Source: Haloarcula halobia (GTDB lineage Archaea; Halobacteriota; Halobacteria; Halobacteriales; Haloarculaceae). From it: a stretch of 64,000 nucleotides of DNA. Location: positions 1,860,001 to 1,924,000 of the forward strand of contig NZ_CP119787.1 of assembly GCF_029338255.1 (NCBI RefSeq). The letters run 5' to 3'. Position 1 is the stretch's first letter. Each line of letters begins with the position of its first letter. Shown piece after piece: positions 1 to 64,000 of the stretch. The notes beneath the pieces are model-generated. The model did not search any database. It saw only the letters and a list, made by a program, of their open reading frames with translations, and was not told where the DNA came from. Both the position numbers and the translations under genes were made by a program.

Positions 1-104
1 CACTCCGTGTCGTAGCCCATCTCGTCGACGGCGTTCAGGATGGCCTTCGACTCCTTGCTCGAGTGGAGGCTCAACACGCCCACTGTAATGTCTTCCTCGC
101 TCAT
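1..104 (-). CDS. RimK-type ATP-grasp ligase, N-terminal fragment (cut by window edge)
   Basis: Only the first 34 codons are present; the reading frame runs off the left edge. The start MSEEDITVGVLSLHSSKESK, followed by a segment around NAVDEMGY, resembles the N-terminus of haloarchaeal RimK-family alpha-L-glutamate ligases, which are ATP-grasp enzymes that add amino acids to a C-terminal or side-chain acceptor. It is transcribed away from the zinc acylase gene at 216. That pairing of a RimK-type ligase with a succinylglutamate desuccinylase/aspartoacylase-type gene is common in haloarchaea and supports the call. The ATP-grasp domain itself is outside the window, so the assignment rests on the N-terminal segment and context. 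Confidence 0.6.
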   Translation of the reverse strand, partial: MSEEDITVGVLSLHSSKESKAILNAVDEMGYDTE

Positions 105-185
105 GGCGCGACATTCTCCCTGCCTCAAAAAAGGGTTGCTGGTCCACCTGCCGTATCACAGGGTGTCTCACTCCTGGCGGTGACG

Positions 186-193
186 TTTATATA
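186..193 (+). promoter_or_regulatory. TATA box for the zinc acylase gene
   Basis: TTTATATA ends 22 bp before the ATG at 216. This is the expected archaeal TATA-to-start spacing for a leaderless message and decides the choice of start codon for that gene. Confidence 0.6.
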
Positions 194-215
194 CCCGGAC
201 CCGCTCGTAGGTGGC

Positions 216-1241
216 ATGGACGAGGCCACGCCGTTCACGTACGACGGCGGCCGGGTGGACCCAGGTGAGATTCAGAACGTGCGGTACACCGTCAGCGAGA
301 CGTACATGGGCGATGCGGTCCGGATGCCGGTCACCATCGTCAACGGCGGACGGCCCGGACCGACGGTGTTTCTCAGCGCCGCCGCCCACGGCGACGAGCT
401 CAACGGCGTCGAGGTCGTCCGGGAGGTGGCCCAGGAGTGGGACCACGAGGACCTCGCGGGCACGCTGGTCTGTCTCCCGGTGTTGAACGTCCCCGCGTTC
501 CTCGCCCAGGAGCGGTACCTCCCTATCTACGACCGCGACCTGAACCGGTCGTTCCCCGGCCACAAGGACTCGACCAGCGCCAAGCGGATGGCACACCGTA
601 TCTTCCGGAACTTCCTGGAACCGTGTGACCTGGGCCTTGACTTCCACACCTCGACGCGCGGGCGGACGAACATGCTCCACGTCCGGGCCGACATGTCCGA
701 CCCGGAGGTGGCCCGCGTGGCAAACGCCTTCGCCTCGAATCTCATCATCGCCTCCGAGGGTCCTGACGGGTCGCTCCGCCGTGAGGCCAGTCGCGCGGGG
801 ACGCCCACAATCACCATCGAGATGGGCGAGGCCCACCGGTTCCAGCGCGGACTCATCGACAGCGCCCTGGAGAGCGTCCGCTCTGTCCTCGCGGAGTTCG
901 GGGTGCTAGAGAGCGAAGTCGTCCGGTGGCCCGGGTGGCGGGCCGTCGTCGAAAACGGGGTGGGCGACAAGACCTGGCTCCGGGCCGACGCGGGTGGCCT
1001 CGTCGACATGCACCAAGAGCGGGGCGGCATCGTCTACGAGGACGAGACCATCTGTACGATCACGAACCCGTTCAAGACAGAGACCACGGACGTCACCGCG
1101 CCGTTTACCGGCCTGCTCGTCGGCGTCCTGGAGAACCCGCTGGTCTACCCGGGGAATCCCCTGTGTCACCTCGTGCACCTCGACGAGCGGACCCGACGAG
1201 CGATCGAGCAGACGGGTGCGGTGTCGATCGAGGGCCGCTAG
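216..1241 (+). CDS. Succinylglutamate desuccinylase/aspartoacylase family zinc hydrolase
   Basis: A 341-residue M14-like deacylase. The zinc site is visible: AAHGDELNG supplies the His and Glu of the HxxE motif and DFHTST supplies the third ligand; DLNRSFPG is the family substrate-loop signature between them. The C-terminal third is the beta-rich domain of the AstE/AspA group. The exact substrate, an N-acyl amino acid or similar amide, cannot be read from sequence. The frame is open back to 63, but the ATG at 216 is preferred because a strong TATA element (TTTATATA, 186-193) sits 22-30 bp upstream, giving a near-leaderless transcript as is usual in haloarchaea. It lies head-to-head with the RimK-type gene, and the two probably act on the same kind of amide-linked product. 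Confidence 0.85.
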   Translation: MDEATPFTYDGGRVDPGEIQNVRYTVSETYMGDAVRMPVTIVNGGRPGPTVFLSAAAHGDELNGVEVVREVAQEWDHEDLAGTLVCLPVLNVPAFLAQERYLPIYDRDLNRSFPGHKDSTSAKRMAHRIFRNFLEPCDLGLDFHTSTRGRTNMLHVRADMSDPEVARVANAFASNLIIASEGPDGSLRREASRAGTPTITIEMGEAHRFQRGLIDSALESVRSVLAEFGVLESEVVRWPGWRAVVENGVGDKTWLRADAGGLVDMHQERGGIVYEDETICTITNPFKTETTDVTAPFTGLLVGVLENPLVYPGNPLCHLVHLDERTRRAIEQTGAVSIEGR

Positions 1242-1474
1242 CCGGAGCCACCGCGTTCGGGCAGGAACGTACAGGTTTCTGACAGGACACCGGCAGTTCT
1301 ATATGTCCACGAGCGAATTATTCATGTTAGTGACAACACGCACGCGGTCGACGGCACCGCACGGCCCCAATCCCTACACCACCGCATGATCTCCCCACAG
1401 ACAACTCTCGGCGAACGGCGCTGTCGCCACGGCAGAGCTTGCCGGCCCCGCCGACGGGCGCTTCCCGGAGGACC

Positions 1475-1738
1475 ATGCCCCTAGACGCCCCGGAACGGTC
1501 CGAGGTGTCGGTCCCGGCCTCGGTCCGCATCGTGGAGACGATAGCCGAACTCGAGGGCGTCGACCCGCTCGATCTGGAACCGGGACTGGACACCGTCATC
1601 GACACGGACGCGCTCGATTACCTCGTCCGCCACGAGGGCGGGTCTTTCACCCTCGAGTTCACTTACGGGACACACCACGTGCTCGTGACCGAGGACGCCA
1701 TCCACGTCGACGGCACGGTGTCGACCCCCCTCGACTGA
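1475..1738 (+). CDS. HalOD1 output domain protein
   Basis: An 87-residue protein (MPLDAPERSEVSV to STPLD). The pattern of a short helix (VRIVETIAELEGVDPLDLEPGLDTVID), a spacer around LDYLVRHEGG, and a C-terminal beta strand pair (LEFTYGTHHVLVTEDAIHV) is the HalOD1 output-domain fold, found in hundreds of haloarchaeal proteins alone or behind sensor domains. The family role is inferred to be signal output; no partner is adjacent. An in-frame upstream ATG at 1439 would add 12 residues rich in Pro/Ala/Arg and is less likely. The 230 bp upstream hold no other gene I can support. Confidence 0.75.
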   Translation: MPLDAPERSEVSVPASVRIVETIAELEGVDPLDLEPGLDTVIDTDALDYLVRHEGGSFTLEFTYGTHHVLVTEDAIHVDGTVSTPLD

Positions 1739-1863
1739 CCCCGCCACCCTGTGGCAGTCGAGGCCCCGTTTCCGTCGGATATTGCCGGGAACCGCCCGCC
1801 AGTCGCGGCGATTCGCGCACGCGGTAGTAACTACTATCTGTCCCCGGTCCAACCCCCCACTGT

Positions 1864-2283
1864 ATGAGTCAGTCTTACAATCGCGGCACCGTCGAGGACT
1901 TCGGACGGTGGCGGGAGTTCACGGCCGGGATGTGGGCCTGGATATTCCACAAGTTCACCGGCTGGGTGCTCGTGGGCTACCTCTTTACCCACATCGCGGT
2001 CCTGAGCACCGCGATCAACGTCGATCCGGCGGCCGCACAGTCGAGCGCGGACATCTACACGAACACGATTGCGGGCCTGGAGAGTCTCCTCGTCGTGCGG
2101 TTCCTGGAGGTGGGGCTCCTGGCCGTGGCCGTCTTCCACATCCTGAACGGCATCCGACTGCTGATGGTCGACCTCGGCGTGGGTCTCGAATCACAGGACA
2201 AGAGTTTCTACGCGTCGCTGGTGCTGACCGGCGCCATCGTCGTCGCGAGCGTGCCGACGTTCCTCGGGGGGAAGCTCGTCTGA
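1864..2283 (+). CDS. sdhC: Succinate dehydrogenase cytochrome b556 subunit
   Basis: A 139-residue membrane anchor with three hydrophobic spans (about residues 33-52, 78-103, 118-135). [17 protein letters not shown] and [12 protein letters not shown] carry the histidines expected to ligate heme b. It is the first gene of an sdhCDBA operon: it overlaps sdhD by one base (TGATG at 2281-2285), with sdhB and sdhA following closely. Together these genes encode complex II, which oxidises succinate to fumarate and passes electrons to quinone at the cytoplasmic membrane. A TATA-like CTACTATCT at 1831-1839 lies about 25-33 bp upstream of the start. Confidence 0.93.
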
Positions 2284-2648
2284 TGGCCGAACACTACTCC
2301 TCTTTCGAGCGGGGCGGCCGCCGCTGGCTGTTCCAGCGTCTGACAGCCGTCTTCCTCATCGGCGTCCTCGCCTTCCACTTCGTCTTGCTGCACTTCGTGA
2401 ACCACGCCGCCGACATCACGTTCCTCGGTACGCAGGCCCGGATGAGTCAGGTGGGCTACTTCGCGACGATGTGGCTGTTCCTCGTGACGGCGACGTTCCA
2501 CGGTGTCAACGGCGTGTACAACGCCCTCCTCAACCAGGGACTCACGGGTTCACAGAAAAACGCCGTCAAGTACCTCCTCGGCGTCGCTGGCCTCCTGCTC
2601 GTGGTGCAGGGGACCCGCGTCGCCCTCGCGATGACCAACCTCGTCTAA
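2283..2648 (+). CDS. sdhD: Succinate dehydrogenase membrane anchor subunit
   Basis: A 121-residue protein starting [20 protein letters not shown] with three predicted membrane spans (about residues 20-40, 55-78, 93-115). HFVLLHFVNH and FHGVNGVYN hold candidate heme/quinone-site histidines. The start codon overlaps the sdhC stop, so the two anchors are translationally coupled. It is the second membrane subunit of complex II. The frame is open upstream of this ATG, but upstream codons would overlap sdhC entirely, so the ATG at 2283 is taken. Confidence 0.92.
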   Translation: MAEHYSSFERGGRRWLFQRLTAVFLIGVLAFHFVLLHFVNHAADITFLGTQARMSQVGYFATMWLFLVTATFHGVNGVYNALLNQGLTGSQKNAVKYLLGVAGLLLVVQGTRVALAMTNLV

Positions 2649-2650
2649 CT

Positions 2651-3535
2651 ATGAGCACACAAATCGAACAACAGGAGACGGAGACCGAAGAGCAGGAGGC
2701 GGAACCGGAGGTCGAATCCCCCGGCGACCGCCGTCGAGCGGCGAAGCGACAGCGACTCGACGAGCAAGAGGCCCAGCGCGTCGCCGAGGAAGAGACCCTC
2801 GACGACGAGGAGACGGTCCACCTGAAGGTGTTCCGCTACGACCCAGAGGTCGAGGGCAAGCAGGAACCCCGGTTCGACGACTTCACGGTCCCCTACCACA
2901 AGGGGATGACCGTCCTCGACGCGCTCATCTACGCCCGGGACCGCTACGACTCGTCGCTGACGTTCCGCCACTCGTGTCGCCAGGCGGTCTGTGGCTCCGA
3001 CGCGCTGTTCGTCAACGGCCGGCAGCGACTCGGCTGTAAGACCCAGCTGTCGGACCTCGACGACCCGGTCCGCATCGAACCGCTCCCCCACCAGGAGGTC
3101 GTCAAGGACCTCGTCGTGGATATGGAGCACTTCTACGACCAGATGGAGGCCGTCGAGCCGTACTTCGACGCCGACGAACTCCCCGAGGACGACCTGGAAG
3201 AACAGCGCCAGACCCGCGAGAACCGCGAGAAGGTGAAGATGTCCACCCGGTGTATCTGGTGTGGCGCCTGCATGTCCTCGTGTAACATCGCCGCCGGCGA
3301 CAACGAGTACCTGGGCCCCGCGGCCATCAACAAGGCCTACCGCTTCGCGATGGACGAACGCGAGGGCGAACAGCGCAAGCAGGAACGACTGCGCATCATC
3401 GAACAGGAGCACGGCGTCTGGCGCTGTCAGACCCAGTTCTCCTGTACCGAAGTGTGCCCGAAGGACATCCCGCTGACCGAGCACATCCAGGCGCTCAAGC
3501 GGGAGTCGGTGAAGAACAACCTCAAGTTCTGGTAA
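2651..3535 (+). CDS. sdhB: Succinate dehydrogenase iron-sulfur subunit
   Basis: A 294-residue protein with an acidic, coiled, probably disordered N-terminal extension of about 60 residues (rich in Glu/Gln) that bacterial SdhB lacks. The plant-type [2Fe-2S] site is CRQAVCGSD...LGC; the third ligand position is Asp, as in E. coli SdhB, so this is not a defect. The C-terminal half carries CIWCGACMSSC for the [4Fe-4S] cluster and SCTEVCPKDIP for the [3Fe-4S] cluster. It starts two bases after the sdhD stop. It carries electrons from the flavin in SdhA to the quinone site in SdhCD. Confidence 0.95.
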   Translation: MSTQIEQQETETEEQEAEPEVESPGDRRRAAKRQRLDEQEAQRVAEEETLDDEETVHLKVFRYDPEVEGKQEPRFDDFTVPYHKGMTVLDALIYARDRYDSSLTFRHSCRQAVCGSDALFVNGRQRLGCKTQLSDLDDPVRIEPLPHQEVVKDLVVDMEHFYDQMEAVEPYFDADELPEDDLEEQRQTRENREKVKMSTRCIWCGACMSSCNIAAGDNEYLGPAAINKAYRFAMDEREGEQRKQERLRIIEQEHGVWRCQTQFSCTEVCPKDIPLTEHIQALKRESVKNNLKFW

Positions 3536-3557
3536 TCCTAAGACGATTCAACGACCA

Positions 3558-5384
3558 ATGTACGAACACGACGTTATCGTGGTCGGCGCGGGCGGCGCCG
3601 GCCTCCGGGCGGCCATCGCAGCGCACGAAGAGGGCGCAGACGTCGCCCTCGTGACGAAACTCCATCCGGTGCGAAGTCACACCGGGGCGGCCGAGGGTGG
3701 CATCAACGCCGCGCTCCAGGAGGGCGACTCCTGGGACCTGCACGCCTACGACACGATGAAGGGGTCGGACTACCTGGGCGACGCCCCCGCCATCGACACG
3801 TTCGCGAAGACGGCCCCCGAGGAGGTCATCCAGCTCGAACACTGGGGGATGCCGTTCTCCCGCGAGGACGACGGTCGCGTCTCGCAGCGACCGTTCGGCG
3901 GCCTCTCATACCCGCGGACGACCTACGCGGGCGCCGAGACGGGTCACCACCTGCTGCACACGATGTACGAGCAGGCGGTCAAGCGCGGCATCGAGGTCTA
4001 CGACGAGTGGTACGTCACGAACCTCGCCGTCACCGACCACGACGACCCCGAGGACCGCGAGTGTCACGGCTGTGTCGCCTACGACATCAAGTCCGGGAAG
4101 ATAGCGGGGTTCCGCGCGAAGGGCGGCGTCATCCTGGCGACGGGCGGCCTGGGCCAGGCGTTCGACCACACGACCAACGCCGTCGCCAACACCGGCGACG
4201 GCTGTGCGATGGCATACCGCGCCGGCGTCCCGATGGAGGACATGGAGATGATCCAGTTCCACCCGACGACGCTGCCGTCGACGGGCGTCCTCATCTCCGA
4301 GGGGGTCCGCGGCGAGGGCGGTATCCTCTACAACGACGACGAGGAACGCCTGATGTTCGAGTACGGCTACGCGAACAACGACGGCGAACTCGCCTCCCGC
4401 GACGTCGTCTCCCGGTCCGAGCTCACCGAGATCAACGAGGGTCGGGGAATCGAGGACGAGTACGTCCACCTCGACATGCGGCACCTGGGCGAGGAGCGCA
4501 TCCTGGACCGCCTCGAGAACATCCTCCACCTCGCGGAGGATTTCGAGGGCGTCGACGGCCTCGATGAACCCATGCCGGTCAAGCCCGGCCAGCACTACGC
4601 CATGGGCGGCGTCGAGACCGACGAGAACGGCGAGACGTGCATCGAGGGGCTCTACGCCGCCGGCGAGACGGCCTGTGTCTCCCTGCACGGTGCGAACCGC
4701 CTGGGCGGCAACGCCCTACCGGAACTGCTGGTCTTTGGCGCCCGCGCCGGCTACCACGCCGCGGGCAAGGACATGAAGACCGCGGAGATCCAGACCGGCC
4801 CGTCCGCCAAGAGCGAGGCCGGCGACGTCCACCCGCCGGTCGAACCCGGTGCCATCGACGCCGGCGGCGAGGACGTGGCCGCCGACGGGGCCGCCGTCGA
4901 ACCCACGGCCGTCATCGAGAACGCGGTCGAACGGGAGCGCCACCGCGTCGAGACCCTCCTCGAGTCGGACGGCATCAACCACGCCGAGGTCCGCGCCGAG
5001 GTCCAGGAGACCATGACGGACAACGTCAACGTCTTCCGCGAGGAAGACAGCCTGAAACAGGCGCTCCGCGACATCCGGCAGGCACGCGTCGACTACGAGG
5101 ACGTCGCCGTGGCCGACCCGTCGCGGACGTACAACACCGACCTCATCCACACCATCGAGACGCGCAACATCCTGGACGTCGCCGAGGCGATCACGCTCGG
5201 GGCGCTGGCCCGCGAGGAGTTCCGTGGCGCCCACTGGCGCGCCGAGCACCAGGAGCGCAAGGACGACGAGTGGATCAAACACACCATGCTCGCCTGGAAC
5301 GACGGGACCCCTGAACTGTACTACAAGCCCGTCATCCTCGAAGGCGACGAACAGACCTACGAGCCCAAGGAACGCTCGTACTGA
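3558..5384 (+). CDS. sdhA: Succinate dehydrogenase flavoprotein subunit
   Basis: A 608-residue catalytic subunit of complex II. The FAD-binding Rossmann motif (VVGAGGAGLRAAIAAHEEG) is at residues 8-26, and PVRSHTGAAEGGINAAL carries His41, the expected covalent FAD attachment residue. HFHP-type active-site residues appear in EMIQFHPTTLPSTG, and HGANRLGGNALPELLVFG is the conserved capping/FAD region. Around residues 410-450 there is an Ala/Gly/Glu-rich insertion (GDVHPPVEPGAIDAGGEDV) typical of halophilic acidification. It is the last gene of the sdhCDBA operon, 22 bp after sdhB. Confidence 0.96.
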   Translation: MYEHDVIVVGAGGAGLRAAIAAHEEGADVALVTKLHPVRSHTGAAEGGINAALQEGDSWDLHAYDTMKGSDYLGDAPAIDTFAKTAPEEVIQLEHWGMPFSREDDGRVSQRPFGGLSYPRTTYAGAETGHHLLHTMYEQAVKRGIEVYDEWYVTNLAVTDHDDPEDRECHGCVAYDIKSGKIAGFRAKGGVILATGGLGQAFDHTTNAVANTGDGCAMAYRAGVPMEDMEMIQFHPTTLPSTGVLISEGVRGEGGILYNDDEERLMFEYGYANNDGELASRDVVSRSELTEINEGRGIEDEYVHLDMRHLGEERILDRLENILHLAEDFEGVDGLDEPMPVKPGQHYAMGGVETDENGETCIEGLYAAGETACVSLHGANRLGGNALPELLVFGARAGYHAAGKDMKTAEIQTGPSAKSEAGDVHPPVEPGAIDAGGEDVAADGAAVEPTAVIENAVERERHRVETLLESDGINHAEVRAEVQETMTDNVNVFREEDSLKQALRDIRQARVDYEDVAVADPSRTYNTDLIHTIETRNILDVAEAITLGALAREEFRGAHWRAEHQERKDDEWIKHTMLAWNDGTPELYYKPVILEGDEQTYEPKERSY

Positions 5385-5440
5385 GCGCCGTTCCGCGGCC
5401 GCTTGCCGATTCTCCCGTCTCCGACACGATGTCACGTCCA

Positions 5441-5450
5441 GTACATATTT
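5441..5450 (+). promoter_or_regulatory. TATA-like element upstream of the tRNA-like gene
   Basis: GTACATATTT lies about 29-38 bp before the first base of the tRNA-like sequence at 5479, the spacing seen for archaeal stable-RNA promoters. It suggests the element is transcribed rather than being a dead fragment. Confidence 0.4.
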
Positions 5451-5478
5451 TCGTGACGCGCGCCTACTGACTCGTCGC

Positions 5479-5577
5479 GGAAGGGTGGCTCAGTGGTAGA
5501 GCGTCTCCGGCCGGGGACTCCCCCGGCCGGGAGTCGACCCGCACAGGGCTCCGCGTGGTTCGAATCCCGCCCCTTCC
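5479..5577 (+). ncRNA. tRNA-like RNA with a long GC hairpin in place of the anticodon arm
   Basis: The 99-nt sequence has a perfect 7-bp acceptor stem (GGAAGGG / CCCTTCC), a normal D-arm (GCTC-AGTGGTA-GAGC) and a T-arm with a perfect B-box (GGTTCGAATCC), although the T-stem needs one bulged base to pair. Between D- and T-arms there is no 7-nt anticodon loop with U33. Instead GTCTCC-GGCCGGGG-ACTC-CCCCGGCC-G-GGAGTC folds into a stem of about 14 bp with one mismatch and one bulge, followed by a small CCC-GCACA-GGG hairpin at the variable-arm position. I tried intron-containing and class II readings and none gave a proper anticodon stem. It may be a decayed or rearranged tRNA, or a tRNA-derived small RNA. 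The acceptor sequence does not match any haloarchaeal elongator tRNA I know. Confidence 0.45.
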
Positions 5578-5941
5578 ATGTCGCCATCGCTGGACGGGCA
5601 GCCACGGCTGCGACGCTGTGAGAGCAGGGAAAGGGGGAAAGGAGTGGAGGACCAGGCACCACCGAGGTACCTATATCGACAGTATCGGGAACTGGATATA
5701 ACTCTTGACTTCCAATTTCAAATATTGAGAACGACGCCCGTCGGGGCGGCCTGGACCTGCCGGTGGTCGTCCCTGCGTGTATCGATTGCTCCCTCGCAAC
5801 ACACGTCCGGGGACGTCTCTCACCGGGTGATTCCGGGAGGAATTGTGCGTGGGTGCTGACCCATGTAGGGAAAGCACCTGCATCGTACTCGGCGGCAGCG
5901 CCGCCTCGTGTCGAGGGCCGCGGGATGCACGCCCCTCGCGG
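5578..5941. other. Intergenic stretch without a supported gene
   Basis: The region between the tRNA-like element and the tRNA-Leu remnants has open frames on both strands, but codon usage is not protein-like and no family is recognisable. Bases 5680-5735 are distinctly AT-rich (CTGGATATAACTCTTGACTTC, then TTTCAAATATTGAGAACG), unlike the surroundings. It could be a promoter-like or foreign segment. Confidence 0.4.
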
Positions 5942-5968
5942 GCGATGCGTGGGACCGGATTCGAACCG
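5942..5968 (-). repeat. Duplicate of the tRNA-Leu 3' end (candidate attachment-site remnant)
   Basis: These 27 bp match the 3' end of tRNA-Leu plus its flank (6055-6081) with a single C/T difference, in the same orientation and 113 bp away. They comprise the acceptor 3' strand, part of the T-arm and GATCGC-type downstream bases in the tRNA sense (GGTTCGAATCC then GGTCCCACGC). A direct repeat of a tRNA 3' end is the usual trace of a site-specific integrative element. No integrase is present between or beside the copies, so only a scar would remain. Between the copies is another B-box-like sequence (GGTTCAAACC near 6005) and a short inverted repeat ACCGTCTGCAGACGGT. Confidence 0.5.
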
Positions 5969-6058
5969 TCTGCAGACGGTCGCTCGCGCGCTGCGTCTGC
6001 CGGGGTTCAAACCGGTCGTGCATCGACCGGCACTCGCGGTCCGCTCGTGCCGTAGCGA

Positions 6059-6143
<85 letters not shown>

Positions 6144-6276
6144 TCGCTCTGTCTTGCTGCGTTATTTCGTATCCCGTGGTATAATAAAAGCGCTTTCCTT
6201 TGTACCCGACCGCGCCAGGGTGTCCCACCCCTGACGAACCGGGCGTTTCAAATACGACGAGGACGCTACCGACCGC

Positions 6277-6771
6277 ATGGCCAAATACTCGACCGGCAGC
6301 GGGGGCGACAGCGCCGGCGGGAGCTGCGGGCTCTGCGGTGCCGAAGGCGGTGACCTCCAGACCGCCGACGTCGCGGGTGCGACCCTCCAGCTGTGTCGCG
6401 ACTGCGCACGCGACCACGGCAAGACGGACCGGACACAGACCAGCGACGACGACGAGCGAGCCCGCCGGAAGAAGGCGGCACAGAACACCGCGCGCCTCCG
6501 GGACGCCCAGCAGGGCGACGCCTCCCACTGGGAGGACGGCGCCGACTACGACGACGACCAGCTGCCCTACCTCGTGAAGGGGTACGGCAAGCGCGTCACC
6601 GAGGCGCGACAGGCGGCGGGCCTCCAGACCGCCGACCTGGCCGCGGAGATCGACGCCGACGAGTCGGCCGTCCTCGCCGTCGAACAGGGCCGTGCGACCC
6701 AGGCCGGCGTCGGTGGGTCGCTCGTCGCCAAACTCGAGGAGTTCCTCGACGTGGAACTGGTCGAAGACTGA
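6277..6771 (+). CDS. Archaeal MBF1-like transcription factor (zinc ribbon plus HTH)
   Basis: A 164-residue protein with a Gly/Ser-rich start, an N-terminal zinc ribbon (CGLC at residues 17-20 and CRDC about 20 residues later), a charged linker, and a C-terminal Cro-type helix-turn-helix (about residues 93-160; [21 protein letters not shown], then [12 protein letters not shown]). This zinc-ribbon/HTH order is that of archaeal multiprotein bridging factor aMBF1, thought to bridge TBP or the ribosome with regulators. The start is the ATG at 6277; a TATA-like TTTCAAATAC lies upstream near 6246-6255. The adjacent acyl-CoA dehydrogenase starts 37 bp downstream on the same strand. Confidence 0.82.
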
Positions 6772-6808
6772 CCCCGATACCTTTCTCCGTGCCGCCCCAA
6801 CCGGGGCT

Positions 6809-7936
6809 ATGGACCTCTCGCCCGACCAGCGTGCGATCCGGGACCTCGTCAGAGATTTCGCCGTCGAGGAGGTCCGTCCGACGGCACGCGAGGCCGACCG
6901 CGACCAGTCGTTCCCCGAGGCCGTCTGGGACGGCCTGGCCGCCCTCGACGTCACGGGGCTCACCACTCCCGAGGCATACGGCGGGTTCGAGGCGGACCGG
7001 CTGACCTACGCCCTCGTCAACGAGGAGCTTGCCTACGGGTCGCTGTCGGTCGCGACGGCGCTGTCGGTCCACTGCCTGGCGACGTCGTGTATCGCCGAGT
7101 TCGGCGACGGGACCGTCCGCGAGGAGTGGTTGCCGGAGATGGCTACCGGGCGTCCGGTCGGTGCGTTCGCGCTGTCCGAGCCCCAGGCCGGGTCGAACCC
7201 CCGGCAGATGGCGACCGTCGCGCGGCGCGAGGGCGACGCGTACGTCATCGACGGCGAGAAGCAGTGGATAACGAACGGCCAGCGCTCGGGCGTCGTCGTG
7301 GTGTTCGCGAAGACCGACCCGGCGGACGACGACTCCATCACGCAGTTCCTCGTGCCGAAGGACGCGGCGGGACTGTCGGTCGGCGAGAAGGAGGACAAGC
7401 TGGGCCTGCGGGCCAGCGACACGACCTCGCTGACGTTCGACGGCGTGCGGATTCCCGCCCGCTACCGACTGACGGAGGCTGGCGAGGGGCTCGCGGCGGC
7501 GCTCTCGATACTCACCGGCGGGCGCCTCGGTATCGCGGCCCAGGCGACCGGCGTCGCACAGGCCGCCCTCGACGAGGCGCTGGCGTACGCACAGGAGCGC
7601 GAGCAGTTCGACGGCCCCATCGCCGACATCCAGTCCATCCGGCACACCCTCGCCGAGATGGCGACGACGGTCCAGGCCGGTCGCCTGCTCACCTGGGACG
7701 CCGCCCGGCGGATGGACCGCGGCGAGGACGCCCGGCGGGCGGCCAGCATGGCGAAGTACTTCGCGAGCGAGGGGGCCGTCGACGTGGCAAACGAGGCCGT
7801 CCAGATCCACGGCGGCTACGGCTACACGACGGAGTTCCCCGTCGAGCGCCTCTACCGCGACGCGAAGGTCACGACCATCTACGAGGGGACGAGCGAGATT
7901 CAGCGAAACATCGTCGCACGCGACCTGCTCGAGTGA
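6809..7936 (+). CDS. Acyl-CoA dehydrogenase
   Basis: A 375-residue FAD enzyme, the normal length for the family, introducing the alpha-beta double bond into an acyl-CoA during fatty- or branched-acid oxidation. [12 protein letters not shown] (FAD/substrate loop), KQWITNG, and [14 protein letters not shown] are family signatures. The catalytic base is the Glu in IYEGTSEIQ near the C-terminus, within the arginine-containing segment that ends ...[11 protein letters not shown]. The start [18 protein letters not shown] is chosen because upstream residues in the same frame read as the non-coding gap after the aMBF1 gene. Chain-length specificity cannot be told. Confidence 0.93.
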
Positions 7937-7990
7937 CTCGTCGGTCCGGAGGTGGGAAGGCATTTGGTCTGTGGCCAGCTACCGTCGCCT

Positions 7991-8533
7991 ATGACTCACG
8001 ACGCCGTCGTCTACGACCTCGACGGCACGCTCGTCCGGCTTGCTGTCGACTGGGGGGCCGTCGCGTCGGCCGTCGACGAGGTACTGACCGACCGGGGCGT
8101 CGCCACGGGGACGCGCGGCCTCTGGGAGATGCTGCAGCTGTCCGACGAGACAGGTCACCGGGAGGTCGTCGAGGCGACGATAACCCGCTTCGAACGCGAC
8201 GGGGCCCGCGACTCGACTCGCCTCGACCTGGCAGACGGGCTGCCACACGACGTCCCGGTCGGCGTCTGCTCGCTCAACGCGGAAGTCGCCGTCCGGACCG
8301 CCCTCGACGTCCACGACATCGAGGGGCACGTCGGCCCCGTGGTCGGCCGGGACAGCCTGGGCAGTGCGAAACCGGACCCGGAAGGGCTGCTCGCCGTCGT
8401 CGACAGACTGGACGCGAGGCCCGAGGCGACGGTGTTCGTCGGGGACTCGGAACGCGACGCCGAGACGGCCCGGCGGGCGGGCACGGACTTCGCGTGGGCG
8501 CGCTCGTTCGATCAGCGCCGGTACCGGGCGTAG
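7991..8533 (+). CDS. HAD-superfamily hydrolase
   Basis: A 180-residue haloacid-dehalogenase-type phosphatase. Motif I is VYDLDGTLV (nucleophile Asp9, general acid Asp11), motif II is CSLN (Ser/Thr position), and motif III/IV is SAKPDPEG followed by VFVGDSERDAETARRAG with the Mg-binding aspartates. A small helical cap between motifs I and II places it in the phosphoglycolate-phosphatase-like subfamily. Substrate unknown. Its 3' end overlaps by 22 bp the 3' end of the convergent membrane protein gene. Confidence 0.85.
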   Translation: MTHDAVVYDLDGTLVRLAVDWGAVASAVDEVLTDRGVATGTRGLWEMLQLSDETGHREVVEATITRFERDGARDSTRLDLADGLPHDVPVGVCSLNAEVAVRTALDVHDIEGHVGPVVGRDSLGSAKPDPEGLLAVVDRLDARPEATVFVGDSERDAETARRAGTDFAWARSFDQRRYRA

Positions 8534-8739
8534 AGATAGACGACGACGGCGGTCACAAACCAGACGACGGCCCCGACCCGTACGGCAAAGAGTGCACGCG
8601 CCGTCCACGAAGTGAGCGTCGCGAACGCCGAGAGTCCGACGACGACGGGCGTCCCGACGAGGATGGTCGTCAGGAAGGTGACCTGCATCACCCACCCGAA
8701 GTCGACGCCGTCCGGGTCGGTCTGTTCGACTGCTGGCAC
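8512..8739 (-). CDS. Small two-span membrane protein (DUF5822-like)
   Basis: From the GTG at 8739 this is 75 residues: VPAVEQTDPDGVDFGWVMQVTFLTT and onward. Two hydrophobic helices (about residues 16-38 and 48-68) end in YLYARYRR, a positive-inside tail. The TDPDGVDFGWVMQVTF start is shared by a small haloarchaeal membrane family that I believe is DUF5822. A farther GTG at 8796 would add 19 residues (FGLGETARRITGPAERSR) but would overlap the panB promoter, so the shorter form is preferred. It converges on the HAD gene with a 22-bp overlap. Function unknown. Confidence 0.65.
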   Translation of the reverse strand: MPAVEQTDPDGVDFGWVMQVTFLTTILVGTPVVVGLSAFATLTSWTARALFAVRVGAVVWFVTAVVVYLYARYRR

Positions 8740-8825
8740 GCGTGAGCGTTCAGCCGGCCCGGTGATGCGCCTTGCGGTTTCGCCCAACCCGAACACGTAA
8801 TATCACGGCGCACCCGGCCACGGAC

Positions 8826-9635
8826 ATGACCACTGTCAGGGACCTGCAGGCGATGGCCGGCGAGGAGCCGATAACGATGTTGACCGCCTACGACGCGGTC
8901 ACCGCCCGACTCGTCGAGGACAGCGGGGTCGACGTCGTCCTCGTCGGTGACAGCATGGGTAACGCCGTCCTCGGGCACGACGATACTCTCCCGGTGACCG
9001 TCGACGAGATGGCGTCCCGCGTCGGTGCCGTCGCCCGGGGGACCGACGAGGCCCTGGTCGTCGCGGACATGCCCTTCCTCTCCTTTGGGACCGACGAGGC
9101 AGAGAGCGTCCGGAACTGCGGCCGGATGCTCAAGGAGGAGGGCGCCAACGCGGTCAAGCTAGAGTCGGGCCCACACACTGTCGATCTCACCGGACACCTC
9201 TCGGACATGGGCATTCCGGTGATGGCACACCTTGGGCTGACTCCCCAGAGCGTCAACCAGAGCGGCTACACCCGGCAGGCGACCGACCGCGAGGAGGCAG
9301 CAGAGATCCTCGAACTCGCGCGTGCCCACGAGGACGCCGGCGCCTTCGCGCTGGTGCTCGAACACGTCCCGTCGAACCTCGCGGCGCAGGTGACCGAGGC
9401 CATCGACATCCCGACCATCGGCATCGGTGCCGGCGGCGACTGCGACGGTCAGGTACTCGTGTTCACCGACGTCGTCGGCCTCGCGGAGTCTTCCCCGCCG
9501 TTCGCCGCACAGTTCGGCGACGTCCGAAGCGAGGTGACCGACGCCGTCGCCGACTACGTCGCGGCCGTCCGCGACGGGGAGTTCCCCGCCGAGGAACACG
9601 GCGGGACGGCCAACGGACTGGACGACCTGTACTGA
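8826..9635 (+). CDS. panB: 3-methyl-2-oxobutanoate hydroxymethyltransferase
   Basis: A 269-residue ketopantoate hydroxymethyltransferase, a TIM barrel close to the typical family length. It makes ketopantoate from 2-oxoisovalerate and methylene-tetrahydropterin in pantothenate/CoA biosynthesis. Signatures: MLTAYDAVTARLVEDSG, VVLVGDSMGNAVLGHDDT (Mg-binding Asp), VKLESG, HLGLTPQSVNQSG and IPTIGIGAGGDCDGQVLV. The start ATG at 8826 follows a TATA-like GTAATATCA at 8798-8806. It is transcribed alone. Confidence 0.95.
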   Translation: MTTVRDLQAMAGEEPITMLTAYDAVTARLVEDSGVDVVLVGDSMGNAVLGHDDTLPVTVDEMASRVGAVARGTDEALVVADMPFLSFGTDEAESVRNCGRMLKEEGANAVKLESGPHTVDLTGHLSDMGIPVMAHLGLTPQSVNQSGYTRQATDREEAAEILELARAHEDAGAFALVLEHVPSNLAAQVTEAIDIPTIGIGAGGDCDGQVLVFTDVVGLAESSPPFAAQFGDVRSEVTDAVADYVAAVRDGEFPAEEHGGTANGLDDLY

Positions 9636-10229
9636 CCGACCGACGCCACCCGAATCGTTTCCCACTCGTCGACTACATCGAGAGGTCCCGGTTACGAGAC
9701 GGTGGACCCGGACGGTCGACGACGCTGTCGCACGGGTACTCGACGACGAACGCCTCGAGAGGCGCGACGGCCTCCTCACGGGTGATTATCTCACCACGGA
9801 GGGACAGTCGCCGGCCGACGACCCGCGGGCAATCGATACCGCGGGTCTGGACCCGAACACCGAGGTACACGATTTCGACCCCGCCACCGCCCGGCGTCGG
9901 CCGACGACGAGGCGGGTCCCGAGACCGCTACCGGCACGGCAGGGAGCACGGCAGACGACTGACGGGGGGTCGGATCGGCGGTCGCCCTCCGTGACGGTTC
10001 CGGACAGCGGTCAGTCCGCTCACGAGACGCGTCGCTCGGCGAGGAGACACCAAAGGGAACTTTCGGGGGCGATGCCCCCGTAGCGTGTGACACTACGGAG
10101 CCTTCCGGCTCCACTTTCACTTTCAACGTCTGACGCAAAAAGTCTAACGTACGTTTCATCTGGAGATAATGGCAGAAACCCGTCAACGAGCCTAGTTCCG
10201 GCCCTCGGAAACGCAATCGAAATCGGGGC
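9636..10229. other. Gap with ambiguous open frames and hairpins
   Basis: There is no confident gene. On the plus strand one frame from about 9660 to 10080 reads like worn coding sequence (TVDDAVARVLDDERLERRDG, then GDYLTTEG) but has no clear start. On the minus strand a GTG-started frame (9870-9673) and an ATG-started frame (10159-9791; MKRTLDFLRQTLKVKVEPEG) are also open. The second has low-GC codons unlike its neighbours and dissolves into Arg/Pro/Ser-rich nonsense. Two hairpins lie at 10065-10082 (GGGGGC-GAT-GCCCCC) and 10096-10111 (GGAGCC-TTCC-GGCTCC). A decayed insertion is possible, but I recognise no family. Confidence 0.3.
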
Positions 10230-11300
10230 CTACTGGTCGAGCAGCGAGTCGAAACTGCCGCTCTCGACGAGCAGGTCCTGCATCTGCTCGACGGTGTCCC
10301 GGTCCCGGGTGCGCCCGGACCGCAGGACGTCTTCGACGCGGTCGATGGTCGTCCGCGTGTCCGACTGGACGAGCAGAATCGGGACGTTCTCCTCCTCCGC
10401 GCGTCCGAGAACGGCGCTCGCGGGCCTGAGGCCGCCGGTGAGAAGCAGTGCCTTGATGCCCGAGGACTCCAGGGCTGCCGTCTGGACCTCCGATCGGTCC
10501 CCGCCGGTGATGAGCACGGCCTCGCGGATGCGGCGGAACTGTTCGAGGGCGGCGCTCCCACCCATCGCCCCCACGGAGAACCGCTCGACGTGTGCGCTGG
10601 TGTCGGCCTCCTTGGTGAGGATGTCGGCACCGACGCTCCGCGAGAGGTCGTCGACGGTGACCCCCGCCAGTTCCTGGACCCGCGGGAGCGCCCCGTAGAC
10701 GGGGACGTCCCGGCCGGAGAGGAACGGCATTACGTCGTCGGTCAGGGTGTCCATCGCGTCGTCGGTGACGCCGTTGAACAGCACGCCGGCGAGACGGTCG
10801 CCAAGAGTCCGTGCGGCGTCGAGCACCTCGTCGATGTCGCCGGCCTGTGCGTAGCCGCTGAGCAGGAGCACCTCCGCGTCAACCGCCTCGGCGATGTCGG
10901 CGTCGGTCAGGTTGACGATGCCGCCGGTCTCTAAGCGGTCGCTCCCCTCGAGGACCATCAGGTCGACGCCCTCAGAGAGCGACTCGAAGTTACCGACCAC
11001 GCGCTCGCGCAGTTCCGCGGGGTCCTCGCGACCACGGATGGCCTCCTGGATGAACGTCGGCGAGTAGACGATGGGCTCCATCTCGTGCATCTCCGCGTCG
11101 AGGTCCAGCAGTTCGCGCGCGAGCATCGGGTCCTCGTCGCGGGTCTTGCCGACCGCGCTCTGGAGTCGGGTCCCCTTCGGCTTCATGTAGCCGACCGAGA
11201 GCCCGGATTCCTTGGCCTGTTTCGCCAGGGCGAGCGTGATTGCCGTCTTGCCGATACCTTCCTCCGTGGACGTGACGAGTAGCGTGTTCGTGTCGGTCAT
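10230..11300 (-). CDS. BioD-like/DRTGG-domain phosphotransacetylase family protein
   Basis: A 356-residue two-domain protein. Residues 1-205 form a dethiobiotin-synthetase-like P-loop NTPase (VTSTEEGIGKTAITLALA as Walker A, YMKPKG switch, VLEGSD Walker-B region). Residues 210-330 hold a DRTGG domain. This is the architecture of the N-terminal half of some long phosphotransacetylases, without the catalytic Pta domain. Its ATG overlaps the stop of the upstream ADP-forming acetyl-CoA synthetase gene (11297-11300), so the two are translationally coupled. A role regulating or supporting acetyl-CoA/acetate interconversion is inferred from that coupling. Confidence 0.85.
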   Translation of the reverse strand: MTDTNTLLVTSTEEGIGKTAITLALAKQAKESGLSVGYMKPKGTRLQSAVGKTRDEDPMLARELLDLDAEMHEMEPIVYSPTFIQEAIRGREDPAELRERVVGNFESLSEGVDLMVLEGSDRLETGGIVNLTDADIAEAVDAEVLLLSGYAQAGDIDEVLDAARTLGDRLAGVLFNGVTDDAMDTLTDDVMPFLSGRDVPVYGALPRVQELAGVTVDDLSRSVGADILTKEADTSAHVERFSVGAMGGSAALEQFRRIREAVLITGGDRSEVQTAALESSGIKALLLTGGLRPASAVLGRAEEENVPILLVQSDTRTTIDRVEDVLRSGRTRDRDTVEQMQDLLVESGSFDSLLDQ

Positions 11301-13402
11301 AGTTTCTCCTGGTCGAGCGTGAGTCGCAGGTCGACCGCCTGTACCCCGTCGGGGGTGGCGACGAGCGGGTTGATGTCCAGTTCGACGATGGCCGGGAAGT
11401 CAGTGACCAGCTGGGAGAGTCGCTGGATGGACTCGACGAGGGCGCCTTCGTCGACGGGGTCCCGTCCCCGGGCCCCGCGCAGCAGCGGCGCGGACTCGAT
11501 GTCGTCGAGCATCTCCCTGGCTTCTGGCTCGCTGACGGGCGCGACCCGGACGGTGTTGTCCTCGAGCACCTCGACGAAGATGCCGCCCAGGCCAAAGAGG
11601 AGGAGCGGGCCGAACTGCGGGTCGCGGTTCATCCCCAGGATGGTCTCGGTCCCGGACTCGAGGTCGACCATCTCCTGGACCTGGACCCCGAGCACCGTCG
11701 CGTCGGTCTGATAGTTCCGGGCCCGGACCACGAGGTCCTCGTAGGTGCTTCGGACCTCCTCGGGCGGGACGCCGACCTCGACGCCCCCGATGTCGGACTT
11801 GTGGAGGATGTCCGGGCTGACGATCTTCATCACGACGTCGTCGCCGATGTCCCGGGCCACCTCCTCGGCCTCCGTCGGCGACCGTGTCACGGCCCCCTGT
11901 GGCGTCGGGATGCCGTAGGCGTCGAGCAGTTCCATCGCCTCGACCCCGAGCCGGTTCGTGTCCCGCCGGGCGGCCGTGCGGAGTATCTCCTCGGCCCGGT
12001 CCCGGTCGACGTCGAACGTGGCCGGGTCCGCGTAGTCGCGGGCCTGGATCTGCCGGTAGTCCCGCAGCGCGTCGAGACTGTCGACGGCCCGCGCTGGATC
12101 GAAGTAGTTCGGGATGCCCGCCTCGCTGAGCACCTCCTGTCCGGCACCGACGGACTTCCCGCCCATCAGCGTCGTGGCCACGGGCGTCTCGTGGGCCGCC
12201 TGTTTCTCGACGATCACCTCGGCGAGCTCCTCGAACGAGAGGACCGCCGTCGGACAGGCGACGACGACGGCCATCGAGACGTTGTCGTCCGCAAGCACCG
12301 TCTCCAGGGCGAGCTCGAACCGCTTTGCCGGGGCGTCCCCGATGATGTCCACCGGGTTGTAGATGTTGGCCTCGTCGGGCATCGACTCCCGTAACCGGTC
12401 GAGCGTATCGTCCTCGAACTCCGCCAGCGAGAGGTCCGAGTCGCCGACGGCGTCCGTCGTCATCACGCCCGGCCCGCCGGCGTTCGTGACGATGGCGATC
12501 CGGTCCCCGTCGGGGAGCGGCTGGCCCGAGAGAATCTGGGCGTAGTCGAACAGTTCCTGGACCGACTCGACGCGGAGGGTCCCGGCCTGCTCGAGGCCCG
12601 CCTCGTAGGCGCGTTCGGACCCGGCCATCGCCCCGGTGTGGGAGGCCGCGGCACTGGCACCGGCGTCGGTGCGGCCGGACTTGACGAGGACGATCGGCGT
12701 CTCCTGGGTCACCTCCCTGGCCGTCCGGATGAACTTCGTCCCGTCGGAGATGTCCTCCAGGTAGCCGAGGATGACCTCCGTCTGGGGGTCCTCGCCCCAC
12801 TCGGCGACGAAATCGCCCTCGTCTAGGATGGCCTTGTTGCCCAGCGAGACGATGTCCTTGAACCCGACGTCGCGCTCTGCGGCCCAGTCCAGCACCGCCG
12901 TGACGAAGGCCCCGGACTGGCTCATAAAGGAGATGTCTCCCTTGCTGGCCATCTCGTTGCCGAACGTGGCGTTGAGTCCGTCGGGCGTCGACATCACCCC
13001 GAGGCTGTTGGGCCCCACGAGGTTGAGGTCGTACTCCCGGGCGGCCTCCTTGAGTTTTTGCTCGCGGGACATGCCCTCGCTACCGGTTTCGCCGAACCCG
13101 GCAGTGATGACGACGACGTTCTGTACCCCCGCCTGGCCCGCGTCTCTGATGGCCTGGACCGCCGCGTTCGGTGGCACGACGACGACGGCCACGTCGACAC
13201 TTCCGGGGTCGTCGACGTCGCCGATGGTGTCGTAGCACCGCAGGCCCAGCGCCTCGTCTTTGTATGGGTTGACCGCCACGACATCGCCGTCGAACGATGC
13301 GAGGAGGTTCGACGTGATGGCGCGACCCACGGACCCCTCCGAGTCGGTCGCACCGATCACGGCCACTCGTTCCGGCGCGAAAAGCGTCGATAGTCGTCCC
13401 AT
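11297..13402 (-). CDS. Acetate--CoA ligase (ADP-forming), fused alpha-beta subunits
   Basis: A 701-residue ADP-forming acyl-CoA synthetase, which converts acetyl-CoA, ADP and phosphate to acetate, CoA and ATP, the main route to acetate in haloarchaea. Residues 1-460 are the CoA-binding/succinyl-CoA-ligase-like alpha part: a CoA-binding Rossmann core (VAVIGATDSEGSVG) and SHTGAMAGS with the phospho-accepting His. Residues 480-701 are the ATP-grasp beta part (GIPTPQGAV, KSDIGGVEVGV). The start MGRLSTLFAPERVAV at 13402 follows a TATA-like AGATATATTC (minus strand, about 13428-13439). The frame is open further upstream, but this start matches the family. It overlaps the downstream DRTGG protein by 4 bp. 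Confidence 0.94.
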   Translation of the reverse strand: MGRLSTLFAPERVAVIGATDSEGSVGRAITSNLLASFDGDVVAVNPYKDEALGLRCYDTIGDVDDPGSVDVAVVVVPPNAAVQAIRDAGQAGVQNVVVITAGFGETGSEGMSREQKLKEAAREYDLNLVGPNSLGVMSTPDGLNATFGNEMASKGDISFMSQSGAFVTAVLDWAAERDVGFKDIVSLGNKAILDEGDFVAEWGEDPQTEVILGYLEDISDGTKFIRTAREVTQETPIVLVKSGRTDAGASAAASHTGAMAGSERAYEAGLEQAGTLRVESVQELFDYAQILSGQPLPDGDRIAIVTNAGGPGVMTTDAVGDSDLSLAEFEDDTLDRLRESMPDEANIYNPVDIIGDAPAKRFELALETVLADDNVSMAVVVACPTAVLSFEELAEVIVEKQAAHETPVATTLMGGKSVGAGQEVLSEAGIPNYFDPARAVDSLDALRDYRQIQARDYADPATFDVDRDRAEEILRTAARRDTNRLGVEAMELLDAYGIPTPQGAVTRSPTEAEEVARDIGDDVVMKIVSPDILHKSDIGGVEVGVPPEEVRSTYEDLVVRARNYQTDATVLGVQVQEMVDLESGTETILGMNRDPQFGPLLLFGLGGIFVEVLEDNTVRVAPVSEPEAREMLDDIESAPLLRGARGRDPVDEGALVESIQRLSQLVTDFPAIVELDINPLVATPDGVQAVDLRLTLDQEKL

Positions 13403-13557
13403 GCCTCTACTGGGAGTTCTCCCGCTGATCGAATATATCTGCTGGGTCGCTCCCGGCGGGTGAGAACCGGCCGCGGCATCGAAATCCACTTGAGAGTGGA
13501 CCCACGAAAACGGGCGATTGCACGTCGCTTTTGCCCTCCCGGGGCGTAGGGTCGCCG

Positions 13558-13947
13558 ATGACAGACGCCGACCTCACGGCGCCGTTCGACGACGAGGTGG
13601 TTCGTGCCGTCGCGGCCGAGAACGACGTCGACCGGGACGTGCTGGCGGACGCGCTCGTCGACCACCAGCGGACGATGCAGGCCAATCCCGGGGTCGAGGA
13701 CCTCGTCTACGAGTGGCGCAAGCAGTACGCGGACCCGGTCCTCGAGCGGACCCCCGACCGGTACGTCGTCGGGGTCAGGACCGCCGTCTGGGAGGAGTAC
13801 GGCGAGTACCTCGACCTGGAGGACCACGTGCTGGCGGCCCTGGTCGCCGTCCACCAGGAACAGGTCCTCCGGACGCTGTCGGAGGACGCGCTGGCGGGCG
13901 CGACCGACCTCGTGGCGCTCGTCGCGGTCCGGCCGGGGAGTGACTGA
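13558..13947 (+). CDS. Conserved haloarchaeal protein of unknown function
   Basis: A 129-residue acidic soluble protein (MTDADLTAPFDDEVVRAVAA...). It is predicted mostly helical, with no transmembrane segment, cysteine motif or known catalytic signature. The alternation of charged helices and sequences such as NPGVEDLVYEWRKQ and YVVGVRTAVWEEYGEYLDL looks like genuine coding sequence with haloarchaeal codon bias. A start 9 codons upstream (13531) is possible; the ATG at 13558 gives a cleaner N-terminus. It lies alone between the acetyl-CoA synthetase promoter and dpsA. I do not recognise a function. Confidence 0.6.
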   Translation: MTDADLTAPFDDEVVRAVAAENDVDRDVLADALVDHQRTMQANPGVEDLVYEWRKQYADPVLERTPDRYVVGVRTAVWEEYGEYLDLEDHVLAALVAVHQEQVLRTLSEDALAGATDLVALVAVRPGSD

Positions 13948-14107
13948 CCGGCACGAACCGGGCCGGGCAGGCCCGGCGGGACGGTTCTGATCGGCCACGA
14001 CGACCGGCTGGCGTTTTCACGTTTGGGGAACTATTTCTGCCTTGAAGAAAAAACTCTCTTTCCGGTGACGAAGTTTTAAGCCTGTTCGGCGAGTATCGGA
14101 GCTTGTC

Positions 14108-14641
14108 ATGGCGACACAGGAACACGTCCGTCGTGAATTTGATTCCGTCGAGGAAAACGCGCTCCGCCTCGACCGGGAGAAGGCGACACAGGTCATCGAC
14201 GCCCTGAATCAGGACCTGGCGGACACGTACGTGCTGTACCACCAGCTGAAAAAGCACCACTGGAACGTCGAGGGCGCGGAGTTCCGCGACCTCCACCTGT
14301 TCCTTGGTGAGGCCGCAGCAAACGCCGAGGGGGCCGCCGACGAACTGGCCGAGCGCGCCCAGGCGTTAGGTGGAACGCCGGTGGCGGGCCCGGCCGCCCT
14401 CGCCGACCACGCCGCGGTCGAGTCCGAACCGGCGGACGTCTTCGACATCCGCACCTCGCTCGAACACGACCTCGAGATGTACGGCGACGTCATCGAGTCG
14501 CTGCGGGACCACGTCGAACTGACGGCGAACCTCGGCGACCACGCGACGGCACAAATCCTCCGGGACATCCTCGTCGAAGTCGAAGAGGACGCCCACCACG
14601 TCGAACACTACCTCGAGGACGACACGCTCGTCCAGGGGTAA
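14108..14641 (+). CDS. dpsA: DNA protection during starvation protein (Dps-type ferritin)
   Basis: A 177-residue Dps/DpsA. It forms dodecameric shells that oxidise and store iron with hydrogen peroxide as oxidant. The inter-subunit ferroxidase residues are in YHQLKKHHWNVEG (His) and FRDLHLFLGE (Asp/Glu), with a long C-terminal helix rich in His and acids (EEDAHHVEHYLEDD). It closely resembles characterised halobacterial DpsA. TTTTAAG at 14074-14080 is the TATA box, 28 bp before the ATG. No TTAGG-type iron box is visible in this promoter, although one lies just beyond the 3' end, ahead of the next minus-strand gene. Confidence 0.94.
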   Translation: MATQEHVRREFDSVEENALRLDREKATQVIDALNQDLADTYVLYHQLKKHHWNVEGAEFRDLHLFLGEAAANAEGAADELAERAQALGGTPVAGPAALADHAAVESEPADVFDIRTSLEHDLEMYGDVIESLRDHVELTANLGDHATAQILRDILVEVEEDAHHVEHYLEDDTLVQG

Positions 14642-14653
14642 TGCGGGACCGAC

Positions 14654-14791
14654 TCACGGACGGGGCGTGACGGTCAAATCGGTCGAAATCCACCCGTCGC
14701 TGTTGTCCTGCTCGGTGAATACGGTCCGTTCGGCTTCACTGCTGTGAGCGCTCACGACGGGCCGACCACTGTCGTCGTATTCGACTGCCAT
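14654..14791 (-). CDS. Small 45-residue haloarchaeal protein behind an iron box
   Basis: An ATG at 14791 opens a 45-codon frame, MAVEYDDSGRPVVSAHSSEA and onward, ending VTPRP. The core segment VFTEQDNSDGWISTDL is a pattern I have met in several very short haloarchaeal proteins of unknown function, which supports it as a real gene. It is acidic, has no cysteine and no membrane span, and its function is unknown. It is divergent from the gene at 14881 and convergent with dpsA. A perfect TTAGG-N4-CCTAA palindrome at 14800-14813 sits between its probable TATA region and start codon, so repression by an iron-responsive DtxR-type regulator is inferred. Confidence 0.65.
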   Translation of the reverse strand: MAVEYDDSGRPVVSAHSSEAERTVFTEQDNSDGWISTDLTVTPRP

Positions 14792-14799
14792 CGAATGGA

Positions 14800-14813
14800 T
14801 TAGGCGAGCCTAA
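14800..14813. promoter_or_regulatory. Iron box (DtxR/SirR/Idr-type operator)
   Basis: TTAGGCGAGCCTAA is an inverted repeat (TTAGG / CCTAA, 4-bp spacer) of the kind bound by DtxR-family metal-dependent repressors such as halobacterial SirR/Idr1/Idr2. It is 8 bp upstream of the minus-strand small gene start at 14791, and 68 bp upstream of the plus-strand gene at 14881. The minus-strand gene is the likelier target. Confidence 0.65.
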
Positions 14814-14880
14814 AGACAAAAGCGTTTCTCTCTCCACCGGTCGACGGCGGGCTTTTGTAGGTCACGGGGCTAGTGGGAGC

Positions 14881-15456
14881 ATGAGCGACCGCTCCGACGA
14901 GGACCTGACCGCCCTGGTGACGGACCTCGTGACGACGCTCCGGGACCTTGAGACGGCCGTCGAACCACGGACCGCTCGCGGCCGGCGACGGCCGCCCACA
15001 CCGGGAGAGCTGCTCCGGTTCACGAGCGACGTGACCATCCCGGCGGCCATCCTCGTCCTCCGGACGAACATCGAGGCGCTGAAACTGCTTCGGCGAGCGA
15101 TTCGGCTGGCTGACGGACGGCCGCCGGCCGGGGAGTCGGCAGCGGCAGACGTCCGCCGGCGGGCCGCGGACCTGAGCGACGTCACTCTGCGGCGCCTGGA
15201 CGACGCCCTCGCGGAGATCCAGCGTGCCGTCGAGGGCACGCCCGAGGACGAGGACGCCCGAGAACTGCTCACGGAGGCCCGTGAACTCCGTTCGGAACTC
15301 GGGGAACGCGTGCAGGCGGCTGAGGACCCCCGGTCGGACTCTGGCGAGACCCCCGAGGACGTCGCCGTCGACGTCGACGCCGAGCTGGAATCGATCAAGG
15401 ACGACGTGGACCGACGGGAGGACGGCGGGGACCACGACGGGTCCGACGACAGTTAG
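14881..15456 (+). CDS. Conserved haloarchaeal helical protein (DUF7547-like)
   Basis: A 191-residue, highly charged protein starting MSDRSDEDLTALVTDLVTTL. Helical heptad-like stretches span about residues 5-30, 50-75 and 85-135. A conserved-looking core, PPTPGELLRFTSDVTIPAAI, is followed by LVLRTNIEALKLLRRAIRL. The last 50 residues are acidic and probably disordered. There is no signal peptide, cysteine motif or enzymatic signature. I believe it belongs to a haloarchaeal family of unknown function, perhaps DUF7547, but I am unsure of the number. It is a single gene, divergent from the small iron-box gene. Confidence 0.6.
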   Translation: MSDRSDEDLTALVTDLVTTLRDLETAVEPRTARGRRRPPTPGELLRFTSDVTIPAAILVLRTNIEALKLLRRAIRLADGRPPAGESAAADVRRRAADLSDVTLRRLDDALAEIQRAVEGTPEDEDARELLTEARELRSELGERVQAAEDPRSDSGETPEDVAVDVDAELESIKDDVDRREDGGDHDGSDDS

Positions 15457-15539
15457 TAGCCGACCCGGTGCGCCACAGGTCGCGAGCGCTGCTGAAACAT
15501 AATGATTTATTATGTTATAGTGTCTTGGTCCGGGTAGAG

Positions 15540-16022
15540 ATGTCAAACAGCGAGTACCCCGGCCACCGACGGGCCGTCTTTTTCGTCCGCGCAGACCTGC
15601 CCGCGCCGTCCGCCCGGCGCCGGTCGGCGCTGGAAGGGACACTGCGGAACCTCGTCGACGCGGGCGTACTCGACGACGTCGAGACGGTGGACTGGGACAA
15701 GCGTGTCTGTGCCGACGGCCCGGCAGAAACCGCCGAAGAGATCCGTTACGAGGAGTTCCGCGAGTGGGCCGAGCAGGCCAACGTCTCGCTGACGCCGTGC
15801 TTCGACACCCGTGCGTGTTACAGCACGACCACCGGGGAGCGAGAGACCCACCTCGTGATGCCGACGATGTGCCTCGCCGTCTACGAGGACGACGAACTCG
15901 TCCGGGTCGCCCCACACGCGACCGGCGGCGGCACCGAGTCCGTCACCGAGTGCGTGGCGCGTCTCTCCTCGCGCACGGACCTGCTCCGCGAAGAGGCCAC
16001 CCGGGTCACGATGGCCGATTGA
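15540..16022 (+). CDS. Haloarchaeal HTH-domain protein, copy 1 (HTH_63-like)
   Basis: A 160-residue protein starting MSNSEYPGHRRAVFFVRADL. The N-terminal beta strand, a helix pair (RRRSALEGTLRNLVDAGVLD), a basic-aromatic segment around VDWDKRVCADG and a C-terminal part with YSTTTGERETHLVMPTMCLA match a small haloarchaeal family annotated as HTH-domain proteins. The TATA box TTATTATG (15508-15515) is about 25-32 bp upstream of the ATG. The next gene, 70 bp downstream on the same strand, is a paralogue sharing the same block order (beta strand, helix, W-x(2)-R/K segment, LxLPVICLALLD). DNA binding is inferred from the family label only. Confidence 0.6.
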   Translation: MSNSEYPGHRRAVFFVRADLPAPSARRRSALEGTLRNLVDAGVLDDVETVDWDKRVCADGPAETAEEIRYEEFREWAEQANVSLTPCFDTRACYSTTTGERETHLVMPTMCLAVYEDDELVRVAPHATGGGTESVTECVARLSSRTDLLREEATRVTMAD

Positions 16023-16092
16023 CCCGTCCGGGCTACCGATACGGCTATCTCGTCGCCTGTCGTAGGTTCCTCGAATACCGGTGGACGTTACC

Positions 16093-16536
16093 ATGAAACG
16101 CGTTGACGGGGCTACACTGTACGTGCGGACGCCAGCACCGATGGCGACAGAGAAGCGCCGGGAGACCCTCCTCGGACGGCTCGAAGCACTCCGCGTGGCA
16201 GGGGCCATCGACGAGGTCACGGTCACTTACTGGTTCCGTCAGGCCAGTGCGACGGACGGCGATCCGGTGATGCCCTCCGTCGTCGCCCTGGAGGCGTGGG
16301 CCGACGAACACGAGGTCTCGCTCGAACCGGCCTTCGAACACCACGCCCGGTCGAACTGGTTTACCGGGACGGACGACGACGTCGTCTCGCTCCCGGTCAT
16401 CTGCCTGGCACTGCTCGATGGCGGTGCCATCTGTGCCGTCTATCCGCACGTCGGGCCCGCCGGCTACCAGAGCGTCGTGGACGGCATCGACCAGCTCGAG
16501 GCCGAAAGCTCGGCCGAACGGTCCGCTTCAGTCTGA
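16093..16536 (+). CDS. Haloarchaeal HTH-domain protein, copy 2
   Basis: A 147-residue paralogue of the preceding gene. TLYVRTPAPMATEKRRETLL corresponds to FFVRADLPAPSARRRSALEG in copy 1, TVTYWFRQ to ETVDWDKR, and SLPVICLALLDGGAICAVYPH to LVMPTMCLAVYEDDELVRVAPH. Identity is low, so the duplication is old. The ATG at 16093 is preferred over an in-frame GTG at 16081. It has no TATA as clear as copy 1 and may be co-transcribed with it. Function unknown; probably the same type of regulator or stress protein. Confidence 0.6.
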   Translation: MKRVDGATLYVRTPAPMATEKRRETLLGRLEALRVAGAIDEVTVTYWFRQASATDGDPVMPSVVALEAWADEHEVSLEPAFEHHARSNWFTGTDDDVVSLPVICLALLDGGAICAVYPHVGPAGYQSVVDGIDQLEAESSAERSASV

Positions 16537-16639
16537 CGGGTGTTCGCTCCGGTTCCGAGAGGGTGTCGCGAAGCGCCGCGTCGGCCGTGTTGGCAGCCCT
16601 ACGGTCCCGTCCCTGTCTCGGTTCTTTCGTCCGGACCCG

Positions 16640-17017
16640 TCAGACCGGGTCCCAGCGGTACCCGTCCCAGGCCTGGCTCTCGGGCTCTTTGATGCCCTCC
16701 GCCGGGTCGCGGAGCTGTTCGACGTAGACCGGTTCGACCTCGTCGCCGGTCTCGACGTGTTCGGTGGTGACCTGGCCGAGCGCGCGGACGAAGTTGTCGG
16801 TCCGGTCCTCCCCGGTCAGATCGAACTCGACGATGGCCATCGTGTTTGGCTGTCGGACGCCGGGTGGCGTCGCCGTCGACTTCGTCCAGGTGACGACCTC
16901 CCCGGTGCGTGCAGAGAGGTCCAGCGTGTCGTGCTGTGGTTCGCCGCAGTCCGGACAGCGGGGGTGGGTCGGGTACGAGACGTGTCCGTTCGGACAGATA
17001 CCTGCTTCCAGCGTCAT
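16640..17017 (-). CDS. Zn-ribbon OB-fold (DUF35-type) thiolase partner
   Basis: A 125-residue protein with an N-terminal rubredoxin-like zinc ribbon (CPNGH...CPDCG, residues 8-27) and an OB-fold (EVVTWTKSTATPPGVRQPN, then MAIVEFDL). DUF35 proteins bind acyl-CoA and form complexes with archaeal thiolases, and in several archaea with HMG-CoA synthase as well. The ATG overlaps the stop of the upstream thiolase gene, so a stoichiometric complex with that enzyme is expected. It is the second gene of a two-gene operon. Confidence 0.88.
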   Translation of the reverse strand: MTLEAGICPNGHVSYPTHPRCPDCGEPQHDTLDLSARTGEVVTWTKSTATPPGVRQPNTMAIVEFDLTGEDRTDNFVRALGQVTTEHVETGDEVEPVYVEQLRDPAEGIKEPESQAWDGYRWDPV

Positions 17018-18165
17018 TCTGCTGCCTCCATGATGGTGGTGATGACACAGTTGCCGAAGCCACCGACGTTACAGGCCAGCGCCGTCTCCGCGTCGACCTG
17101 CCGCGGACCGGCCTCGCCGACGAGCTGTTCGTATATCTCGACGCCCTGGGCGACGCCGCTCGCGCCGAGCGGGTGCCCCTTGGACTTGAGTCCGCCCGAG
17201 GTGTTGATCGGCAGGTCGCCGTCTTTCGCCGTCGTCCCGTCCATCGCCAGCTCCCAGGCGGTTCCCTGTTCGGCGACGCCGATGCCCTCCAGTTGCAGGA
17301 ACTCGAGGATGGTGAACATGTCGTGCAGTTCCGCGATGTCCAGGTCCGCCGGTCTTAGCCCGGCCATCTCGTAGGCGTCCTGACTGGACTGGACGACGCC
17401 GCCCATGACAGTCGGGTCGTCACGTTCGTGGACGACGTGCGTGTCGGTCGCACCACTGATGCCCGAGACGACCGCGTACTCGTCGGCGATCTCCGCGGCA
17501 CGCTCCTCGGTCGTGAACATCATCGCGGCGCTCCCGTCCGTGATGGGACAGAAGTCGTACAGCCGCAGTGGGTCGGCGATGATGGGTGACTCGAGGGCTT
17601 TCTCCATCGTGATCTCCTTCTGGAACTGCGCGTTGGGGTTGTCGACGCCGTTCCTGTGGTTCTTTACGGCGACGCGAGCCAGCGACTCGCGAGGGGCGTC
17701 GAACCGCTCCAGGTAGTGGCGTGCGGTCATCCCGGCGAACGACGGCAGGGTGACGCCGTGCTTGTACTCCGCCGGGTGGGTGATGGAGGCGATGATGTCC
17801 GTCGCCTCACCAGTCGTCTTGTGGGTCATCTTCTCCCCGCCGACCAGCAGCGTCATGTCGCTGGCGCCGGAGGCGACCGACTGCCATGCCTCGTAGATAC
17901 CCGCCCCACCCGAGGAGGAGGTCTGGTCGACCCGTTCGCTGTACGCCGGCATCAGCCCCAGGTCGTGGGCGAGCAGGTTCATCACGCCGGTCTGGCCCTC
18001 GAACTCGCCGCCCGCCATGTTCGAGACGTACAGGTGCTCTACGTCGGCGGGTGTGACGCCCGCGTCGTCGAGACACTCCTCGCCGGCCTGCGAGAGCAAC
18101 TCGCCGAGCCAGGCGTCACGTTGCCCGAATTTCGTCATCGACGCACCGATTACTGCGACTCCCAT
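17014..18165 (-). CDS. Acetyl-CoA C-acetyltransferase/thiolase (SCP2-like)
   Basis: A 383-residue thiolase of the archaeal SCP2-like type. VDQTSSSGGAGIYEAWQSV occupies the nucleophile region; the usual catalytic Cys is replaced by Ser in the SSSGG motif, as is seen in some archaeal members of this group. The C-terminal part has GLKSKGHPLGASGVAQ (GHP His) and CNVGGFGNC (the CxG Cys). It forms or cleaves beta-ketoacyl-CoA, for example acetoacetyl-CoA. The start MGVAVIGASMTKFG at 18165 is chosen over an upstream frame extension that reads as promoter DNA. It overlaps the DUF35 partner by 4 bp. Confidence 0.87.
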   Translation of the reverse strand: MGVAVIGASMTKFGQRDAWLGELLSQAGEECLDDAGVTPADVEHLYVSNMAGGEFEGQTGVMNLLAHDLGLMPAYSERVDQTSSSGGAGIYEAWQSVASGASDMTLLVGGEKMTHKTTGEATDIIASITHPAEYKHGVTLPSFAGMTARHYLERFDAPRESLARVAVKNHRNGVDNPNAQFQKEITMEKALESPIIADPLRLYDFCPITDGSAAMMFTTEERAAEIADEYAVVSGISGATDTHVVHERDDPTVMGGVVQSSQDAYEMAGLRPADLDIAELHDMFTILEFLQLEGIGVAEQGTAWELAMDGTTAKDGDLPINTSGGLKSKGHPLGASGVAQGVEIYEQLVGEAGPRQVDAETALACNVGGFGNCVITTIMEAAE

Positions 18166-18299
18166 GTGCGGTGACTCTCGGGGATACCCCCTGTAGATTT
18201 CGGTCCGACTACACATCGGGTGTGGCTGTCGTATGGCTGCTGTCCCGGCGGGTGCGAATCCACACAAGATTCATTACCGTGTCCCGGTCAGCCACGGAC

Positions 18300-18482
18300 A
18301 TGGAGGAGGCCTGGATAACACTGCAGTGTCCCGATTGCACCGAACGCTGGGAGGTAAACCCCGCCGACCTCGAGGGGCCATCCGTCGACCACGAGTGTGA
18401 CGCCTGTGGAGTGACCCATCCGGTGAGCGAGTTCTGCGAGACGAAACGCGATCTCGAGATTCTGACCGAGTTGACCGCCTGA
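18300..18482 (+). CDS. Small zinc-binding protein (DUF7836-like)
   Basis: A 60-residue protein, MEEAWITLQCPDCTERWEVN and onward. Two CxxC knuckles (CPDC at about residue 10 and CDAC at about residue 36) can hold one zinc. The C-terminus KRDLEILTEL resembles the tail of a small haloarchaeal zinc-finger family that I believe is DUF7836. The longer frame from 18171 would add 43 residues of implausible sequence crossing the thiolase promoter. It is divergent from the thiolase operon. The function of these small zinc proteins is mostly unknown. Confidence 0.65.
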   Translation: MEEAWITLQCPDCTERWEVNPADLEGPSVDHECDACGVTHPVSEFCETKRDLEILTELTA

Positions 18483-18530
18483 GCGGCCCGGACTCGGGCA
18501 CGCTCTCACGAGATGAAAAGACTAATTCAC

Positions 18531-18537
18531 TTATATG
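18531..18537 (+). promoter_or_regulatory. TATA box for the zinc-ribbon transcript
   Basis: TTATATG is centred 28 bp before the ATG at 18562 and about 99 bp before the zinc-ribbon start at 18633. The spacing predicts a transcript that begins at the upstream small ORF. Confidence 0.5.
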
Positions 18538-18561
18538 CCCAGGGCGGGGATACGTCGGACC

Positions 18562-18636
18562 ATGAACCCACTCGACTCCGGACGGGGCGTGGGGCCGCCG
18601 GGCCGGACGTGCAGGGAGGCGAGCCGTGTCCGATGA
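18562..18636 (+). CDS. Possible 24-codon leader ORF overlapping the zinc-ribbon start
   Basis: From the ATG at 18562 a 24-codon frame (MNPLDSGRGVGPPGRTCREA, then SRVR) ends in TGA at 18634-18636, overlapping the zinc-ribbon ATG (CGATGAGC). With the TATA box at 18531-18537 this ATG would be at or next to the transcript start, so a ribosome would meet it first and could re-initiate at the zinc-ribbon gene. The peptide has no recognisable family. It may be chance in GC-rich DNA, or the true zinc-ribbon start may differ. Confidence 0.3.
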   Translation: MNPLDSGRGVGPPGRTCREASRVR

Positions 18637-18779
18637 GCGGGAGCGCTGGCATCCTCTTTGTCTGCCCGGAGTGCGCAGAGCACATCGAGGTCAACGAGTC
18701 GATGAAGGCGGCGATTCTCGAGAGCGGATGCATCGTCTGCGGGACGGCCGTGTCCGCCACCGCCTTCGAGCGCGACTGA
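18633..18779 (+). CDS. Zinc-ribbon protein (DUF7560-like), 48 residues
   Basis: MSGSAGILFVCPECAEHIEV and onward: a compact zinc ribbon with CPEC at residues 11-14 and CIVC at residues 33-36. The segment IEVNESMKAAILESGC is typical of a small haloarchaeal zinc-ribbon family that I believe is DUF7560. The in-frame upstream ATG at 18513 would add 40 residues, but it lies upstream of the TATA box and is excluded. Function unknown; probable metal-binding accessory protein. Confidence 0.65.
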   Translation: MSGSAGILFVCPECAEHIEVNESMKAAILESGCIVCGTAVSATAFERD

Positions 18780-18780
18780 G

Positions 18781-19227
18781 TCAGTCCCCGGCGGACACGG
18801 CCTTCCGCCCCGAGAGCTCGGTCTCTTGCAGGCAGTGGACGCTCACGTCGGTGCGCTCTTTGTCCGCCTCCCAGATGCCAAACGCCGGCGTCTCGCCCGC
18901 TCCCAGGACCTCGATGCGATGCGGAGAGAGGTCAGCCTTCTCGAGTTTCGTCAGTTCGCCGTCGCAGATGACGCTCCGTGGCCCCGCTGCCCCGTCGAAG
19001 ACGACCAGTCGGGCCGGCGTCGACTCCTCGAGGAAGGTGTCTTTCTCGCTCGTATCGAGGTGGCCCAGCCGGAGCAGGAACTCGCCGCGTGTCTCGTCGT
19101 ACGCGTAGGAGACCGGAATCGCGTACGGCCGCTCCGTCGCGGCGAGCGAGAGGACACCGAACCCATTCGTCTCGAGAAACCGTCCGATCTCCGTCCCCGT
19201 CATCTCCACCGTCCCCTCCCCTGACAT
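18781..19227 (-). CDS. Pyridoxamine 5'-phosphate oxidase family (split-barrel flavoprotein)
   Basis: A 148-residue split beta-barrel protein: EIGRFLETNGFGVLSLAATE, then RPYAIPVSYAYDE, FLLRLGHLDTSEK and ARLVVFDG. These match the flavin-binding PNPOx-like family common in haloarchaea, often acting in F420 or FMN binding or heme/iron release. The exact activity is unknown. The start ATG is at 19227, and the gene stands alone, convergent with the zinc-ribbon gene (1-bp gap). Confidence 0.8.
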   Translation of the reverse strand: MSGEGTVEMTGTEIGRFLETNGFGVLSLAATERPYAIPVSYAYDETRGEFLLRLGHLDTSEKDTFLEESTPARLVVFDGAAGPRSVICDGELTKLEKADLSPHRIEVLGAGETPAFGIWEADKERTDVSVHCLQETELSGRKAVSAGD

Positions 19228-19282
19228 TGTTCGAGTTAATCTGTGGCCGATAGTAAGTGTGCCGGTGGCCGAGACCGGGGGC

Positions 19283-19945
19283 TCACTCTGCCAGCAACGC
19301 GTCGAGGACCTTCGACTGGGCCGCAGCGAGGTGCTCGCTGAACGTCGGCCGACTGATGCCCATCGCGTCCGCGACGTCGCTTGCGTTGGCCCGTTTCGGG
19401 TGCTCGAAGTAGCCCAGTTCGTGGGCCCTGCGAAGGGTCTCTCGCTGCCGGGCCGTCAGCGTCCCCCGGTCGACGAACACGAGGTCGTGGTCGTCGCGGC
19501 TCCCCTCCGACCGGAGCAGGCGCTGGACGTCCACCGCCGGGAACGTCTCGCGGAGGTCCGCGACGAGGTCCTGTAACGTCCCGACGTCGGGCGCGTGGAA
19601 GGTCAGGAACACCGACCCGTCCCGGACGTAGCGGTCGGCGATGGGGCAGTCGTACGTCTCGATGCAGTCGCACGGACACCGGTCGGTCCCGTCGCGCGTG
19701 TACCGGTAGACCGTCTTGTCCCCGTAGTCGAAGACCGGGTCGACGCCGTCCGGCAGGTCGGCGCCGGGGTCGACGGCGTGGTCGTCACCCTCGAGCATGA
19801 ACTCGACCGTCGTCCGGTCGGGCTCGTCGGCGTTGACGCTCTTCCTGACCGCTCGGCTCTGTGTTCCCGTCCGTGCGGCCGCCCGTGCGACGAGACAGGT
19901 CTCCCCGGGTTCGACACGGACCTCCGCGCGGATGCCGGTCCCCAT
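19283..19945 (-). CDS. Bat/HTH_10-type transcriptional regulator
   Basis: A 220-residue protein with an N-terminal sensor-like beta domain (residues 1-155, including a short Cys cluster CPCDC at about 92-96) and a C-terminal bacterio-opsin-activator HTH (LTARQRETLRRAHELGYFEH, then PKRANASDVADAMGISRPTFSEHL, residues 160-215). This is the HTH_10 signature of the haloarchaeal Bat family. The Cys cluster is unusual and could sense redox or metal (inference). It is transcribed divergently from another regulator gene at about 20065, with 65-120 bp between starts. Confidence 0.85.
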   Translation of the reverse strand: MGTGIRAEVRVEPGETCLVARAAARTGTQSRAVRKSVNADEPDRTTVEFMLEGDDHAVDPGADLPDGVDPVFDYGDKTVYRYTRDGTDRCPCDCIETYDCPIADRYVRDGSVFLTFHAPDVGTLQDLVADLRETFPAVDVQRLLRSEGSRDDHDLVFVDRGTLTARQRETLRRAHELGYFEHPKRANASDVADAMGISRPTFSEHLAAAQSKVLDALLAE

Positions 19946-19999
19946 TGGTTCGATACCTCGGGGGACACCTATCTAAATCTCCCGGCGGGAGTACTTAAA

Positions 20000-20017
20000 C
20001 CACCCATCATATGGTGG
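20000..20017. promoter_or_regulatory. Inverted repeat between divergent regulator genes
   Basis: CCACCCATCATATGGTGG has matching CCACC/GGTGG arms and a CATATG centre offset. It lies just downstream of a TATA-like ACTTAAA, a place where an autorepressor would bind. No second copy was found in the window. Confidence 0.3.
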
Positions 20018-20064
20018 ATGTCCCACTCTCACCGCACGTCGCATACGCCGAGGTAGCATCCACG

Positions 20065-20412
20065 ATGTCGTCACACGCGCACCGATTCGAGGCCAGCGGT
20101 CCGAGCGAGACACGGAGCACAGCCATCGACGAGTCGGCCCTGCTGTCGGTCCTGACCGACGAGAAGTGTCGGGGAGTCCTTCGCGCACTCGAGGCCGACT
20201 CGCTGACCGTAACGGAACTAAACGACGAACTGGGCGTCCCGGTGTCGACGCTCTACCGGAAGGTCGACTGCCTCGTAGACGCCGGACTGGTCGAGGAACA
20301 CACCCGGTTCCGGGCCGACGGGAACCACAAGAGCGAGTACGTCCGCACCGTCTCGACGGTCTCGCTCGACGTCGACCTCGAGGAGTTCACGGTCACCGTC
20401 GACGATCGCTGA
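20065..20412 (+). CDS. Winged-helix transcriptional regulator (ArsR-like)
   Basis: A 115-residue protein from MSSHAHRFEASGPSETRSTA. A winged HTH occupies residues 20-90 (LLSVLTDEKCRGVLRALEAD, SLTVTELNDELGVPVSTLYR, then KVDCLVDAGLVEEH), followed by beta strands. An upstream in-frame ATG at 20011 would add 18 residues (MVDVPLSPHVAYAEVAST). It lies only 12-20 bp from the TATA-like ACTTAAA (19993-19999), too close, so the 20065 start is preferred. It is divergent from the Bat-type regulator. The inverted repeat CCACC-N8-GGTGG (20000-20017) overlaps the promoter and could be its own operator. Confidence 0.75.
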   Translation: MSSHAHRFEASGPSETRSTAIDESALLSVLTDEKCRGVLRALEADSLTVTELNDELGVPVSTLYRKVDCLVDAGLVEEHTRFRADGNHKSEYVRTVSTVSLDVDLEEFTVTVDDR

Positions 20413-20439
20413 CGGACGGTCGGCCGCTGACCCGGTCGG

Positions 20440-20760
20440 TCAGTACTTCGCTCTCGCCGCGGCAGCCCACTCGTCGCCGCGCTCGACGTCACGGGGCCAC
20501 CGCCGCTTCCCGAACCGCCCGAGTCGCTCGGCCAGCGTCCACCGGTCGGTGTACTCGACGCTGTCGGCCGCCGGCGCGACGGCCGCCGCTCGCTGTCGGT
20601 CGGTCGCGTGTGCGCCGACGGCGCTGGCGATGGCAGCGGCCTCCGACCGACTCGCGTCCGCCGGAATTGACACCGTCAGGTCCCGCTCGACGGTCACCGT
20701 CGTGGTGCGAGCCGCCTCGGCCTCGTCGGGTCGCGCCTCGGGTTCCCTGAGTGCGGACAT
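20440..20760 (-). CDS. Propionyl-CoA/acyl-CoA carboxylase small subunit (PccX/acc operon protein)
   Basis: A 106-residue acidic protein starting [20 protein letters not shown]. The [20 protein letters not shown] segment and the C-terminal [23 protein letters not shown] are typical of the haloarchaeal 'acc operon protein'. In Haloferax mediterranei the equivalent third subunit PccX is needed for propionyl-CoA carboxylase activity. It starts one base after the pccB stop, so it is co-translated with it. The biotin-carboxylase/BCCP partner pccA, normally near, is not in this window. Confidence 0.8.
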
Positions 20761-20761
20761 C

Positions 20762-22342
20762 TTACAGCGGGATGTTGCCGTGGTCTTTCGGCGGCGTGTC
20801 CTCGCGCTTGCGCTGGAGCAACTCCAGGTCGTCGATGAGGCGCTTGCGCGTGTCCTTCGGTTCGATGACGTCGTCGAGGTAGCCCCGCCGGGCCGGCCCG
20901 TAGGGATGGGCGAACTCCTCGCGGAACTCGTCCATCAGCGCCTGTCGCTTGGCGTCGGGGTCGTCGGCCTCGGCGATCTCGTTCCGGTAGAGGATGTTGA
21001 CCGCGCCCCGCGGGCCCAGCACGGCCATCTCGGAGCCGGGCCAGGCGTAGTTGACGTCGCTGCCGAGGAACTTCGAGGACATCACGATGTAGGCGCCGCC
21101 GTAGGCCTTCCGGACGACCACCGAGAGCAGCGGGACGGTGGCCTCGGCGTAGGCGTAGATGAGCTTCGCCCCTCTGCGGATGATGCCGTTGTGCTCCTGG
21201 TCGGTGCCGGGCATGAACCCGGGGACGTCGACGAAAGAGACGATGGGGATATTGAACGAGTCACAGAAGCGGATGAAGCGGGCGGCCTTCTCGGCGGCGT
21301 CGATGTCCAGCGTGCCCGCGCTCACGCGGGGCTGGTTCGCGACGATGCCGACCGAGCGACCGTCCATCCGGGCGAACCCGACGACGACGTTCCGGGCCCA
21401 GTTGGCGTGGGTCTCGAAGAACGACTGCTCGTCGACCACCTTGTCGATGACCTTCGTCATGTCGTAGGGCTTTCGCGGGGCCGACGGGACGATGTCGGTC
21501 ACCTCGGGAATCTCGCGTTCCGGGTCGTCCCACGGCTTGACCCGCGGCGGGTCCTCCATGTTGTTCTGGGGGAGATACGAGAGGAGCTGGCGGATGTTCT
21601 CCAGGGCCTCCTCCTCGGAGGGATACGAGAAGTGGGCGACGCCGGACTTCGAGGAGTGTGACCCGGCCCCGCCGAGCTCCTCCTTGGACACCTGCTCGCC
21701 GGTGACCGTCTCGATGACGTCCGGCCCCGTGATGAACATGTGGCTAGTGTCCTGGACCATGAACGTGAAGTCCGTCAGCGCCGGCGAGTAGGTCGCGCCG
21801 CCGGCACACGGGCCCATGATGGCCGAAATCTGTGGGATGAGCCCGCTGGCCTTCGTGTTGCGTTCGAAGATCTTGGCGAACCCGACCAGCGAGTCGACGC
21901 CCTCCTGGATGCGGGCCCCGCCGGAGTCGTTGAGGCCGATGACGGGGACGCCGGTCTCGATGGCCTTGTCCATCACCTTGCAGATCTTCTCGGCGACGAC
22001 CTCGCCGACCGAGCCACCCAGCACCGTGAAGTCGTGGGCGAAGACGAAGACCTTCCTGCCGTCGACGTCGCCGTAGCCCGTGACGACGGCGTCGCCGGGG
22101 AACGTCTTTTCCTCCATCCCGAAGTTCGTCGACCGGTGTTCGACGAAGGGGTCGACCTCGTTGAACGTCCCGTCGTCGACGAGGAAGTCGATGCGCTCGC
22201 GCGCAGTCATCTTGCCCTTCTCGTGTTGGGCCTCGATGCGTGCCTCGCCGCCGCCGAGCCTGGCTTCCGCCCGTCGCTCGCGGAGTTCCTCGACGGCGCT
22301 TCGGTCCTCGCTCTCGTCCTCGGAGTCTTCCTGTCTGCTCAT
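20762..22342 (-). CDS. pccB: Acyl-CoA (propionyl-CoA) carboxylase carboxyltransferase subunit
   Basis: A 526-residue biotin-dependent carboxyltransferase with two crotonase-fold halves. Signatures: [51 protein letters not shown] (oxyanion hole 1), [13 protein letters not shown], and [19 protein letters not shown] and [13 protein letters not shown] (second half). With pccA and pccX it carboxylates propionyl- or acetyl-CoA, feeding methylmalonyl-CoA or malonyl-CoA. The N-terminal 25 residues are an acidic extension. It follows the SDR reductase stop by one base and precedes pccX by one base, a tight three-gene operon. Confidence 0.93.
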
Positions 22343-22343
22343 G

Positions 22344-23090
22344 TTACCACTCCATGCCGCCGTTGACGCCCAGCACCTGTCCGGTCATGTAACTGGACTC
22401 CTCGCCGGCGACGAACCGGACGATGGAGGCGATGTCCTCGACCGTCGCGAACCGGTCCAGCGGGATGTTCCGCAGGATCTTCTCCTGGACCCGCTCGGGG
22501 ACTTCCTCCAGCATGTCGGTGCGGACGAACCCGGGCGCGACGCAGTTCGCCGTCGACCCGGTGTGAGCGAGTTCCAGTGCGAGCGTGCGCGTGAACCCGA
22601 ACAGCCCGGACTTCGTCGTCGCGTAGTTGGCCTGCCCGATGTTGCCCTGCTGGCCGACGACGCTCGAGATGTTGATGAGTCGCCCGTTCTCGGCGTCGCG
22701 GATGTCGTCGTAGAAGGCGTCGGTGCAGTTGAACACGCCGCCGAGGTTGACGTCGATGACGGTCTGCCAGTCCTCGCGGGACATGTTCTCGAACTTCTTG
22801 TCGATGGTGATGCCAGCGTTGTTGACGAGCACGTCCGGCGCCCCGAACTCGTCCACCACGGCGTCTCGCATCTCCCGGACCTCGTCGTGCTTGGCCACGT
22901 CCGCCTGGACGGCGACGGCCTCGCCCTGCCCCATCTCCGCTATCGTGTCGACTACCTCGCGGGCTTCCCCCTCGGAGGACCGGTAGTTGACGACCACGTT
23001 GGCGCCGTGTTCGGCCAGGTCCTCGGCGATACCTCGACCGATACCTCGCGACGAGCCGGTGACGACACAGGTCTGGTCCTTCAGATACAT
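22344..23090 (-). CDS. SDR-family 3-oxoacyl reductase (FabG/PhaB-like)
   Basis: A 248-residue short-chain dehydrogenase. The NADP site is TGSSRGIGRGI at residues 12-22, then NNAGI; the catalytic Ser-Tyr-Lys set is INISSVVGQQG...YATTKSGLFGF. The C-terminal MTGQVLGVNGGMEW is the FabG/PhaB ending. It likely reduces acetoacetyl-CoA or another 3-oxoacyl-CoA with NADPH; in haloarchaea such proteins serve polyhydroxyalkanoate synthesis (PhaB) or acyl-chain metabolism. It is first in the operon with pccB and pccX. No PHA synthase gene is present here, so the pathway is uncertain. Confidence 0.88.
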   Translation of the reverse strand: MYLKDQTCVVTGSSRGIGRGIAEDLAEHGANVVVNYRSSEGEAREVVDTIAEMGQGEAVAVQADVAKHDEVREMRDAVVDEFGAPDVLVNNAGITIDKKFENMSREDWQTVIDVNLGGVFNCTDAFYDDIRDAENGRLINISSVVGQQGNIGQANYATTKSGLFGFTRTLALELAHTGSTANCVAPGFVRTDMLEEVPERVQEKILRNIPLDRFATVEDIASIVRFVAGEESSYMTGQVLGVNGGMEW

Positions 23091-23276
23091 GTGTCAGGTG
23101 TGCAACCCCCGTGGTCTGGTGTATTCATCTCTCACCATAGACGGCAAAGCACAGGCAAATAATAGTTCGCCTTATAGTTCGGTAATCCCCGAACCGGGAA
23201 TAGAATGACCTTGCTACGGCCCCCAACCTGTGGACACGTATACAGATACACGTGGGAACCGTTCGGCCTGCATACA

Positions 23277-23292
23277 TTTAGGCCGACCTAAA
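23277..23292. promoter_or_regulatory. Iron box 1 upstream of the GT75-type gene
   Basis: TTTAGGCCGACCTAAA is a TTTAGG-N4-CCTAAA inverted repeat, the DtxR/SirR/Idr operator type. It lies 42 bp upstream of the ATG at 23335, over the expected upstream promoter element, with a second box centred 28 bp further downstream. Confidence 0.75.
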
Positions 23293-23304
23293 ACAGAAAA
23301 CCTC

Positions 23305-23320
23305 TTTAGGGCGGCCTAAA
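23305..23320. promoter_or_regulatory. Iron box 2 upstream of the GT75-type gene
   Basis: TTTAGGGCGGCCTAAA is the second TTTAGG-N4-CCTAAA box, 14 bp upstream of the start. Its centre is 28 bp from box 1, nearly three helical turns, so two repressor dimers or a bridged complex could occupy the same DNA face. Confidence 0.75.
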
Positions 23321-23334
23321 GAATCTCGTGTACG

Positions 23335-24498
23335 ATGACTACGGACATCTGCGTCGTCGTGCCGACCGTACGTAACCACGAGTGTCTGCGCGAGTATTGC
23401 CAGAACGCCCGGGACCACGGGTTCGACCTCGACCGACTCTTCTTCGTGCTCGTCACGGAGGACTTCTGTGACACCGAGGCGATGGAACGGATGCTGGCAG
23501 AGGAAGGCGTCGCCGGAGCGGTGTTCGACGGCACCGCCCGCGAGGTGTGGTTCGCCGACCACGGCGTCGCCGAGTACGACCACCTCGTCCCGGCGGCCAG
23601 TCACGCCCAGACCTCCTTTGGCCTGCTGTACCTCTGGGCCAACGACTTCGAGTACGGCTTTTTCGTCGACGACGACACGCTGCCCCACGAGGACGTCGAC
23701 TTCTTCGGGACCCACATGGAGAACCTCGCCTTCGAGGGCGAGGTCGAACGCGTCCGGTCCGACGAGAACTGGGTCAACGTGCTCTACCAGAACGAGGACG
23801 AACATGGGCTCTACCCGCGCGGGTACCCCTACGCCGCGATGGACGAGTCGGTGGAGACCGACACCACCTACGTCGACGACGTCGTGGCCTCCCAGGGACT
23901 GTGGACCAACGTCCCGGACCTCGATGCCGTCCGCATCCTGATGGACGGCGACCTGCAGGGCCAGGCCCAGACCCGGACCTCGGCGTCTGACTTCGGCGAG
24001 GACTTCGTCGCCGCCGGGGGCAACTACCTCACCGTCTGCTCGATGAACCTCGCGTTCCGCCGCGAGGTCGTCCCGGCGTTCTACCAGCTGCCGATGGACG
24101 ACAACGAGTGGGACGTCGGCCGGTTCGACGACATCTGGTCGGGCGTGTTCCTCAAGCGCGCGGCGGACCTGCTGGACAAGCACATCTACAACGGCGGGCC
24201 GCTCTGTGAGCACAACAAGGCGCCGCGCTCGACGTTCTCGGACCTGACAAACGAGGTCCACGGCTTGGAGCTCAACGAACACGTCTGGGAGATCGTCGAC
24301 GACGCCGCCGACGACGCCGACTCATACCGCGAGGCCTTCGACGCCATGGGTGAGGCGCTCGCCACCGGCGATTTCAGCGATTGGGAAAACGGGGCCTTCC
24401 TTAACTACTGCGGGGAGTTCATGCTCGACTGGCTCGAGTGCCTGGCCGAACTCGACTCGCGACGGGCCGACCGCATCCCCGTCACGGCCGACGATTAA
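23335..24498 (+). CDS. Alpha-1,4-glucan-protein synthase-type (RGP/GT75-like) protein
   Basis: A 387-residue member of the reversibly glycosylated polypeptide family; plant members are UDP-arabinopyranose mutases. The alignment with plant RGPs that I can see by eye includes YGFFVDDDTLPHED (DDD metal/nucleotide motif, about residues 103-116), YPRGYPYAAMDES, ASQGLWTNVPDLDAV, CSMNLAFRREVVPAFY and GRFDDIWSGVFLK. In plants the arginine that becomes glycosylated follows the RGYPF motif; here the corresponding positions read AAMDES, so self-glycosylation may not be conserved. It is cytoplasmic with no membrane span. It is preceded by two iron boxes and followed, 43 bp later, by the iron ABC transporter, which has its own box. 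Confidence 0.85.
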   Translation: MTTDICVVVPTVRNHECLREYCQNARDHGFDLDRLFFVLVTEDFCDTEAMERMLAEEGVAGAVFDGTAREVWFADHGVAEYDHLVPAASHAQTSFGLLYLWANDFEYGFFVDDDTLPHEDVDFFGTHMENLAFEGEVERVRSDENWVNVLYQNEDEHGLYPRGYPYAAMDESVETDTTYVDDVVASQGLWTNVPDLDAVRILMDGDLQGQAQTRTSASDFGEDFVAAGGNYLTVCSMNLAFRREVVPAFYQLPMDDNEWDVGRFDDIWSGVFLKRAADLLDKHIYNGGPLCEHNKAPRSTFSDLTNEVHGLELNEHVWEIVDDAADDADSYREAFDAMGEALATGDFSDWENGAFLNYCGEFMLDWLECLAELDSRRADRIPVTADD

Positions 24499-24509
24499 AA
24501 CGCAAACCA

Positions 24510-24525
24510 TTTAGGTAAACCTAAA
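24510..24525. promoter_or_regulatory. Iron box upstream of the iron ABC transporter
   Basis: TTTAGGTAAACCTAAA, inverted repeat TTTAGG-N4-CCTAAA, ends 16 bp before the ATG at 24542, in the only 43-bp gap between the GT75-type gene and the binding-protein gene. The transporter may thus have its own iron-controlled promoter. Confidence 0.8.
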
Positions 24526-24541
24526 ACTACTACATTACAAC

Positions 24542-25705
24542 ATGACCGACGACGACACTCTCTCTGACGGGACCCGCTCCCGTCGCCGATTCCTCCAGTT
24601 CGGTGGTGCGACGGCTGCCGCGGCGCTTGCCGGGTGTTCCGGCCTCTCGCTCGGCGGGGACGGCGACACCGGGCCCGTCTCGCTGTCCGACTTCCGCGGG
24701 TCGGGGCCGCTGGTCGCCCAGCGACCCGACCCCGGCGGGACCTCCATCGAAGACTTGCCCGCGCTCGAGGGCGAACTGACGCTGTATCTCGGCGGGGGCG
24801 AGGGCGGCCTGTACCTCGACCTCATCGAACTGCTCGAGCGTCGCTACCCCGACTTCACGACCAACCACCGCCTCGAGGCCTCGAGCGACCTCGCGAACAC
24901 CATCATCGAGGAGGTCGACGCCGGACAGAGCCCGGCCGACGTCTTCATGGCCGTCGACGCCGGGTCCCTGGGTGCCGTGGCCAACGCCGGCGCCACGGCC
25001 GCGCTTCCCGAGGAAGCGCTCTCTGCGGTCCCCGAGGAGTTCCAGGACGAGCAGGGGCGCTGGGTGGGTATCGCCGGCCGCGCACGCGCGATTCCGTACA
25101 ACACCAACGAACTGTCGGCGTCGGACGTCCCCGCCTCCGTCCAGGACTTCCCGGAGACGGGCGCCTTCCAGGACAGTCTCGGCTGGGCGCCCACCTACAG
25201 CGCGTTCCAGTCGTTCGTCACGGCGATGCGGCTCATCCGCGGCGACGAGGAGACCAGAGCGTGGCTCCAGGCGATGCTCGACGCCGGCATCAGCGAGTAC
25301 CCGGACGAGTTCCGCGTCTCGAACGCCGTCGCCGACGGCGAACTCGTCGCCGGGTTCGCGAACCACTACTACTCCCAGCGGGTCAAGTCCGCCCGGCAGG
25401 ACGCCCCGCTCGACCTGGCGTTCACCGAGGGCGACGCGGGTGCGCTCGTCAACGTCTCCGGTCTCGAGATACTCCAGGGGACCCAGAACAGCGAGCTCGC
25501 GGCGAACTTCGTCCGCCACATCCTCTCGGCGGAGGCCCAGGAGTTTTTCGCCACGCGGACCTTCGCGTACCCGATGATCCCGGGGGTCCAGCCGGTCGGC
25601 GGCCTGCCGACCATCGACGAGCTGGACCCGCCGGATATCGACCTGACCGAACTCGCTGACGTCGCGGGGACGGTCGACCTCCTGCGGGAGGCGGGAGTCC
25701 TCTGA
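24542..25705 (+). CDS. Ferric-iron ABC transporter substrate-binding lipoprotein
   Basis: A 387-residue FbpA/FutA-type periplasmic-type binding protein. The N-terminus has a Tat signal (SRRRFLQFGG at about residues 13-22) and a lipobox ending ALAGCSG (Cys38 region), so it is exported folded and lipid-anchored, as usual in haloarchaea. GELTLYLGGGEGGLYLDLIE opens the mature fold. NHYYSQRVKSARQ carries the paired tyrosines used by FbpA-type proteins to bind Fe(III). The iron box at 24510-24525 supports an iron substrate. It is followed by the permease with a 1-bp gap after the stop. Confidence 0.9.
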   Translation: MTDDDTLSDGTRSRRRFLQFGGATAAAALAGCSGLSLGGDGDTGPVSLSDFRGSGPLVAQRPDPGGTSIEDLPALEGELTLYLGGGEGGLYLDLIELLERRYPDFTTNHRLEASSDLANTIIEEVDAGQSPADVFMAVDAGSLGAVANAGATAALPEEALSAVPEEFQDEQGRWVGIAGRARAIPYNTNELSASDVPASVQDFPETGAFQDSLGWAPTYSAFQSFVTAMRLIRGDEETRAWLQAMLDAGISEYPDEFRVSNAVADGELVAGFANHYYSQRVKSARQDAPLDLAFTEGDAGALVNVSGLEILQGTQNSELAANFVRHILSAEAQEFFATRTFAYPMIPGVQPVGGLPTIDELDPPDIDLTELADVAGTVDLLREAGVL

Positions 25706-25706
25706 G

Positions 25707-27329
25707 ATGAGTTCCAGCGACCGCTTCGAGCGGCTCCGGGAGCAGACGTCCGCCGAGCACACCGACTCGACGGCACCCACGCTGCTCGCAGTGGTCGCAC
25801 TCGCCATCTCGCTTTTCGTCCTGTCGCCGCTGGTGTGGCTGTTCCTCCGGGCCGGCGAGATAGCCGTCCCCCGGGCGATAGAACTGCTGACCAGCCAGAC
25901 GACCGTCGAGGTGACGCTGAACACGCTCGTACTCGTCGTGGGCGTGACCACCGCCTCCGTCGTCGTCGGCGTGCCCCTCGCCATCCTCACCGCACAGACG
26001 GACCTCCCGTTCAGGCGCTTCTGGACCATCACGTCGGCGCTCCCGCTGGTCGTCCCCAGCTACATCGGCGCGTTCGCCTTCGTCTCCGCGTTCGGGCCGC
26101 GTGGCGCGCTCGCGGGCCTGCTCGCGCCGCTGGGCGTCGAGCAACTGCCGACCGTCTACGGCCTGCACGGCGCCGTGCTCGTGCTCACCCTCTTTACGTA
26201 CCCATACGTCTTCCTGACGACGCGGGCCGCCCTGCTGTCGTTCGACGGCACCGTCGTCGAGGCGGCCCGCTCGCTGAACCACACCCGCTGGGAGGCGTTC
26301 AAGCGCGTCACGCTGCCACAGATCGCGCCGGGCATCGCCGCCGGCGCCCTCCTGGTCGCACTCTATACCCTCTCGGACTTCGGGACGCCCGCCATCATGC
26401 AGTACGACGTGTTCACCCGGATGATATACAACGAGTTCGGCGCCCGACGGCTCGATTACGCGTCGGTGCTGTCGATGCTGTTGCTGGTGATGGCGCTTGG
26501 CATCCTCGCCGTCGAGTCGCGGCTCAACGCGGGCCGTGACGGGGCCTACGTCAGTCGCGGGTCGCGCCAGCCGGGGCAGATACGACTCGGCCGCTGGAAG
26601 GTGCCGGCCCTCGCGTTCTGTGCCGGTATCGCGTCGCTCTGCCTGGTCTTGCCCATCGCCATCCTGCTGCGGTGGCTCGTGCGCTCGGGCACCGGCTACG
26701 TCGGCGGCGGGTTCGCCTTCGAATTCGCCTACGCCTGGAACTCCGTCGGCCTGGCCGCGGCGGCCGCCGCCATCAGCGTCCTCGCGGCGCTGCCCGTGGC
26801 GTACCTCTCGGCGCGCAGCGACACGGGACTCGCGTCGCTGCCCGAGCGAGCGACCTACGTGGGCTATGCCGTCCCCGGCGTCGTGCTGGGGCTGGCACTC
26901 GTGTACCTGGGGCTTGCGTACGTCCCCTTCCTCTATCAGAGCGTCGTCCTGCTCGTCTTTGCCTACGTCGTCCGGTTCCTGCCACAGGCGGTGGGAACGA
27001 CCGAGTCGTCGATCCTGCAGGTGGATCCGAGCTACATCGAGGCCGCGCGGTCGCTGGGCTACGACCCGATTTCGGCGTTCCGGCAGGTCGTCCTGCCGCT
27101 CGTGGCGCCGGGACTGGCGGCCGGGGCGGCGCTGGTCTTCCTGACGACGATGAAGGAATTGCCGGCAACGCTCATGTTACGGCCGACGGGCTTCGAGACG
27201 TTCGTAACGTACATCTGGCTCGTCCAGGGGGCCGGCTACTACGGGCAAGCCGCCGTCCCGGCGCTGATACTCGTCGGCGTCTCCGGGCTCTCCATGCTGG
27301 TCATCCTCAGACGGGAGGGTAGTTCCTAA
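25707..27329 (+). CDS. Ferric-iron ABC transporter permease (fused two-domain FbpB)
   Basis: A 540-residue permease made of two homologous six-helix halves. EAA loops occur twice: EAARSLNHTRWEAFKRVTLP (about residue 189) and EAARSLGYDPISAFRQVVLP (about residue 443), both docking sites for the ATPase. This internal duplication is typical of FbpB/ThiP-type permeases. It starts one base after the binding-protein stop and its TAA overlaps the ATPase ATG (TAATG). It imports Fe(III) delivered by the lipoprotein across the cytoplasmic membrane. Confidence 0.92.
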   Translation: MSSSDRFERLREQTSAEHTDSTAPTLLAVVALAISLFVLSPLVWLFLRAGEIAVPRAIELLTSQTTVEVTLNTLVLVVGVTTASVVVGVPLAILTAQTDLPFRRFWTITSALPLVVPSYIGAFAFVSAFGPRGALAGLLAPLGVEQLPTVYGLHGAVLVLTLFTYPYVFLTTRAALLSFDGTVVEAARSLNHTRWEAFKRVTLPQIAPGIAAGALLVALYTLSDFGTPAIMQYDVFTRMIYNEFGARRLDYASVLSMLLLVMALGILAVESRLNAGRDGAYVSRGSRQPGQIRLGRWKVPALAFCAGIASLCLVLPIAILLRWLVRSGTGYVGGGFAFEFAYAWNSVGLAAAAAAISVLAALPVAYLSARSDTGLASLPERATYVGYAVPGVVLGLALVYLGLAYVPFLYQSVVLLVFAYVVRFLPQAVGTTESSILQVDPSYIEAARSLGYDPISAFRQVVLPLVAPGLAAGAALVFLTTMKELPATLMLRPTGFETFVTYIWLVQGAGYYGQAAVPALILVGVSGLSMLVILRREGSS

Positions 27330-28459
27330 TGTCCAACCAAACGCGCTCACGACGGCTCTCCGCGTTCGAATCTGTCGACGCGGCGGTATCGGACCCGGAC
27401 CGGACGGTCCTGCGACTCGACGGCGTCTCGAAGGACTACGGCCAGGAACTCGCGGTCGAGAACCTGGATCTGGCGGTCAAGGAAGGCGAACTCCTGACGC
27501 TGCTCGGGCCGTCCGGCTGTGGCAAGACGACGACGCTCCGGATGATCGCGGGCCTGGAGCGACCGACGGGTGGCGAGATATCGCTCGAGGACGAGGTCAT
27601 CGCCGGCCAGGGCACCTTCCGCAAGCCCGAGGAACGGGATGTCGGCATCGTCTTCCAGGACTACGCCCTGTTCCCGCACCTCTCCGTCGCGGAGAACATC
27701 GCCTTCGGCCTCACCGGGCTGGACGCGAAAGCGACCGACAGCCGTGTCGACGAACTGCTCGAACTGGTCGACCTGCGCGACCACCACGACAAGATGCCCG
27801 CCCAGCTCTCCGGCGGCCAGCAACAGCGGGTCGCGCTGGCGCGCTCGCTCGCCCCGGAACCGGACGTCCTCCTGCTCGACGAACCGTTCTCGAACCTCGA
27901 CGTCCGCCTGCGCGTCGAGATGCGCGAGGAGGTCCGCAAGATTCTCAAGCGGGCCGGCGTCACGGCCATCTCGGTCACCCACGACCAGGAGGAGGCACTG
28001 TCTATCAGCGACCGGGTCGCCATCATGAACGACGGGGCCATCGCCCAGGTCGGCGACCCCGGCGAGGTGTTCGAGAACCCCGAGAGCCGGTTCGTCGCGA
28101 GCTTCCTCGGCCAGGCCAGCTTCCTCTCTGCGCGGGTTGTCGACGAGACGATAGAGACCGGCCTGGGCTCGTTCGGTACACACCGGCTGAACGGGCCCGT
28201 CGAGGCCTACGACGGCGCGATGGTCGACGTGCTGGTCCGGCCCGACGACCTGCAGGCCATCCCGACAAGCGAGCCGAAGGCCGATGGCTACGTCGTCCAT
28301 CGCCAGTACAACGGCCCTTCCTTCGTCTACCGCGTCGAGCTACACAGCGGTGACATCGTCCACTGCATGCACAACCACGTCGAGACGTTCGAGCCGGGCG
28401 AGCCGGTCGAAGTCGACCTCGCGGCGGACCACGAACTCGCCTGGTATCCCACCGAATGA
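27329..28459 (+). CDS. Iron ABC transporter ATP-binding protein (FbpC-type)
   Basis: A 376-residue ATPase with Walker A GPSGCGKTT (about residues 62-70), Q-loop FQDYALFPHLS, signature LSGGQQQR, Walker B LLLDEP and switch His in VTHDQEEAL. The C-terminal 130 residues form a TOBE/regulatory domain (VLVRPDDLQAI). An N-terminal extension of about 28 residues precedes the usual start of the fold. It powers the fused permease. It overlaps the permease by 1 bp and the following membrane glycosyltransferase by 4 bp, so all are co-translated. Confidence 0.93.
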   Translation: MSNQTRSRRLSAFESVDAAVSDPDRTVLRLDGVSKDYGQELAVENLDLAVKEGELLTLLGPSGCGKTTTLRMIAGLERPTGGEISLEDEVIAGQGTFRKPEERDVGIVFQDYALFPHLSVAENIAFGLTGLDAKATDSRVDELLELVDLRDHHDKMPAQLSGGQQQRVALARSLAPEPDVLLLDEPFSNLDVRLRVEMREEVRKILKRAGVTAISVTHDQEEALSISDRVAIMNDGAIAQVGDPGEVFENPESRFVASFLGQASFLSARVVDETIETGLGSFGTHRLNGPVEAYDGAMVDVLVRPDDLQAIPTSEPKADGYVVHRQYNGPSFVYRVELHSGDIVHCMHNHVETFEPGEPVEVDLAADHELAWYPTE

Positions 28460-30462
28460 GGCGGCTGCGTCGCCCCGGCGTCCAGGCCGCGCTGCTCGCG
28501 GCGCTCGGCGGGGTGGCCGTCTTCGCGCTCGCCCACGTCGTCTTCCCGTACCACACCTCCAACCACGACGAGGCCGTCTACCTCCAGCAGGCGGCGATGC
28601 TGCTCGAGGGTCAGCTCTTCCTGGACCCGCCGGTCGCCGGGACGTTCCGCCCGTGGTTCTTCGTGGACGCGGGCAGCCAGCTCTATCCGAAGTACACGCC
28701 GGTCGCCGCCGCCACGTTCGCCGTGGGCGGCCTGCTGGGCGGCTATCGCATCGCGCTCGGTCTGGTCGCGACGGCGACGCTCGCGCTGACCTACCTGACG
28801 GTCCGGGAGGCCTTCGACGAGCGGACCGGCGTCATCGCGACGGCCCTCCTGTTCGGGTCGCCGCTCTTTCTGGTCGACGCGTCGGTGTTCCTCTCGTACG
28901 TGCCCACGACGATGTACAACCTCGGGTTCGCCGCCGCATACCTCCACGCCGACCGCACCGGGAGTCGTCGCACGGCCGCCCTCGCCGGCGCTTCCATCGG
29001 CCTCGCGTTCTTCTCGCGGCCCTACACGGCCGTCCTGTTCGCGACACCGTTCGTCCTGCACGCGCTGTGGTCGCTCCGGGGGCTCGACCCGTCGGTCGTC
29101 GCCCGGGTCGGCCTCACCGCCCTGTTCGGCCTCGCCGGCGTGGGCGTGACCCTGGCGTACAACGCGGTGGTCACCGGCGACCCGCTCGTCTTCCCCTACC
29201 AGGCGTTCGCCCCCGACGACGGCCTCGGCTTCGGCCGGCGGTCCATCCTCGGGTACTCGCGGGACTTCACGCCCGCGCTCTCCCTCACCGCCAACGCCGA
29301 ACTCCTCTCGAAGTACGCCACCCGCTGGGTCGTCGCCGGACCGCTGGGGACGCTCGCGGCGGCCGTGGGCCTCTGGACTGCGAGCCGGCGTGACCTCGAC
29401 TCCCGCCGACTCGCCCTCGCGGGCGTCGTCCTCACCGTGGTGCTGGGGAACCTCTACTTCTGGGGGACCGTCAACATGCTCGGGGACCTCTCGGACCCGA
29501 CGGACGGCCTCGTGCGGTTCCTGGGTCCGTACTACCACGTGGACCTGCTCTTGCCGACCGTGACGTTCGGGGCGGTGGGCGTCCGCCGGGGCTGGGAGGG
29601 GGTCCGGTCGGTCGTCGAGGAACGGGTCCGACCAGACCGCGTGCGTCCCGCGCTCGCGGTGACCGTCGTGATGCTCGCGACACTCGGTGGCACCAGCGCC
29701 GTCGCCGTCGCCGCCGAACCAGTGGGGGACAACCTGGAGGTGACCCGCCAGTACGAGCAGGCCTACGAACCCTTCGAGACCGACGACTTCGCCGACAGCG
29801 TCGTCTTCCTCCCGACGCCGTACGGCGACTGGCTGAACCACCCGTTCCAGACGCTGCGCAACGACCCAGGGTTCGACGGGGAGACGGTCTATGCCATGCA
29901 GCACCGCCAGTTCGCCGTCGTCGACGCCTATCCCGACCGGACGTACTACCGCTACGTCTTCCGCGGGCAGTGGGCGCCGTTCCTCGGCCAGTCAGTCGAG
30001 CCCCACGTCCAGCGGGTGCGCGTCGTCGAGGGCGGAGCGGTCCGGACGGACGTCACCGCGGGCCTGCCCGGGCAGGCCGAACTGATCTCGCTCCGACTCA
30101 CTGACGGCCGGGAGAACACCTACGCGACCGCGAGGACCGGCGAGACGCTGAACCTGACCGTCCGGGTCGACGACACGGCGACCCGCCTCTCCGGCCCGGC
30201 ACTGGACGAGACGGTGACGGTCCCGACGCCCGACAGCGGCCCCGTGGCCGTGAACGCCTTCGTCGACTACGGCACCGGCGCCGGGTTCACCTACCGCGTC
30301 GTCGTCCCCGTCGAGCGGACCGGGGCCGGCGTCCGGGCGCTGACGCCGCGCCTGGAGATGTGTCGGGACCAGCGGCGGTGTGGCGGCGAGGCGGCGTACG
30401 TCCCCGGCACCCATCGCGACGGGATTCGACTGAACGCGACGCTCACCGAGGTTGATACATGA
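28456..30462 (+). CDS. Multispan GT-C/family-39-like glycosyltransferase
   Basis: A 668-residue membrane protein with about ten hydrophobic helices in residues 10-415 and an exported C-terminal domain of about 240 residues with beta-sandwich-like sequence. The first loop has SNHDEAVYLQQAAMLLEGQL, the acidic Asp38-Glu39 pair expected of GT-C enzymes that use polyprenyl-phosphate sugars. The likely role is transfer of a sugar from a dolichyl-type carrier to a surface acceptor. Its ATG overlaps the iron ATPase stop (ATGA) and its own stop overlaps the next gene the same way, tying it to the iron-transport operon. Acceptor and sugar unknown. Confidence 0.7.
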   Translation: MRRLRRPGVQAALLAALGGVAVFALAHVVFPYHTSNHDEAVYLQQAAMLLEGQLFLDPPVAGTFRPWFFVDAGSQLYPKYTPVAAATFAVGGLLGGYRIALGLVATATLALTYLTVREAFDERTGVIATALLFGSPLFLVDASVFLSYVPTTMYNLGFAAAYLHADRTGSRRTAALAGASIGLAFFSRPYTAVLFATPFVLHALWSLRGLDPSVVARVGLTALFGLAGVGVTLAYNAVVTGDPLVFPYQAFAPDDGLGFGRRSILGYSRDFTPALSLTANAELLSKYATRWVVAGPLGTLAAAVGLWTASRRDLDSRRLALAGVVLTVVLGNLYFWGTVNMLGDLSDPTDGLVRFLGPYYHVDLLLPTVTFGAVGVRRGWEGVRSVVEERVRPDRVRPALAVTVVMLATLGGTSAVAVAAEPVGDNLEVTRQYEQAYEPFETDDFADSVVFLPTPYGDWLNHPFQTLRNDPGFDGETVYAMQHRQFAVVDAYPDRTYYRYVFRGQWAPFLGQSVEPHVQRVRVVEGGAVRTDVTAGLPGQAELISLRLTDGRENTYATARTGETLNLTVRVDDTATRLSGPALDETVTVPTPDSGPVAVNAFVDYGTGAGFTYRVVVPVERTGAGVRALTPRLEMCRDQRRCGGEAAYVPGTHRDGIRLNATLTEVDT

Positions 30463-30998
30463 CCGACTACGGACTCACGCGCCGGGACGCACTGAAAGCA
30501 CTGGGCGCTGCGGGCATCACCGTGGCCGGGGGTGCAGCGGCGCTCACCTGGGACGAGCGAGCGGAGAACGAGGGACCGCTCTCGACCCACGACCGCGAGA
30601 CGGTCCACGCCGTGGCCGACGTCGTCTACCCGAGCGCGGTGTCCGGCGTCCGCGAGTTCGTCGACGGCTACCTCGCCGGCCGGGTCGAGGCCGACCCTGA
30701 GCGGGCGCGCGGCATCGCCGACGCCGTCGACGCCCTTGACGACTACGCGACAGAGTGGGAAGACGCCTCGTTCGTGGCGCTCTCGCCCGAGACGCGCGAG
30801 GCGACGCTGCGAGGCATGGGCGTCGCCATCGCCGACCCGGACCCCCACGGCGACCCGCGCGAACGAGTCCGGTACTACCTGGTCAACGAGCTCCAGTTCG
30901 CGCTCTACAGCTCGCCGACTGGTGGGCGACTCGTCGGCATCGAGAACCCGCAGGGTCACCCCGGCGGCGCCGAGAGCTATCAGCGTCCGCCGGAGTGA
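30459..30998 (+). CDS. Gluconate 2-dehydrogenase subunit 3-like protein, without its large subunit
   Basis: A 179-residue protein with a Tat-like signal (LTRRDALKALGAAGITVAGG, residues 6-25). The gluconate 2-dehydrogenase subunit 3 fold follows: LSTHDRETVHAVADVVYPSA, then LSPETREATLRGMG and RYYLVNELQFALYSSPTGG. This subunit normally chaperones and exports a GMC-family flavoprotein encoded next door. Here the next gene is a convergent glycosyltransferase and no GMC oxidoreductase is in the window. It overlaps the upstream glycosyltransferase by 4 bp and is the last gene of the putative iron-controlled operon. Confidence 0.8.
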   Translation: MTDYGLTRRDALKALGAAGITVAGGAAALTWDERAENEGPLSTHDRETVHAVADVVYPSAVSGVREFVDGYLAGRVEADPERARGIADAVDALDDYATEWEDASFVALSPETREATLRGMGVAIADPDPHGDPRERVRYYLVNELQFALYSSPTGGRLVGIENPQGHPGGAESYQRPPE

Positions 30999-31034
30999 GA
31001 CTCCCCGGTGGGACGTCGCTTCGTGTGTGTCTGC

Positions 31035-31748
31035 TCAGCGGAACCGCTCTTCCAGTGCGACCTTGCCGATAGACTTCGCGATGGCGAGGCCGCCCGAGAA
31101 CGGGTCGAGCTTCGTCTCGCCGGTCCGCTCGTCGTACTCGATGGGGCGCTCGCGGACGTCGTAGCCCCGCATCAGCGGCCGGATGAGCAGTTCGGCCGAG
31201 AGGCCGGTGTTTTCCGTCCAGCGGATCTGGTGGAGCAGTTCGCGCCGGTAGGCCCGCATGCCGGTGGTGGTGTCGTGGACGCGTCGCCCCATCAGCGCGC
31301 TCGCGAACAGGGCGAACAGCTCGTTGCCGAGTCGGTTGAGGGCGGGCATCTCCTCGGCCCCGAAGTACAGTCGGTCGCCGCTGACGACGTCCGCACCGTC
31401 GTTGATCTCCGCGAGGAAGTCGGGGAGGCGCTCCATCGGGTACGTGTCGTCACAGTCCGTCGTCACCACGACGGGGCGGTCCGGCGTGAGGACGGCCTCG
31501 CGGACCGCCACGCCGTACCCCTGGGGCTCCTGTTCGACGACGCGAGCGCCGTGTTCCCGAGCGATCTCGGGGGTGCGGTCGCTCGACCCGTCGACGCAGA
31601 CCACCTCGGCCCGACCGTCGGTGACCGACTCGATGTCCGAGAGCACCGTGCCGATGGCCGCTTCCTCGTTGTACGTCCCCATCACGACGGCCACGTCGTC
31701 GAAGGTGTATGTCCCATCCGTCCGGTCTGCAGTCCGCTGTCGGCTCAT
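31035..31748 (-). CDS. Family 2 glycosyltransferase (AglJ/dolichyl-phosphate sugar synthase-like)
   Basis: A 237-residue GT2 enzyme: VVMGTYNEEAAIGTVLSDIE at the nucleotide-sugar site, then VVCVDGSSDRTPEI, TTDCDDTYPME (DXD metal motif) and VSGDRLYFGAEEMP. The C-terminal part, TGMRAYRRELLHQIRW, then ENTGLSAELLIRPLMRGYDV, is close to haloarchaeal AglJ and dolichyl-phosphate mannose synthases, which load the first sugar onto dolichyl phosphate in S-layer N-glycosylation. There is no membrane span. The start at 31748 is chosen over an upstream frame reading through promoter DNA. A degenerate iron box lies upstream. It converges on the iron operon, so both loci feed surface glycosylation. Confidence 0.82.
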   Translation of the reverse strand: MSRQRTADRTDGTYTFDDVAVVMGTYNEEAAIGTVLSDIESVTDGRAEVVCVDGSSDRTPEIAREHGARVVEQEPQGYGVAVREAVLTPDRPVVVTTDCDDTYPMERLPDFLAEINDGADVVSGDRLYFGAEEMPALNRLGNELFALFASALMGRRVHDTTTGMRAYRRELLHQIRWTENTGLSAELLIRPLMRGYDVRERPIEYDERTGETKLDPFSGGLAIAKSIGKVALEERFR

Positions 31749-31781
31749 TAGCAACTCCTCCGGGCTGCCCCCTCTTGAGTT

Positions 31782-31797
31782 TTTAGGTTCGCCAAAA
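31782..31797. promoter_or_regulatory. Degenerate iron-box-like sequence upstream of the GT2 gene
   Basis: TTTAGGTTCGCCAAAA keeps the left TTTAGG arm but the right arm reads CCAAAA instead of CCTAAA. It sits about 34-49 bp upstream of the minus-strand start at 31748, next to an AT-rich TATA candidate (AATATT on the same stretch). It may be a weak or decayed operator. Confidence 0.3.
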
Positions 31798-31828
31798 ATA
31801 TTGACGGTAGACTGTCGTGTCCGTGTCT

Positions 31829-32881
31829 CTACATTTCGGGGACGCCGTCGCGGCCGACCAGGATCTCGTAGGCCTCGATGTCCTCGTAGGCAGCCACCTG
31901 GCCGCCGACGTCGACCATGCCGTCGTCCGTCTCGACGACGAGCGTCGCCACCTCGCGGTTCGAGCTGTAGGAGGCTTCGGCGACGCGCCCCTCGACGACC
32001 CAGTGGTCGCCCGTCTCGACGTCCCGGCCCTCGATGGTCGCGTAGAACTCGCCCTCCATGCTGCTCAGGTCGGAGATACACCGTCTGATGGTGCCGTAGC
32101 GTCGCGGGAAGGGGAGTCCGTCCCCGTCCGAGGAGATGGTGTCTGCCGTCGTCCACAGGACGGTGTTGAGGAACCCGGAGACCAGAAAGCCCAGTTCGGA
32201 CCGGTTGAAGATGACGCCGTAGCGGTCGGTGTCTCCCCGGACGCCCTCGCGGGTTGCGTACATCGAGTAGTTCCCGTCGGCGATGGCCACCACCGGCGTG
32301 GTGATCCCGCGCCGCCCTCGCACGGTGGTCGCGACGCTCTCGTAGTCGAACTCAGACTCGTCGGGGGCGTCGCGGGCCGGCGAGACGAGAATCTCGGTGG
32401 CGATACCCGCGTCGTGACGTCCCCGCAGGCGGTCCTCGAACCGGTGTAACAGCGAGGGCGTCAGCGACAGCATGAGCTCGTACTCGGCGGCGTCGATGAT
32501 GTCCTCGAGGTACCGGAGTATCGTCGGGCGGGACTTCACCAGCGACACCGCCTCCGGTTCGCGGGCCGGCGCGGTGTATCGCGCCGAGAGGCTGTCGACC
32601 AGGTCGTCGAGCGAGGACTGGATGTCGCCGAAGGCGTCCCGCGGGTCGATGGCCAGGACCTTCATCGGTCGCGTCTCCTTGAGCTCGACCAGGCCGACGT
32701 CGCTGAGGCTCCGGACGGTGTCGTAGACCCGGGGCTGTGGAATGTCGGTGTTCTCCGATATCTCGGAGGCGGTCAACTCGCCGTGCTGGAGCACGGCCAG
32801 GTACGCTGCGACCTCGTACTCGCCGAGGTTGAACCGTGAGATGACCTGTTCGAGGGCGGCCTCCAGGTCGTCGCTTGCCAT
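31829..32881 (-). CDS. TrmB-family sugar-responsive transcriptional regulator, copy 1
   Basis: A 350-residue TrmB-type protein. A winged HTH is at residues 15-80 (GEYEVAAYLAVLQHGELTAS, then EISENTDIPQPRVYDTVRSL), followed by a short coiled linker. The sugar-sensing domain follows (residues 110-250, EYELMLSLTPSLLHRFEDRL and IFNRSELGFLVSGFLNTVLW), then a C-terminal beta domain. TrmB proteins bind sugars and control sugar transporters or central carbon flow. It lies directly downstream of, and on the same strand as, the truncated transporter remnant at 32935, which suggests it was the dedicated regulator of a now deleted transporter. Confidence 0.88.
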   Translation of the reverse strand: MASDDLEAALEQVISRFNLGEYEVAAYLAVLQHGELTASEISENTDIPQPRVYDTVRSLSDVGLVELKETRPMKVLAIDPRDAFGDIQSSLDDLVDSLSARYTAPAREPEAVSLVKSRPTILRYLEDIIDAAEYELMLSLTPSLLHRFEDRLRGRHDAGIATEILVSPARDAPDESEFDYESVATTVRGRRGITTPVVAIADGNYSMYATREGVRGDTDRYGVIFNRSELGFLVSGFLNTVLWTTADTISSDGDGLPFPRRYGTIRRCISDLSSMEGEFYATIEGRDVETGDHWVVEGRVAEASYSSNREVATLVVETDDGMVDVGGQVAAYEDIEAYEILVGRDGVPEM

Positions 32882-32934
32882 GTGGGGGGATTCTCGAGTC
32901 GCCTACAAAGAGACTTCGCCTTCCGGAACCCCGT

Positions 32935-33318
32935 CTAGAGGTCGGGCACGTCGGCCGCCGCAAGTTCGCGGTTGTGGAGCGCCTCGCCGGTCGCCCGGTC
33001 GAAGAGGTGGACCGCCGACTCCGGGAAGCCGGCGACGAGCCGCTGGTCCGCGTCGACGCTGCGCATCCCGTCGATGACGGCGGTAAACAGCGCGCTCTGC
33101 GCGGCGGGCGCACCCTCGAAGGCGAGGTGGACGACGTTCTCGTCGCCCTTCGACTCGACGACGTCGACCGGTGCGTGGTAGTCGTGGTCGCCGTCGCCGT
33201 CGTCACCGCCGCTGCCGCCGTCGCCGCCACACCCGTCGAGCGAAGCAGCTCCTGCAGCGCCCGCGATGCGAAGCGCGTTACGTCTCGATAGCCGCCTGTC
33301 AGAGGATTCGTCAGTCAT
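32935..33318 (-). pseudogene. In-frame fusion scar: sugar-binding protein start joined to sugar ABC ATPase end
   Basis: A 127-codon frame made of two unrelated ends. Residues 1-47 are the start of a Tat lipoprotein (RRNALRIAGAAGAASLDGCG, then a Gly/Asp linker), as in the sugar-binding protein encoded at 38588-40147. Residues 50-127 match the C-terminal OB/TOBE tail of a UgpC/MsmK-type ATPase: VESKGDENVVHLAFEG, LVAGFPESAVHLFDRATGEA, then LHNREL, compare HLFDTSTGEAIVH in the intact ATPase at 35320. The binding-protein core, both permeases and the ATPase nucleotide domain are missing. The simplest reading is a deletion inside a sugar ABC operon whose first and last genes were fused in frame. The remnant is unlikely to work, though it may still be expressed. 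Confidence 0.8.
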
Positions 33319-33566
33319 GAGTACAGCAATACCTCATCACTCCGTATTGATGATTCGAACTTAATACCGCGTATGACAACAGCACTCATTTTAGTTTCAG
33401 CGCCGAGAGCGAAACCGGCCGACACGTGGTCGACTGGTTCGCCGCCCGCCGAACGTGGCCGCCAGACCGTCCGGGAAACGACCCGGTCACGGTTGCCAAT
33501 CTATCGGCTGGCGGATAACTGGGTTCTCCGGTCCGCGACACCCACCGACCCGACCTGCGCGGGCAC

Positions 33567-34631
33567 TTACCGCGTGTCGAACTCCACGACGGCTTTGATC
33601 TGCTCGTCGCCGTCGACGAACGCCGGGTCGACGTTCTCGGGGCCGACCACCGTCGTCACGAGGTCCCCGAGCAGCGACTCGGGCATCTCGCCGAGCGTCT
33701 CGCGGGCCATCTCGAAGTGCTTGACGTGGGAGTTGACCGTGCCGATGAGACACTTGTTGTGGAGGACGATGTCGTTGTGGAGCGCGCCGCCGTCGATCTC
33801 GAACTCCCACGAGGCCGGGATGCCCAGCAGGGCACCGACGCCGTTCTGGGCGAGCGCGTGGACGGTCTGGACGGCGTGGGGGGCGAACCCGGTCGCCTCG
33901 TAGACGTAGTCCATCCCCTCGTAGTGCTCGGGGATCTCGTCGACGGGCGTCTGCCGCGAGTCGATGTACGTCGCCCCGAGGTCCTCGATGATGTCGACGG
34001 TCGGATCGGGCCGGTCCCGGCGCCCGACGCAGTAGGTCCGGTCGAACTCCTGACCGAGCATCCAGACGGTCAGGAGTCCGAGCGACCCGTTCCCCAGGAC
34101 ACAGGCGGCCTCGGGGCGCCACTCGAAGGGCTCCCGCGTGGCGAAGGCGTGTTCGGTGGCCTTGGCGGTAATCGAGATGGGTTCGACGAAGAAGCCGTAC
34201 TCGGCCAGTTCCTCGGGGAGCGGGACCAGAAAGTCCGCCGGCGAGGTGAAATACTCCGCCATGAACCCGTGTTCGCCGACGATGCCACGCTCGTGGTACT
34301 CGCCCTCCGGAGCCATGTCCGGTTCGCCGCGCCTGAAGAAGTCGTTCGTCTCGCCGTTGGGCTTTCGTCTGACCGTCGGCGCGACGACCTGGCCCTGTGT
34401 CAGTCCCGTCCCGTTGGGGTCCTCGACGACGCCGACGGCCTCGTGGCCCAGCACCATGTGGTCCTCGCCTTCTGGGTAGCCGCCGTGTTCGCCGCTGATG
34501 ACCTCGTGGTCGGTCCCGTCGACGCCGACTCTGAGCGTCCTGACCAGCGCCTCTCCGCGGTCGGGCGTCGGGCGTTCCTTCTCGACGAGCGCCGGCTCGG
34601 TCTCCCCCTTGCGGACCGCAATCGCTTTCAT
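33567..34631 (-). CDS. gdh: NADP-dependent glucose 1-dehydrogenase (zinc MDR family)
   Basis: A 354-residue medium-chain dehydrogenase that oxidises glucose to gluconolactone, the first step of the haloarchaeal semi-phosphorylative Entner-Doudoroff pathway. Zinc ligands match the Haloferax mediterranei enzyme at the same positions: Asp38 (VGVDGTDHEV), His63 and Glu64 (LGHEAVG), and Glu150 (FFVEPIS). The Rossmann motif is LGNGSLGLLTVWML and GRRDRP carries the basic residues expected for NADP. The start is the ATG at 34631. It lies between the transporter scar and the Gfo/Idh/MocA pseudogene. Confidence 0.95.
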   Translation of the reverse strand: MKAIAVRKGETEPALVEKERPTPDRGEALVRTLRVGVDGTDHEVISGEHGGYPEGEDHMVLGHEAVGVVEDPNGTGLTQGQVVAPTVRRKPNGETNDFFRRGEPDMAPEGEYHERGIVGEHGFMAEYFTSPADFLVPLPEELAEYGFFVEPISITAKATEHAFATREPFEWRPEAACVLGNGSLGLLTVWMLGQEFDRTYCVGRRDRPDPTVDIIEDLGATYIDSRQTPVDEIPEHYEGMDYVYEATGFAPHAVQTVHALAQNGVGALLGIPASWEFEIDGGALHNDIVLHNKCLIGTVNSHVKHFEMARETLGEMPESLLGDLVTTVVGPENVDPAFVDGDEQIKAVVEFDTR

Positions 34632-34687
34632 ACTGTTGAGAAGGTCAGACGCTACGGATTAAAGCTTTCTTCACTGCCACCGCGCCG

Positions 34688-35096
34688 TTACTCGATTCCG
34701 ACGGCGGCTCCGACCTCGACGAACCGTCGGGCCACGAGCCGAACTCTGAACGGGTGGTCTCCGGAACCTCGATTCCGTCCGGGTCGCCCAGCAGGTACCG
34801 CGAGAGGTCGATGGCGTGGACCCCGATGTCGATGAGCGTGTCCCCGCCGGCGAGGTCGGCCAGTGCGAACCACGACCAGCGGTTCGGGATGGCTCGCCGG
34901 CCAGGTCGTCGGTGAGTGGCTTCTGGACCAGCACGTCGAGGCAGGCCTCCAGTGCCGCGACGACGTACTCCTCGTGGTAGCGGTTCGGCGTCGTCACCCA
35001 GCCCCTGGCTCTCGAGTGCGTCACGGTGGCTGCGGGCGATGTCTCCGAGACCGACGATTCCGAGGCTGACCGTAGACGGGTCTGTCGTGTGTGCAT
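34688..35096 (-). pseudogene. Degenerate Gfo/Idh/MocA-family oxidoreductase
   Basis: Conserved pieces of a Gfo/Idh/MocA enzyme lie in order but in different frames. The N-terminal Rossmann strand reads VSLGIVGLGDIARSHRDALE in one frame. TTPNRYHEEYVVAALEACLD and VLVQKPLTDDLA (the EKP-type motif, here QKP) read in another. Then GDTLIDIGVHAIDLSRYLLG returns in the first frame, and FVEVGAAVGIE ends in a third at 34688. The whole span is about 410 bp against about 1,100 bp for an intact gene such as the one at 48839-49948, so frameshifts and internal deletions are both present. It would have oxidised a sugar or sugar acid. Confidence 0.8.
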
Positions 35097-35119
35097 ACGC
35101 TAGAATGGGTCGGTGCGGA

Positions 35120-35314
35120 TCAGTAGAGTTGCTGTTCCCGCTCTTCGCGCTCTTTCTCGCGTTGTTCCTGCTGTTTCTGCTGCCGGCGCCCCCGGCGATA
35201 CTGCACGAGGCCGGGGAGTATCTTGTTCTTCAGGTCCAGGACGAACGACACGATGCCGTACGCCCAGAAGAAAAACAGGAGCAGCGCCAGCGTCCACCAG
35301 AGGGTCCCGGGCAT
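35120..35314 (-). CDS. Small single-span membrane protein of the sugar ABC operon
   Basis: A 64-residue protein from the ATG at 35314: MPGTLWWTLALLLFFFWAYG and onward. One transmembrane helix (residues 5-28) is followed by DLKNKILPGLVQYRRG and a charged tail rich in Gln/Glu/Lys ending QQLY. Similar small proteins (FWAYG...FVLDLKN) follow sugar ABC ATPase genes in other haloarchaea. A TTG three codons upstream overlaps the ATPase stop and could be the start. Last gene of the transporter operon; role unknown. Confidence 0.75.
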   Translation of the reverse strand: MPGTLWWTLALLLFFFWAYGIVSFVLDLKNKILPGLVQYRRGRRQQKQQEQREKEREEREQQLY

Positions 35315-35319
35315 CGTGC

Positions 35320-36516
35320 TCAATCGTCGGATTCGACCTCGCCGCCGGTCGCCGGTCCGGCCGCTTCGATTGGCTCGAGTGCGTGGACGATGGCCTCGCC
35401 GGTCGAGGTATCGAACAGGTGGGTGTTGTGCCGGTCGATGACGACCTGGATGTCCTCTTCCTCCTCGATGTCGGAGTCGGGGTCGATGCTCATCAGCAAC
35501 TGGTCGTCCGTCGCCACCTCCTGGGACATCGACGTCTCGCCCTCGCCCAGCAGCAGGTAGGCGAATATCTCGTCGCCCATCGGTTCGAGCACGTCCGACC
35601 GGGCGTCGATGGGCTCACTCGGGTCCGCGACCTCCTCAGCCAGGGACGCCGGGTAGATGTCCTCCGGCCGAACCCCCAGCGTCAGCTGGTCGCCGACGCC
35701 GACACCCTCGACGGTCGAGGGGTCGAAGTTCAGCGAAAAGTTCTCGGAGACGAGCTCGCTTTCGGTGACTTCGGCCTCGACGAAGTTCATCGCCGGCGAG
35801 CCGATGAAGCCGGCGACGAACAGGTTGTCCGGTTCGTTGTAGCAAGTCAGTGGCGGGGCGATCTGCTGGAGGCTGCCGGCGTTGAGCACGGCGATGCGGT
35901 CGGACATCGTCATCGCCTCCTCCTGGTCGTGGGTGACGTAGATGATGGTTGTGTCCAGTTCCTTGTGCAGGCGCTGGAGCTCGGTCCGCATGTGGACTTT
36001 CAGCTTTGCGTCTAAGTTCGCCAGCGGCTCGTCCATCAGGAAAACGTCCGGTTCGCGGACGATCGCGCGTGCGATGGCGACGCGCTGGCGCTGCCCGCCG
36101 GACATCTCCTCGGGCATCCGCCCGAGCATCCCCTCCAGCTGGACGATGTCGGCCGCGTGCTCGACGCGGCGGTCGATCTCGTCCTGCGGGTAGTCCCGCA
36201 GCCGGAGGCCAAAGGAGATGTTGTCGTAGACGTCCATGTGCGGGAACAGCGCGATGTTCTGGAACACCATCGCGATGCCCCGGTCTTTGGGCGGGAGGTT
36301 CGTCACCTCGCGGTCGCCGATGTAGACCTCGCCCTCCGTCGGGATGGTCAGGCCGGCGATGGTCTCCATCGTGGTCGACTTCCCACAGCCCGACGGCCCG
36401 ACGAAGCAGACGAACTCGCCGTCCTTGATATCGAGGTTCATGTCGTCGACCGCGGTGACTACCTCACCCTGGTCGTCGTAGCGTTTCGTGACGTGTTCGA
36501 GTCTGACTCGTGCCAT
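35320..36516 (-). CDS. Sugar ABC transporter ATP-binding protein (UgpC/MsmK/MalK-like)
   Basis: A 398-residue ATPase with Walker A GPSGCGKST, Q-loop FQNIALFPHMDV, signature MSGGQRQR, Walker B VFLMDEP and switch THDQEEAM. The C-terminal OB/TOBE domain (residues 240-390) includes LGVRPEDIYPA and ends HLFDTSTGEAIVH plus an acidic tail. It energises the two permeases encoded upstream. It starts 7 bp after the permease stop and is followed within a few bases by the small membrane protein. Confidence 0.94.
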   Translation of the reverse strand: MARVRLEHVTKRYDDQGEVVTAVDDMNLDIKDGEFVCFVGPSGCGKSTTMETIAGLTIPTEGEVYIGDREVTNLPPKDRGIAMVFQNIALFPHMDVYDNISFGLRLRDYPQDEIDRRVEHAADIVQLEGMLGRMPEEMSGGQRQRVAIARAIVREPDVFLMDEPLANLDAKLKVHMRTELQRLHKELDTTIIYVTHDQEEAMTMSDRIAVLNAGSLQQIAPPLTCYNEPDNLFVAGFIGSPAMNFVEAEVTESELVSENFSLNFDPSTVEGVGVGDQLTLGVRPEDIYPASLAEEVADPSEPIDARSDVLEPMGDEIFAYLLLGEGETSMSQEVATDDQLLMSIDPDSDIEEEEDIQVVIDRHNTHLFDTSTGEAIVHALEPIEAAGPATGGEVESDD

Positions 36517-36523
36517 TGTTGTA

Positions 36524-37513
36524 TTACTCCTTGAGTGCTCCTGAGGTCAGTCCGCTGACGATCCGTTCCTGGGCGACGACCACGAGGATGACGACGGGGA
36601 GCACCCCGACGACGCTCGCGGCGGCCATCAGATTGAACTGCGTGGTGTACTGCGTCTGGTAACTGAGTATCCCGCCGACAATGGGCGACCACTTCCCGGG
36701 ATCCGGCGACGTCGCCATGATCGAACTGAAGAAGTACTCGTTGTAGACGGCGATGAACGTCAGCACGGCCGCCGTCGCCACGCCGGGGGCCGACAGCGGC
36801 ATGATGACGCGGAACAGCGCGCCGAGGCGCGTCGTCCCTTCGACCCGCGCCGCGTCCTCCAGTCCGTCGGGAATCTGCCCGTAGAACGTCGTGAGGATGA
36901 ACACCGACAGCGGCATGAACAGCGCGCTGAACGGCAGCACCATCGACCCCGGCGTGTTCAGTAGTCGGGGCGGCGTGAACAGCGGAATCTCCGTGAACGG
37001 AATCGTGATCGGCGCGTTCGCAGCGAACGCCTGGAACAGTGGGATGACGAACGCGGCGGGCGGGAAGTAGCTGATCGCCAGGATGCCCAGCATCAGCACG
37101 GCCCGGCCCGGGAAGCGGAGTCGTCCGAAGACGTAGCCGGCCAGACTCGCGACCAGGAGCACGATGACCGTCGTCGAGACGGCGAGCGCGAAACTGTTCA
37201 GCATGTACAGGTGGAACGGAACCTGTTCGAAGACAGTGATGAACGCCGCCGGATTGAACCCCTTCGGCGTCGGCAGCGGGAACGTGAATCCAGCCACCTG
37301 TGGCAGGAAACTCCCGGCCAGCAGGTTCCCTTCAGGGGTGACCGCGAGGACGATCAACCAGTAGAAGGGGAACAGCGTCGTCACCAGGAAGAACACCATC
37401 GCCGCGTAGAACAGCGCCCGGTACACCTTCTCCGGGTTGGCGATCGCGTCCTGTGTCCACCGGGCGAGCGGTCCGCCTTCGTCGTCGGAGTCTTTGTCTG
37501 TCGCTGTCGCCAT
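36524..37513 (-). CDS. Sugar ABC transporter permease, MalG-type
   Basis: A 329-residue inner-membrane permease with six predicted helices. The EAA loop (DGLEDAARVEGTTRLGALFR, then VIMPLSAPG) docks the ATPase. An insertion in the third periplasmic loop (PITIPFTEIPLFTPPRLLNT) is not seen in bacterial MalG; I have no function for it. The start ATG at 37513 is one base after the MalF-type gene stop at 37515. Confidence 0.93.
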   Translation of the reverse strand: MATATDKDSDDEGGPLARWTQDAIANPEKVYRALFYAAMVFFLVTTLFPFYWLIVLAVTPEGNLLAGSFLPQVAGFTFPLPTPKGFNPAAFITVFEQVPFHLYMLNSFALAVSTTVIVLLVASLAGYVFGRLRFPGRAVLMLGILAISYFPPAAFVIPLFQAFAANAPITIPFTEIPLFTPPRLLNTPGSMVLPFSALFMPLSVFILTTFYGQIPDGLEDAARVEGTTRLGALFRVIMPLSAPGVATAAVLTFIAVYNEYFFSSIMATSPDPGKWSPIVGGILSYQTQYTTQFNLMAAASVVGVLPVVILVVVAQERIVSGLTSGALKE

Positions 37514-37514
37514 A

Positions 37515-38501
37515 TCAGATCGCGTCCTCCCCTTGCCACACGATGAGTCCCATTACCGCGGCACCGATGATGGCGGCCGTGACGAAAGCGATGGCTGCTG
37601 ACGTCCCCTCTCGCGTGTTGAACGTCGCGACGACCATACACGAGAGCGAGGGGACGACCGAACACTTCGACACCGTGTCGATGATACCGTAGACCCGCAT
37701 CGCCTGCACCGAGCGGAACAGCACCGCGATGCCGATGGTCGGCAGGATGAGCGGGAACGTGATCAGTTTGAACTGCTGCCACTTCGTGGCACCGGCGACC
37801 TTCGCGACGTCGTAGAGGCCGCGGTCGATGCTCTGGAGGCCGGCCAGTATCAGCAGCGCCATGAACGCCGACGTCTTCCAGATGTCGGCGACGATGATGA
37901 TAAAGAGTGAACTCGCCGGGTCGTTGAGCGTGTTCGTCGGTGCCAGGATGCCCAGGTCGGCAAGCGGCGGCGTGAGGAACCCGATGTTCGAGTTGAACAT
38001 CAGGAAGAAGATCATCCCCTGGATGACGACCGGGACCGCCCACGGGATGATGATGGCCGCGCGGATCCACTTTCGCCCGTAGAAGTCCTGGTCGAGGATG
38101 AGCGCCTGTCCGAGGCCAATGACGGTCTCGAAGAGGACGCTCACCACCGAGAAGATGATCGTCACCACGAGCGCGCTCGTGATGAGTGCTTCGAGCGCGA
38201 GGCTCCCCGGCAGGAAGTTCGTATCGCCCGGCAGGAAGACGTCTTTCCCTCCGGTGAACAGTTCCACGTAGTTCCCGAGGCCGACGAACGTAGTGCTCGA
38301 GAAGTCGGCCGAGACTTCGAACAACGAGAGCTCGAAGGTCCGGAGCAGCGGATACAGCGCGACGACGCCGAGCAGGATGAAGACGGGAATCAGGAGCAGA
38401 TACGCGTACTGCGTGTCGCTCAGGTTCTCCATCCAGCGCATCGCGTCGACGAGGACTCCCGACCGGCGTGATTCACGCTCTCCTGCGGTGTCCGTGCTCA
38501 T
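37515..38501 (-). CDS. Sugar ABC transporter permease, MalF-type
   Basis: A 328-residue permease from MSTDTAGERESRRSGVLVDA. Six or seven helices; the EAA loop is IDRGLYDVAKVAGATKWQQF, then KLITFPLILPT. A large extracytoplasmic loop between helices 2 and 3 (FVGLGNYVELFTGGKDVFLP) is typical of MalF-like subunits. An ATG ten codons upstream (38531) is possible. The stop falls just before the MalG-type start, and the binding-protein gene lies 57-86 bp upstream on the same strand. Confidence 0.92.
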   Translation of the reverse strand: MSTDTAGERESRRSGVLVDAMRWMENLSDTQYAYLLLIPVFILLGVVALYPLLRTFELSLFEVSADFSSTTFVGLGNYVELFTGGKDVFLPGDTNFLPGSLALEALITSALVVTIIFSVVSVLFETVIGLGQALILDQDFYGRKWIRAAIIIPWAVPVVIQGMIFFLMFNSNIGFLTPPLADLGILAPTNTLNDPASSLFIIIVADIWKTSAFMALLILAGLQSIDRGLYDVAKVAGATKWQQFKLITFPLILPTIGIAVLFRSVQAMRVYGIIDTVSKCSVVPSLSCMVVATFNTREGTSAAIAFVTAAIIGAAVMGLIVWQGEDAI

Positions 38502-38587
38502 GTCCCTCTGTCCCTCCTCGTGATTGTCCACTCCATAACCAATAATAACTTAGGATTGTTTTAAAACTAGCCCACCTGCCAACTAGG

Positions 38588-40147
38588 TTATGAGTTTTCG
38601 ATATTGGACAGACTCTCTGCCAGGGTATTCATAGCCTGCTCCGAGGTGACATCTTGGCCGACCGCGGTGTTGGCCTGTTGTGCGATGTTGGACGACTCCT
38701 GGCTCCAGACCGCGGTGACCGGGCGTGCCAGCGAGTTTTGACCGGCGACCTGCAGGGTGTCCATGTAGCGGCCGACGACCGGAACGTTCGCCGCTTCGTC
38801 GGACGAGAACAGTTCGGGCCGCGGCGGCAGCCAGCCCTGAATCTCGAGCAGAGTTAGCTGGAAATCCGGTTGCATGGCGGCCCGGATGACCTCGGTGACA
38901 CCGTCTTTCGCCTGGCTGCTGGGGTTGACTGTCATGTGCCAGCCACCGAGTGCGGAGGTGGTGCCGCCGACGCCCTGTTGTGCGGCCTCGGACTCCGGAA
39001 CGGCGTACGGAATCGGCATCGCGCCGAGGTCCTCGCCGAGGGCTGGATCCTCCGTCTCCTCCGGATTCCGACCGGTGAGTGCGAGCGAGTACGGCCAGTT
39101 GCGGTGCATGACCGCGTTGCCGTTCGCGAACGGAGCACGCGAGGGCTCTTCCGTGTAGCCCAGAATCTCGGTCGGGACGATGTCGCCGGCGTAGCCCTCG
39201 AACTGCCCGCCGAAGTCCTCGTCGTGGACGAACTTCCGCATCATGTTGAGCGAGTTGATCGTCTCTGGCTCGTTGACCGTGATGGGTCGGTCGCCGACCG
39301 GGCCGAAGAGGTTGTCCCGACCGCCGAAGTAGGCGCCGCCCCACGAGGACATGACTTCGTTGAACGTACAGCAGGAGGTCCCCTCGTAGATGTCCCACTG
39401 GACGGTCCAGCCCATGTCGACGTCGGCGTTGTCCAGCGTGTCCGCGGTGATGTTCGACCACTCCTCCCAGGTCATCGGCTCGGTAGCCCAGTTGTTGGAC
39501 TCGGGGCTGTAGCCGGCTTCCTCGACGAGGTCCTTGCGGTATTGCATCGTCGGGAAGTCGGGGAAGACCGGGACCCCGAAGAGGTTCCCGCTGGACGGGT
39601 CGATTGCCGTCTCGGTGAACCCGCTGAAGTAGTTGTTCTCGACGTCGTCGAGCAGTTCCTTGGGGAGCAGCTCCGTCAGGTTCTGGATCTGTCCGCGCTG
39701 GATGAAGATGTTCGTCCAGCCGTTGTCCATCAGGAACATGTCCGGGTCCGTCTCGTCCGCGCTCAGGAGGCGGTTGTAGTTGGACCGTCGCGCGCCGGTG
39801 TCCTGGTCGCCCGCGACGAACTCGACCTCGACGTTGTCCGGCAGGCCGTTGTCGCGAAGCGCCTGCTTGATCGCGTCGCCGTTGTTCTGGACTGCGACCG
39901 GGTCGAAGCCCCATGTGACGGTGGTCGTCTCGCCGCTGCCACCGTCACCGGAGCTGCCACCGCCGCCGTCGCCACCATCCCCACCGGAACCGCCGTCGCC
40001 GCCGGAACCGCCGTCACCACCGCTGCCGCCGTCGCCCGCACAGCCAGCGATACCCGCTGCCACGCCAGTCGCCCCGGCGGCCTGCACGAACCGTCGCCGC
40101 GAGACGCCTGTCGATGTACTGTCGCCTGTGGTGTCGTTGTCCGACAT
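38588..40147 (-). CDS. Sugar ABC transporter substrate-binding lipoprotein
   Basis: A 519-residue family 1 extracellular solute-binding protein. A Tat signal (VSRRRFVQAAGATGVAAGIA, residues 15-34) ends in lipobox AGC, then a long Gly/Asp/Ser linker of GGSGGDGG repeats (residues 37-74) tethers the domain. The mature domain holds ETTTVTWGFDPVAVQNNG and a hinge region typical of oligosaccharide binders. The exact sugar is unknown; the neighbouring glucan enzymes suggest glucose or malto-oligosaccharides. The promoter has a TATA (TTTAAGT, minus strand, 40174-40180) and, just upstream of it, a palindrome shared with the trmB copy 2 promoter. Confidence 0.93.
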   Translation of the reverse strand: MSDNDTTGDSTSTGVSRRRFVQAAGATGVAAGIAGCAGDGGSGGDGGSGGDGGSGGDGGDGGGGSSGDGGSGETTTVTWGFDPVAVQNNGDAIKQALRDNGLPDNVEVEFVAGDQDTGARRSNYNRLLSADETDPDMFLMDNGWTNIFIQRGQIQNLTELLPKELLDDVENNYFSGFTETAIDPSSGNLFGVPVFPDFPTMQYRKDLVEEAGYSPESNNWATEPMTWEEWSNITADTLDNADVDMGWTVQWDIYEGTSCCTFNEVMSSWGGAYFGGRDNLFGPVGDRPITVNEPETINSLNMMRKFVHDEDFGGQFEGYAGDIVPTEILGYTEEPSRAPFANGNAVMHRNWPYSLALTGRNPEETEDPALGEDLGAMPIPYAVPESEAAQQGVGGTTSALGGWHMTVNPSSQAKDGVTEVIRAAMQPDFQLTLLEIQGWLPPRPELFSSDEAANVPVVGRYMDTLQVAGQNSLARPVTAVWSQESSNIAQQANTAVGQDVTSEQAMNTLAESLSNIENS

Positions 40148-40194
40148 GTCTATCGTGTGATTACACGGTCAGTACTTAAATGTTTCCCATAATT

Positions 40195-40210
40195 AACCAC
40201 AGGTGTTGTA
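40195..40210. promoter_or_regulatory. Candidate TrmB operator at the sugar ABC transporter promoter
   Basis: AACCACAGGTGTTGTA differs at two of 16 positions from the perfect palindrome at 41603-41618 (AACAACAGGTGTTGTT in the minus sense). It lies about 15 bp upstream of the transporter TATA box on the minus strand, a position suited to an activator. Confidence 0.55.
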
Positions 40211-40360
40211 AATACAATCGCCCCATCGCGAAAAATAGTTGTCACTACGACAGGAAAGCGGCGAGGAGCATTCTAAGTATATAATGGTGCCGAAATACAA
40301 AACGGATATTTGTGAAAACGGGTCGCTCGAACGCGTGAACTGTCGGAAAGTTTCTTCTCT

Positions 40361-41437
40361 TCAGTCGTACCGCACGTCCTCGACGACCAGTCGGGTCGTC
40401 TCGATAGCTTCGACCATCGCACCCCATCCGCCGATCTCGTAGGTCCCGTCGTCCGTCTCGAGCGTCGCGCTGACCCTGCCGGCGAGCTGGGCGAGCGGAA
40501 TCGGTTCGGTCCGGCCCAGCGAACTCCCGGTGTAGTCGACGTCGGTGATGACGCCGTGCAGTTCGATGGGGGTCTTCGTTCCCGTCTCGTACCCGTTGAC
40601 CGCCACCGTGATAGTCGCCCCCTCGTTGAGGAGCGGTTCGATGTCCCGGACGGCCTGCCTGAAGTCGACGTACGTGATCGGCGTCTCGGGGGTCCGTTCG
40701 GTGTACACGGTGTCCCATATCTCCCAGAGACAGGTACGGAAGTACCAGTGGAAGACGTAAGAGTGGGTCCGGTCGTGGACGAGGACGCCGTACTCGTTGA
40801 TCGACCGCTGGTGCGGGGCGAAACACGTCCACACCCTGTCGACGATGATGAGGAAGGGAGAGGGCATGTCCCGGTGGCGAGCCTCCATGCAGGTCCCCTC
40901 GAGGTCCTCGATATCGGGGACGTAGTCGTCGGACTCCGAGCAGATGCTGAGCTTGACGTTGACGCCCCGGTCGTGGGCCGATATCAGTGCGTCCCGGAAC
41001 TCGAGGAACTGTTCGGCGCTGACGCCCAGCTGGATCTCGCTCTCGGCGTCCTCGATGAGCTCGCGCGCCCGGTTCTTGACCGTCTCGAACCGCTTGACGA
41101 TACTCACCTCGTGGTCGGTTATCTCGGGTTGGTTCCACCGCTCCTCGATGGACTCGGCGGCCTCGAGGTAGCGACTCGACCGGGCTCGCAGGTCCTCGAG
41201 GACGACCTCCGGGTCGTGGGCCCGCGCCGAGAGACTGTCCTGCTGGAACGTCTCGATGTAGCCTTTCGATTCCAGGTCGCGCAACACGTCGTAGATCCGT
41301 GGGTCCGGGACGTCACACCGGTCCGCGATGTCCGTCGCGGCGGCCGTTCCCATCTCGAGCAGCGTGACGTACGCGTCTGCCTGGTAGGGGGACAGGCCGG
41401 CGTCCTCGAGTATCGCCGTGAGTTCGTCGTCGTTCAT
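40361..41437 (-). CDS. TrmB-family sugar-responsive transcriptional regulator, copy 2
   Basis: A 358-residue TrmB protein from MNDDELTAILEDAGLSPYQA. Winged HTH residues 12-70 (AYVTLLEMGTAAATDIADRC, then DVPDPRIYDVLRDLESKGYI), sensor domain 115-240 (SEIQLGVSAEQFLEFRDALI, YSYVFHWYFRTCLWEIWDT-like core), C-terminal beta domain to VVEDVRYD. A paralogue of the protein at 31829, clearly diverged. It is on the same strand as, and immediately upstream of, the intact sugar ABC operon, and both promoters share a palindrome, so it is the likely regulator of that transporter and of itself. An in-frame ATG at 41602 would add a 55-residue Arg-rich extension. Confidence 0.88.
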   Translation of the reverse strand: MNDDELTAILEDAGLSPYQADAYVTLLEMGTAAATDIADRCDVPDPRIYDVLRDLESKGYIETFQQDSLSARAHDPEVVLEDLRARSSRYLEAAESIEERWNQPEITDHEVSIVKRFETVKNRARELIEDAESEIQLGVSAEQFLEFRDALISAHDRGVNVKLSICSESDDYVPDIEDLEGTCMEARHRDMPSPFLIIVDRVWTCFAPHQRSINEYGVLVHDRTHSYVFHWYFRTCLWEIWDTVYTERTPETPITYVDFRQAVRDIEPLLNEGATITVAVNGYETGTKTPIELHGVITDVDYTGSSLGRTEPIPLAQLAGRVSATLETDDGTYEIGGWGAMVEAIETTRLVVEDVRYD

Positions 41438-41592
41438 CGCTCTCGTGGTCCGGGGACCGCGACGGCGTCTCTCCCGGGTCCGGTACGCCCTGACTCGACG
41501 CCCTCTGTGGTCGACCACCCAGCGGCGTCTGGCGTGGGCCGGTCGACTCGGCGAGGGTTGAGAGCTGTCGACGAGCTCTCGCAGGTGTCCAT
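41434..41592 (-). CDS. Possible leader ORF upstream of trmB copy 2
   Basis: An ATG at 41592 opens a 52-codon frame (MDTCESSSTALNPRRVDRPT and onward) whose TGA overlaps the trmB ATG (CGATGAACG). The TATA-like ATTTAA at about 41617-41622 predicts transcription starting near 41592, so this frame would be translated first and could couple to trmB. Composition is not strongly protein-like; it may be only an untranslated leader. Confidence 0.25.
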   Translation of the reverse strand: MDTCESSSTALNPRRVDRPTPDAAGWSTTEGVESGRTGPGRDAVAVPGPRER

Positions 41593-41602
41593 GCACGTAC
41601 AT

Positions 41603-41618
41603 AACAACACCTGTTGTT
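41603..41618. promoter_or_regulatory. Candidate TrmB operator at the trmB copy 2 promoter
   Basis: AACAACACCTGTTGTT is a perfect inverted repeat (AACAACA / TGTTGTT around CC). It lies just downstream of the minus-strand TATA candidate, between it and the predicted transcript start, a repressor position. The near-identical site at 40195 lies upstream of the transporter TATA. Confidence 0.6.
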
Positions 41619-41696
41619 AAATGCATTGGTGGCCGTTGACACAGCCTGTCGTCCCGACGGGAACGCTCTTGGGGGAGACCCCCATAGGTCGGGGCG

Positions 41697-42500
41697 ATGA
41701 CCGACCTCGATGCCCTCCGCGACGAGTCGTACACCGGGGCGAATCGATGCTGGCCGTGTACCGTGGTCAACCTCGTGGTACTCAGTGTTTTTGTTCTCCT
41801 TTTGCGCGTGCGCGAGCGAACCGTCGCCAGCCTGGTCGTCGGGACGCTCGGGCTGGTCGTCGTCTACCTGCGCGGGTACCTCGTCCCGTACACGCCCCGG
41901 TTCGCACCACCGCTGGTCGCCGCGTCGCCGCTCCCGGACGACCTGTTCCACGGGGACCTAGACGCCGACGACGGTGGCTCGTTCGCCGACGACGTCACAC
42001 TCGACGGCGAACGGGTCCTCGGCGACCTCCTCGAGGCGGGCGTCGTCGTCGCCGACGACGAGATGCTGTTTCTTTCCGACGACGTGGACGCCGACTGGCA
42101 CGAGCGGATGGACCAGCTCGCCGACCGCTCGCTCGACGACCTCGCGGTCGAGGTCCGACGGACGCTGGCCCACGTCGAAGACGCCGACTCCCTGGTCGCC
42201 GACGACAGAGAGTGGGTGGTCGTCGGCGCCGCGGACGACCTGGTCGCTCGCCCGCTGGCCATCGCCGAACTCGCGGCCTACGAGGTCCTCGACGGCCGTC
42301 TCGACGACCAGCGACTCCGCCTCGCGGCCGCCGAGTCGTTCCGCATGTTCCTCGAGGACTGCCCGGCCTGCGGGACGGAACTGCGCGAGTCCTCGGGGGT
42401 CTCGTGTTGCGGTGGCTACACGGCGCCCCGGGAGTCGCCCCGGGAGACGCTCGTCTGTCCGTCCTGCAAACAGCGTCTGTACACCTTCCCTGCAGAGTGA
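41697..42500 (+). CDS. Membrane-anchored zinc-ribbon protein of unknown function
   Basis: A 267-residue protein: two N-terminal membrane helices (residues 20-38 and 44-66), an acidic soluble middle part of about 150 residues (DDVTLDGERVLGDLLEAGVV; no known domain), and a C-terminal zinc ribbon CPACG...SCCGG...CPSCKQRLY. The helices with a cytoplasmic zinc ribbon suggest a sensor or quality-control role, but I do not recognise the family. It is divergent from trmB copy 2 and 100 bp upstream of gfcR on the same strand. Confidence 0.6.
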   Translation: MTDLDALRDESYTGANRCWPCTVVNLVVLSVFVLLLRVRERTVASLVVGTLGLVVVYLRGYLVPYTPRFAPPLVAASPLPDDLFHGDLDADDGGSFADDVTLDGERVLGDLLEAGVVVADDEMLFLSDDVDADWHERMDQLADRSLDDLAVEVRRTLAHVEDADSLVADDREWVVVGAADDLVARPLAIAELAAYEVLDGRLDDQRLRLAAAESFRMFLEDCPACGTELRESSGVSCCGGYTAPRESPRETLVCPSCKQRLYTFPAE

Positions 42501-42601
42501 GAGTGGGTGGGCCCCGCGGAGGAGGGGCCACGTCCCGGGAAACCGGAGACACTTGTCTCGAGAGCATGGCCTATTAAGTCCTCCAACGCGGAGACACGTA
42601 C

Positions 42602-43237
42602 ATGAAGAACATCGACGACCTCGTGGACAGCGCCTCGGACCTCGCCGAGCGCGGTCTCTCGAAGGGTGAAATCGCCGACGAGCTCAACGTCTCCCGCGAG
42701 ACGGCGAGCTGGCTCGTCGAACGCAGCGGCGCTGGCCCGAAGCCGACGGTCCCGACGACCACCGGCGGCCCGCACGACATCCACGTCGACTGGTCCGCCA
42801 TCGGCCGCGACAGTGCCCGTCTCCACCACCTGGGTGCGGCGATGGCCGACCTCCTCTCGAAGCAGGGCGAGGACATCGACCTCACCATCGGCATCGAGAA
42901 GGCCGGCGCGCCACTCGCGACCACCGTCGCACAGGAACTCGAGACGGACCTGGGCACGTACTCCCCGTCGAAACACCAGTGGGACGACGACGACGACGCC
43001 ACCAGCGACGGCTCGTTCTCGCGGAACTTCGCCCAGATTCGCAACCGGGACTGCTTCATCGTCGACGACACCATCACCAGCGGGAAGACGATGTCCGAGA
43101 CCATCAACGCCATCCGCGAGCAGGACGGGAACCCGGTCGCCTGCGTGGTCCTCGCCGACAAGCGCGGCGTCGAGGACATCGAGGACGTCCCGGTGTACTC
43201 GCTCGTGCAGGTCATCCGCGTCGGAGCCGACGAGTAA
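42602..43237 (+). CDS. gfcR: Transcriptional regulator GfcR (PRTase-fold)
   Basis: A 211-residue protein combining an HTH (residues 12-36; LAERGLSKGEIADELNVSRE, then TASWLVERS) with an orotate-phosphoribosyltransferase-like domain whose PRPP loop is CFIVDDTITSGKTMSETINA. This is the architecture of Haloferax GfcR, which activates glucose and fructose catabolic genes (semi-phosphorylative ED and lower glycolysis). The presence of gdh and gnaD in the same island fits this role. The start MKNIDDLVDSASDLAE is at 42602. Confidence 0.92.
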   Translation: MKNIDDLVDSASDLAERGLSKGEIADELNVSRETASWLVERSGAGPKPTVPTTTGGPHDIHVDWSAIGRDSARLHHLGAAMADLLSKQGEDIDLTIGIEKAGAPLATTVAQELETDLGTYSPSKHQWDDDDDATSDGSFSRNFAQIRNRDCFIVDDTITSGKTMSETINAIREQDGNPVACVVLADKRGVEDIEDVPVYSLVQVIRVGADE

Positions 43238-43355
43238 GTCCCGGCCCCGGCGGCGCCGGTCGCCCCTTCGAACGTGGTTCTGTCTCTTCCGCTCTCACCG
43301 GGGCAGGCGACGCCGTCCCCACAGCGGAGGGTGAGGGCGTTCGACGGTCGACCGG

Positions 43356-45062
43356 TCAGTGCAGGTCGTAGACCCGCGCCTCGTATGGCCGCAGCTGCAG
43401 GTCCGACAGGTCAGCCGCCCCGCCGCCGTAGTTCGAGCGAACCAGCGTCGCGTCGTCGGCGACCTCGCCCAGGGCCACCGACTGGTGGTCCTCGTCGACG
43501 TTCAACACCACCAGCATCGACTCGTCGCCGAGCGTGCGCGTGTAGGCGTAGATTGACCCGTCGTCGGGGCACAACAGGTCGTACTCGCCGTAGACGAGGA
43601 CGTCGCGCCCGTGGCGCAGGTCGATGAGGTCGCGGTAGTAGTGCCACACGGAGTCGGGGTCGGCCCCGGCGTCGGCGGCGTTTATCTCCCGGTAGTTCTC
43701 GGCCACCTTGATCCAGGGCTCGCCGTCGGTGAAGCCGGCGTGGTCGCTGTCGTCCCACTGCATCGGGGTTCGCGAGTTGTCGCGACTCCGGTGGTTGACG
43801 ATATGGCGGACGTCCTGGTAGTCGTCGGTCCCGCGTTCCTCCATCAGGAGTTCGGCGTGGTTCTTCGCGTCCACGTCGCGGATCTCCTCGAACGTCTCGA
43901 AGTCGACGTTCGTCATCCCGATCTCGTCGCCCTGGAAGAGATACGGCGTCCCGCGCAACGTCAGCAGGAGCGTCGCGAACAGTTTCGCGGACTCGACGCG
44001 ATACGCACCGTCGTTCCCGAACCGCGAGACGGGCCGGGTCTGGTCGTGGTTGTTCAGGTAGACGCTGTTCCAGCCGCCGTCTTCCATCCCCTCCTGCCAG
44101 CGGGTGAGCACCCGCTTCAGGTCCCGCAGGTCCCACTCGCCCAGCGCCTCGTCGTCGGCGACGTCCCACCGGCTGTCCCCGTCGACGTCGACCAGCATGT
44201 GCTGGAAGTGAAAGACGCTGCCGAGGCCGTCCTCGATGTACTCCCGGGCCTGCTCGACGTCGGTCCCCGGCGTCTCGCCGACGGTCATGACGTCGTAGTC
44301 CGAGAGCACCTCGTCGTTCATCTCCCGCAGGTACTCGTGGATACGGGGTCCGTCGACGAAGTGCTCGGTGCCGACCTGACCGTTCTCCTCGCCGTCCGGC
44401 AACCCCTCCGTCTTCGAGAGGAGGTTGACGACGTCCATCCGGAACCCGTCGACGCCCTTCTCCAGCCACCAGCGCATCATCTCGTAGATGGCCTCGCGCA
44501 CCTCGGGGTTCCGCCAGTTCAGGTCCGGTTGCTTGGTGTCGAAGAGGTGCAGGTAGTACTGCTCGCGAACCTCGTCGAAGGTCCACGTCGGCCCGCCGAA
44601 GAACGACTCCCAGTTGTTCGGGAGGCCGCCGTCGGCGGGTTCGTCGCGCCAGTAGTAGAAGTCCTCGTAGCCGGGTTCGCGCCGCCGGGACTTCTCGAAC
44701 CACTCGTGTTCGTCGCTGGTGTGGTTGACCACGAGGTCCATCACCAGTTTCATGTCCCGGTCGTGGAGCGCGTCGCGCAGGGCCTCCCAGTCGGCCATCG
44801 TCCCGAACGTCTCGTCGATCGTCCGGTAGTCCCGGATGTCGTAGCCGTTGTCCGCCTGCGGGGAGTCGTAGACCGGACACAGCCAGACGACGTCCGCCCC
44901 CAGGTCGTCCAGGTACGGCACCTTCTCGACGACGCCCTGCAGGTCGCCGACGCCGTCGCCGTCGGTGTCGTTGAAGCTCCGCGGATAGATCTGGTAGACG
45001 GTGGCTTCCTTCCACCACTCGCGGTCGATTCCCTCGGCCGACGGGGCGTCTCCACTGGTCAT
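43356..45062 (-). CDS. GH13 alpha-glucosidase, copy 1
   Basis: A 568-residue alpha-glucosidase/oligo-1,6-glucosidase-type enzyme. Conserved regions: MDLVVNH (109-114), nucleophile Asp210 in GFRMDVVNLLSK, acid Glu263 in VGETPG, Asp340 in NNHDQTR. FNDTDGDGVGDLQGV is the subfamily calcium-like loop. No signal peptide, so it is intracellular, acting on imported malto- or isomalto-oligosaccharides. The start at 45062 is chosen by comparison with copy 2. Copy 2 lies 86 bp upstream on the same strand. Confidence 0.94.
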   Translation of the reverse strand: MTSGDAPSAEGIDREWWKEATVYQIYPRSFNDTDGDGVGDLQGVVEKVPYLDDLGADVVWLCPVYDSPQADNGYDIRDYRTIDETFGTMADWEALRDALHDRDMKLVMDLVVNHTSDEHEWFEKSRRREPGYEDFYYWRDEPADGGLPNNWESFFGGPTWTFDEVREQYYLHLFDTKQPDLNWRNPEVREAIYEMMRWWLEKGVDGFRMDVVNLLSKTEGLPDGEENGQVGTEHFVDGPRIHEYLREMNDEVLSDYDVMTVGETPGTDVEQAREYIEDGLGSVFHFQHMLVDVDGDSRWDVADDEALGEWDLRDLKRVLTRWQEGMEDGGWNSVYLNNHDQTRPVSRFGNDGAYRVESAKLFATLLLTLRGTPYLFQGDEIGMTNVDFETFEEIRDVDAKNHAELLMEERGTDDYQDVRHIVNHRSRDNSRTPMQWDDSDHAGFTDGEPWIKVAENYREINAADAGADPDSVWHYYRDLIDLRHGRDVLVYGEYDLLCPDDGSIYAYTRTLGDESMLVVLNVDEDHQSVALGEVADDATLVRSNYGGGAADLSDLQLRPYEARVYDLH

Positions 45063-45147
45063 CTCTGGATCGAACGTCGTCGGTCGCCCCCCTAACTGTT
45101 GTGTTACCACCCGCCGGCACAGGCGGGGCGCATCCGGGGCCGAGCGG

Positions 45148-46845
45148 TCAGCGTTCGTAGATGCGGGCCTCGTACGGTCGCAACGACAGCGGTGCGCGCG
45201 CGTCGCCGGGGTCGTCGTAGTTCGCGACCAGCACCTCGGCGTCGTCGGACTCGACCCGACCGGGGAGTTCGTAGGTGGCACGCTCGTCCGACCAGTTCAG
45301 GACGACCAGCGCCCGGCGGTCGCCCAGCGTCCGCGCGAACGCCCACACCTGCGAGTGGTGCTCGCTCAGGAGTTCGTAGTCGCCGTAGACCAGCAGGTCG
45401 CTGTCGTGGCGCAGGTCGATGAGGTCGCGGTAGTAGTGCCACACTGAGTCGGGGTCAGCCCGGGCGTCGGCGACGTTTACCTCCTCGTGGTTCGGGTTGA
45501 CGTCGATCCAGGGCTCGCCGTCGGTGAAACCGGCGTGCTCGCTGTCGTCCCACTGCATCGGGGTGCGGGCGTTGTCCCGGCACCGATACCGGATGACGGC
45601 CTGGACTTCCTCGAAGGAATCGATGTCGCCTTCCTCCAGGGCGAGCTCCAGTCGGTTGCGCGCGTCGGCGTCGCGCAGCTGGTCCATGCTGGTCCAGGGG
45701 TAGTTCGTCATGCCGATCTCGTCGCCCTGGTAGACGTAGGGGGTCCCCTGCAGGCTAAAGAGGAACGTGGCGAGGAGCTTCGCGGACTCCCGCCGATACC
45801 GGTCGTCGTCGCCGAACCGGGAGACGATGCGGGGCCAGTCGTGGGTGCCGAGGAAGACGGTGTTCCAGGCGTCGTCCTCGTCGAGTTCGCGCTGCCACTC
45901 CGAGAGCACCTCGCGCAGGTCGGACAGTTCCCACTCCTCGACCTCCCACCACCCGGACTCCGACCCGAAATCCAGCAGGATGTGTTCGTAGTGAAAGACC
46001 ATGCTCAGGCCGTCGCCGCTTGGTCCACAGTATCTCTTGGCGTCCTCGGGCCCGGCGTCGATAGCCTCCCCGACGGTCATGACGTCGTACTCGCTGAACG
46101 TCTCCTCGACCATCTCGCTGACGTAGTCGTGGACCTTCGGCCCGTTGGCGAACAGTTCACTCCCCACCCAGCCCTCGTCCTCGTCGCCGTCGGGGAGGTC
46201 CGGGGGCTTCGAGATGAGGTTGAACACGTCCATCCGGAACCCGTCGATGCCCTTCTCCAGCCACCAGGTTATCATGTCGTAGACGTCCTCGCGGACCGCG
46301 GGGTTCTCCCAGTTCAGGTCCGGCTGGGCCTCGTCGAACAGGTGGAGGTAGTACGCCTCGCGCTCGTCGTCGTACTCCCAGGCCGACCCACCGAAACCCG
46401 AGGTCCAGTTGTTCGGCGGGTCGTCGTCGGGCTCGCCATCGACCCACCAGTAGTAGTCGTCGTAGGGTTCCTCGCCCGCCCGCGATCGCTGGAACCAGGC
46501 GTGCTGGTCGCTCGTGTGGTTCACGACCAGGTCCATGATGAGGCGGATGTCCCGGTCGTGCATCTCATAGAGGAGCTCGTCGAAGTCCGACATCCGGCCG
46601 TACTCTCGCTTTATCGAGCGGTAGTCGGCGATGTCGTACCCGTTGTCGACGTGCGGTGACTCGTACAGCGGGTTCACCCAGACGATGTCGACGCCCAGGT
46701 CGTCCAGGTAGTCCAGGCGTTCGATGATGCCACGGATGTCACCGAGGCCGTCGCCGTCGGTGTCGTTGAAGCTCTGGGGGTAGATCTGGTAGACGAACGA
46801 CTCCTTCCACCACCGCCTGTCGACGTCGGGTTCGCTTGGACACAT
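45148..46845 (-). CDS. GH13 alpha-glucosidase, copy 2
   Basis: A 565-residue paralogue of copy 1 with near-identical N-terminus and C-terminus (RPYEARIYER versus RPYEARVYDLH). Nucleophile Asp206 (GFRMDVFNLIS), acid Glu260 (VGEAIDAG) and Asp336 are kept. The motif before the last aspartate is GTHD instead of the usual NHD, an Asn-to-Thr change next to the transition-state-stabilising His. It is intracellular. Tandem duplication with divergence suggests different linkage or chain-length preference (inference). It is probably co-transcribed with copy 1. Confidence 0.94.
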   Translation of the reverse strand: MCPSEPDVDRRWWKESFVYQIYPQSFNDTDGDGLGDIRGIIERLDYLDDLGVDIVWVNPLYESPHVDNGYDIADYRSIKREYGRMSDFDELLYEMHDRDIRLIMDLVVNHTSDQHAWFQRSRAGEEPYDDYYWWVDGEPDDDPPNNWTSGFGGSAWEYDDEREAYYLHLFDEAQPDLNWENPAVREDVYDMITWWLEKGIDGFRMDVFNLISKPPDLPDGDEDEGWVGSELFANGPKVHDYVSEMVEETFSEYDVMTVGEAIDAGPEDAKRYCGPSGDGLSMVFHYEHILLDFGSESGWWEVEEWELSDLREVLSEWQRELDEDDAWNTVFLGTHDWPRIVSRFGDDDRYRRESAKLLATFLFSLQGTPYVYQGDEIGMTNYPWTSMDQLRDADARNRLELALEEGDIDSFEEVQAVIRYRCRDNARTPMQWDDSEHAGFTDGEPWIDVNPNHEEVNVADARADPDSVWHYYRDLIDLRHDSDLLVYGDYELLSEHHSQVWAFARTLGDRRALVVLNWSDERATYELPGRVESDDAEVLVANYDDPGDARAPLSLRPYEARIYER

Positions 46846-46919
46846 CAGTCAGACTGTCCGGAGAATTTCGCCAAACCGCTAATAAACCTTGTACCCGTCG
46901 CGGAGCGCGGGACGGGCGG

Positions 46920-47999
46920 CTACAGGTGGAGGACGTCGGGACGCGCCAGCTCGAGGTCGTAGCCCACCGCCTCGACGCGCCGGGTGGGCCACGCGCCCGT
47001 GACCGAGAGCGTCTCGACGCCCCTCTCGGTGACCAGGTGGGTGTCCTCGCTCTTCGCGCCCTGAATCGTCGGGTTCCAGGCGTACCCCTGCGGGAGCACC
47101 ACGGGAGCCTCGCTGTCGGGGGTCGCGATCCACTCGCGTCCGTCGAATCCGGCGGCTCCGCCCTGGTGGTGGTGCTGCCACTCGCCGTCCCACCCGACGC
47201 CGTCGTAGGCGGCCTGAATCGCGCCGAAGACTTCCCCCGCCACCCCGCCCTCGCGGCCGACGGCCCGTGTGGCAGCCAGCGCCGACGTCTCGACGCGCAT
47301 CGCCTTCCGCGTGCGCTCTTCGAGCCACTCGGGTGGGTCGAACGCGACGGTCCGGGTCGTGCTGGTGAACAGGCCGTCACGGTTGCCCGTCACCGAGAGG
47401 AGCGTGTAGTCGCCCACCGGCGCCGATGAGGGCGTGTAGTGGCGGTGGCGCTGGGCTCGCTGGCTCCCGCCCACGAGGACCACGGGCGAGGCGATGCCCC
47501 GGACCTCCAGCTCTCGGTGGAGTGCGCCGGCGACGTCCAATTCGGTGTCGGTGGGGTCGATATCCCTGGCGACGGTCTCGACGGCCGCCGCCGTCTCCTC
47601 GCTCAGGACTCTGTAGGCGTCGACCTGAGTGTCCGTGAGGGGCTGGCGGAGGGCGGTGGCGTCGACCGACGCGAAACCCTCGACGTCGAAGTCGGCGGCC
47701 GCGGGCGTCGGACTCACCGCGGCGACGGTCTCGGCGAGGTTCCCGTCGTACCACTCGACAGTCTCGACGGCCACGTCCGCGGCGAGTTCCTCCTCGCGGA
47801 GGCGCGGCGCCTCGATGGTGTCCGTGACCACGGTCACCCCGTCGCCGTCGTAGCCCGCGGCCGCGACTCCCACGTCGCCGGCCCGGTCGACGACGTTGTC
47901 GCCCCCGGTCAGCCAGGTGAACGAGTTGGGCCGGGCGAACCAGACGGCCGCCAGATCGTTCTCGGCGAGGTACGCGTCGAGTCGCGCTTCGATCGACAT
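46920..47999 (-). CDS. M24-type pita-bread-fold protein with altered metal site
   Basis: A 359-residue creatinase/aminopeptidase-P-like protein: an N-terminal domain (residues 1-130), then the pita-bread fold. The usual five metal ligands are Asp, Asp, His, Glu, Glu. Here the first Asp motif reads SVTGNRDG, the SDxTRT motif reads TSTTRTV, the FTIEPG motif reads YAWNPTI, and only the His-rich segment (WQHHHQGG) and the last Glu (KSEDTHLVTERG) remain. It may be metal-free like creatinase, or have lost peptidase activity. It stands alone between copy 2 of the glucosidase and the AIM24 gene. Confidence 0.8.
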   Translation of the reverse strand: MSIEARLDAYLAENDLAAVWFARPNSFTWLTGGDNVVDRAGDVGVAAAGYDGDGVTVVTDTIEAPRLREEELAADVAVETVEWYDGNLAETVAAVSPTPAAADFDVEGFASVDATALRQPLTDTQVDAYRVLSEETAAAVETVARDIDPTDTELDVAGALHRELEVRGIASPVVLVGGSQRAQRHRHYTPSSAPVGDYTLLSVTGNRDGLFTSTTRTVAFDPPEWLEERTRKAMRVETSALAATRAVGREGGVAGEVFGAIQAAYDGVGWDGEWQHHHQGGAAGFDGREWIATPDSEAPVVLPQGYAWNPTIQGAKSEDTHLVTERGVETLSVTGAWPTRRVEAVGYDLELARPDVLHL

Positions 48000-48042
48000 A
48001 CCCGTCCATCCCGAGGGCCGGTAATAAATCCGGCCGACCCGC

Positions 48043-48759
48043 TCAGAGGAAGTCGGTCATGTCCGGCGCCCCGCCGCCGTCGTTGTCCCGGTTCCCGGGG
48101 AGCGACTCCGCGATGGCGGCGATGAAGGAGTCGAGCCCCCGCGTCTGGTACCAGACGGTCCCGGGACCGGTGAAGTCCATCACCAGGCCCTCGCCGCTCA
48201 GCAGCGTCGACTTCAGGCCGCCGACGCGTCGCGCGTCGAAGTCGACCGAGCTCTCCCACGCGACGACGTGCTCGTTGTCGACGGTGTAGGTCTCGCCGGC
48301 CTCGAGCTCGACGGACTCGAGCCCGCCGAACGCTTCGATGAAGACGTCGCCGGTCCCTTTCAGCGCCAGCGGCGTGATGCTCGCCCCCGCGAGCACCGAC
48401 TTGATGCCGCCGAACTCCGAGTCGATGTCGATGGCGGGGTCGGCCGCGAGGAACGCCCCGTCGACGGCATAGAGCGTCTCGTCGGTGAGTTCGTGGTGGC
48501 TGACGTCGCCGGGTGCCGGCGGGGCAAGCGTCAGGCGCCCCGGCCCACCCCTGGCCGTGAACTCGTTTGCCAGCAGCGACTCGCCGCCCAGCAGTGACTT
48601 CGCCGAGCTGAGGATGCCGTCCCTGCTCGTCGTGGTCTCGATCGAGATGCTCGCCGAGTGGCTCACCATCGCACCCGGTTCCGCGAGTACCGATTCACCT
48701 TCCTCCATGTCGAGGACGACGTGCGTGTACGCGGGCTTGTGTGTCAGTTCGATGTCCAT
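48043..48759 (-). CDS. AIM24/TIGR00266-family protein
   Basis: A 238-residue beta-prism-like protein of the TIGR00266/AIM24 family: EPGAMVSHSASISIETTTSR, FTARGGPGRLTLAPPAPGDV, then GLVMDFTGPGTVWYQTRGLD. The repeated Gly-rich beta triplets are characteristic. Function unknown in archaea; the family is linked to membrane organisation in mitochondria. No membrane span. Promoter CAGTATAAATG (48790-48800 region, minus sense) lies upstream. No functional link with neighbours is evident. Confidence 0.87.
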   Translation of the reverse strand: MDIELTHKPAYTHVVLDMEEGESVLAEPGAMVSHSASISIETTTSRDGILSSAKSLLGGESLLANEFTARGGPGRLTLAPPAPGDVSHHELTDETLYAVDGAFLAADPAIDIDSEFGGIKSVLAGASITPLALKGTGDVFIEAFGGLESVELEAGETYTVDNEHVVAWESSVDFDARRVGGLKSTLLSGEGLVMDFTGPGTVWYQTRGLDSFIAAIAESLPGNRDNDGGGAPDMTDFL

Positions 48760-48838
48760 GACGTATCAGTCATATCTTGCTCGCTCTCCAGTATAAATGT
48801 TGACGGCGTGAAAACTCTCAAGGGCGAGTGGGGCCCGT

Positions 48839-49948
48839 TCAGTCGACGGCGACCCACTCGCCGCGCTCGTCGCTCCGTTCGACCGCGTCGAGGACCCGCT
48901 GGACCGCCAGGCCGTCCTCGAAACTCGGCTCGTATTGCCCGTCGGCGGCCACGGCGGACAGGAACTCGTAGTTCTCGTGGACGAACGTGTGCTCCCACCC
49001 GATGACGTGACCCGGCGGCCACCAGTGGTCGACGTACGGGTCCGACTCGTCGGTCACCAGTACCGTCTCGAACCCGCGGCCGTCCTCGCGGAGCAGTTCG
49101 AGTTCGTTCAGCCGCTCGAGCGAGAAGCGCAGGCTCCCCTTTGTTCCCTCGATCTCGATGGTGTGGTCGTTCTTGTGGCCGTTGGCGAACCGCGACGCTT
49201 CGAGGGTGCCCATCACGCCGTTCTCGAACTCGACCTGGGCGCTGTAGGCGTCGTCGACGGTCACCGGTCGGGTCTCCGACCCGTCCTCGGTGGGTCGTTC
49301 GTCGACGAAGGCCCGCAGGTGGCCGCTCAGCCGGTCGACGTCCCCGACGAGGAACCGGGTGAGGTCGACGGTGTGGGCCCCGAGGTCGCCGAGCGCGCCG
49401 CTCCCGGCCATCTCCGCGTCGTTGCGCCACGACCACGGGGCCTCGGGGTCGGTCAGCCAGTCCTGGAGGTAGCGCCCGCGGAAGTGTCGAATCTCGCCGA
49501 GCTGGCCGTCGTCGATGAGCCCTTTGGCGTACTGGATGGCGGGGACGAACCGGTAGTTGAACGCGATGCCCGCGGGCACGTCCGCCTCGCGCGCCGCGTC
49601 GGCCATCTTTTCGGCCGGTTCGAGCGTCGGCGCGAGCGGCTTCTCACAGAAGACCGGCGTGCCGGCCTCCAGCGCCGCAATCGAGGGCTCGGCGTGGACG
49701 TGGTTGGGGCCGAGATTGTAGAAGACGTCGACGTCGTCGACGACGTCCCGCCAGTCGGTGGCGATGCGAGCGAAGCCGAGCCTGTCTGCCGCCTCGGAGA
49801 GTGCGTCTTCGTCACGGCCCACCAGCACGTCGCGTTCGACGGCCGGCGCGTCCTCGAAGAACATCGGCAGGCGCGCGAAGGCGTTCGCGTGGGCCTTGCC
49901 CATGAAGCGGTAGCCGAGGACGCCGACGGAGAGGGGGGCTGTTGTCAT
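48839..49948 (-). CDS. Gfo/Idh/MocA-family oxidoreductase
   Basis: A 369-residue NAD(P)-dependent oxidoreductase: LSVGVLGYRFMGKAHANAFA (Rossmann), NLGPNHVHAEPSIAALEAGT, FCEKPLAPT (the EKP lysine), and GALGDLGAHTVDLTRFLVGD (active-site Asp-His). It acts on a sugar, inositol or sugar acid. It follows the sugar-phosphate isomerase/epimerase gene by 12 bp on the same strand. This is the intact relative of the pseudogene at 34688. Confidence 0.92.
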   Translation of the reverse strand: MTTAPLSVGVLGYRFMGKAHANAFARLPMFFEDAPAVERDVLVGRDEDALSEAADRLGFARIATDWRDVVDDVDVFYNLGPNHVHAEPSIAALEAGTPVFCEKPLAPTLEPAEKMADAAREADVPAGIAFNYRFVPAIQYAKGLIDDGQLGEIRHFRGRYLQDWLTDPEAPWSWRNDAEMAGSGALGDLGAHTVDLTRFLVGDVDRLSGHLRAFVDERPTEDGSETRPVTVDDAYSAQVEFENGVMGTLEASRFANGHKNDHTIEIEGTKGSLRFSLERLNELELLREDGRGFETVLVTDESDPYVDHWWPPGHVIGWEHTFVHENYEFLSAVAADGQYEPSFEDGLAVQRVLDAVERSDERGEWVAVD

Positions 49949-49960
49949 GTGTTGGTCACC

Positions 49961-50929
49961 TCACTCCGCCCAGTAGGCGTCACCCGGTTGCGTCTCGAAG
50001 ACGGCGCGGTCGAGCACGTCGACGGCCTTCTCCAGTCCCTCGCGCGCGCTCGTGAGGGAGTCCTCGTGCTCGATGGACAGCGTCCCGTCGTAGCCGACCA
50101 TCCGCAGCGTCGAGACGACGTCCTTCCAGTGGCTCTCGTCGTGGCCGTAGCCGATAGAGCGAAAGAGCCACGAGCGGTTGGGTTCGTCCGTGTACGGCGC
50201 GGTGTCGAGCACACCCTTCTCGCGGGCCTCCGACTCGTAGACCTTCGTGTCCTTGGCGTGGACGTGGTGGATGGCGTCGTGCTCGCCGAGCAGGCGGATG
50301 GCCTCGGTGACGTCGATGCCCTGCCAGTAGAGGTGCGAGGGGTCGAAGTTCGCGCCGACGCGACCGTTTGTCAGCTCGCGGAGTCGCAGGAGGCCGCGGG
50401 GCTCGTAGACGAGCATGTTGGGGTGCATCTCGATGGCGACGTCGACGTCGTGGGCGGCGGCGTGCGCAGCCAGGTCCGACCAGTACTCGTCGGCGACGCG
50501 CCACTGGTACTCGTGGGCGTCGGCGTGTTCGGTCGGCCACGGCGCCGTGATCCAGTTGGGCACCTCGTCGTTGGGACCGCCGGCCGGAAGGCCCGAGAAG
50601 CAGGTCACCGCGTCGACGCCAAGCTGGTCGGCAAGGCGGATGGCCTCGCGGAGTTCCGTGTCGGCCTCCGCGGCGCGCTCGTCGTCGGGGTGCAGTGGGT
50701 TGTTGTGGGTCGCGAGCGCGCTGACGTCCATGTCGTGCTCGTCCAGCAGGTCCCGCAGCTCGGTCTGTGCACCCTCGTCGTCGAGGTAGTCCTCGCGCGG
50801 GAGGTGGTCGTCGCCGGGGAAGCCACCACAGCCGAGTTCGACCGCGTCGACGCCGATGCTGTCCAGGTAGGCCAGTGCGTCCGGGAGGGACTGGTCGCCG
50901 AGTGGGACGGTGAGTACTCCGACTTGCAT
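49961..50929 (-). CDS. Sugar phosphate isomerase/epimerase (xylose-isomerase-like TIM barrel)
   Basis: A 322-residue TIM barrel: VELGCGGFPGDDH, VDVAIEMHPNMLVYEP (metal Glu), GANFDPSHLYWQGID (Asp-His ligands), HHVHAKDTKVYES and TLSIEHEDSLTSAREG (last Glu). Residue pattern indicates divalent-metal-dependent epimerisation of a keto-sugar or related compound. The gene pair isomerase plus Gfo/Idh/MocA is a common sugar-catabolic module (inositol, oxidised sugars). No transporter for a specific substrate lies adjacent. Confidence 0.9.
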   Translation of the reverse strand: MQVGVLTVPLGDQSLPDALAYLDSIGVDAVELGCGGFPGDDHLPREDYLDDEGAQTELRDLLDEHDMDVSALATHNNPLHPDDERAAEADTELREAIRLADQLGVDAVTCFSGLPAGGPNDEVPNWITAPWPTEHADAHEYQWRVADEYWSDLAAHAAAHDVDVAIEMHPNMLVYEPRGLLRLRELTNGRVGANFDPSHLYWQGIDVTEAIRLLGEHDAIHHVHAKDTKVYESEAREKGVLDTAPYTDEPNRSWLFRSIGYGHDESHWKDVVSTLRMVGYDGTLSIEHEDSLTSAREGLEKAVDVLDRAVFETQPGDAYWAE

Positions 50930-51069
50930 AGGTGAGTAGTCGAAAATGACACTGATAAAACCTTCCAGTGAGGCCGAACCACCGCCTGCCTCTCCCCCAC
51001 GTGTCTCGTTCTCACGGCCTGGTGCCCGTTCCCTCTAGACTTTTGTAACGGGGATAGCAAGAGCCCCAC

Positions 51070-52320
51070 ATGGGACACGCGAACGACGTGGACTACGCCG
51101 ACCTGCACGACCCGAACGCGGAGTACACGATGCGCGAGCTCTCCGCGGAGACGATGGGCGTCACCGCCAAGCGCGGCGGCGGCCGGGACGTCGAGATCAC
51201 CGACGTCCAGACGACGATGATCGACGGGAACTTCCCGTGGACGCTGGTACGCATCTACACCGACGCCGGCATCGTCGGGACAGGTGAGGCCTACTGGGGC
51301 GCGGGCGTCCCGGAACTCATCGAGCGGATGAAGTCGTTCGTCGTCGGCGAGAACCCGCTGGACATCGACCGGCTCTACGAACACCTCGTCCAGAAGATGT
51401 CCGGGGAGGGGAGCGTCGAGGGCGTGACCGTCACCGCCATCGCCGGCATCGAGGTCGCGCTCCACGACCTGGCCGGCAAGATTCTCGAGGTTCCGGCCTA
51501 CCAGCTGCTCGGCGGGAAGTACCGCGACCGGATGCGCGTCTACTGTGACTGTCACACCGAGGACGAGGCCGACCCCGACGCCTGTGCCGCGGAGGCCCGG
51601 CGCGTCGTCGACGAACTCGGCTACGACGCCATGAAGTTCGACCTCGACGTCCCCAGCGGCTTCGAGAAGGACCGCGCGAACCGCCACCTCCGCCCGGGCG
51701 AGATCCGCCACAAGGCCGAGATCGTCGAGAAGGTCACCGAGGAGGTCAAAGACGAGGCCGACGTCGCCTTCGACTGCCACTGGACGTTCTCCGGTGGCTC
51801 CGCCAAGCGCCTGGCCGAGGCCATCGAGGACTACGACGTCTGGTGGCTCGAGGACCCCGTCCCGCCGGAGAACCTCGAGGTTCAGGAGGAGATCACGAAG
51901 TCCACCACGACGCCCATCACCGTCGGCGAGAACCGCTATCGGGTCACCGAGGAGCGCCGCCTCGTCGAGAACCAGGCGGTCGACATCATCGCGCCAGACA
52001 TGCCGAAGGTCGGCGGCATGCGCGAGACCCGCAAGATCGCCGACGTCGCGAACCAGTACTACGTCCCAGTCGCGATGCACAACGTCTCCTCGCCCATCGC
52101 GACGATGGCGAGCGCCCAGGTCGGCGCCGCCATCCCGAACTCGCTGGCCGTCGAGTACCACTCCTACGAACTGGGCTGGTGGGAGGACATCGTCGAGGAG
52201 ACGGTCATCGAGGACGGGTACATCGAGATTCCCGAGGAGCCCGGTCTCGGTCTGACGCTCGACTTGGACGCCGTCGAGGAACACCTGGTCGACGGCGACT
52301 CCGTCTTCGACGAGGCGTAG
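51070..52320 (+). CDS. gnaD: Gluconate dehydratase (enolase superfamily, mandelate-racemase subgroup)
   Basis: A 416-residue enolase-superfamily dehydratase: MKFDLDVPSGFEKDRANRHL, then metal ligands in DVAFDCHWTF (Asp), WWLEDPVPPEN (Glu) and ITVGENRYRV (Glu), and catalytic His in VAMHNVSSPI. It closely resembles haloarchaeal D-gluconate dehydratase, which makes 2-keto-3-deoxygluconate, the second step of the semi-phosphorylative ED pathway. A xylonate dehydratase role is the main alternative. With gdh in this window, the first two ED steps are encoded 17 kb apart. The start MGHANDVDYADLHDPN is at 51070. Confidence 0.9.
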   Translation: MGHANDVDYADLHDPNAEYTMRELSAETMGVTAKRGGGRDVEITDVQTTMIDGNFPWTLVRIYTDAGIVGTGEAYWGAGVPELIERMKSFVVGENPLDIDRLYEHLVQKMSGEGSVEGVTVTAIAGIEVALHDLAGKILEVPAYQLLGGKYRDRMRVYCDCHTEDEADPDACAAEARRVVDELGYDAMKFDLDVPSGFEKDRANRHLRPGEIRHKAEIVEKVTEEVKDEADVAFDCHWTFSGGSAKRLAEAIEDYDVWWLEDPVPPENLEVQEEITKSTTTPITVGENRYRVTEERRLVENQAVDIIAPDMPKVGGMRETRKIADVANQYYVPVAMHNVSSPIATMASAQVGAAIPNSLAVEYHSYELGWWEDIVEETVIEDGYIEIPEEPGLGLTLDLDAVEEHLVDGDSVFDEA

Positions 52321-52411
52321 AGACGCTTCTGCGGTCGATTTCCGGCTTCTGTGGCTCCCACGAAACCGAGCGACCCCAGTCTTTATCGTGTCGGATGAGT
52401 AACGATAACGC

Positions 52412-52609
52412 ATGGCACGGAGCGGTAGCGGCCTGACGCCTTTCGAGCGTCTCACCCAGCGCTACGACGACCAGGACCTCACCTGTCCGAAGTGCGGCTA
52501 CGAAGACGACGACGGGTCCTGGCAGACGGCGGCCGACGGGCGGCGGATCAACTACCGACACCTCTGTCCGGGGTGTGGCTACGTCCGGACGCGGACGGTC
52601 ACGCTCTGA
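52412..52609 (+). CDS. HVO_0649-family small zinc-finger protein
   Basis: A 65-residue protein MARSGSGLTPFERLTQRYDD and onward, with CPKCG (about residues 25-29) and CPGCG (about 52-56), and C-terminus YVRTRTVTL. This matches a small haloarchaeal zinc-finger family (HVO_0649-like). Such proteins are abundant in haloarchaea with roles mostly unknown. It starts 91 bp after gnaD, with its own promoter-like ACGATAACG region. Confidence 0.75.
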   Translation: MARSGSGLTPFERLTQRYDDQDLTCPKCGYEDDDGSWQTAADGRRINYRHLCPGCGYVRTRTVTL

Positions 52610-52729
52610 TCGTGGCACGGGTTTCGTCGCCGGCCGGTGGGTGACACGCCCGGGGATACGGTCCGAGTGACGACACGGCGAGCGGCGGCGTCTCCCGGTG
52701 ACAGTCCCGGGGCGTCGGTCGTCAGGCGG

Positions 52730-55700
52730 TTAGAGCGTGAACCGCTCGACCGTCGTGCCGGCCGTCTCGAGGTCGGTGTCGGTCGCGGCGGCGACGGTCA
52801 CGCGGTTCTCGCCGGCGGCCGCGGCGACGCGGACGACGAACTCCCCGCCGGTGGTCGGTTCGCTGACGACCGTCTCGGCGGGCGTCTTGATGGCGACGAG
52901 GTCGCCGTCGGTCTGGACGGTGATGACCAGGCCGCCGGTCTCGTAGGCCGTGTCGACCCACAGCTCGGGGCCCTCGGACCGCTCGTTCTCGAGGTAGCGT
53001 TCGCGGAGCACCGCGGGCGTCTCGATGGGTTCGCCCTGTTCGATGCCGTGTGCGAGGCGGATGAACTGCGCCATCGACCACACCAGCGGCGTGGCCGACC
53101 CGGTCCCCTCGCCGAACTCCCAGTTGTAGACGCTCGGGTCGTCGATGTCCCAGACCTGCTCGGGGATCATCCGGCCGGAGTTGGCGAAGTTGGCCATCGT
53201 CTCCAGCAGGCGCTGGGGGTCGTTCTCCCCGTCAGTCGTGTCCGCGAACAGCTCGTACTCGCCGCGTTCGCCGGTGAAGATTGGCCAGAGCCGACCCTTG
53301 CCGTCTGGCTCGTGGGGGTGCCACGGTGCGCCCTCGTCGTCGCGCTCGAGTTCGCCGTAGCCGTCGCCGACGTAGCGATAGAAGCCCGGCCCGTTGGGCG
53401 TCTCGACGCGGATGGTATCGTCGACGACGTCGACGCTGTTCCGGACGATCTCGTCGTCCCAGGGCTTGATGCCCAGGCGGACCAGTTCGAGGAAGCCACC
53501 GTCGATTATCTCCCGCTCGTCTATCATCGGGCCGCCGTTGGCGAGTGCCCGCCGTGCCGCGTCGTCGGGGTTGCCGTCGCGAGTGATGCGGACGTAGTAC
53601 GGCGTCTGCTGGATGCCGTCGGTCCCGTCCTCGGTGACAGTCCAGGACTCGACGTCCTCGACCCACTGGTCGGCGACGGCATACCAGACGAGCGCGTCGC
53701 CCGGTTTCCCCTGGTCCTCGGCCAGCGCCGCCCCGCAGACGAGGCCGGCTATCTCGGCCGCGATGGAACTCGGGGAGTACCCGGACTCCTCTTCCCAGCG
53801 CTCCTGGGCCGTCACCGGGCCGTTCCGGACGACGTAGTCCGCGGAGCGCCGGACGTTCTCGTACTCGTAGTCGACGTCGTCGAACGTGTAGCCCTGCCGG
53901 GCGAGGTGGTAGGCCATCACCTGCGGGAACGAGATGTTGTCCATCTGCTCGCCGCCCCAGCGCGTCCGGCCCTGGAGGTAGGTGTTCTGGGGGATGAACC
54001 CGTCCGCTTCCTGCTGGTACTCGTAGATGTACGCCAGCGCGTCGGCGGCCGTCTCCAGCTCGCCGATGGCCTCGAAGGCGGTGAACGTCTGGTAGAGGTC
54101 CCGGGACCAGACGAAGTTGTAGCCGTAGCTCTTCGGCCGGTCGGAGGGCACCGCGTCGCCCCACGGCACCGACGGACTCGCGATGGCCGCGCCGTCGAAG
54201 GTCTTGTCCTCGCAGGCCTGCAGCACCATCATCGACGCCTTGTACTGGGCGGCCAGCTCCCGCCGGTTCTTGACCGACGCCGGGAGTTGCTTGTCCTCGA
54301 GGAAGTCCGCCCAGGAGTCGACGTAGGCGTTCTTGACCTTGTGGTACCCCCGGGTGAGTGCCCCGTCGGCCTCACCGAGCGCGCCGGCCGTGTCGGACTC
54401 CTCTGCGAACCCCAGCGCGACCGTATCAGACAGCGACTTCCCGGTCCCGATACGCCCGACCAGGACGACGTTCTCCTCGTAGGCCTCCTCGTGGGGGTCG
54501 GGTACCTCGCCGTCGGCAAACAGGTTCCGGACGCGGTCCGTGGCCGCCACTTCGATGGAGGCCCAGTCGAAGCGGTTGGCGCTGGTCAGGGCCACGGCGA
54601 CGTTGTACGGGTCGCCGTTCTCGTCGACGAGGAGGTGCTCCTCGTCGTAGACGTCGAACGCGGAGGAGTCCCGCGCTGCGAGCGAGTACTCGCCGGACTG
54701 GCCCAGCAAGAGGCCACGGTCCGTGTCGCCGGTGTTCGTCAGGGCCGTATCGACCACCGTGAACACCTGGTACTCGTTGTCGTCGGCCGCCTCGAACGAG
54801 ACGTTCGCGAGGATGGCGTCGTGTTTGGGGTCGGTGACGTAGTCGGCTACCAGCCGCCACTTGTGGCCGTGGCCGTCGCCCGTCTCCTCGATGGTATGTC
54901 GGAACAGCAGCGCGTCCTCCTCGATCAGTTCCGCCCGGCGCTCGATGGTCTCGGCGTGGTCGTCCCGGCGTGACTCGTTGTGGGTCCGGGCGACGTAGTC
55001 CGAGTCCGCGTCCCTGTCGACGATCAGGAAGTCCATCGTCCGGAGGTTCATCGAGTCGATGCGGGGGTAGCGGGCCTCGGTGAGCGAGCCCTCCGTGAGG
55101 GTAAACCACACCTTCGAGGGTTCCGCCGCGTCGTGGTCGGCGACCGTCGAGACGCCGTACTTCTCGCCGGTCGTCCAGTGGGGCCGTTCCTCGGGGCCGG
55201 CCGGTTTCGCGGGCGTCGGCAGGGCGCCGAGGTCACGGAGCGTCGCGGTGGCCTGCAGGCGGACGGCGTGGGTCCACCCGAGCGGTGCGGCGCTGTCGGG
55301 CCGACCGTCGTCGAACACCTGTTCGGCCAGGAAGCCCACGTCGGTCCCGAACGGGCCGTCGTTCAACAGCAGCGAGTAGAGGTCGCCGGCCAGGTCGAGC
55401 AGTTCGGCGGCGTCGTACCCCATGCCGTCGGCGAGGATGCCCAGTTCCGCGGCGGCCATCGTCCCGAGCGCCGTCGACACCGACCAGAGCTTCTCCTGGG
55501 CCTGCTCGTGTCGCCGCCAGGGGTCGCCCTCGTAGCGGATGAGCCCCGCGACGCCGTTGCCGGTGTCGCGGTACAGTTTCGTGACGACGTTCTCGACGTG
55601 TTTTTCGAGACGAACCAGCGTCTCGTCGTCGACCTGTGCTATCTTCGCGTAGGCCCGCACGCCGCTTGCCAGCTCGAGGGCCGCCGAGTCGGCCCGGTCG

Positions 55701-57259
55701 TCGAGGCTCCCGTCGCGTATCCGGAGCCCGTAGTGTTCCTGCTCCTCGCTCCAGAGGGTGTCAAGCGCCTCGTAGATGCGGTCGGCCTGCGTCGCCGCGT
55801 GCTCTCTGAGTTCGCCCTCGAGCGGCGCGTTCGCCACCGTCGCGTACGCCTGCAGGAACTTCGCCGTGGTGTGGGTGAACCGTCCGATCATGTCCTCCCA
55901 GGCGTTCTGACAGGGCAGGGGCAGGCCGTCGTCACCGAGGCTGTCGTCCAGGCCCCGGACGGCGTCCTGAATCGTCTCGACGATCCGCGCGCGGTCCTCC
56001 GCGGTGAGCAGGTCTTCGCGTTCGCTCAGGACTGTCGCGAGATAGGCGGTCACCGAGGCCGTCTGGTCGGCCTGGTAGCCGTTGCCCACGCCCTCGATGC
56101 GCTCGTTGGCCCACCCGGGCGCGAGTCGCTCGTCGACCGCCCAGACCCGGTGTGGCCAGGTACCGTCGTCCCGCTGGGTCCGGCAGTACAGGCGGGCGCT
56201 GTCGAGCAACTGGATGTCGAGTTCGACGCCCATTCGCTCTGACACCTCGAGCAGCGCGGCCGATATCTCGCTGTCGTCCCGGAACCAGGTGTAGCCGTAC
56301 CCGCCCGAATGCTCGAAAAAGGGGTCGAACTCGGGGGCTGCCAGTCGGGCCCCCGTCGGGGCCGTCAGCAGCGACAGCGCGCGCAGGTCGGCGGTCACCT
56401 CGTCGCTGTGGGGCGTCTCCTCGGGGATGGCGGTTATCGCCCGGTCGAGCGCGGCGTCGCGGATGTCGTCGACGGAGGCGTGGGCCCGCGCCGCGTGCGT
56501 GACGTCGCTGAGTGCCTGCTCGCGGGTCGTCTCCTCGTGGTCGGACAGCTGGGTGACGAGCGTCGTCCGGGCCGCGCGGCCGACCTTCTCCAGCTCGGCC
56601 GCGACGACGATGTCGCCGGTCAGCGACCCGCGCTCCATCTTGCCGACGTGGCGCTCGCGCGGGTACTGGATGGGAGCGTCGTCGAGCAGCTCGGCCATGG
56701 TCTCGACGCGGTTGCCGACGGCCATCTCGACCTGCGTCGACGCCGCGACGTAGTCGTGTTCGCGCCGGTGGTAGACCTCGACGACGCGTTCGTCCTCGTA
56801 GCCGGCCGACTCGTGGACGAGGCGGCTGACCTGTGTCTCTCTCCCCTCCGGGGCGAGCGTGAGGAAGGCGACCAGTTTCGCGTCCGCCGGGACCTCGCCG
56901 CGCAGTTCGACGTGGGTGAGGTGGGCCCGCCCCAGCGTCAGGTCGTACTGGTGGACGCTGAAGGCGCCGGCGTCGTACTCCGTCTCGACGAGGGGCGTCT
57001 CGCGGTAGTAGTGCTGGCGGATGGGGTCGATGTCGTCGAACCACTGGATAGCGTCGCCGGTGTCGATACCGAAGCGGGACCGGTCGACACCGTGGAGGCC
57101 GGACAGTTCTGCAGAGTAGTCTCGAAACGAGCCGTCCCTGTCGACGTAGATGAGGCGGTCGCCGAACCCGGAGAACGCACCGGTAGTCGTCGGTGCTTCG
57201 CCGGGGAACGGCTCGTCGAGGCGGCCCTTGTATTCGTTGAGGGCGGTTCGCAGGCGCAT
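52730..57259 (-). CDS. Giant glucoamylase with two complete GH15 modules
   Basis: A 1,509-residue protein built from two GH15 units. Unit 1 (residues 1-690): beta-sandwich, then an (alpha/alpha)6 barrel with YGYTWFRDDSEIS (324-333), acid Glu455 (NAWEDMIGRF) and base Glu646 (FLAEQVFD). Unit 2 (690-1430): glucodextranase-like sandwich (TGEKYGVSTVADHDAAEPSK), SYGYNFVWSRDLYQ (1045), acid Glu1156/1157 (ERWEEESGYSPS) and base Glu1367 (MIPEQVWD). A C-terminal beta domain of about 80 residues follows. Both units keep catalytic residues. No signal peptide, so it releases glucose from intracellular glucans. Start MRLRTALNEYKG at 57259; TATA TTATAC about 28 bp upstream. Confidence 0.9.
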   Translation of the reverse strand: MRLRTALNEYKGRLDEPFPGEAPTTTGAFSGFGDRLIYVDRDGSFRDYSAELSGLHGVDRSRFGIDTGDAIQWFDDIDPIRQHYYRETPLVETEYDAGAFSVHQYDLTLGRAHLTHVELRGEVPADAKLVAFLTLAPEGRETQVSRLVHESAGYEDERVVEVYHRREHDYVAASTQVEMAVGNRVETMAELLDDAPIQYPRERHVGKMERGSLTGDIVVAAELEKVGRAARTTLVTQLSDHEETTREQALSDVTHAARAHASVDDIRDAALDRAITAIPEETPHSDEVTADLRALSLLTAPTGARLAAPEFDPFFEHSGGYGYTWFRDDSEISAALLEVSERMGVELDIQLLDSARLYCRTQRDDGTWPHRVWAVDERLAPGWANERIEGVGNGYQADQTASVTAYLATVLSEREDLLTAEDRARIVETIQDAVRGLDDSLGDDGLPLPCQNAWEDMIGRFTHTTAKFLQAYATVANAPLEGELREHAATQADRIYEALDTLWSEEQEHYGLRIRDGSLDDRADSAALELASGVRAYAKIAQVDDETLVRLEKHVENVVTKLYRDTGNGVAGLIRYEGDPWRRHEQAQEKLWSVSTALGTMAAAELGILADGMGYDAAELLDLAGDLYSLLLNDGPFGTDVGFLAEQVFDDGRPDSAAPLGWTHAVRLQATATLRDLGALPTPAKPAGPEERPHWTTGEKYGVSTVADHDAAEPSKVWFTLTEGSLTEARYPRIDSMNLRTMDFLIVDRDADSDYVARTHNESRRDDHAETIERRAELIEEDALLFRHTIEETGDGHGHKWRLVADYVTDPKHDAILANVSFEAADDNEYQVFTVVDTALTNTGDTDRGLLLGQSGEYSLAARDSSAFDVYDEEHLLVDENGDPYNVAVALTSANRFDWASIEVAATDRVRNLFADGEVPDPHEEAYEENVVLVGRIGTGKSLSDTVALGFAEESDTAGALGEADGALTRGYHKVKNAYVDSWADFLEDKQLPASVKNRRELAAQYKASMMVLQACEDKTFDGAAIASPSVPWGDAVPSDRPKSYGYNFVWSRDLYQTFTAFEAIGELETAADALAYIYEYQQEADGFIPQNTYLQGRTRWGGEQMDNISFPQVMAYHLARQGYTFDDVDYEYENVRRSADYVVRNGPVTAQERWEEESGYSPSSIAAEIAGLVCGAALAEDQGKPGDALVWYAVADQWVEDVESWTVTEDGTDGIQQTPYYVRITRDGNPDDAARRALANGGPMIDEREIIDGGFLELVRLGIKPWDDEIVRNSVDVVDDTIRVETPNGPGFYRYVGDGYGELERDDEGAPWHPHEPDGKGRLWPIFTGERGEYELFADTTDGENDPQRLLETMANFANSGRMIPEQVWDIDDPSVYNWEFGEGTGSATPLVWSMAQFIRLAHGIEQGEPIETPAVLRERYLENERSEGPELWVDTAYETGGLVITVQTDGDLVAIKTPAETVVSEPTTGGEFVVRVAAAAGENRVTVAAATDTDLETAGTTVERFTL

Positions 57260-57469
57260 TAGTCGGCCAACGTGGCAGACAGAGTATAACATTGGCGGTT
57301 CGGGCAACGAGAACGGACACAAACGAGTGTCTCTGGTGCGATTAACTGTGCGCAGATGCGTGAATCTGTCCGGTAGCGGGCGTAAAGAAGTTGATTAATA
57401 TTGCAAATTAATACGCACACCCGACCTCAATGAGTAAGAAACTTTAGGTCGTGAAGAGGGTTCATAGAT

Positions 57470-59410
57470 ATGAAGCATCCAGGGCAGCCCCGATTCGCGG
57501 CAGTCGGCGAGACGATAGAACTCGCGCCGAGGGACCCGAACCCCGACGCGACGTACCGATGGCAGATTCACGACGCACCGGCCGCGTCGGACGTCACACT
57601 CGGTGACGACCCCGTCCTCTCGTTCACGCCGGACGCCGCCGGGACCTACACGGTCGTACTCTCCGGACCGACCGGCGACCACGAACTCACCGTTCGCGTG
57701 TTCCCCGCGGAGACCTCCGTGGGCGGACTCGCGAGTGGTCAGAGCGGCATCAGTGGCGTCAGTGGCGTCAGCGGGCAGAGTGGACTCAGCGGGCAGTGGT
57801 CAGGCGGGGTAAGCGGGAGCGCCCGCGGCTCCGGACTGGGCACGGACAGCGACGACCAGCGCGGCCGACCCCGCATCCAGCTTTCCGGCGGCGTCCGCGG
57901 CGACGACGTCGTCGTGGAGGCGACGGTCAAGACCTCGCCCAACAGCGAGGCCACAGACGAGACGCTCGACGTCGAGTTCGTCGTCGACGACCGGGACCCC
58001 GAACCCGCTGGCTTCGAGACGAGCGACCGCGAGGCCCGCGCACCACTCGAGAACGTCGAGGAGTCGTTCCGCGTCCACGCCGTCGCCGTCGGCGAGCAGT
58101 ACAGCGTCCCGGACGCCGTCCGCGTCCACCCCGACGGCGAGGTCGAACTGCTGAACGACCCGCCCGAGTGGGGCACGGAGATGAGCCTCTACGAGGTGTA
58201 CGTCCGCGGCTACAAGGAGGGCGACGAGGACCAGTCCGTCTTCGAGGTCATCCAGGACAACCTCGGGGAGATCCAGGACAACGGCGTCGACACCCTGTGG
58301 CTCACGCCCGTCCTCCAGCACGACGGCTTCGACCACGGCTACAACATCACGGACTTCTATTCGGTCGCCGACGACCTCGGAACCGAGGCAGAGTTCGCCG
58401 ATCTCGTCGACGCGGCCCACGACCGCGGGATGAAGGTCCTGTTCGACCTCGTGCTCAACCACTCCGCGCGCGAGCACCCGTACTTCCAGAAGGCCCAGGC
58501 CGGCGACCCCGAGTACCGCGACTGGTACGAGTGGGAAGCGGACGGTTCGCCCGGGACGTACTTCGACTGGGAGTACATCGCGAACTTCGACTACACGAAC
58601 CTCGAAGTGCGTCGGCACCTGCTGGACGCCGTCGACAAGTGGGCCGAGTACGTCGACGGGTTCCGCTGTGACATGGCCTGGGCGGTCCCGACGCCGTTCT
58701 GGCAGGAGATCAGGGAGCGCGTCAAGGCGGACTACCCGGACTTCGTCTTGCTGGACGAGACCATCCCGTACATCGCGGACTTCCACAACCTCGCGTTCGA
58801 CATCCACTTCGACACGACCCTGTACTTCACCCTGCGTCAGATCGGCCGGGGCGAGGCCGACGCCGACGACGTGCTGGACGCCCTGGAACAGCGGGCGGTC
58901 ACGGGCTTCCCGGACCACGCCGGCTTCATGCTCTACATCGAGAACCACGACGAGACGCGCTACGTCGAGGAGTGCGGTCGCGAAGCCCTGGAGGCGGCCG
59001 CCGCCGCGCAGTTCACGCTGCCCGGCGTCCCGATGCTGTACGCCGGCCAGGAGATCGGCGAGCGCAACCGTCGCGGGGAGATCTACTGGGAGCACGCCCA
59101 GGAGGACCTCCGCGAGTACTACCAGGACCTCACGTACACGCGCAACACCATCCCCGCCCTCCAGTACGCGGGCGACTACGAGGAGATCGCCTACCAGTGT
59201 GACGACGACAAGGTCACCGCGTTCGCCCGCGAGGACGACGATGGGAACCGCTACGTCGTCGCCCTGAACTTCGGCGACAGCGAGGCCACCGTCTCCTTCC
59301 CCGAGGAGGACGTCGAGGCGTTCGACGAGGTCCACGACGAGGACGTCTCGGCCGCCGACGGCGACGCTCGCGTCGAGAACGTGGCCGTCCTCTACGCCGG
59401 GTCCGAGTGA
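57470..59410 (+). CDS. GH13 amylase-family enzyme with N-terminal Ig/PKD-like domain
   Basis: A 646-residue protein. Residues 8-80 are an Ig/PKD-like beta domain (YTVVLSGPTGDHELTVRVFP end), 85-125 a repetitive Gly/Ser linker (SGISGVSGVSGQSGLSG), 130-220 a second beta domain, and 230-620 the GH13 barrel: DLVLNHS (326-332), nucleophile Asp401 (GFRCDMAW), acid Glu430 (LLDETIP), Asp494 (ENHDETR). The C-terminal sandwich ends ENVAVLYAGSE. Surface-type domains but no signal peptide or Tat motif, so location is uncertain. Possibly a cytoplasmic amylase or branching-related hydrolase bound to glucan. It starts a three-gene plus-strand run and ends 3 bp before the next gene. Confidence 0.88.
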   Translation: MKHPGQPRFAAVGETIELAPRDPNPDATYRWQIHDAPAASDVTLGDDPVLSFTPDAAGTYTVVLSGPTGDHELTVRVFPAETSVGGLASGQSGISGVSGVSGQSGLSGQWSGGVSGSARGSGLGTDSDDQRGRPRIQLSGGVRGDDVVVEATVKTSPNSEATDETLDVEFVVDDRDPEPAGFETSDREARAPLENVEESFRVHAVAVGEQYSVPDAVRVHPDGEVELLNDPPEWGTEMSLYEVYVRGYKEGDEDQSVFEVIQDNLGEIQDNGVDTLWLTPVLQHDGFDHGYNITDFYSVADDLGTEAEFADLVDAAHDRGMKVLFDLVLNHSAREHPYFQKAQAGDPEYRDWYEWEADGSPGTYFDWEYIANFDYTNLEVRRHLLDAVDKWAEYVDGFRCDMAWAVPTPFWQEIRERVKADYPDFVLLDETIPYIADFHNLAFDIHFDTTLYFTLRQIGRGEADADDVLDALEQRAVTGFPDHAGFMLYIENHDETRYVEECGREALEAAAAAQFTLPGVPMLYAGQEIGERNRRGEIYWEHAQEDLREYYQDLTYTRNTIPALQYAGDYEEIAYQCDDDKVTAFAREDDDGNRYVVALNFGDSEATVSFPEEDVEAFDEVHDEDVSAADGDARVENVAVLYAGSE

Positions 59411-59413
59411 GCC

Positions 59414-61804
59414 ATGACGAGTGCCGACTGCACGCTCCTCGACGCCGAGACGGCTGCCCTCGCCGACCGGCAGCGCGAGGTGCTCGACGCCCACGACGAC
59501 CGCTTCGAGGCGGCCAAGGAGGTAACGACCCGGCTCGGAGCCCACTGGAGAGACGGCCACGCCGAGTTCGGGTTCTGGACCCCGCAACTCGTCGACGAGG
59601 TACCGGCCGACGAGGTCCGGCTCGAACTCCTCACTGCCGAGGACGACGTCGACCTGACTGCCGACGAGCAGACGGTCACGTTCGACCGGCAGTTCGTCGA
59701 GACCCGCCGCGAGGGCGAGTTCACGTGGGCGGCCGTCGAGGGACCTCGACCGGGGACACGCGAGCAACTCGGGACGCTCTATCGGCTCGGCTACGAGGTC
59801 GACGGCGAACGCGAGTCGATCACGGACCCCTTCGCAGACTCGGTGCCCTTCGGGGCCTACGGGCCGCCCGAGCTGTACGACATGGACCGCCTGGACGAGG
59901 AGCGCGCCGACCGCGAGTACTTCCAGAACCTCGCGGAGGACGGCGTCGAGCCCCACTCGTCCGAGGACGACGGCCTCCCGCGGTTCGAACCGGCCACGAG
60001 CATGCTGGAGAGTCACCCCGGGACGGCCACCGAATCCGGGACGCTCGCCGGACTGAAACGGCAGTTCGACGCCATCGGCGAGAAACTGGCCGACGACGAC
60101 GCCGACCTGACCCCCGCGGAGCGGAACTTCGTCGGCTACGACGCCGTCCAGCTGATGCCCGTCGCGCCCATCACGCAGAACGAGGACGAGCTGGGCTACT
60201 GGCTGCCCAGCGGTTCGCGGGGGGACAAGCTGCGCGTCGACGTCCGGCGACCGGACATGCTCAACTGGGGGTACGACATCGTCATCTCCGGGTTCGGCAC
60301 GGTCAACCCGGCGATTCTGGAGAGCCGCCGCCCCGACGAACTGGTCGACCTCATCGCGACGCTGCACACCCTGCCAGACCCAATCAAGGTCGTCTTCGAC
60401 ATCGCGCTGGGCCACGCCGACAACGGCGCGCTCCCCCTGCTCAACGAGGAGTGGTTCGCCGGGCCCGGTATGTACGGCCAGGAACTGGACTACACACAGC
60501 CGGTCGTCCGTGCCGGGCTGCTCGAACTCCAGCGGCGGAAGATGGATTTCGGTGCGGACGGCATCCGCGTCGACGGTGCCCAGGACTTCACCAACTGGGA
60601 CCCCGCGGCCGAGGAGGAGTGGCACGACGACGAGTACCTCGCCGAGATGGACCGGGTGACCCAGAAGGTCGCCGGCGTCGAGTACCGGCCCTGGATGATC
60701 TACGAGGACGGCCGGCCGTGGCCCCGGTCGGACTGGGAACTGGCCTCGACCTACCGGACGCTCATCGAGCAACACCCCCACGCCTACCAGTGGGGACCGG
60801 TCACCTTCGCCCACAACACGCCCGCACTCCAGACGTTCTGGGCGACGAAGTGGTGGCGCGTGCGGGAGGTCGCCGACATGGGCGAGAACTGGATCTCGGG
60901 CGTCGCCAACCACGACACCATCCGCCGGGGGACCCAGCTCGAACCCGACCCGCCGTTCAGTCAGCCCCAGATCAACCGTTACCTGGGGGACACCCGCAAC
61001 GAACAGCTCCGGAAGGCGTACAACAACCCCGCCTCCTCGATGCTGTTCCACGGCTTCATGCCCGGGTGTCCGATGGACTTCACGCACGCGAACATGCGCG
61101 CGCCGTGGGGCTTCGTCCGTGATACGGACGCCGTCTGGAACCTCAAGGTGCTCTCCGAGGAGGAGAACTTCCCCGAGTGGCAGGTCCGCCCGCAGGACTT
61201 CGCGGACGACGAGCACTTCCATCGGCTGAAAGCGTGGGGCTTCGAGTCCCGCGAGGAGTTGCGCGAGTTCCTCGGCCTGCTGGCCGACGTGGTCAGCATG
61301 ACCGACTACGACAAGGCCGAGATGGTCGCCCTGCTGAACGCCGCGGGCACGCCCGTCGGCGACGAGTTCACCGTCGACGAACTCGAGCAGCTGGGCCGCG
61401 ACTGGATGCGGGACATGGGCGAGTTCTTCAACCTCGCCCACTGGCACGCCCAGCAGGACGACGAACGGACCGCCTTCGACCTCGCCGTGCGCGAGTTCCG
61501 CCACGACCACGAGTGGGTGACCACCGACCTCACGGGCGACGATGAACTCGACTACGTCTACCCGACCGACGGGACGGTGCTGTACTACGGCTTCCGTCGC
61601 GCGCCCGACGAGAGCGAGGAGATCCTCTTCGTCGCGACGATGGAGGGCGTCGCCGAGGACGTCGTTCCGACGGACCTGGTCGACGTCGACGACGCGGGCT
61701 GGGAGGTCGCGCTGTCGTCCCCGGACCTCGACGTCGCCGACGCCGGCGACCCGGTGGAACTGGCAGACAGCCAGGCCGCGTTGTTCGTCCGCTCGCTGGA
61801 CTGA
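59414..61804 (+). CDS. GH13-like hydrolase, possible glucosylglycerol hydrolase
   Basis: A 796-residue protein with an N-terminal beta domain (1-150) and a GH13-like barrel: YDAVQLMPVAPI, VVFDIALGHADNG (329-334), nucleophile Asp387 (GIRVDGAQDF), acid Glu431 (IYEDGRP) and Asp501 (NHDTIRRG). Long insertions (residues 150-235 and 500-620) separate it from amylases. The overall pattern resembles cyanobacterial glucosylglycerol hydrolases, which degrade the compatible solute 2-O-glucosylglycerol; haloarchaeal homologues are annotated so by similarity. Function is not proven. It starts 3 bp after the GH13 gene stop, so both are one operon. Confidence 0.7.
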   Translation: MTSADCTLLDAETAALADRQREVLDAHDDRFEAAKEVTTRLGAHWRDGHAEFGFWTPQLVDEVPADEVRLELLTAEDDVDLTADEQTVTFDRQFVETRREGEFTWAAVEGPRPGTREQLGTLYRLGYEVDGERESITDPFADSVPFGAYGPPELYDMDRLDEERADREYFQNLAEDGVEPHSSEDDGLPRFEPATSMLESHPGTATESGTLAGLKRQFDAIGEKLADDDADLTPAERNFVGYDAVQLMPVAPITQNEDELGYWLPSGSRGDKLRVDVRRPDMLNWGYDIVISGFGTVNPAILESRRPDELVDLIATLHTLPDPIKVVFDIALGHADNGALPLLNEEWFAGPGMYGQELDYTQPVVRAGLLELQRRKMDFGADGIRVDGAQDFTNWDPAAEEEWHDDEYLAEMDRVTQKVAGVEYRPWMIYEDGRPWPRSDWELASTYRTLIEQHPHAYQWGPVTFAHNTPALQTFWATKWWRVREVADMGENWISGVANHDTIRRGTQLEPDPPFSQPQINRYLGDTRNEQLRKAYNNPASSMLFHGFMPGCPMDFTHANMRAPWGFVRDTDAVWNLKVLSEEENFPEWQVRPQDFADDEHFHRLKAWGFESREELREFLGLLADVVSMTDYDKAEMVALLNAAGTPVGDEFTVDELEQLGRDWMRDMGEFFNLAHWHAQQDDERTAFDLAVREFRHDHEWVTTDLTGDDELDYVYPTDGTVLYYGFRRAPDESEEILFVATMEGVAEDVVPTDLVDVDDAGWEVALSSPDLDVADAGDPVELADSQAALFVRSLD

Positions 61805-61891
61805 CGGCCACCGCGTCGCCGACGCTACCAGGTCTCGACGGCCGACTGTCACGACCGCCCCATTTATGTTCCCGAGAGCGAAAGTTCCGGT

Positions 61892-62347
61892 ATGGCAGAC
61901 ACCCGAGTCGTCGAACTGCTTCGCAAGGCCTACTCCGACGAGATCGAGACCGTGATGAACTACCAGACGAACGCCATCGTCCTCGACGGCGTCCGAGCCG
62001 AGGAGATCAAAGAGAGCCTCAAGGCGGACGTCCAGGAGGAACTGGCCCACGCCGAACAGCTCGGCCAGCGGCTCAAGCAGCTCGAGGCCCAGCCGCCGGG
62101 GTCGATGGAGTTCGTCGCCCGACAGGAGTCACTCCAGCCACCGGAGCAATCCACGGACGTGCTTTCGGTCATCGAGGGTGTCCTCGACGCCGAGGAGGAC
62201 GCAATCGCGACGTACCACGACCTCATCGACGCCGCCGAGGACGCCGACGACCCGGTCACGGAGGACCTCGCCGTCACCCTGCTTGCCGACGAGGAGGCCC
62301 ACCGCACCGAGTTCCGCGGGTTCCGGACCGAGTACGCGAACGAGTAA
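61892..62347 (+). CDS. Ferritin-like diiron protein (bacterioferritin/rubrerythrin group)
   Basis: A 151-residue four-helix protein: LLRKAYSDEIETVMNYQTNA (Glu), EELAHAEQLGQRLKQ (ExxH), LSVIEGVLDAEEDAIATYHD (Glu) and LLADEEAHRTEFRG (ExxH). This is the duplicated E...ExxH pattern of ferritin-like diiron sites. Likely roles: iron or peroxide handling. A TATA-like CATTTATGT at 61861-61869 lies about 23-31 bp before the start, so it is transcribed on its own. It is unrelated to the glucan genes around it. Confidence 0.85.
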   Translation: MADTRVVELLRKAYSDEIETVMNYQTNAIVLDGVRAEEIKESLKADVQEELAHAEQLGQRLKQLEAQPPGSMEFVARQESLQPPEQSTDVLSVIEGVLDAEEDAIATYHDLIDAAEDADDPVTEDLAVTLLADEEAHRTEFRGFRTEYANE

Positions 62348-62802
62348 GGCACGCGTGGCGAGTGGACAGATTCTGTTACCGGCACAGCGGTCAGTGTACT
62401 CAGAGCGACGCCCCTTTGGTCGCTCCCGTCCACTCTACCGCGCCGATACGAGGTCAGTACAATACGATTATCGGTGGGTGCAGCCCCCGATGCAACGGCG
62501 TGTAACACACCCTCGGAGGTAGACGTCGGGACGAACGTGGTCGGCGCTCACGTCGAGCCAGTCGGACCGGTCTCGGGATCAAAAGGCGGCCAGGCGTTCG
62601 TCGACTCCGACATGGGAACCACCGACAGGAGCATGTCGCGTCTCGGGTGGGCGGCCATCGGCGAAGGTGACGACCCGCTCGACGACGCACAGATAGATCG
62701 CATCGACGACGAACTGCGGTTGCCATCGGACCTCTGGGCCGCCGGACGGAGCCTCGAGTCGGACGTTCCCGGTGGCGCCCACGGTCGTAGCGGCCGCGTC
62801 AG
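62348..62802. other. Gap without a supported gene
   Basis: Open frames exist on both strands. The best plus-strand stretch (about 62613-62815, MGTTDRSMSRLGWAAIGEGD and onward) has plausible haloarchaeal composition but no family match and no clear stop before the malQ end. On the minus strand nothing coherent is seen. It may be a decayed short gene or simply a long intergenic spacer. Confidence 0.3.
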
Positions 62803-64000
62803 TCAGGCCCGACCGTGGCACTCTGTCAGCTCGGCGAGGCGACCCTGCACGTCGGTGTCGTCCAGGGCCTCGCCGGTAACCCGCCACGTCCAGTTGCCCT
62901 CGGCCGTCCCCGGGGTGTTGAAACGCGTCTCGCCGCCCAGCCCCAGGAGGTCCTGCATCGGCGCGACGGCGAACACCGACTCCGAGGCCCAGACGGCCTC
63001 GATGACGTCCCAGTGTATCGCCGTCCCGTCGGTGTCGAGAGCAAACTGGAGGCAGCCACGCTGGCGGTCGGAGGCGACGTCCTCGTACCACCCCACCACG
63101 GTGGTCGTGTCGTGGGTCGAGGTGTAGGCGACGGCGTCCTCCGGGTAGCGGTGGGGCAGGTACTCGTGGTCCTCGGCACACCAGTCGGCGTAGACGGCGA
63201 CTTTCGTGCCTGGCAGCCCCAGGCGCTTCCGGAACGCGCGCAGCGCTTCCGTCACCCCGCCGAGGTCCTCGACCACGAGCGGGAGGTCACCCAGCGCGGA
63301 CTCGACGGCCTCGAACAGGGCCTCCCCCGGTCCGTCGCGCCACTCGCCGTCGGCCGGACTCGTGGCGTCGGCCGGGATGGCCCAGTACTGTTCGTACCCC
63401 TTGAAGTGGTCGACGCGGACGACGTCGACCCGGTCCAGCAGCGACTCGAACCGACGAATCCACCAGGCGTAGCCGTCGGCCCGCATCGCGTCCCAGTCGT
63501 ACAGCGGGTTCCCCCACCGCTGGCCCTCGCCGTGGCCGTCGGGGTTCGTCGGCATCCCCGCGACCGCGGCCGGTTCGTTGGCCTCGTCCAGGTCGAACAG
63601 GTCCGGATTCGCCCAGACGTCGGCGCTGTCGAGACCCATGTAGATCGGCATATCGCCCACGAGGGTGACGCCCCGCTCGCTGGCGCGTTCGTGGAGCGAC
63701 TGCCACTGGCGGTCGAAGCAGAACTGACAGAACTTGCGGAACCGGATCTCCTCGGCGGGGTCGGCACGGTACCGGGACAGTTCCTCGGGGTCACGCTCCC
63801 TGACCCCCTTCGGCCAGCTCCGCCAGCCCTCGTCGTCGAACACCGTCTTTATCGCCCGGAAGAGTGCGTAGTCGTCGAGCCAGGCCGCGTTGTCCGCCGC
63901 GAACGCCTCGAGGGCTGCCCGGTCTTCGTCCGTCGCCGTCGTCCGGAACCGCTCGAACGCCCGTCGCAGGCGGTCAGTCTTGAACGCGTTCACCCGGTCG
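62803..64000 (-). CDS. malQ: 4-alpha-glucanotransferase (amylomaltase), C-terminal part
   Basis: About 399 C-terminal residues; the gene continues beyond the right edge (MalQ is usually around 490-500 residues). GH77 motifs: VGDMPIYMGLDSADVWANPD, nucleophile Asp in VRVDHFKGYEQYWAIP, acid Glu in VVEDLGGVT, Asp in TSTHDTTTVVGWY, and FNTPGTAEGNWTWR near the end. It transfers glucan segments between malto-oligosaccharides, feeding glucose to gdh and longer chains to the glucoamylase. A GTG at 63993 is inside the gene and is not the start. Confidence 0.93.
   Translation of the reverse strand, partial: DRVNAFKTDRLRRAFERFRTTATDEDRAALEAFAADNAAWLDDYALFRAIKTVFDDEGWRSWPKGVRERDPEELSRYRADPAEEIRFRKFCQFCFDRQWQSLHERASERGVTLVGDMPIYMGLDSADVWANPDLFDLDEANEPAAVAGMPTNPDGHGEGQRWGNPLYDWDAMRADGYAWWIRRFESLLDRVDVVRVDHFKGYEQYWAIPADATSPADGEWRDGPGEALFEAVESALGDLPLVVEDLGGVTEALRAFRKRLGLPGTKVAVYADWCAEDHEYLPHRYPEDAVAYTSTHDTTTVVGWYEDVASDRQRGCLQFALDTDGTAIHWDVIEAVWASESVFAVAPMQDLLGLGGETRFNTPGTAEGNWTWRVTGEALDDTDVQGRLAELTECHGRA

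Follow-up and report, generated by a model that had tools for sequence, protein, structure and literature searches.

An in-frame deletion scar between gdh and trmB in a Haloarcula genome and its probable link to a split sugar transporter

The open reading frame of 127 residues lying between gdh and trmB in Haloarcula halobia, found in a window of 64,000 nucleotides which is the whole stretch of DNA analysed here, is in all likelihood the scar of an in-frame deletion of ~2.3 kb which took place within the Haloarcula/Halomicroarcula group and which probably removed half of a split GlcSTUV-like transporter that was lost whole. As a gene the fusion is an ordinary deletion scar; as evidence for a split, jointly lost sugar transporter it is moderately interesting.

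Results

Composition of the fusion

The frame, whose translation begins MTDESSDRRLSRRNALRIAGAAGAASLDGCGGDGGSGGDDGDGDHDYHAPVDVVESKGDENVV, is made of two unequal parts (Table 1): codons 1 to ~41 come from the N-terminal end of a Tat/lipobox sugar-binding protein (SBP1) and codons 42-127 from the C-terminal end of a MalK-type ATPase (malK1), with the peptide GSGGDDGDGDHDYHAPVDVVESK spanning the junction. In the sister genome, Halomicroarcula sp. SYNS111 (G013; NZ_CP119794.1), the two halves are two adjacent genes. Residues 1-44 of the fusion are 91% identical to the start of the sister's 462-aa SBP1 (97% over residues 1-34), a protein recognized as SBP_bac_8 (E 5.4e-19) with GlcS as its nearest named family, and residues 42-127 are 93% identical to the C-terminal part of the sister MalK ATPase. 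A first-pass annotation of the window had described a lipoprotein head joined to an ABC ATPase tail; this description holds, with the boundary moved from codon 47 to codons 41-43. The only Pfam domains found in the fusion were TAT_signal (residues 10-27) and TOBE_2 (residues 44-106), both sub-threshold, and a search of its own genome returned partial relatives only, namely SBP heads and MalK tails.

No full-length match to the fusion was found in 60 relatives or in 391 members of the class, and among ~390 haloarchaeal genomes it is unique to the window genome. A conserved small gene family, the alternative that had been named beforehand as fatal to a fusion, is ruled out by the lack of any 127-residue homologue in the ~390 others.

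Table 1. Features of the gdh-trmB region and of the remote locus. Positions are those of the window unless a contig is given.
Feature	Position	Strand	Description and evidence
trmB regulator	31829..32881	-	Intact; 53 bp downstream of the fusion; likely orthologue of Har. hispanica HAH_1548; PF11495, E 1.2e-67
Fusion ORF	32935..33318	-	127 aa; SBP1 head and malK1 tail
malK1-derived part	32938..33195	-	Last 86 codons, end of OB/TOBE regulatory domain; 93% identity to sister malK1
Deletion junction	33186..33206	-	8-bp repeat CGACGGCG common to malK1 side and SBP1 linker
SBP1-derived part	33196..33318	-	Tat signal, mutated lipobox LDGC, start of Gly/Asp/Ser linker; 91-97% identity to sister SBP1 N-terminus; 24 relatives aligned
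SBP1 promoter and ribosome-binding region	33319..33400	-	Conserved (TATTAAG box, GATGAGGTA); kept upstream of the fusion; 25-genome alignment
gdh, glucose dehydrogenase	33567..34631	-	Intact; PF16912, E 7.4e-91
gfo (Gfo/Idh/MocA oxidoreductase) pseudogene	34671..35096	-	Three internal deletions: 391, 157 and 122 bp
Paralogous sugar ABC operon	35320..40147	-	SBP2, permF2, permG2, malK2; intact; SBP, two permeases, ATPase
Remnant of remote permF-permG-malK1b block	~G000:C1:1603376-1604898 (L176 13376-14898)		Window genome

Ancestral order of the gdh-trmB locus

The interval between gdh and trmB was read in 31 genomes of the genus, the window genome included, together with the gdh region of two outgroups. 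The order gdh-SBP1-malK1-trmB, hereafter the dyad, was found in nine of the 31, among them the sister, and gdh-SBP1-trmB in 15; six genomes have neither SBP1 nor malK1 in the interval, and the fusion occurs there in the window genome alone. A tree of gdh and trmB places the window genome as sister to G013, a dyad genome, and groups all six species that lack SBP1 in a single clade. From the survey and the tree together, the fusion is therefore a derived state that arose by deletion. It is confined to one lineage and its halves come from two genes which stand separate at the same place in relatives, so that the suggestion of an in-frame deletion scar is borne out by the intact SBP1-malK1 pair of nine congeners.

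What was deleted differs from what had been proposed. The transporter permeases taken as queries gave no match inside the interval in any of the 31 genomes; the lost piece was the two-gene SBP1-malK1 cassette rather than a full operon with permeases between its ends. The recommended comparison with related genomes thus recovered SBP1-malK1 in nine congeners and permeases in none. That the immediate ancestor had lost permeases at this place was considered and rejected, since no congener carries them there. In Halorussus, SBP, permF, permG and malK form one operon (51% identity for SBP1 and 69% for malK1).

One reservation about the deletion account is that malK1 of the sister carries frameshifts of its own, which may be real or a sequencing error; because the sister permG2 is frameshifted too and that genome is 90% complete, they are no more than a possible sign of malK1 decay prior to the deletion. 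The neighbours identified in the first-pass annotation, TrmB, gdh and an intact paralogous operon, were all confirmed (Table 1). The proteins of the paralogous operon are not close to the lost SBP1 system. The gfo gene is intact in the sister (356 aa), with a match at the same place in the other congeners read.

Deletion junction

At the junction 2,287 bp of sister sequence are missing. The malK1 tail can be followed from the left to ~33196 and the SBP1 linker is matched on the right from ~33198; the longest repeat found both on the malK1 side and in the linker is the 8 bp of CGACGGCG, a direct repeat found at both ends of the missing piece and kept in one copy. Repeats of at least 8 bp at that spacing occur in 5e-4 of random pairs, a null which overstates the surprise because the linker is repetitive and GC-rich. 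The position of the repeat within the linker agrees with the earlier proposal that the Gly/Asp linker DNA helped the recombination. Almost the whole of SBP1 was lost in the event, together with three quarters of malK1 counted from its start. The most likely mechanism is joining or slippage at the short direct repeat that the Gly/Asp linker has in common with malK1, slippage being as possible a route as end joining. The malK1 frame was computed to stay open in 33% of random SBP1-malK1 deletions; an open frame therefore needs no selection, as about one in three such deletions would leave it.

A remote permease locus

For the first permease of the Halorussus operon, 9/9 dyad genomes give a match of 61-65% and the window genome only one of 24%, and permF is present at 77-78% identity to the G013 protein in all 15 of the SBP1-only genomes. 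The block permF-permG-malK1b was read in seven SBP1-bearing species (G013, G001, G014, G027, G015, G004 and G003), in which the permeases lie at a distant locus beside a second ATPase (malK1b); no SBP-like match was found next to the block in the seven loci read. Among the SBP1-less species, permF was found in none of G002, G010 and G024 (the last only 80% complete), and a copy at 61% occurs in G007, G008 and G025. In G008 and G025 that copy is part of a divergent SBP-permF-permG-malK operon which is complete, an SBP of its own included (L183 4047-8432; L184 4122-8586).

Only a remnant of the remote block is left in the window genome: a deletion of 1,846 bp has taken permF together with the front half of permG, and malK1b carries a frameshift. 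The nearest named families are GlcS for SBP1, GlcT for permF and GlcU for permG, at scores which fall below the NCBIfam equivalog cut-offs (76 of 500, 116 of 360 and 141 of 340 bits, respectively). SBP1 and the remote permF-permG co-occur across the genus and both are lost in the window genome, the simplest reading of which is a single transporter built from two loci; independent support for the SBP1-permF link amounts to about two co-losses, one in a clade and one in the window genome. SBP1-malK1 would accordingly be half of a GlcSTUV-like sugar transporter encoded in two places, with permF-permG and the second ATPase elsewhere on the chromosome, and with the other half also dead in the window species the fusion would reflect loss of the whole. 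It seems reasonably probable that the Haloarcula group has a CUT1-type sugar transporter in two unlinked halves which are inherited and lost jointly, and that the fusion is a fossil of such a joint loss; the binding protein half, with or without an ATPase, would lie at gdh-trmB and the permease pair and ATPase half elsewhere.

The deletion could instead stand alone, if SBP1-malK1 had been a redundant helper of SBP2/permF2/permG2/malK2 and the remote permeases had decayed for unrelated reasons, and the paralogous operon does lie just upstream in all relatives read there. We consider this unlikely: the nearest relatives of SBP1 and malK1 are in the Halorussus operon, the permeases of that operon match the remote permF-permG at ~53-65% as opposed to 22-25% for permF2/permG2, and the joint occurrence of permF and SBP1 across the genus also speaks against it.

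Fate of the fusion product

The region upstream of the fusion is well conserved with the sister, which counts against a dead scar, and transcription of the fusion is likely because the promoter box and ribosome-binding region are kept. The twin-arginine motif (SRRNAL) is also kept, as the first-pass annotation had noted, whilst the lipobox it described is no longer canonical: LAGC in 24/24 intact SBP1 relatives, it is LDGC in the fusion. Asp at position -2 is excluded by the standard lipobox pattern (PROSITE PS51257). The fusion has in addition exchanged P for S at a column invariant in 9/9 relatives, and AlphaFold2 (15 sequences) gave a pLDDT of 42.5 and a pTM of 0.20.

A young functional gene, encoding a small Tat-exported lipoprotein under selection, would be compatible with the retained promoter and start region and with the open frame. 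It would also be compatible with the dN/dS against the sister, which is 0.12 for the head and 0.27 for the tail, the latter from 8 synonymous and 7 non-synonymous differences, few changes of which most possibly predate the deletion; comparison values are 0.12 for gdh, 0.06 for trmB and 0.25 for malK2. A tail value that is not near 1 counts against a scar, and could mean a recent deletion or some constraint on the tail. However, low dN/dS is to be expected if most of the divergence is older than the deletion, what is left of malK1 covers no more than the end of the MalK regulatory domain and is predicted to fold poorly, the -2 residue of the lipobox is now Asp, and the frame exists in one genome only. 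A selected new lipoprotein, as had been suggested, thus seems very unlikely in view of the A to D change in the lipobox, the altered invariant proline, the low pLDDT and the one-in-three chance of an open frame. The deletion scar being preferred, the retained SBP1 promoter may still drive production of a peptide, which is probably non-functional. Judging from the sequence, the 53-bp gap between fusion and trmB would allow read-through into trmB, and the open frame may matter only in leaving expression of the downstream trmB undisturbed.

Other deletions in the window genome

The comparison with the sister and an outgroup covered approximately 400 kb, and the deletions claimed are those of bioB, SBP1-malK1, gfo and the remote permF-permG only; most larger gaps were not cleanly assigned by the outgroup because tblastx coverage is uninformative in GC-rich DNA. 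Two of the three gfo deletions have end repeats, of 10 bp (gfo2) and 6 bp (gfo3), and no clear end repeat was found for the first (gfo1) or for the remote permF-permG deletion. A remnant of bioB (biotin synthase) lies at window ~9688-9870 (+), with an 828-bp deletion at ~9770 and a 9-bp repeat, GACGGCCTC. The gene is intact in the sister and matched in 20/20 other congeners searched (one of them partially, in an incomplete genome), and bioB was not found in the window genome; the organism may therefore need external biotin. At G000:C1:1803639 some 26.5 kb of the sister are missing from the window genome, with an 11-bp end repeat, TCGCCGGACCG, and the sister has ~1.4 kb extra (G013:C1:271726-273157) relative to window ~19283, which from its end sequence alone is possibly an insertion sequence.

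That the fusion is an assembly artefact of the deposited genome, a collapsed repeat, is extremely unlikely: several deletions are indeed clustered, but the joined sequence has substitutions of its own on both sides, separate deletions and frameshifts have worn down gfo and the remote permG-malK1b as genuine decay would, and the assembly is 99.97% complete in two contigs.

Discussion

The fusion points to a probable partner for the permease-less SBP of the Haloarcula gdh-trmB locus, a locus studied for sugar sensing, and the split transporter that it suggests is a testable candidate for sugar uptake in Haloarcula. The deletions in the window also provide natural cases of short-repeat deletion in a haloarchaeal chromosome. 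In Haloferax volcanii, breaks are repaired by Ku-independent end joining at repeats of 3-5 bp, giving deletions of 6-977 bp (PMC2700283; PMC7521656), and strong self-targeting leads to microhomology deletions in Haloferax (PMC7521656). The window deletions resemble these in having short direct repeats at their ends (PMC2700283; PMC7521656); however, the experimental repeats of 3-5 bp compare with 8 bp for the fusion, 9 for bioB, and 10 and 6 for gfo, and the deletions described here are natural, not induced, with slippage and single-strand annealing indistinguishable in them.

The archaeal glucose ABC transporter GlcSTUV (NCBIfam NF040930, NF040931 and NF040932) supplies the nearest named families of SBP1, permF and permG. 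The Haloarcula-group proteins differ from it in scoring far under the curated cut-offs and in being encoded at two loci, and it is the gdh/trmB context that suggests a link to glucose. The gdh-trmB locus corresponds to a region with the same arrangement in Haloarcula hispanica where, according to the parts of the published account available to us, the trmB locus extends from HAH_1548 to HAH_1557, TrmB controls gluconeogenesis, and trmB is a neighbour of gdh and of genes for a carbohydrate ABC transporter, which is flanked by a second TrmB (PMC10817205). Those parts do not discuss the SBP gene beside trmB or its separated permeases (PMC10817205), and no literature naming the Har. hispanica SBP gene of the gdh-trmB locus was found. 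The window species differs from Har. hispanica in carrying the fusion and a broken gfo.

The complete system has a parallel in the SBP-permF-permG-malK operon of Halorussus (L077, L079), which has the same four components in the order that the first-pass annotation had assumed, with SBP first, ATPase last and the permeases between. That order therefore holds for Halorussus; the scar's direct ancestor did not have it and was without permeases at gdh-trmB, the components being split in the Haloarcula group.
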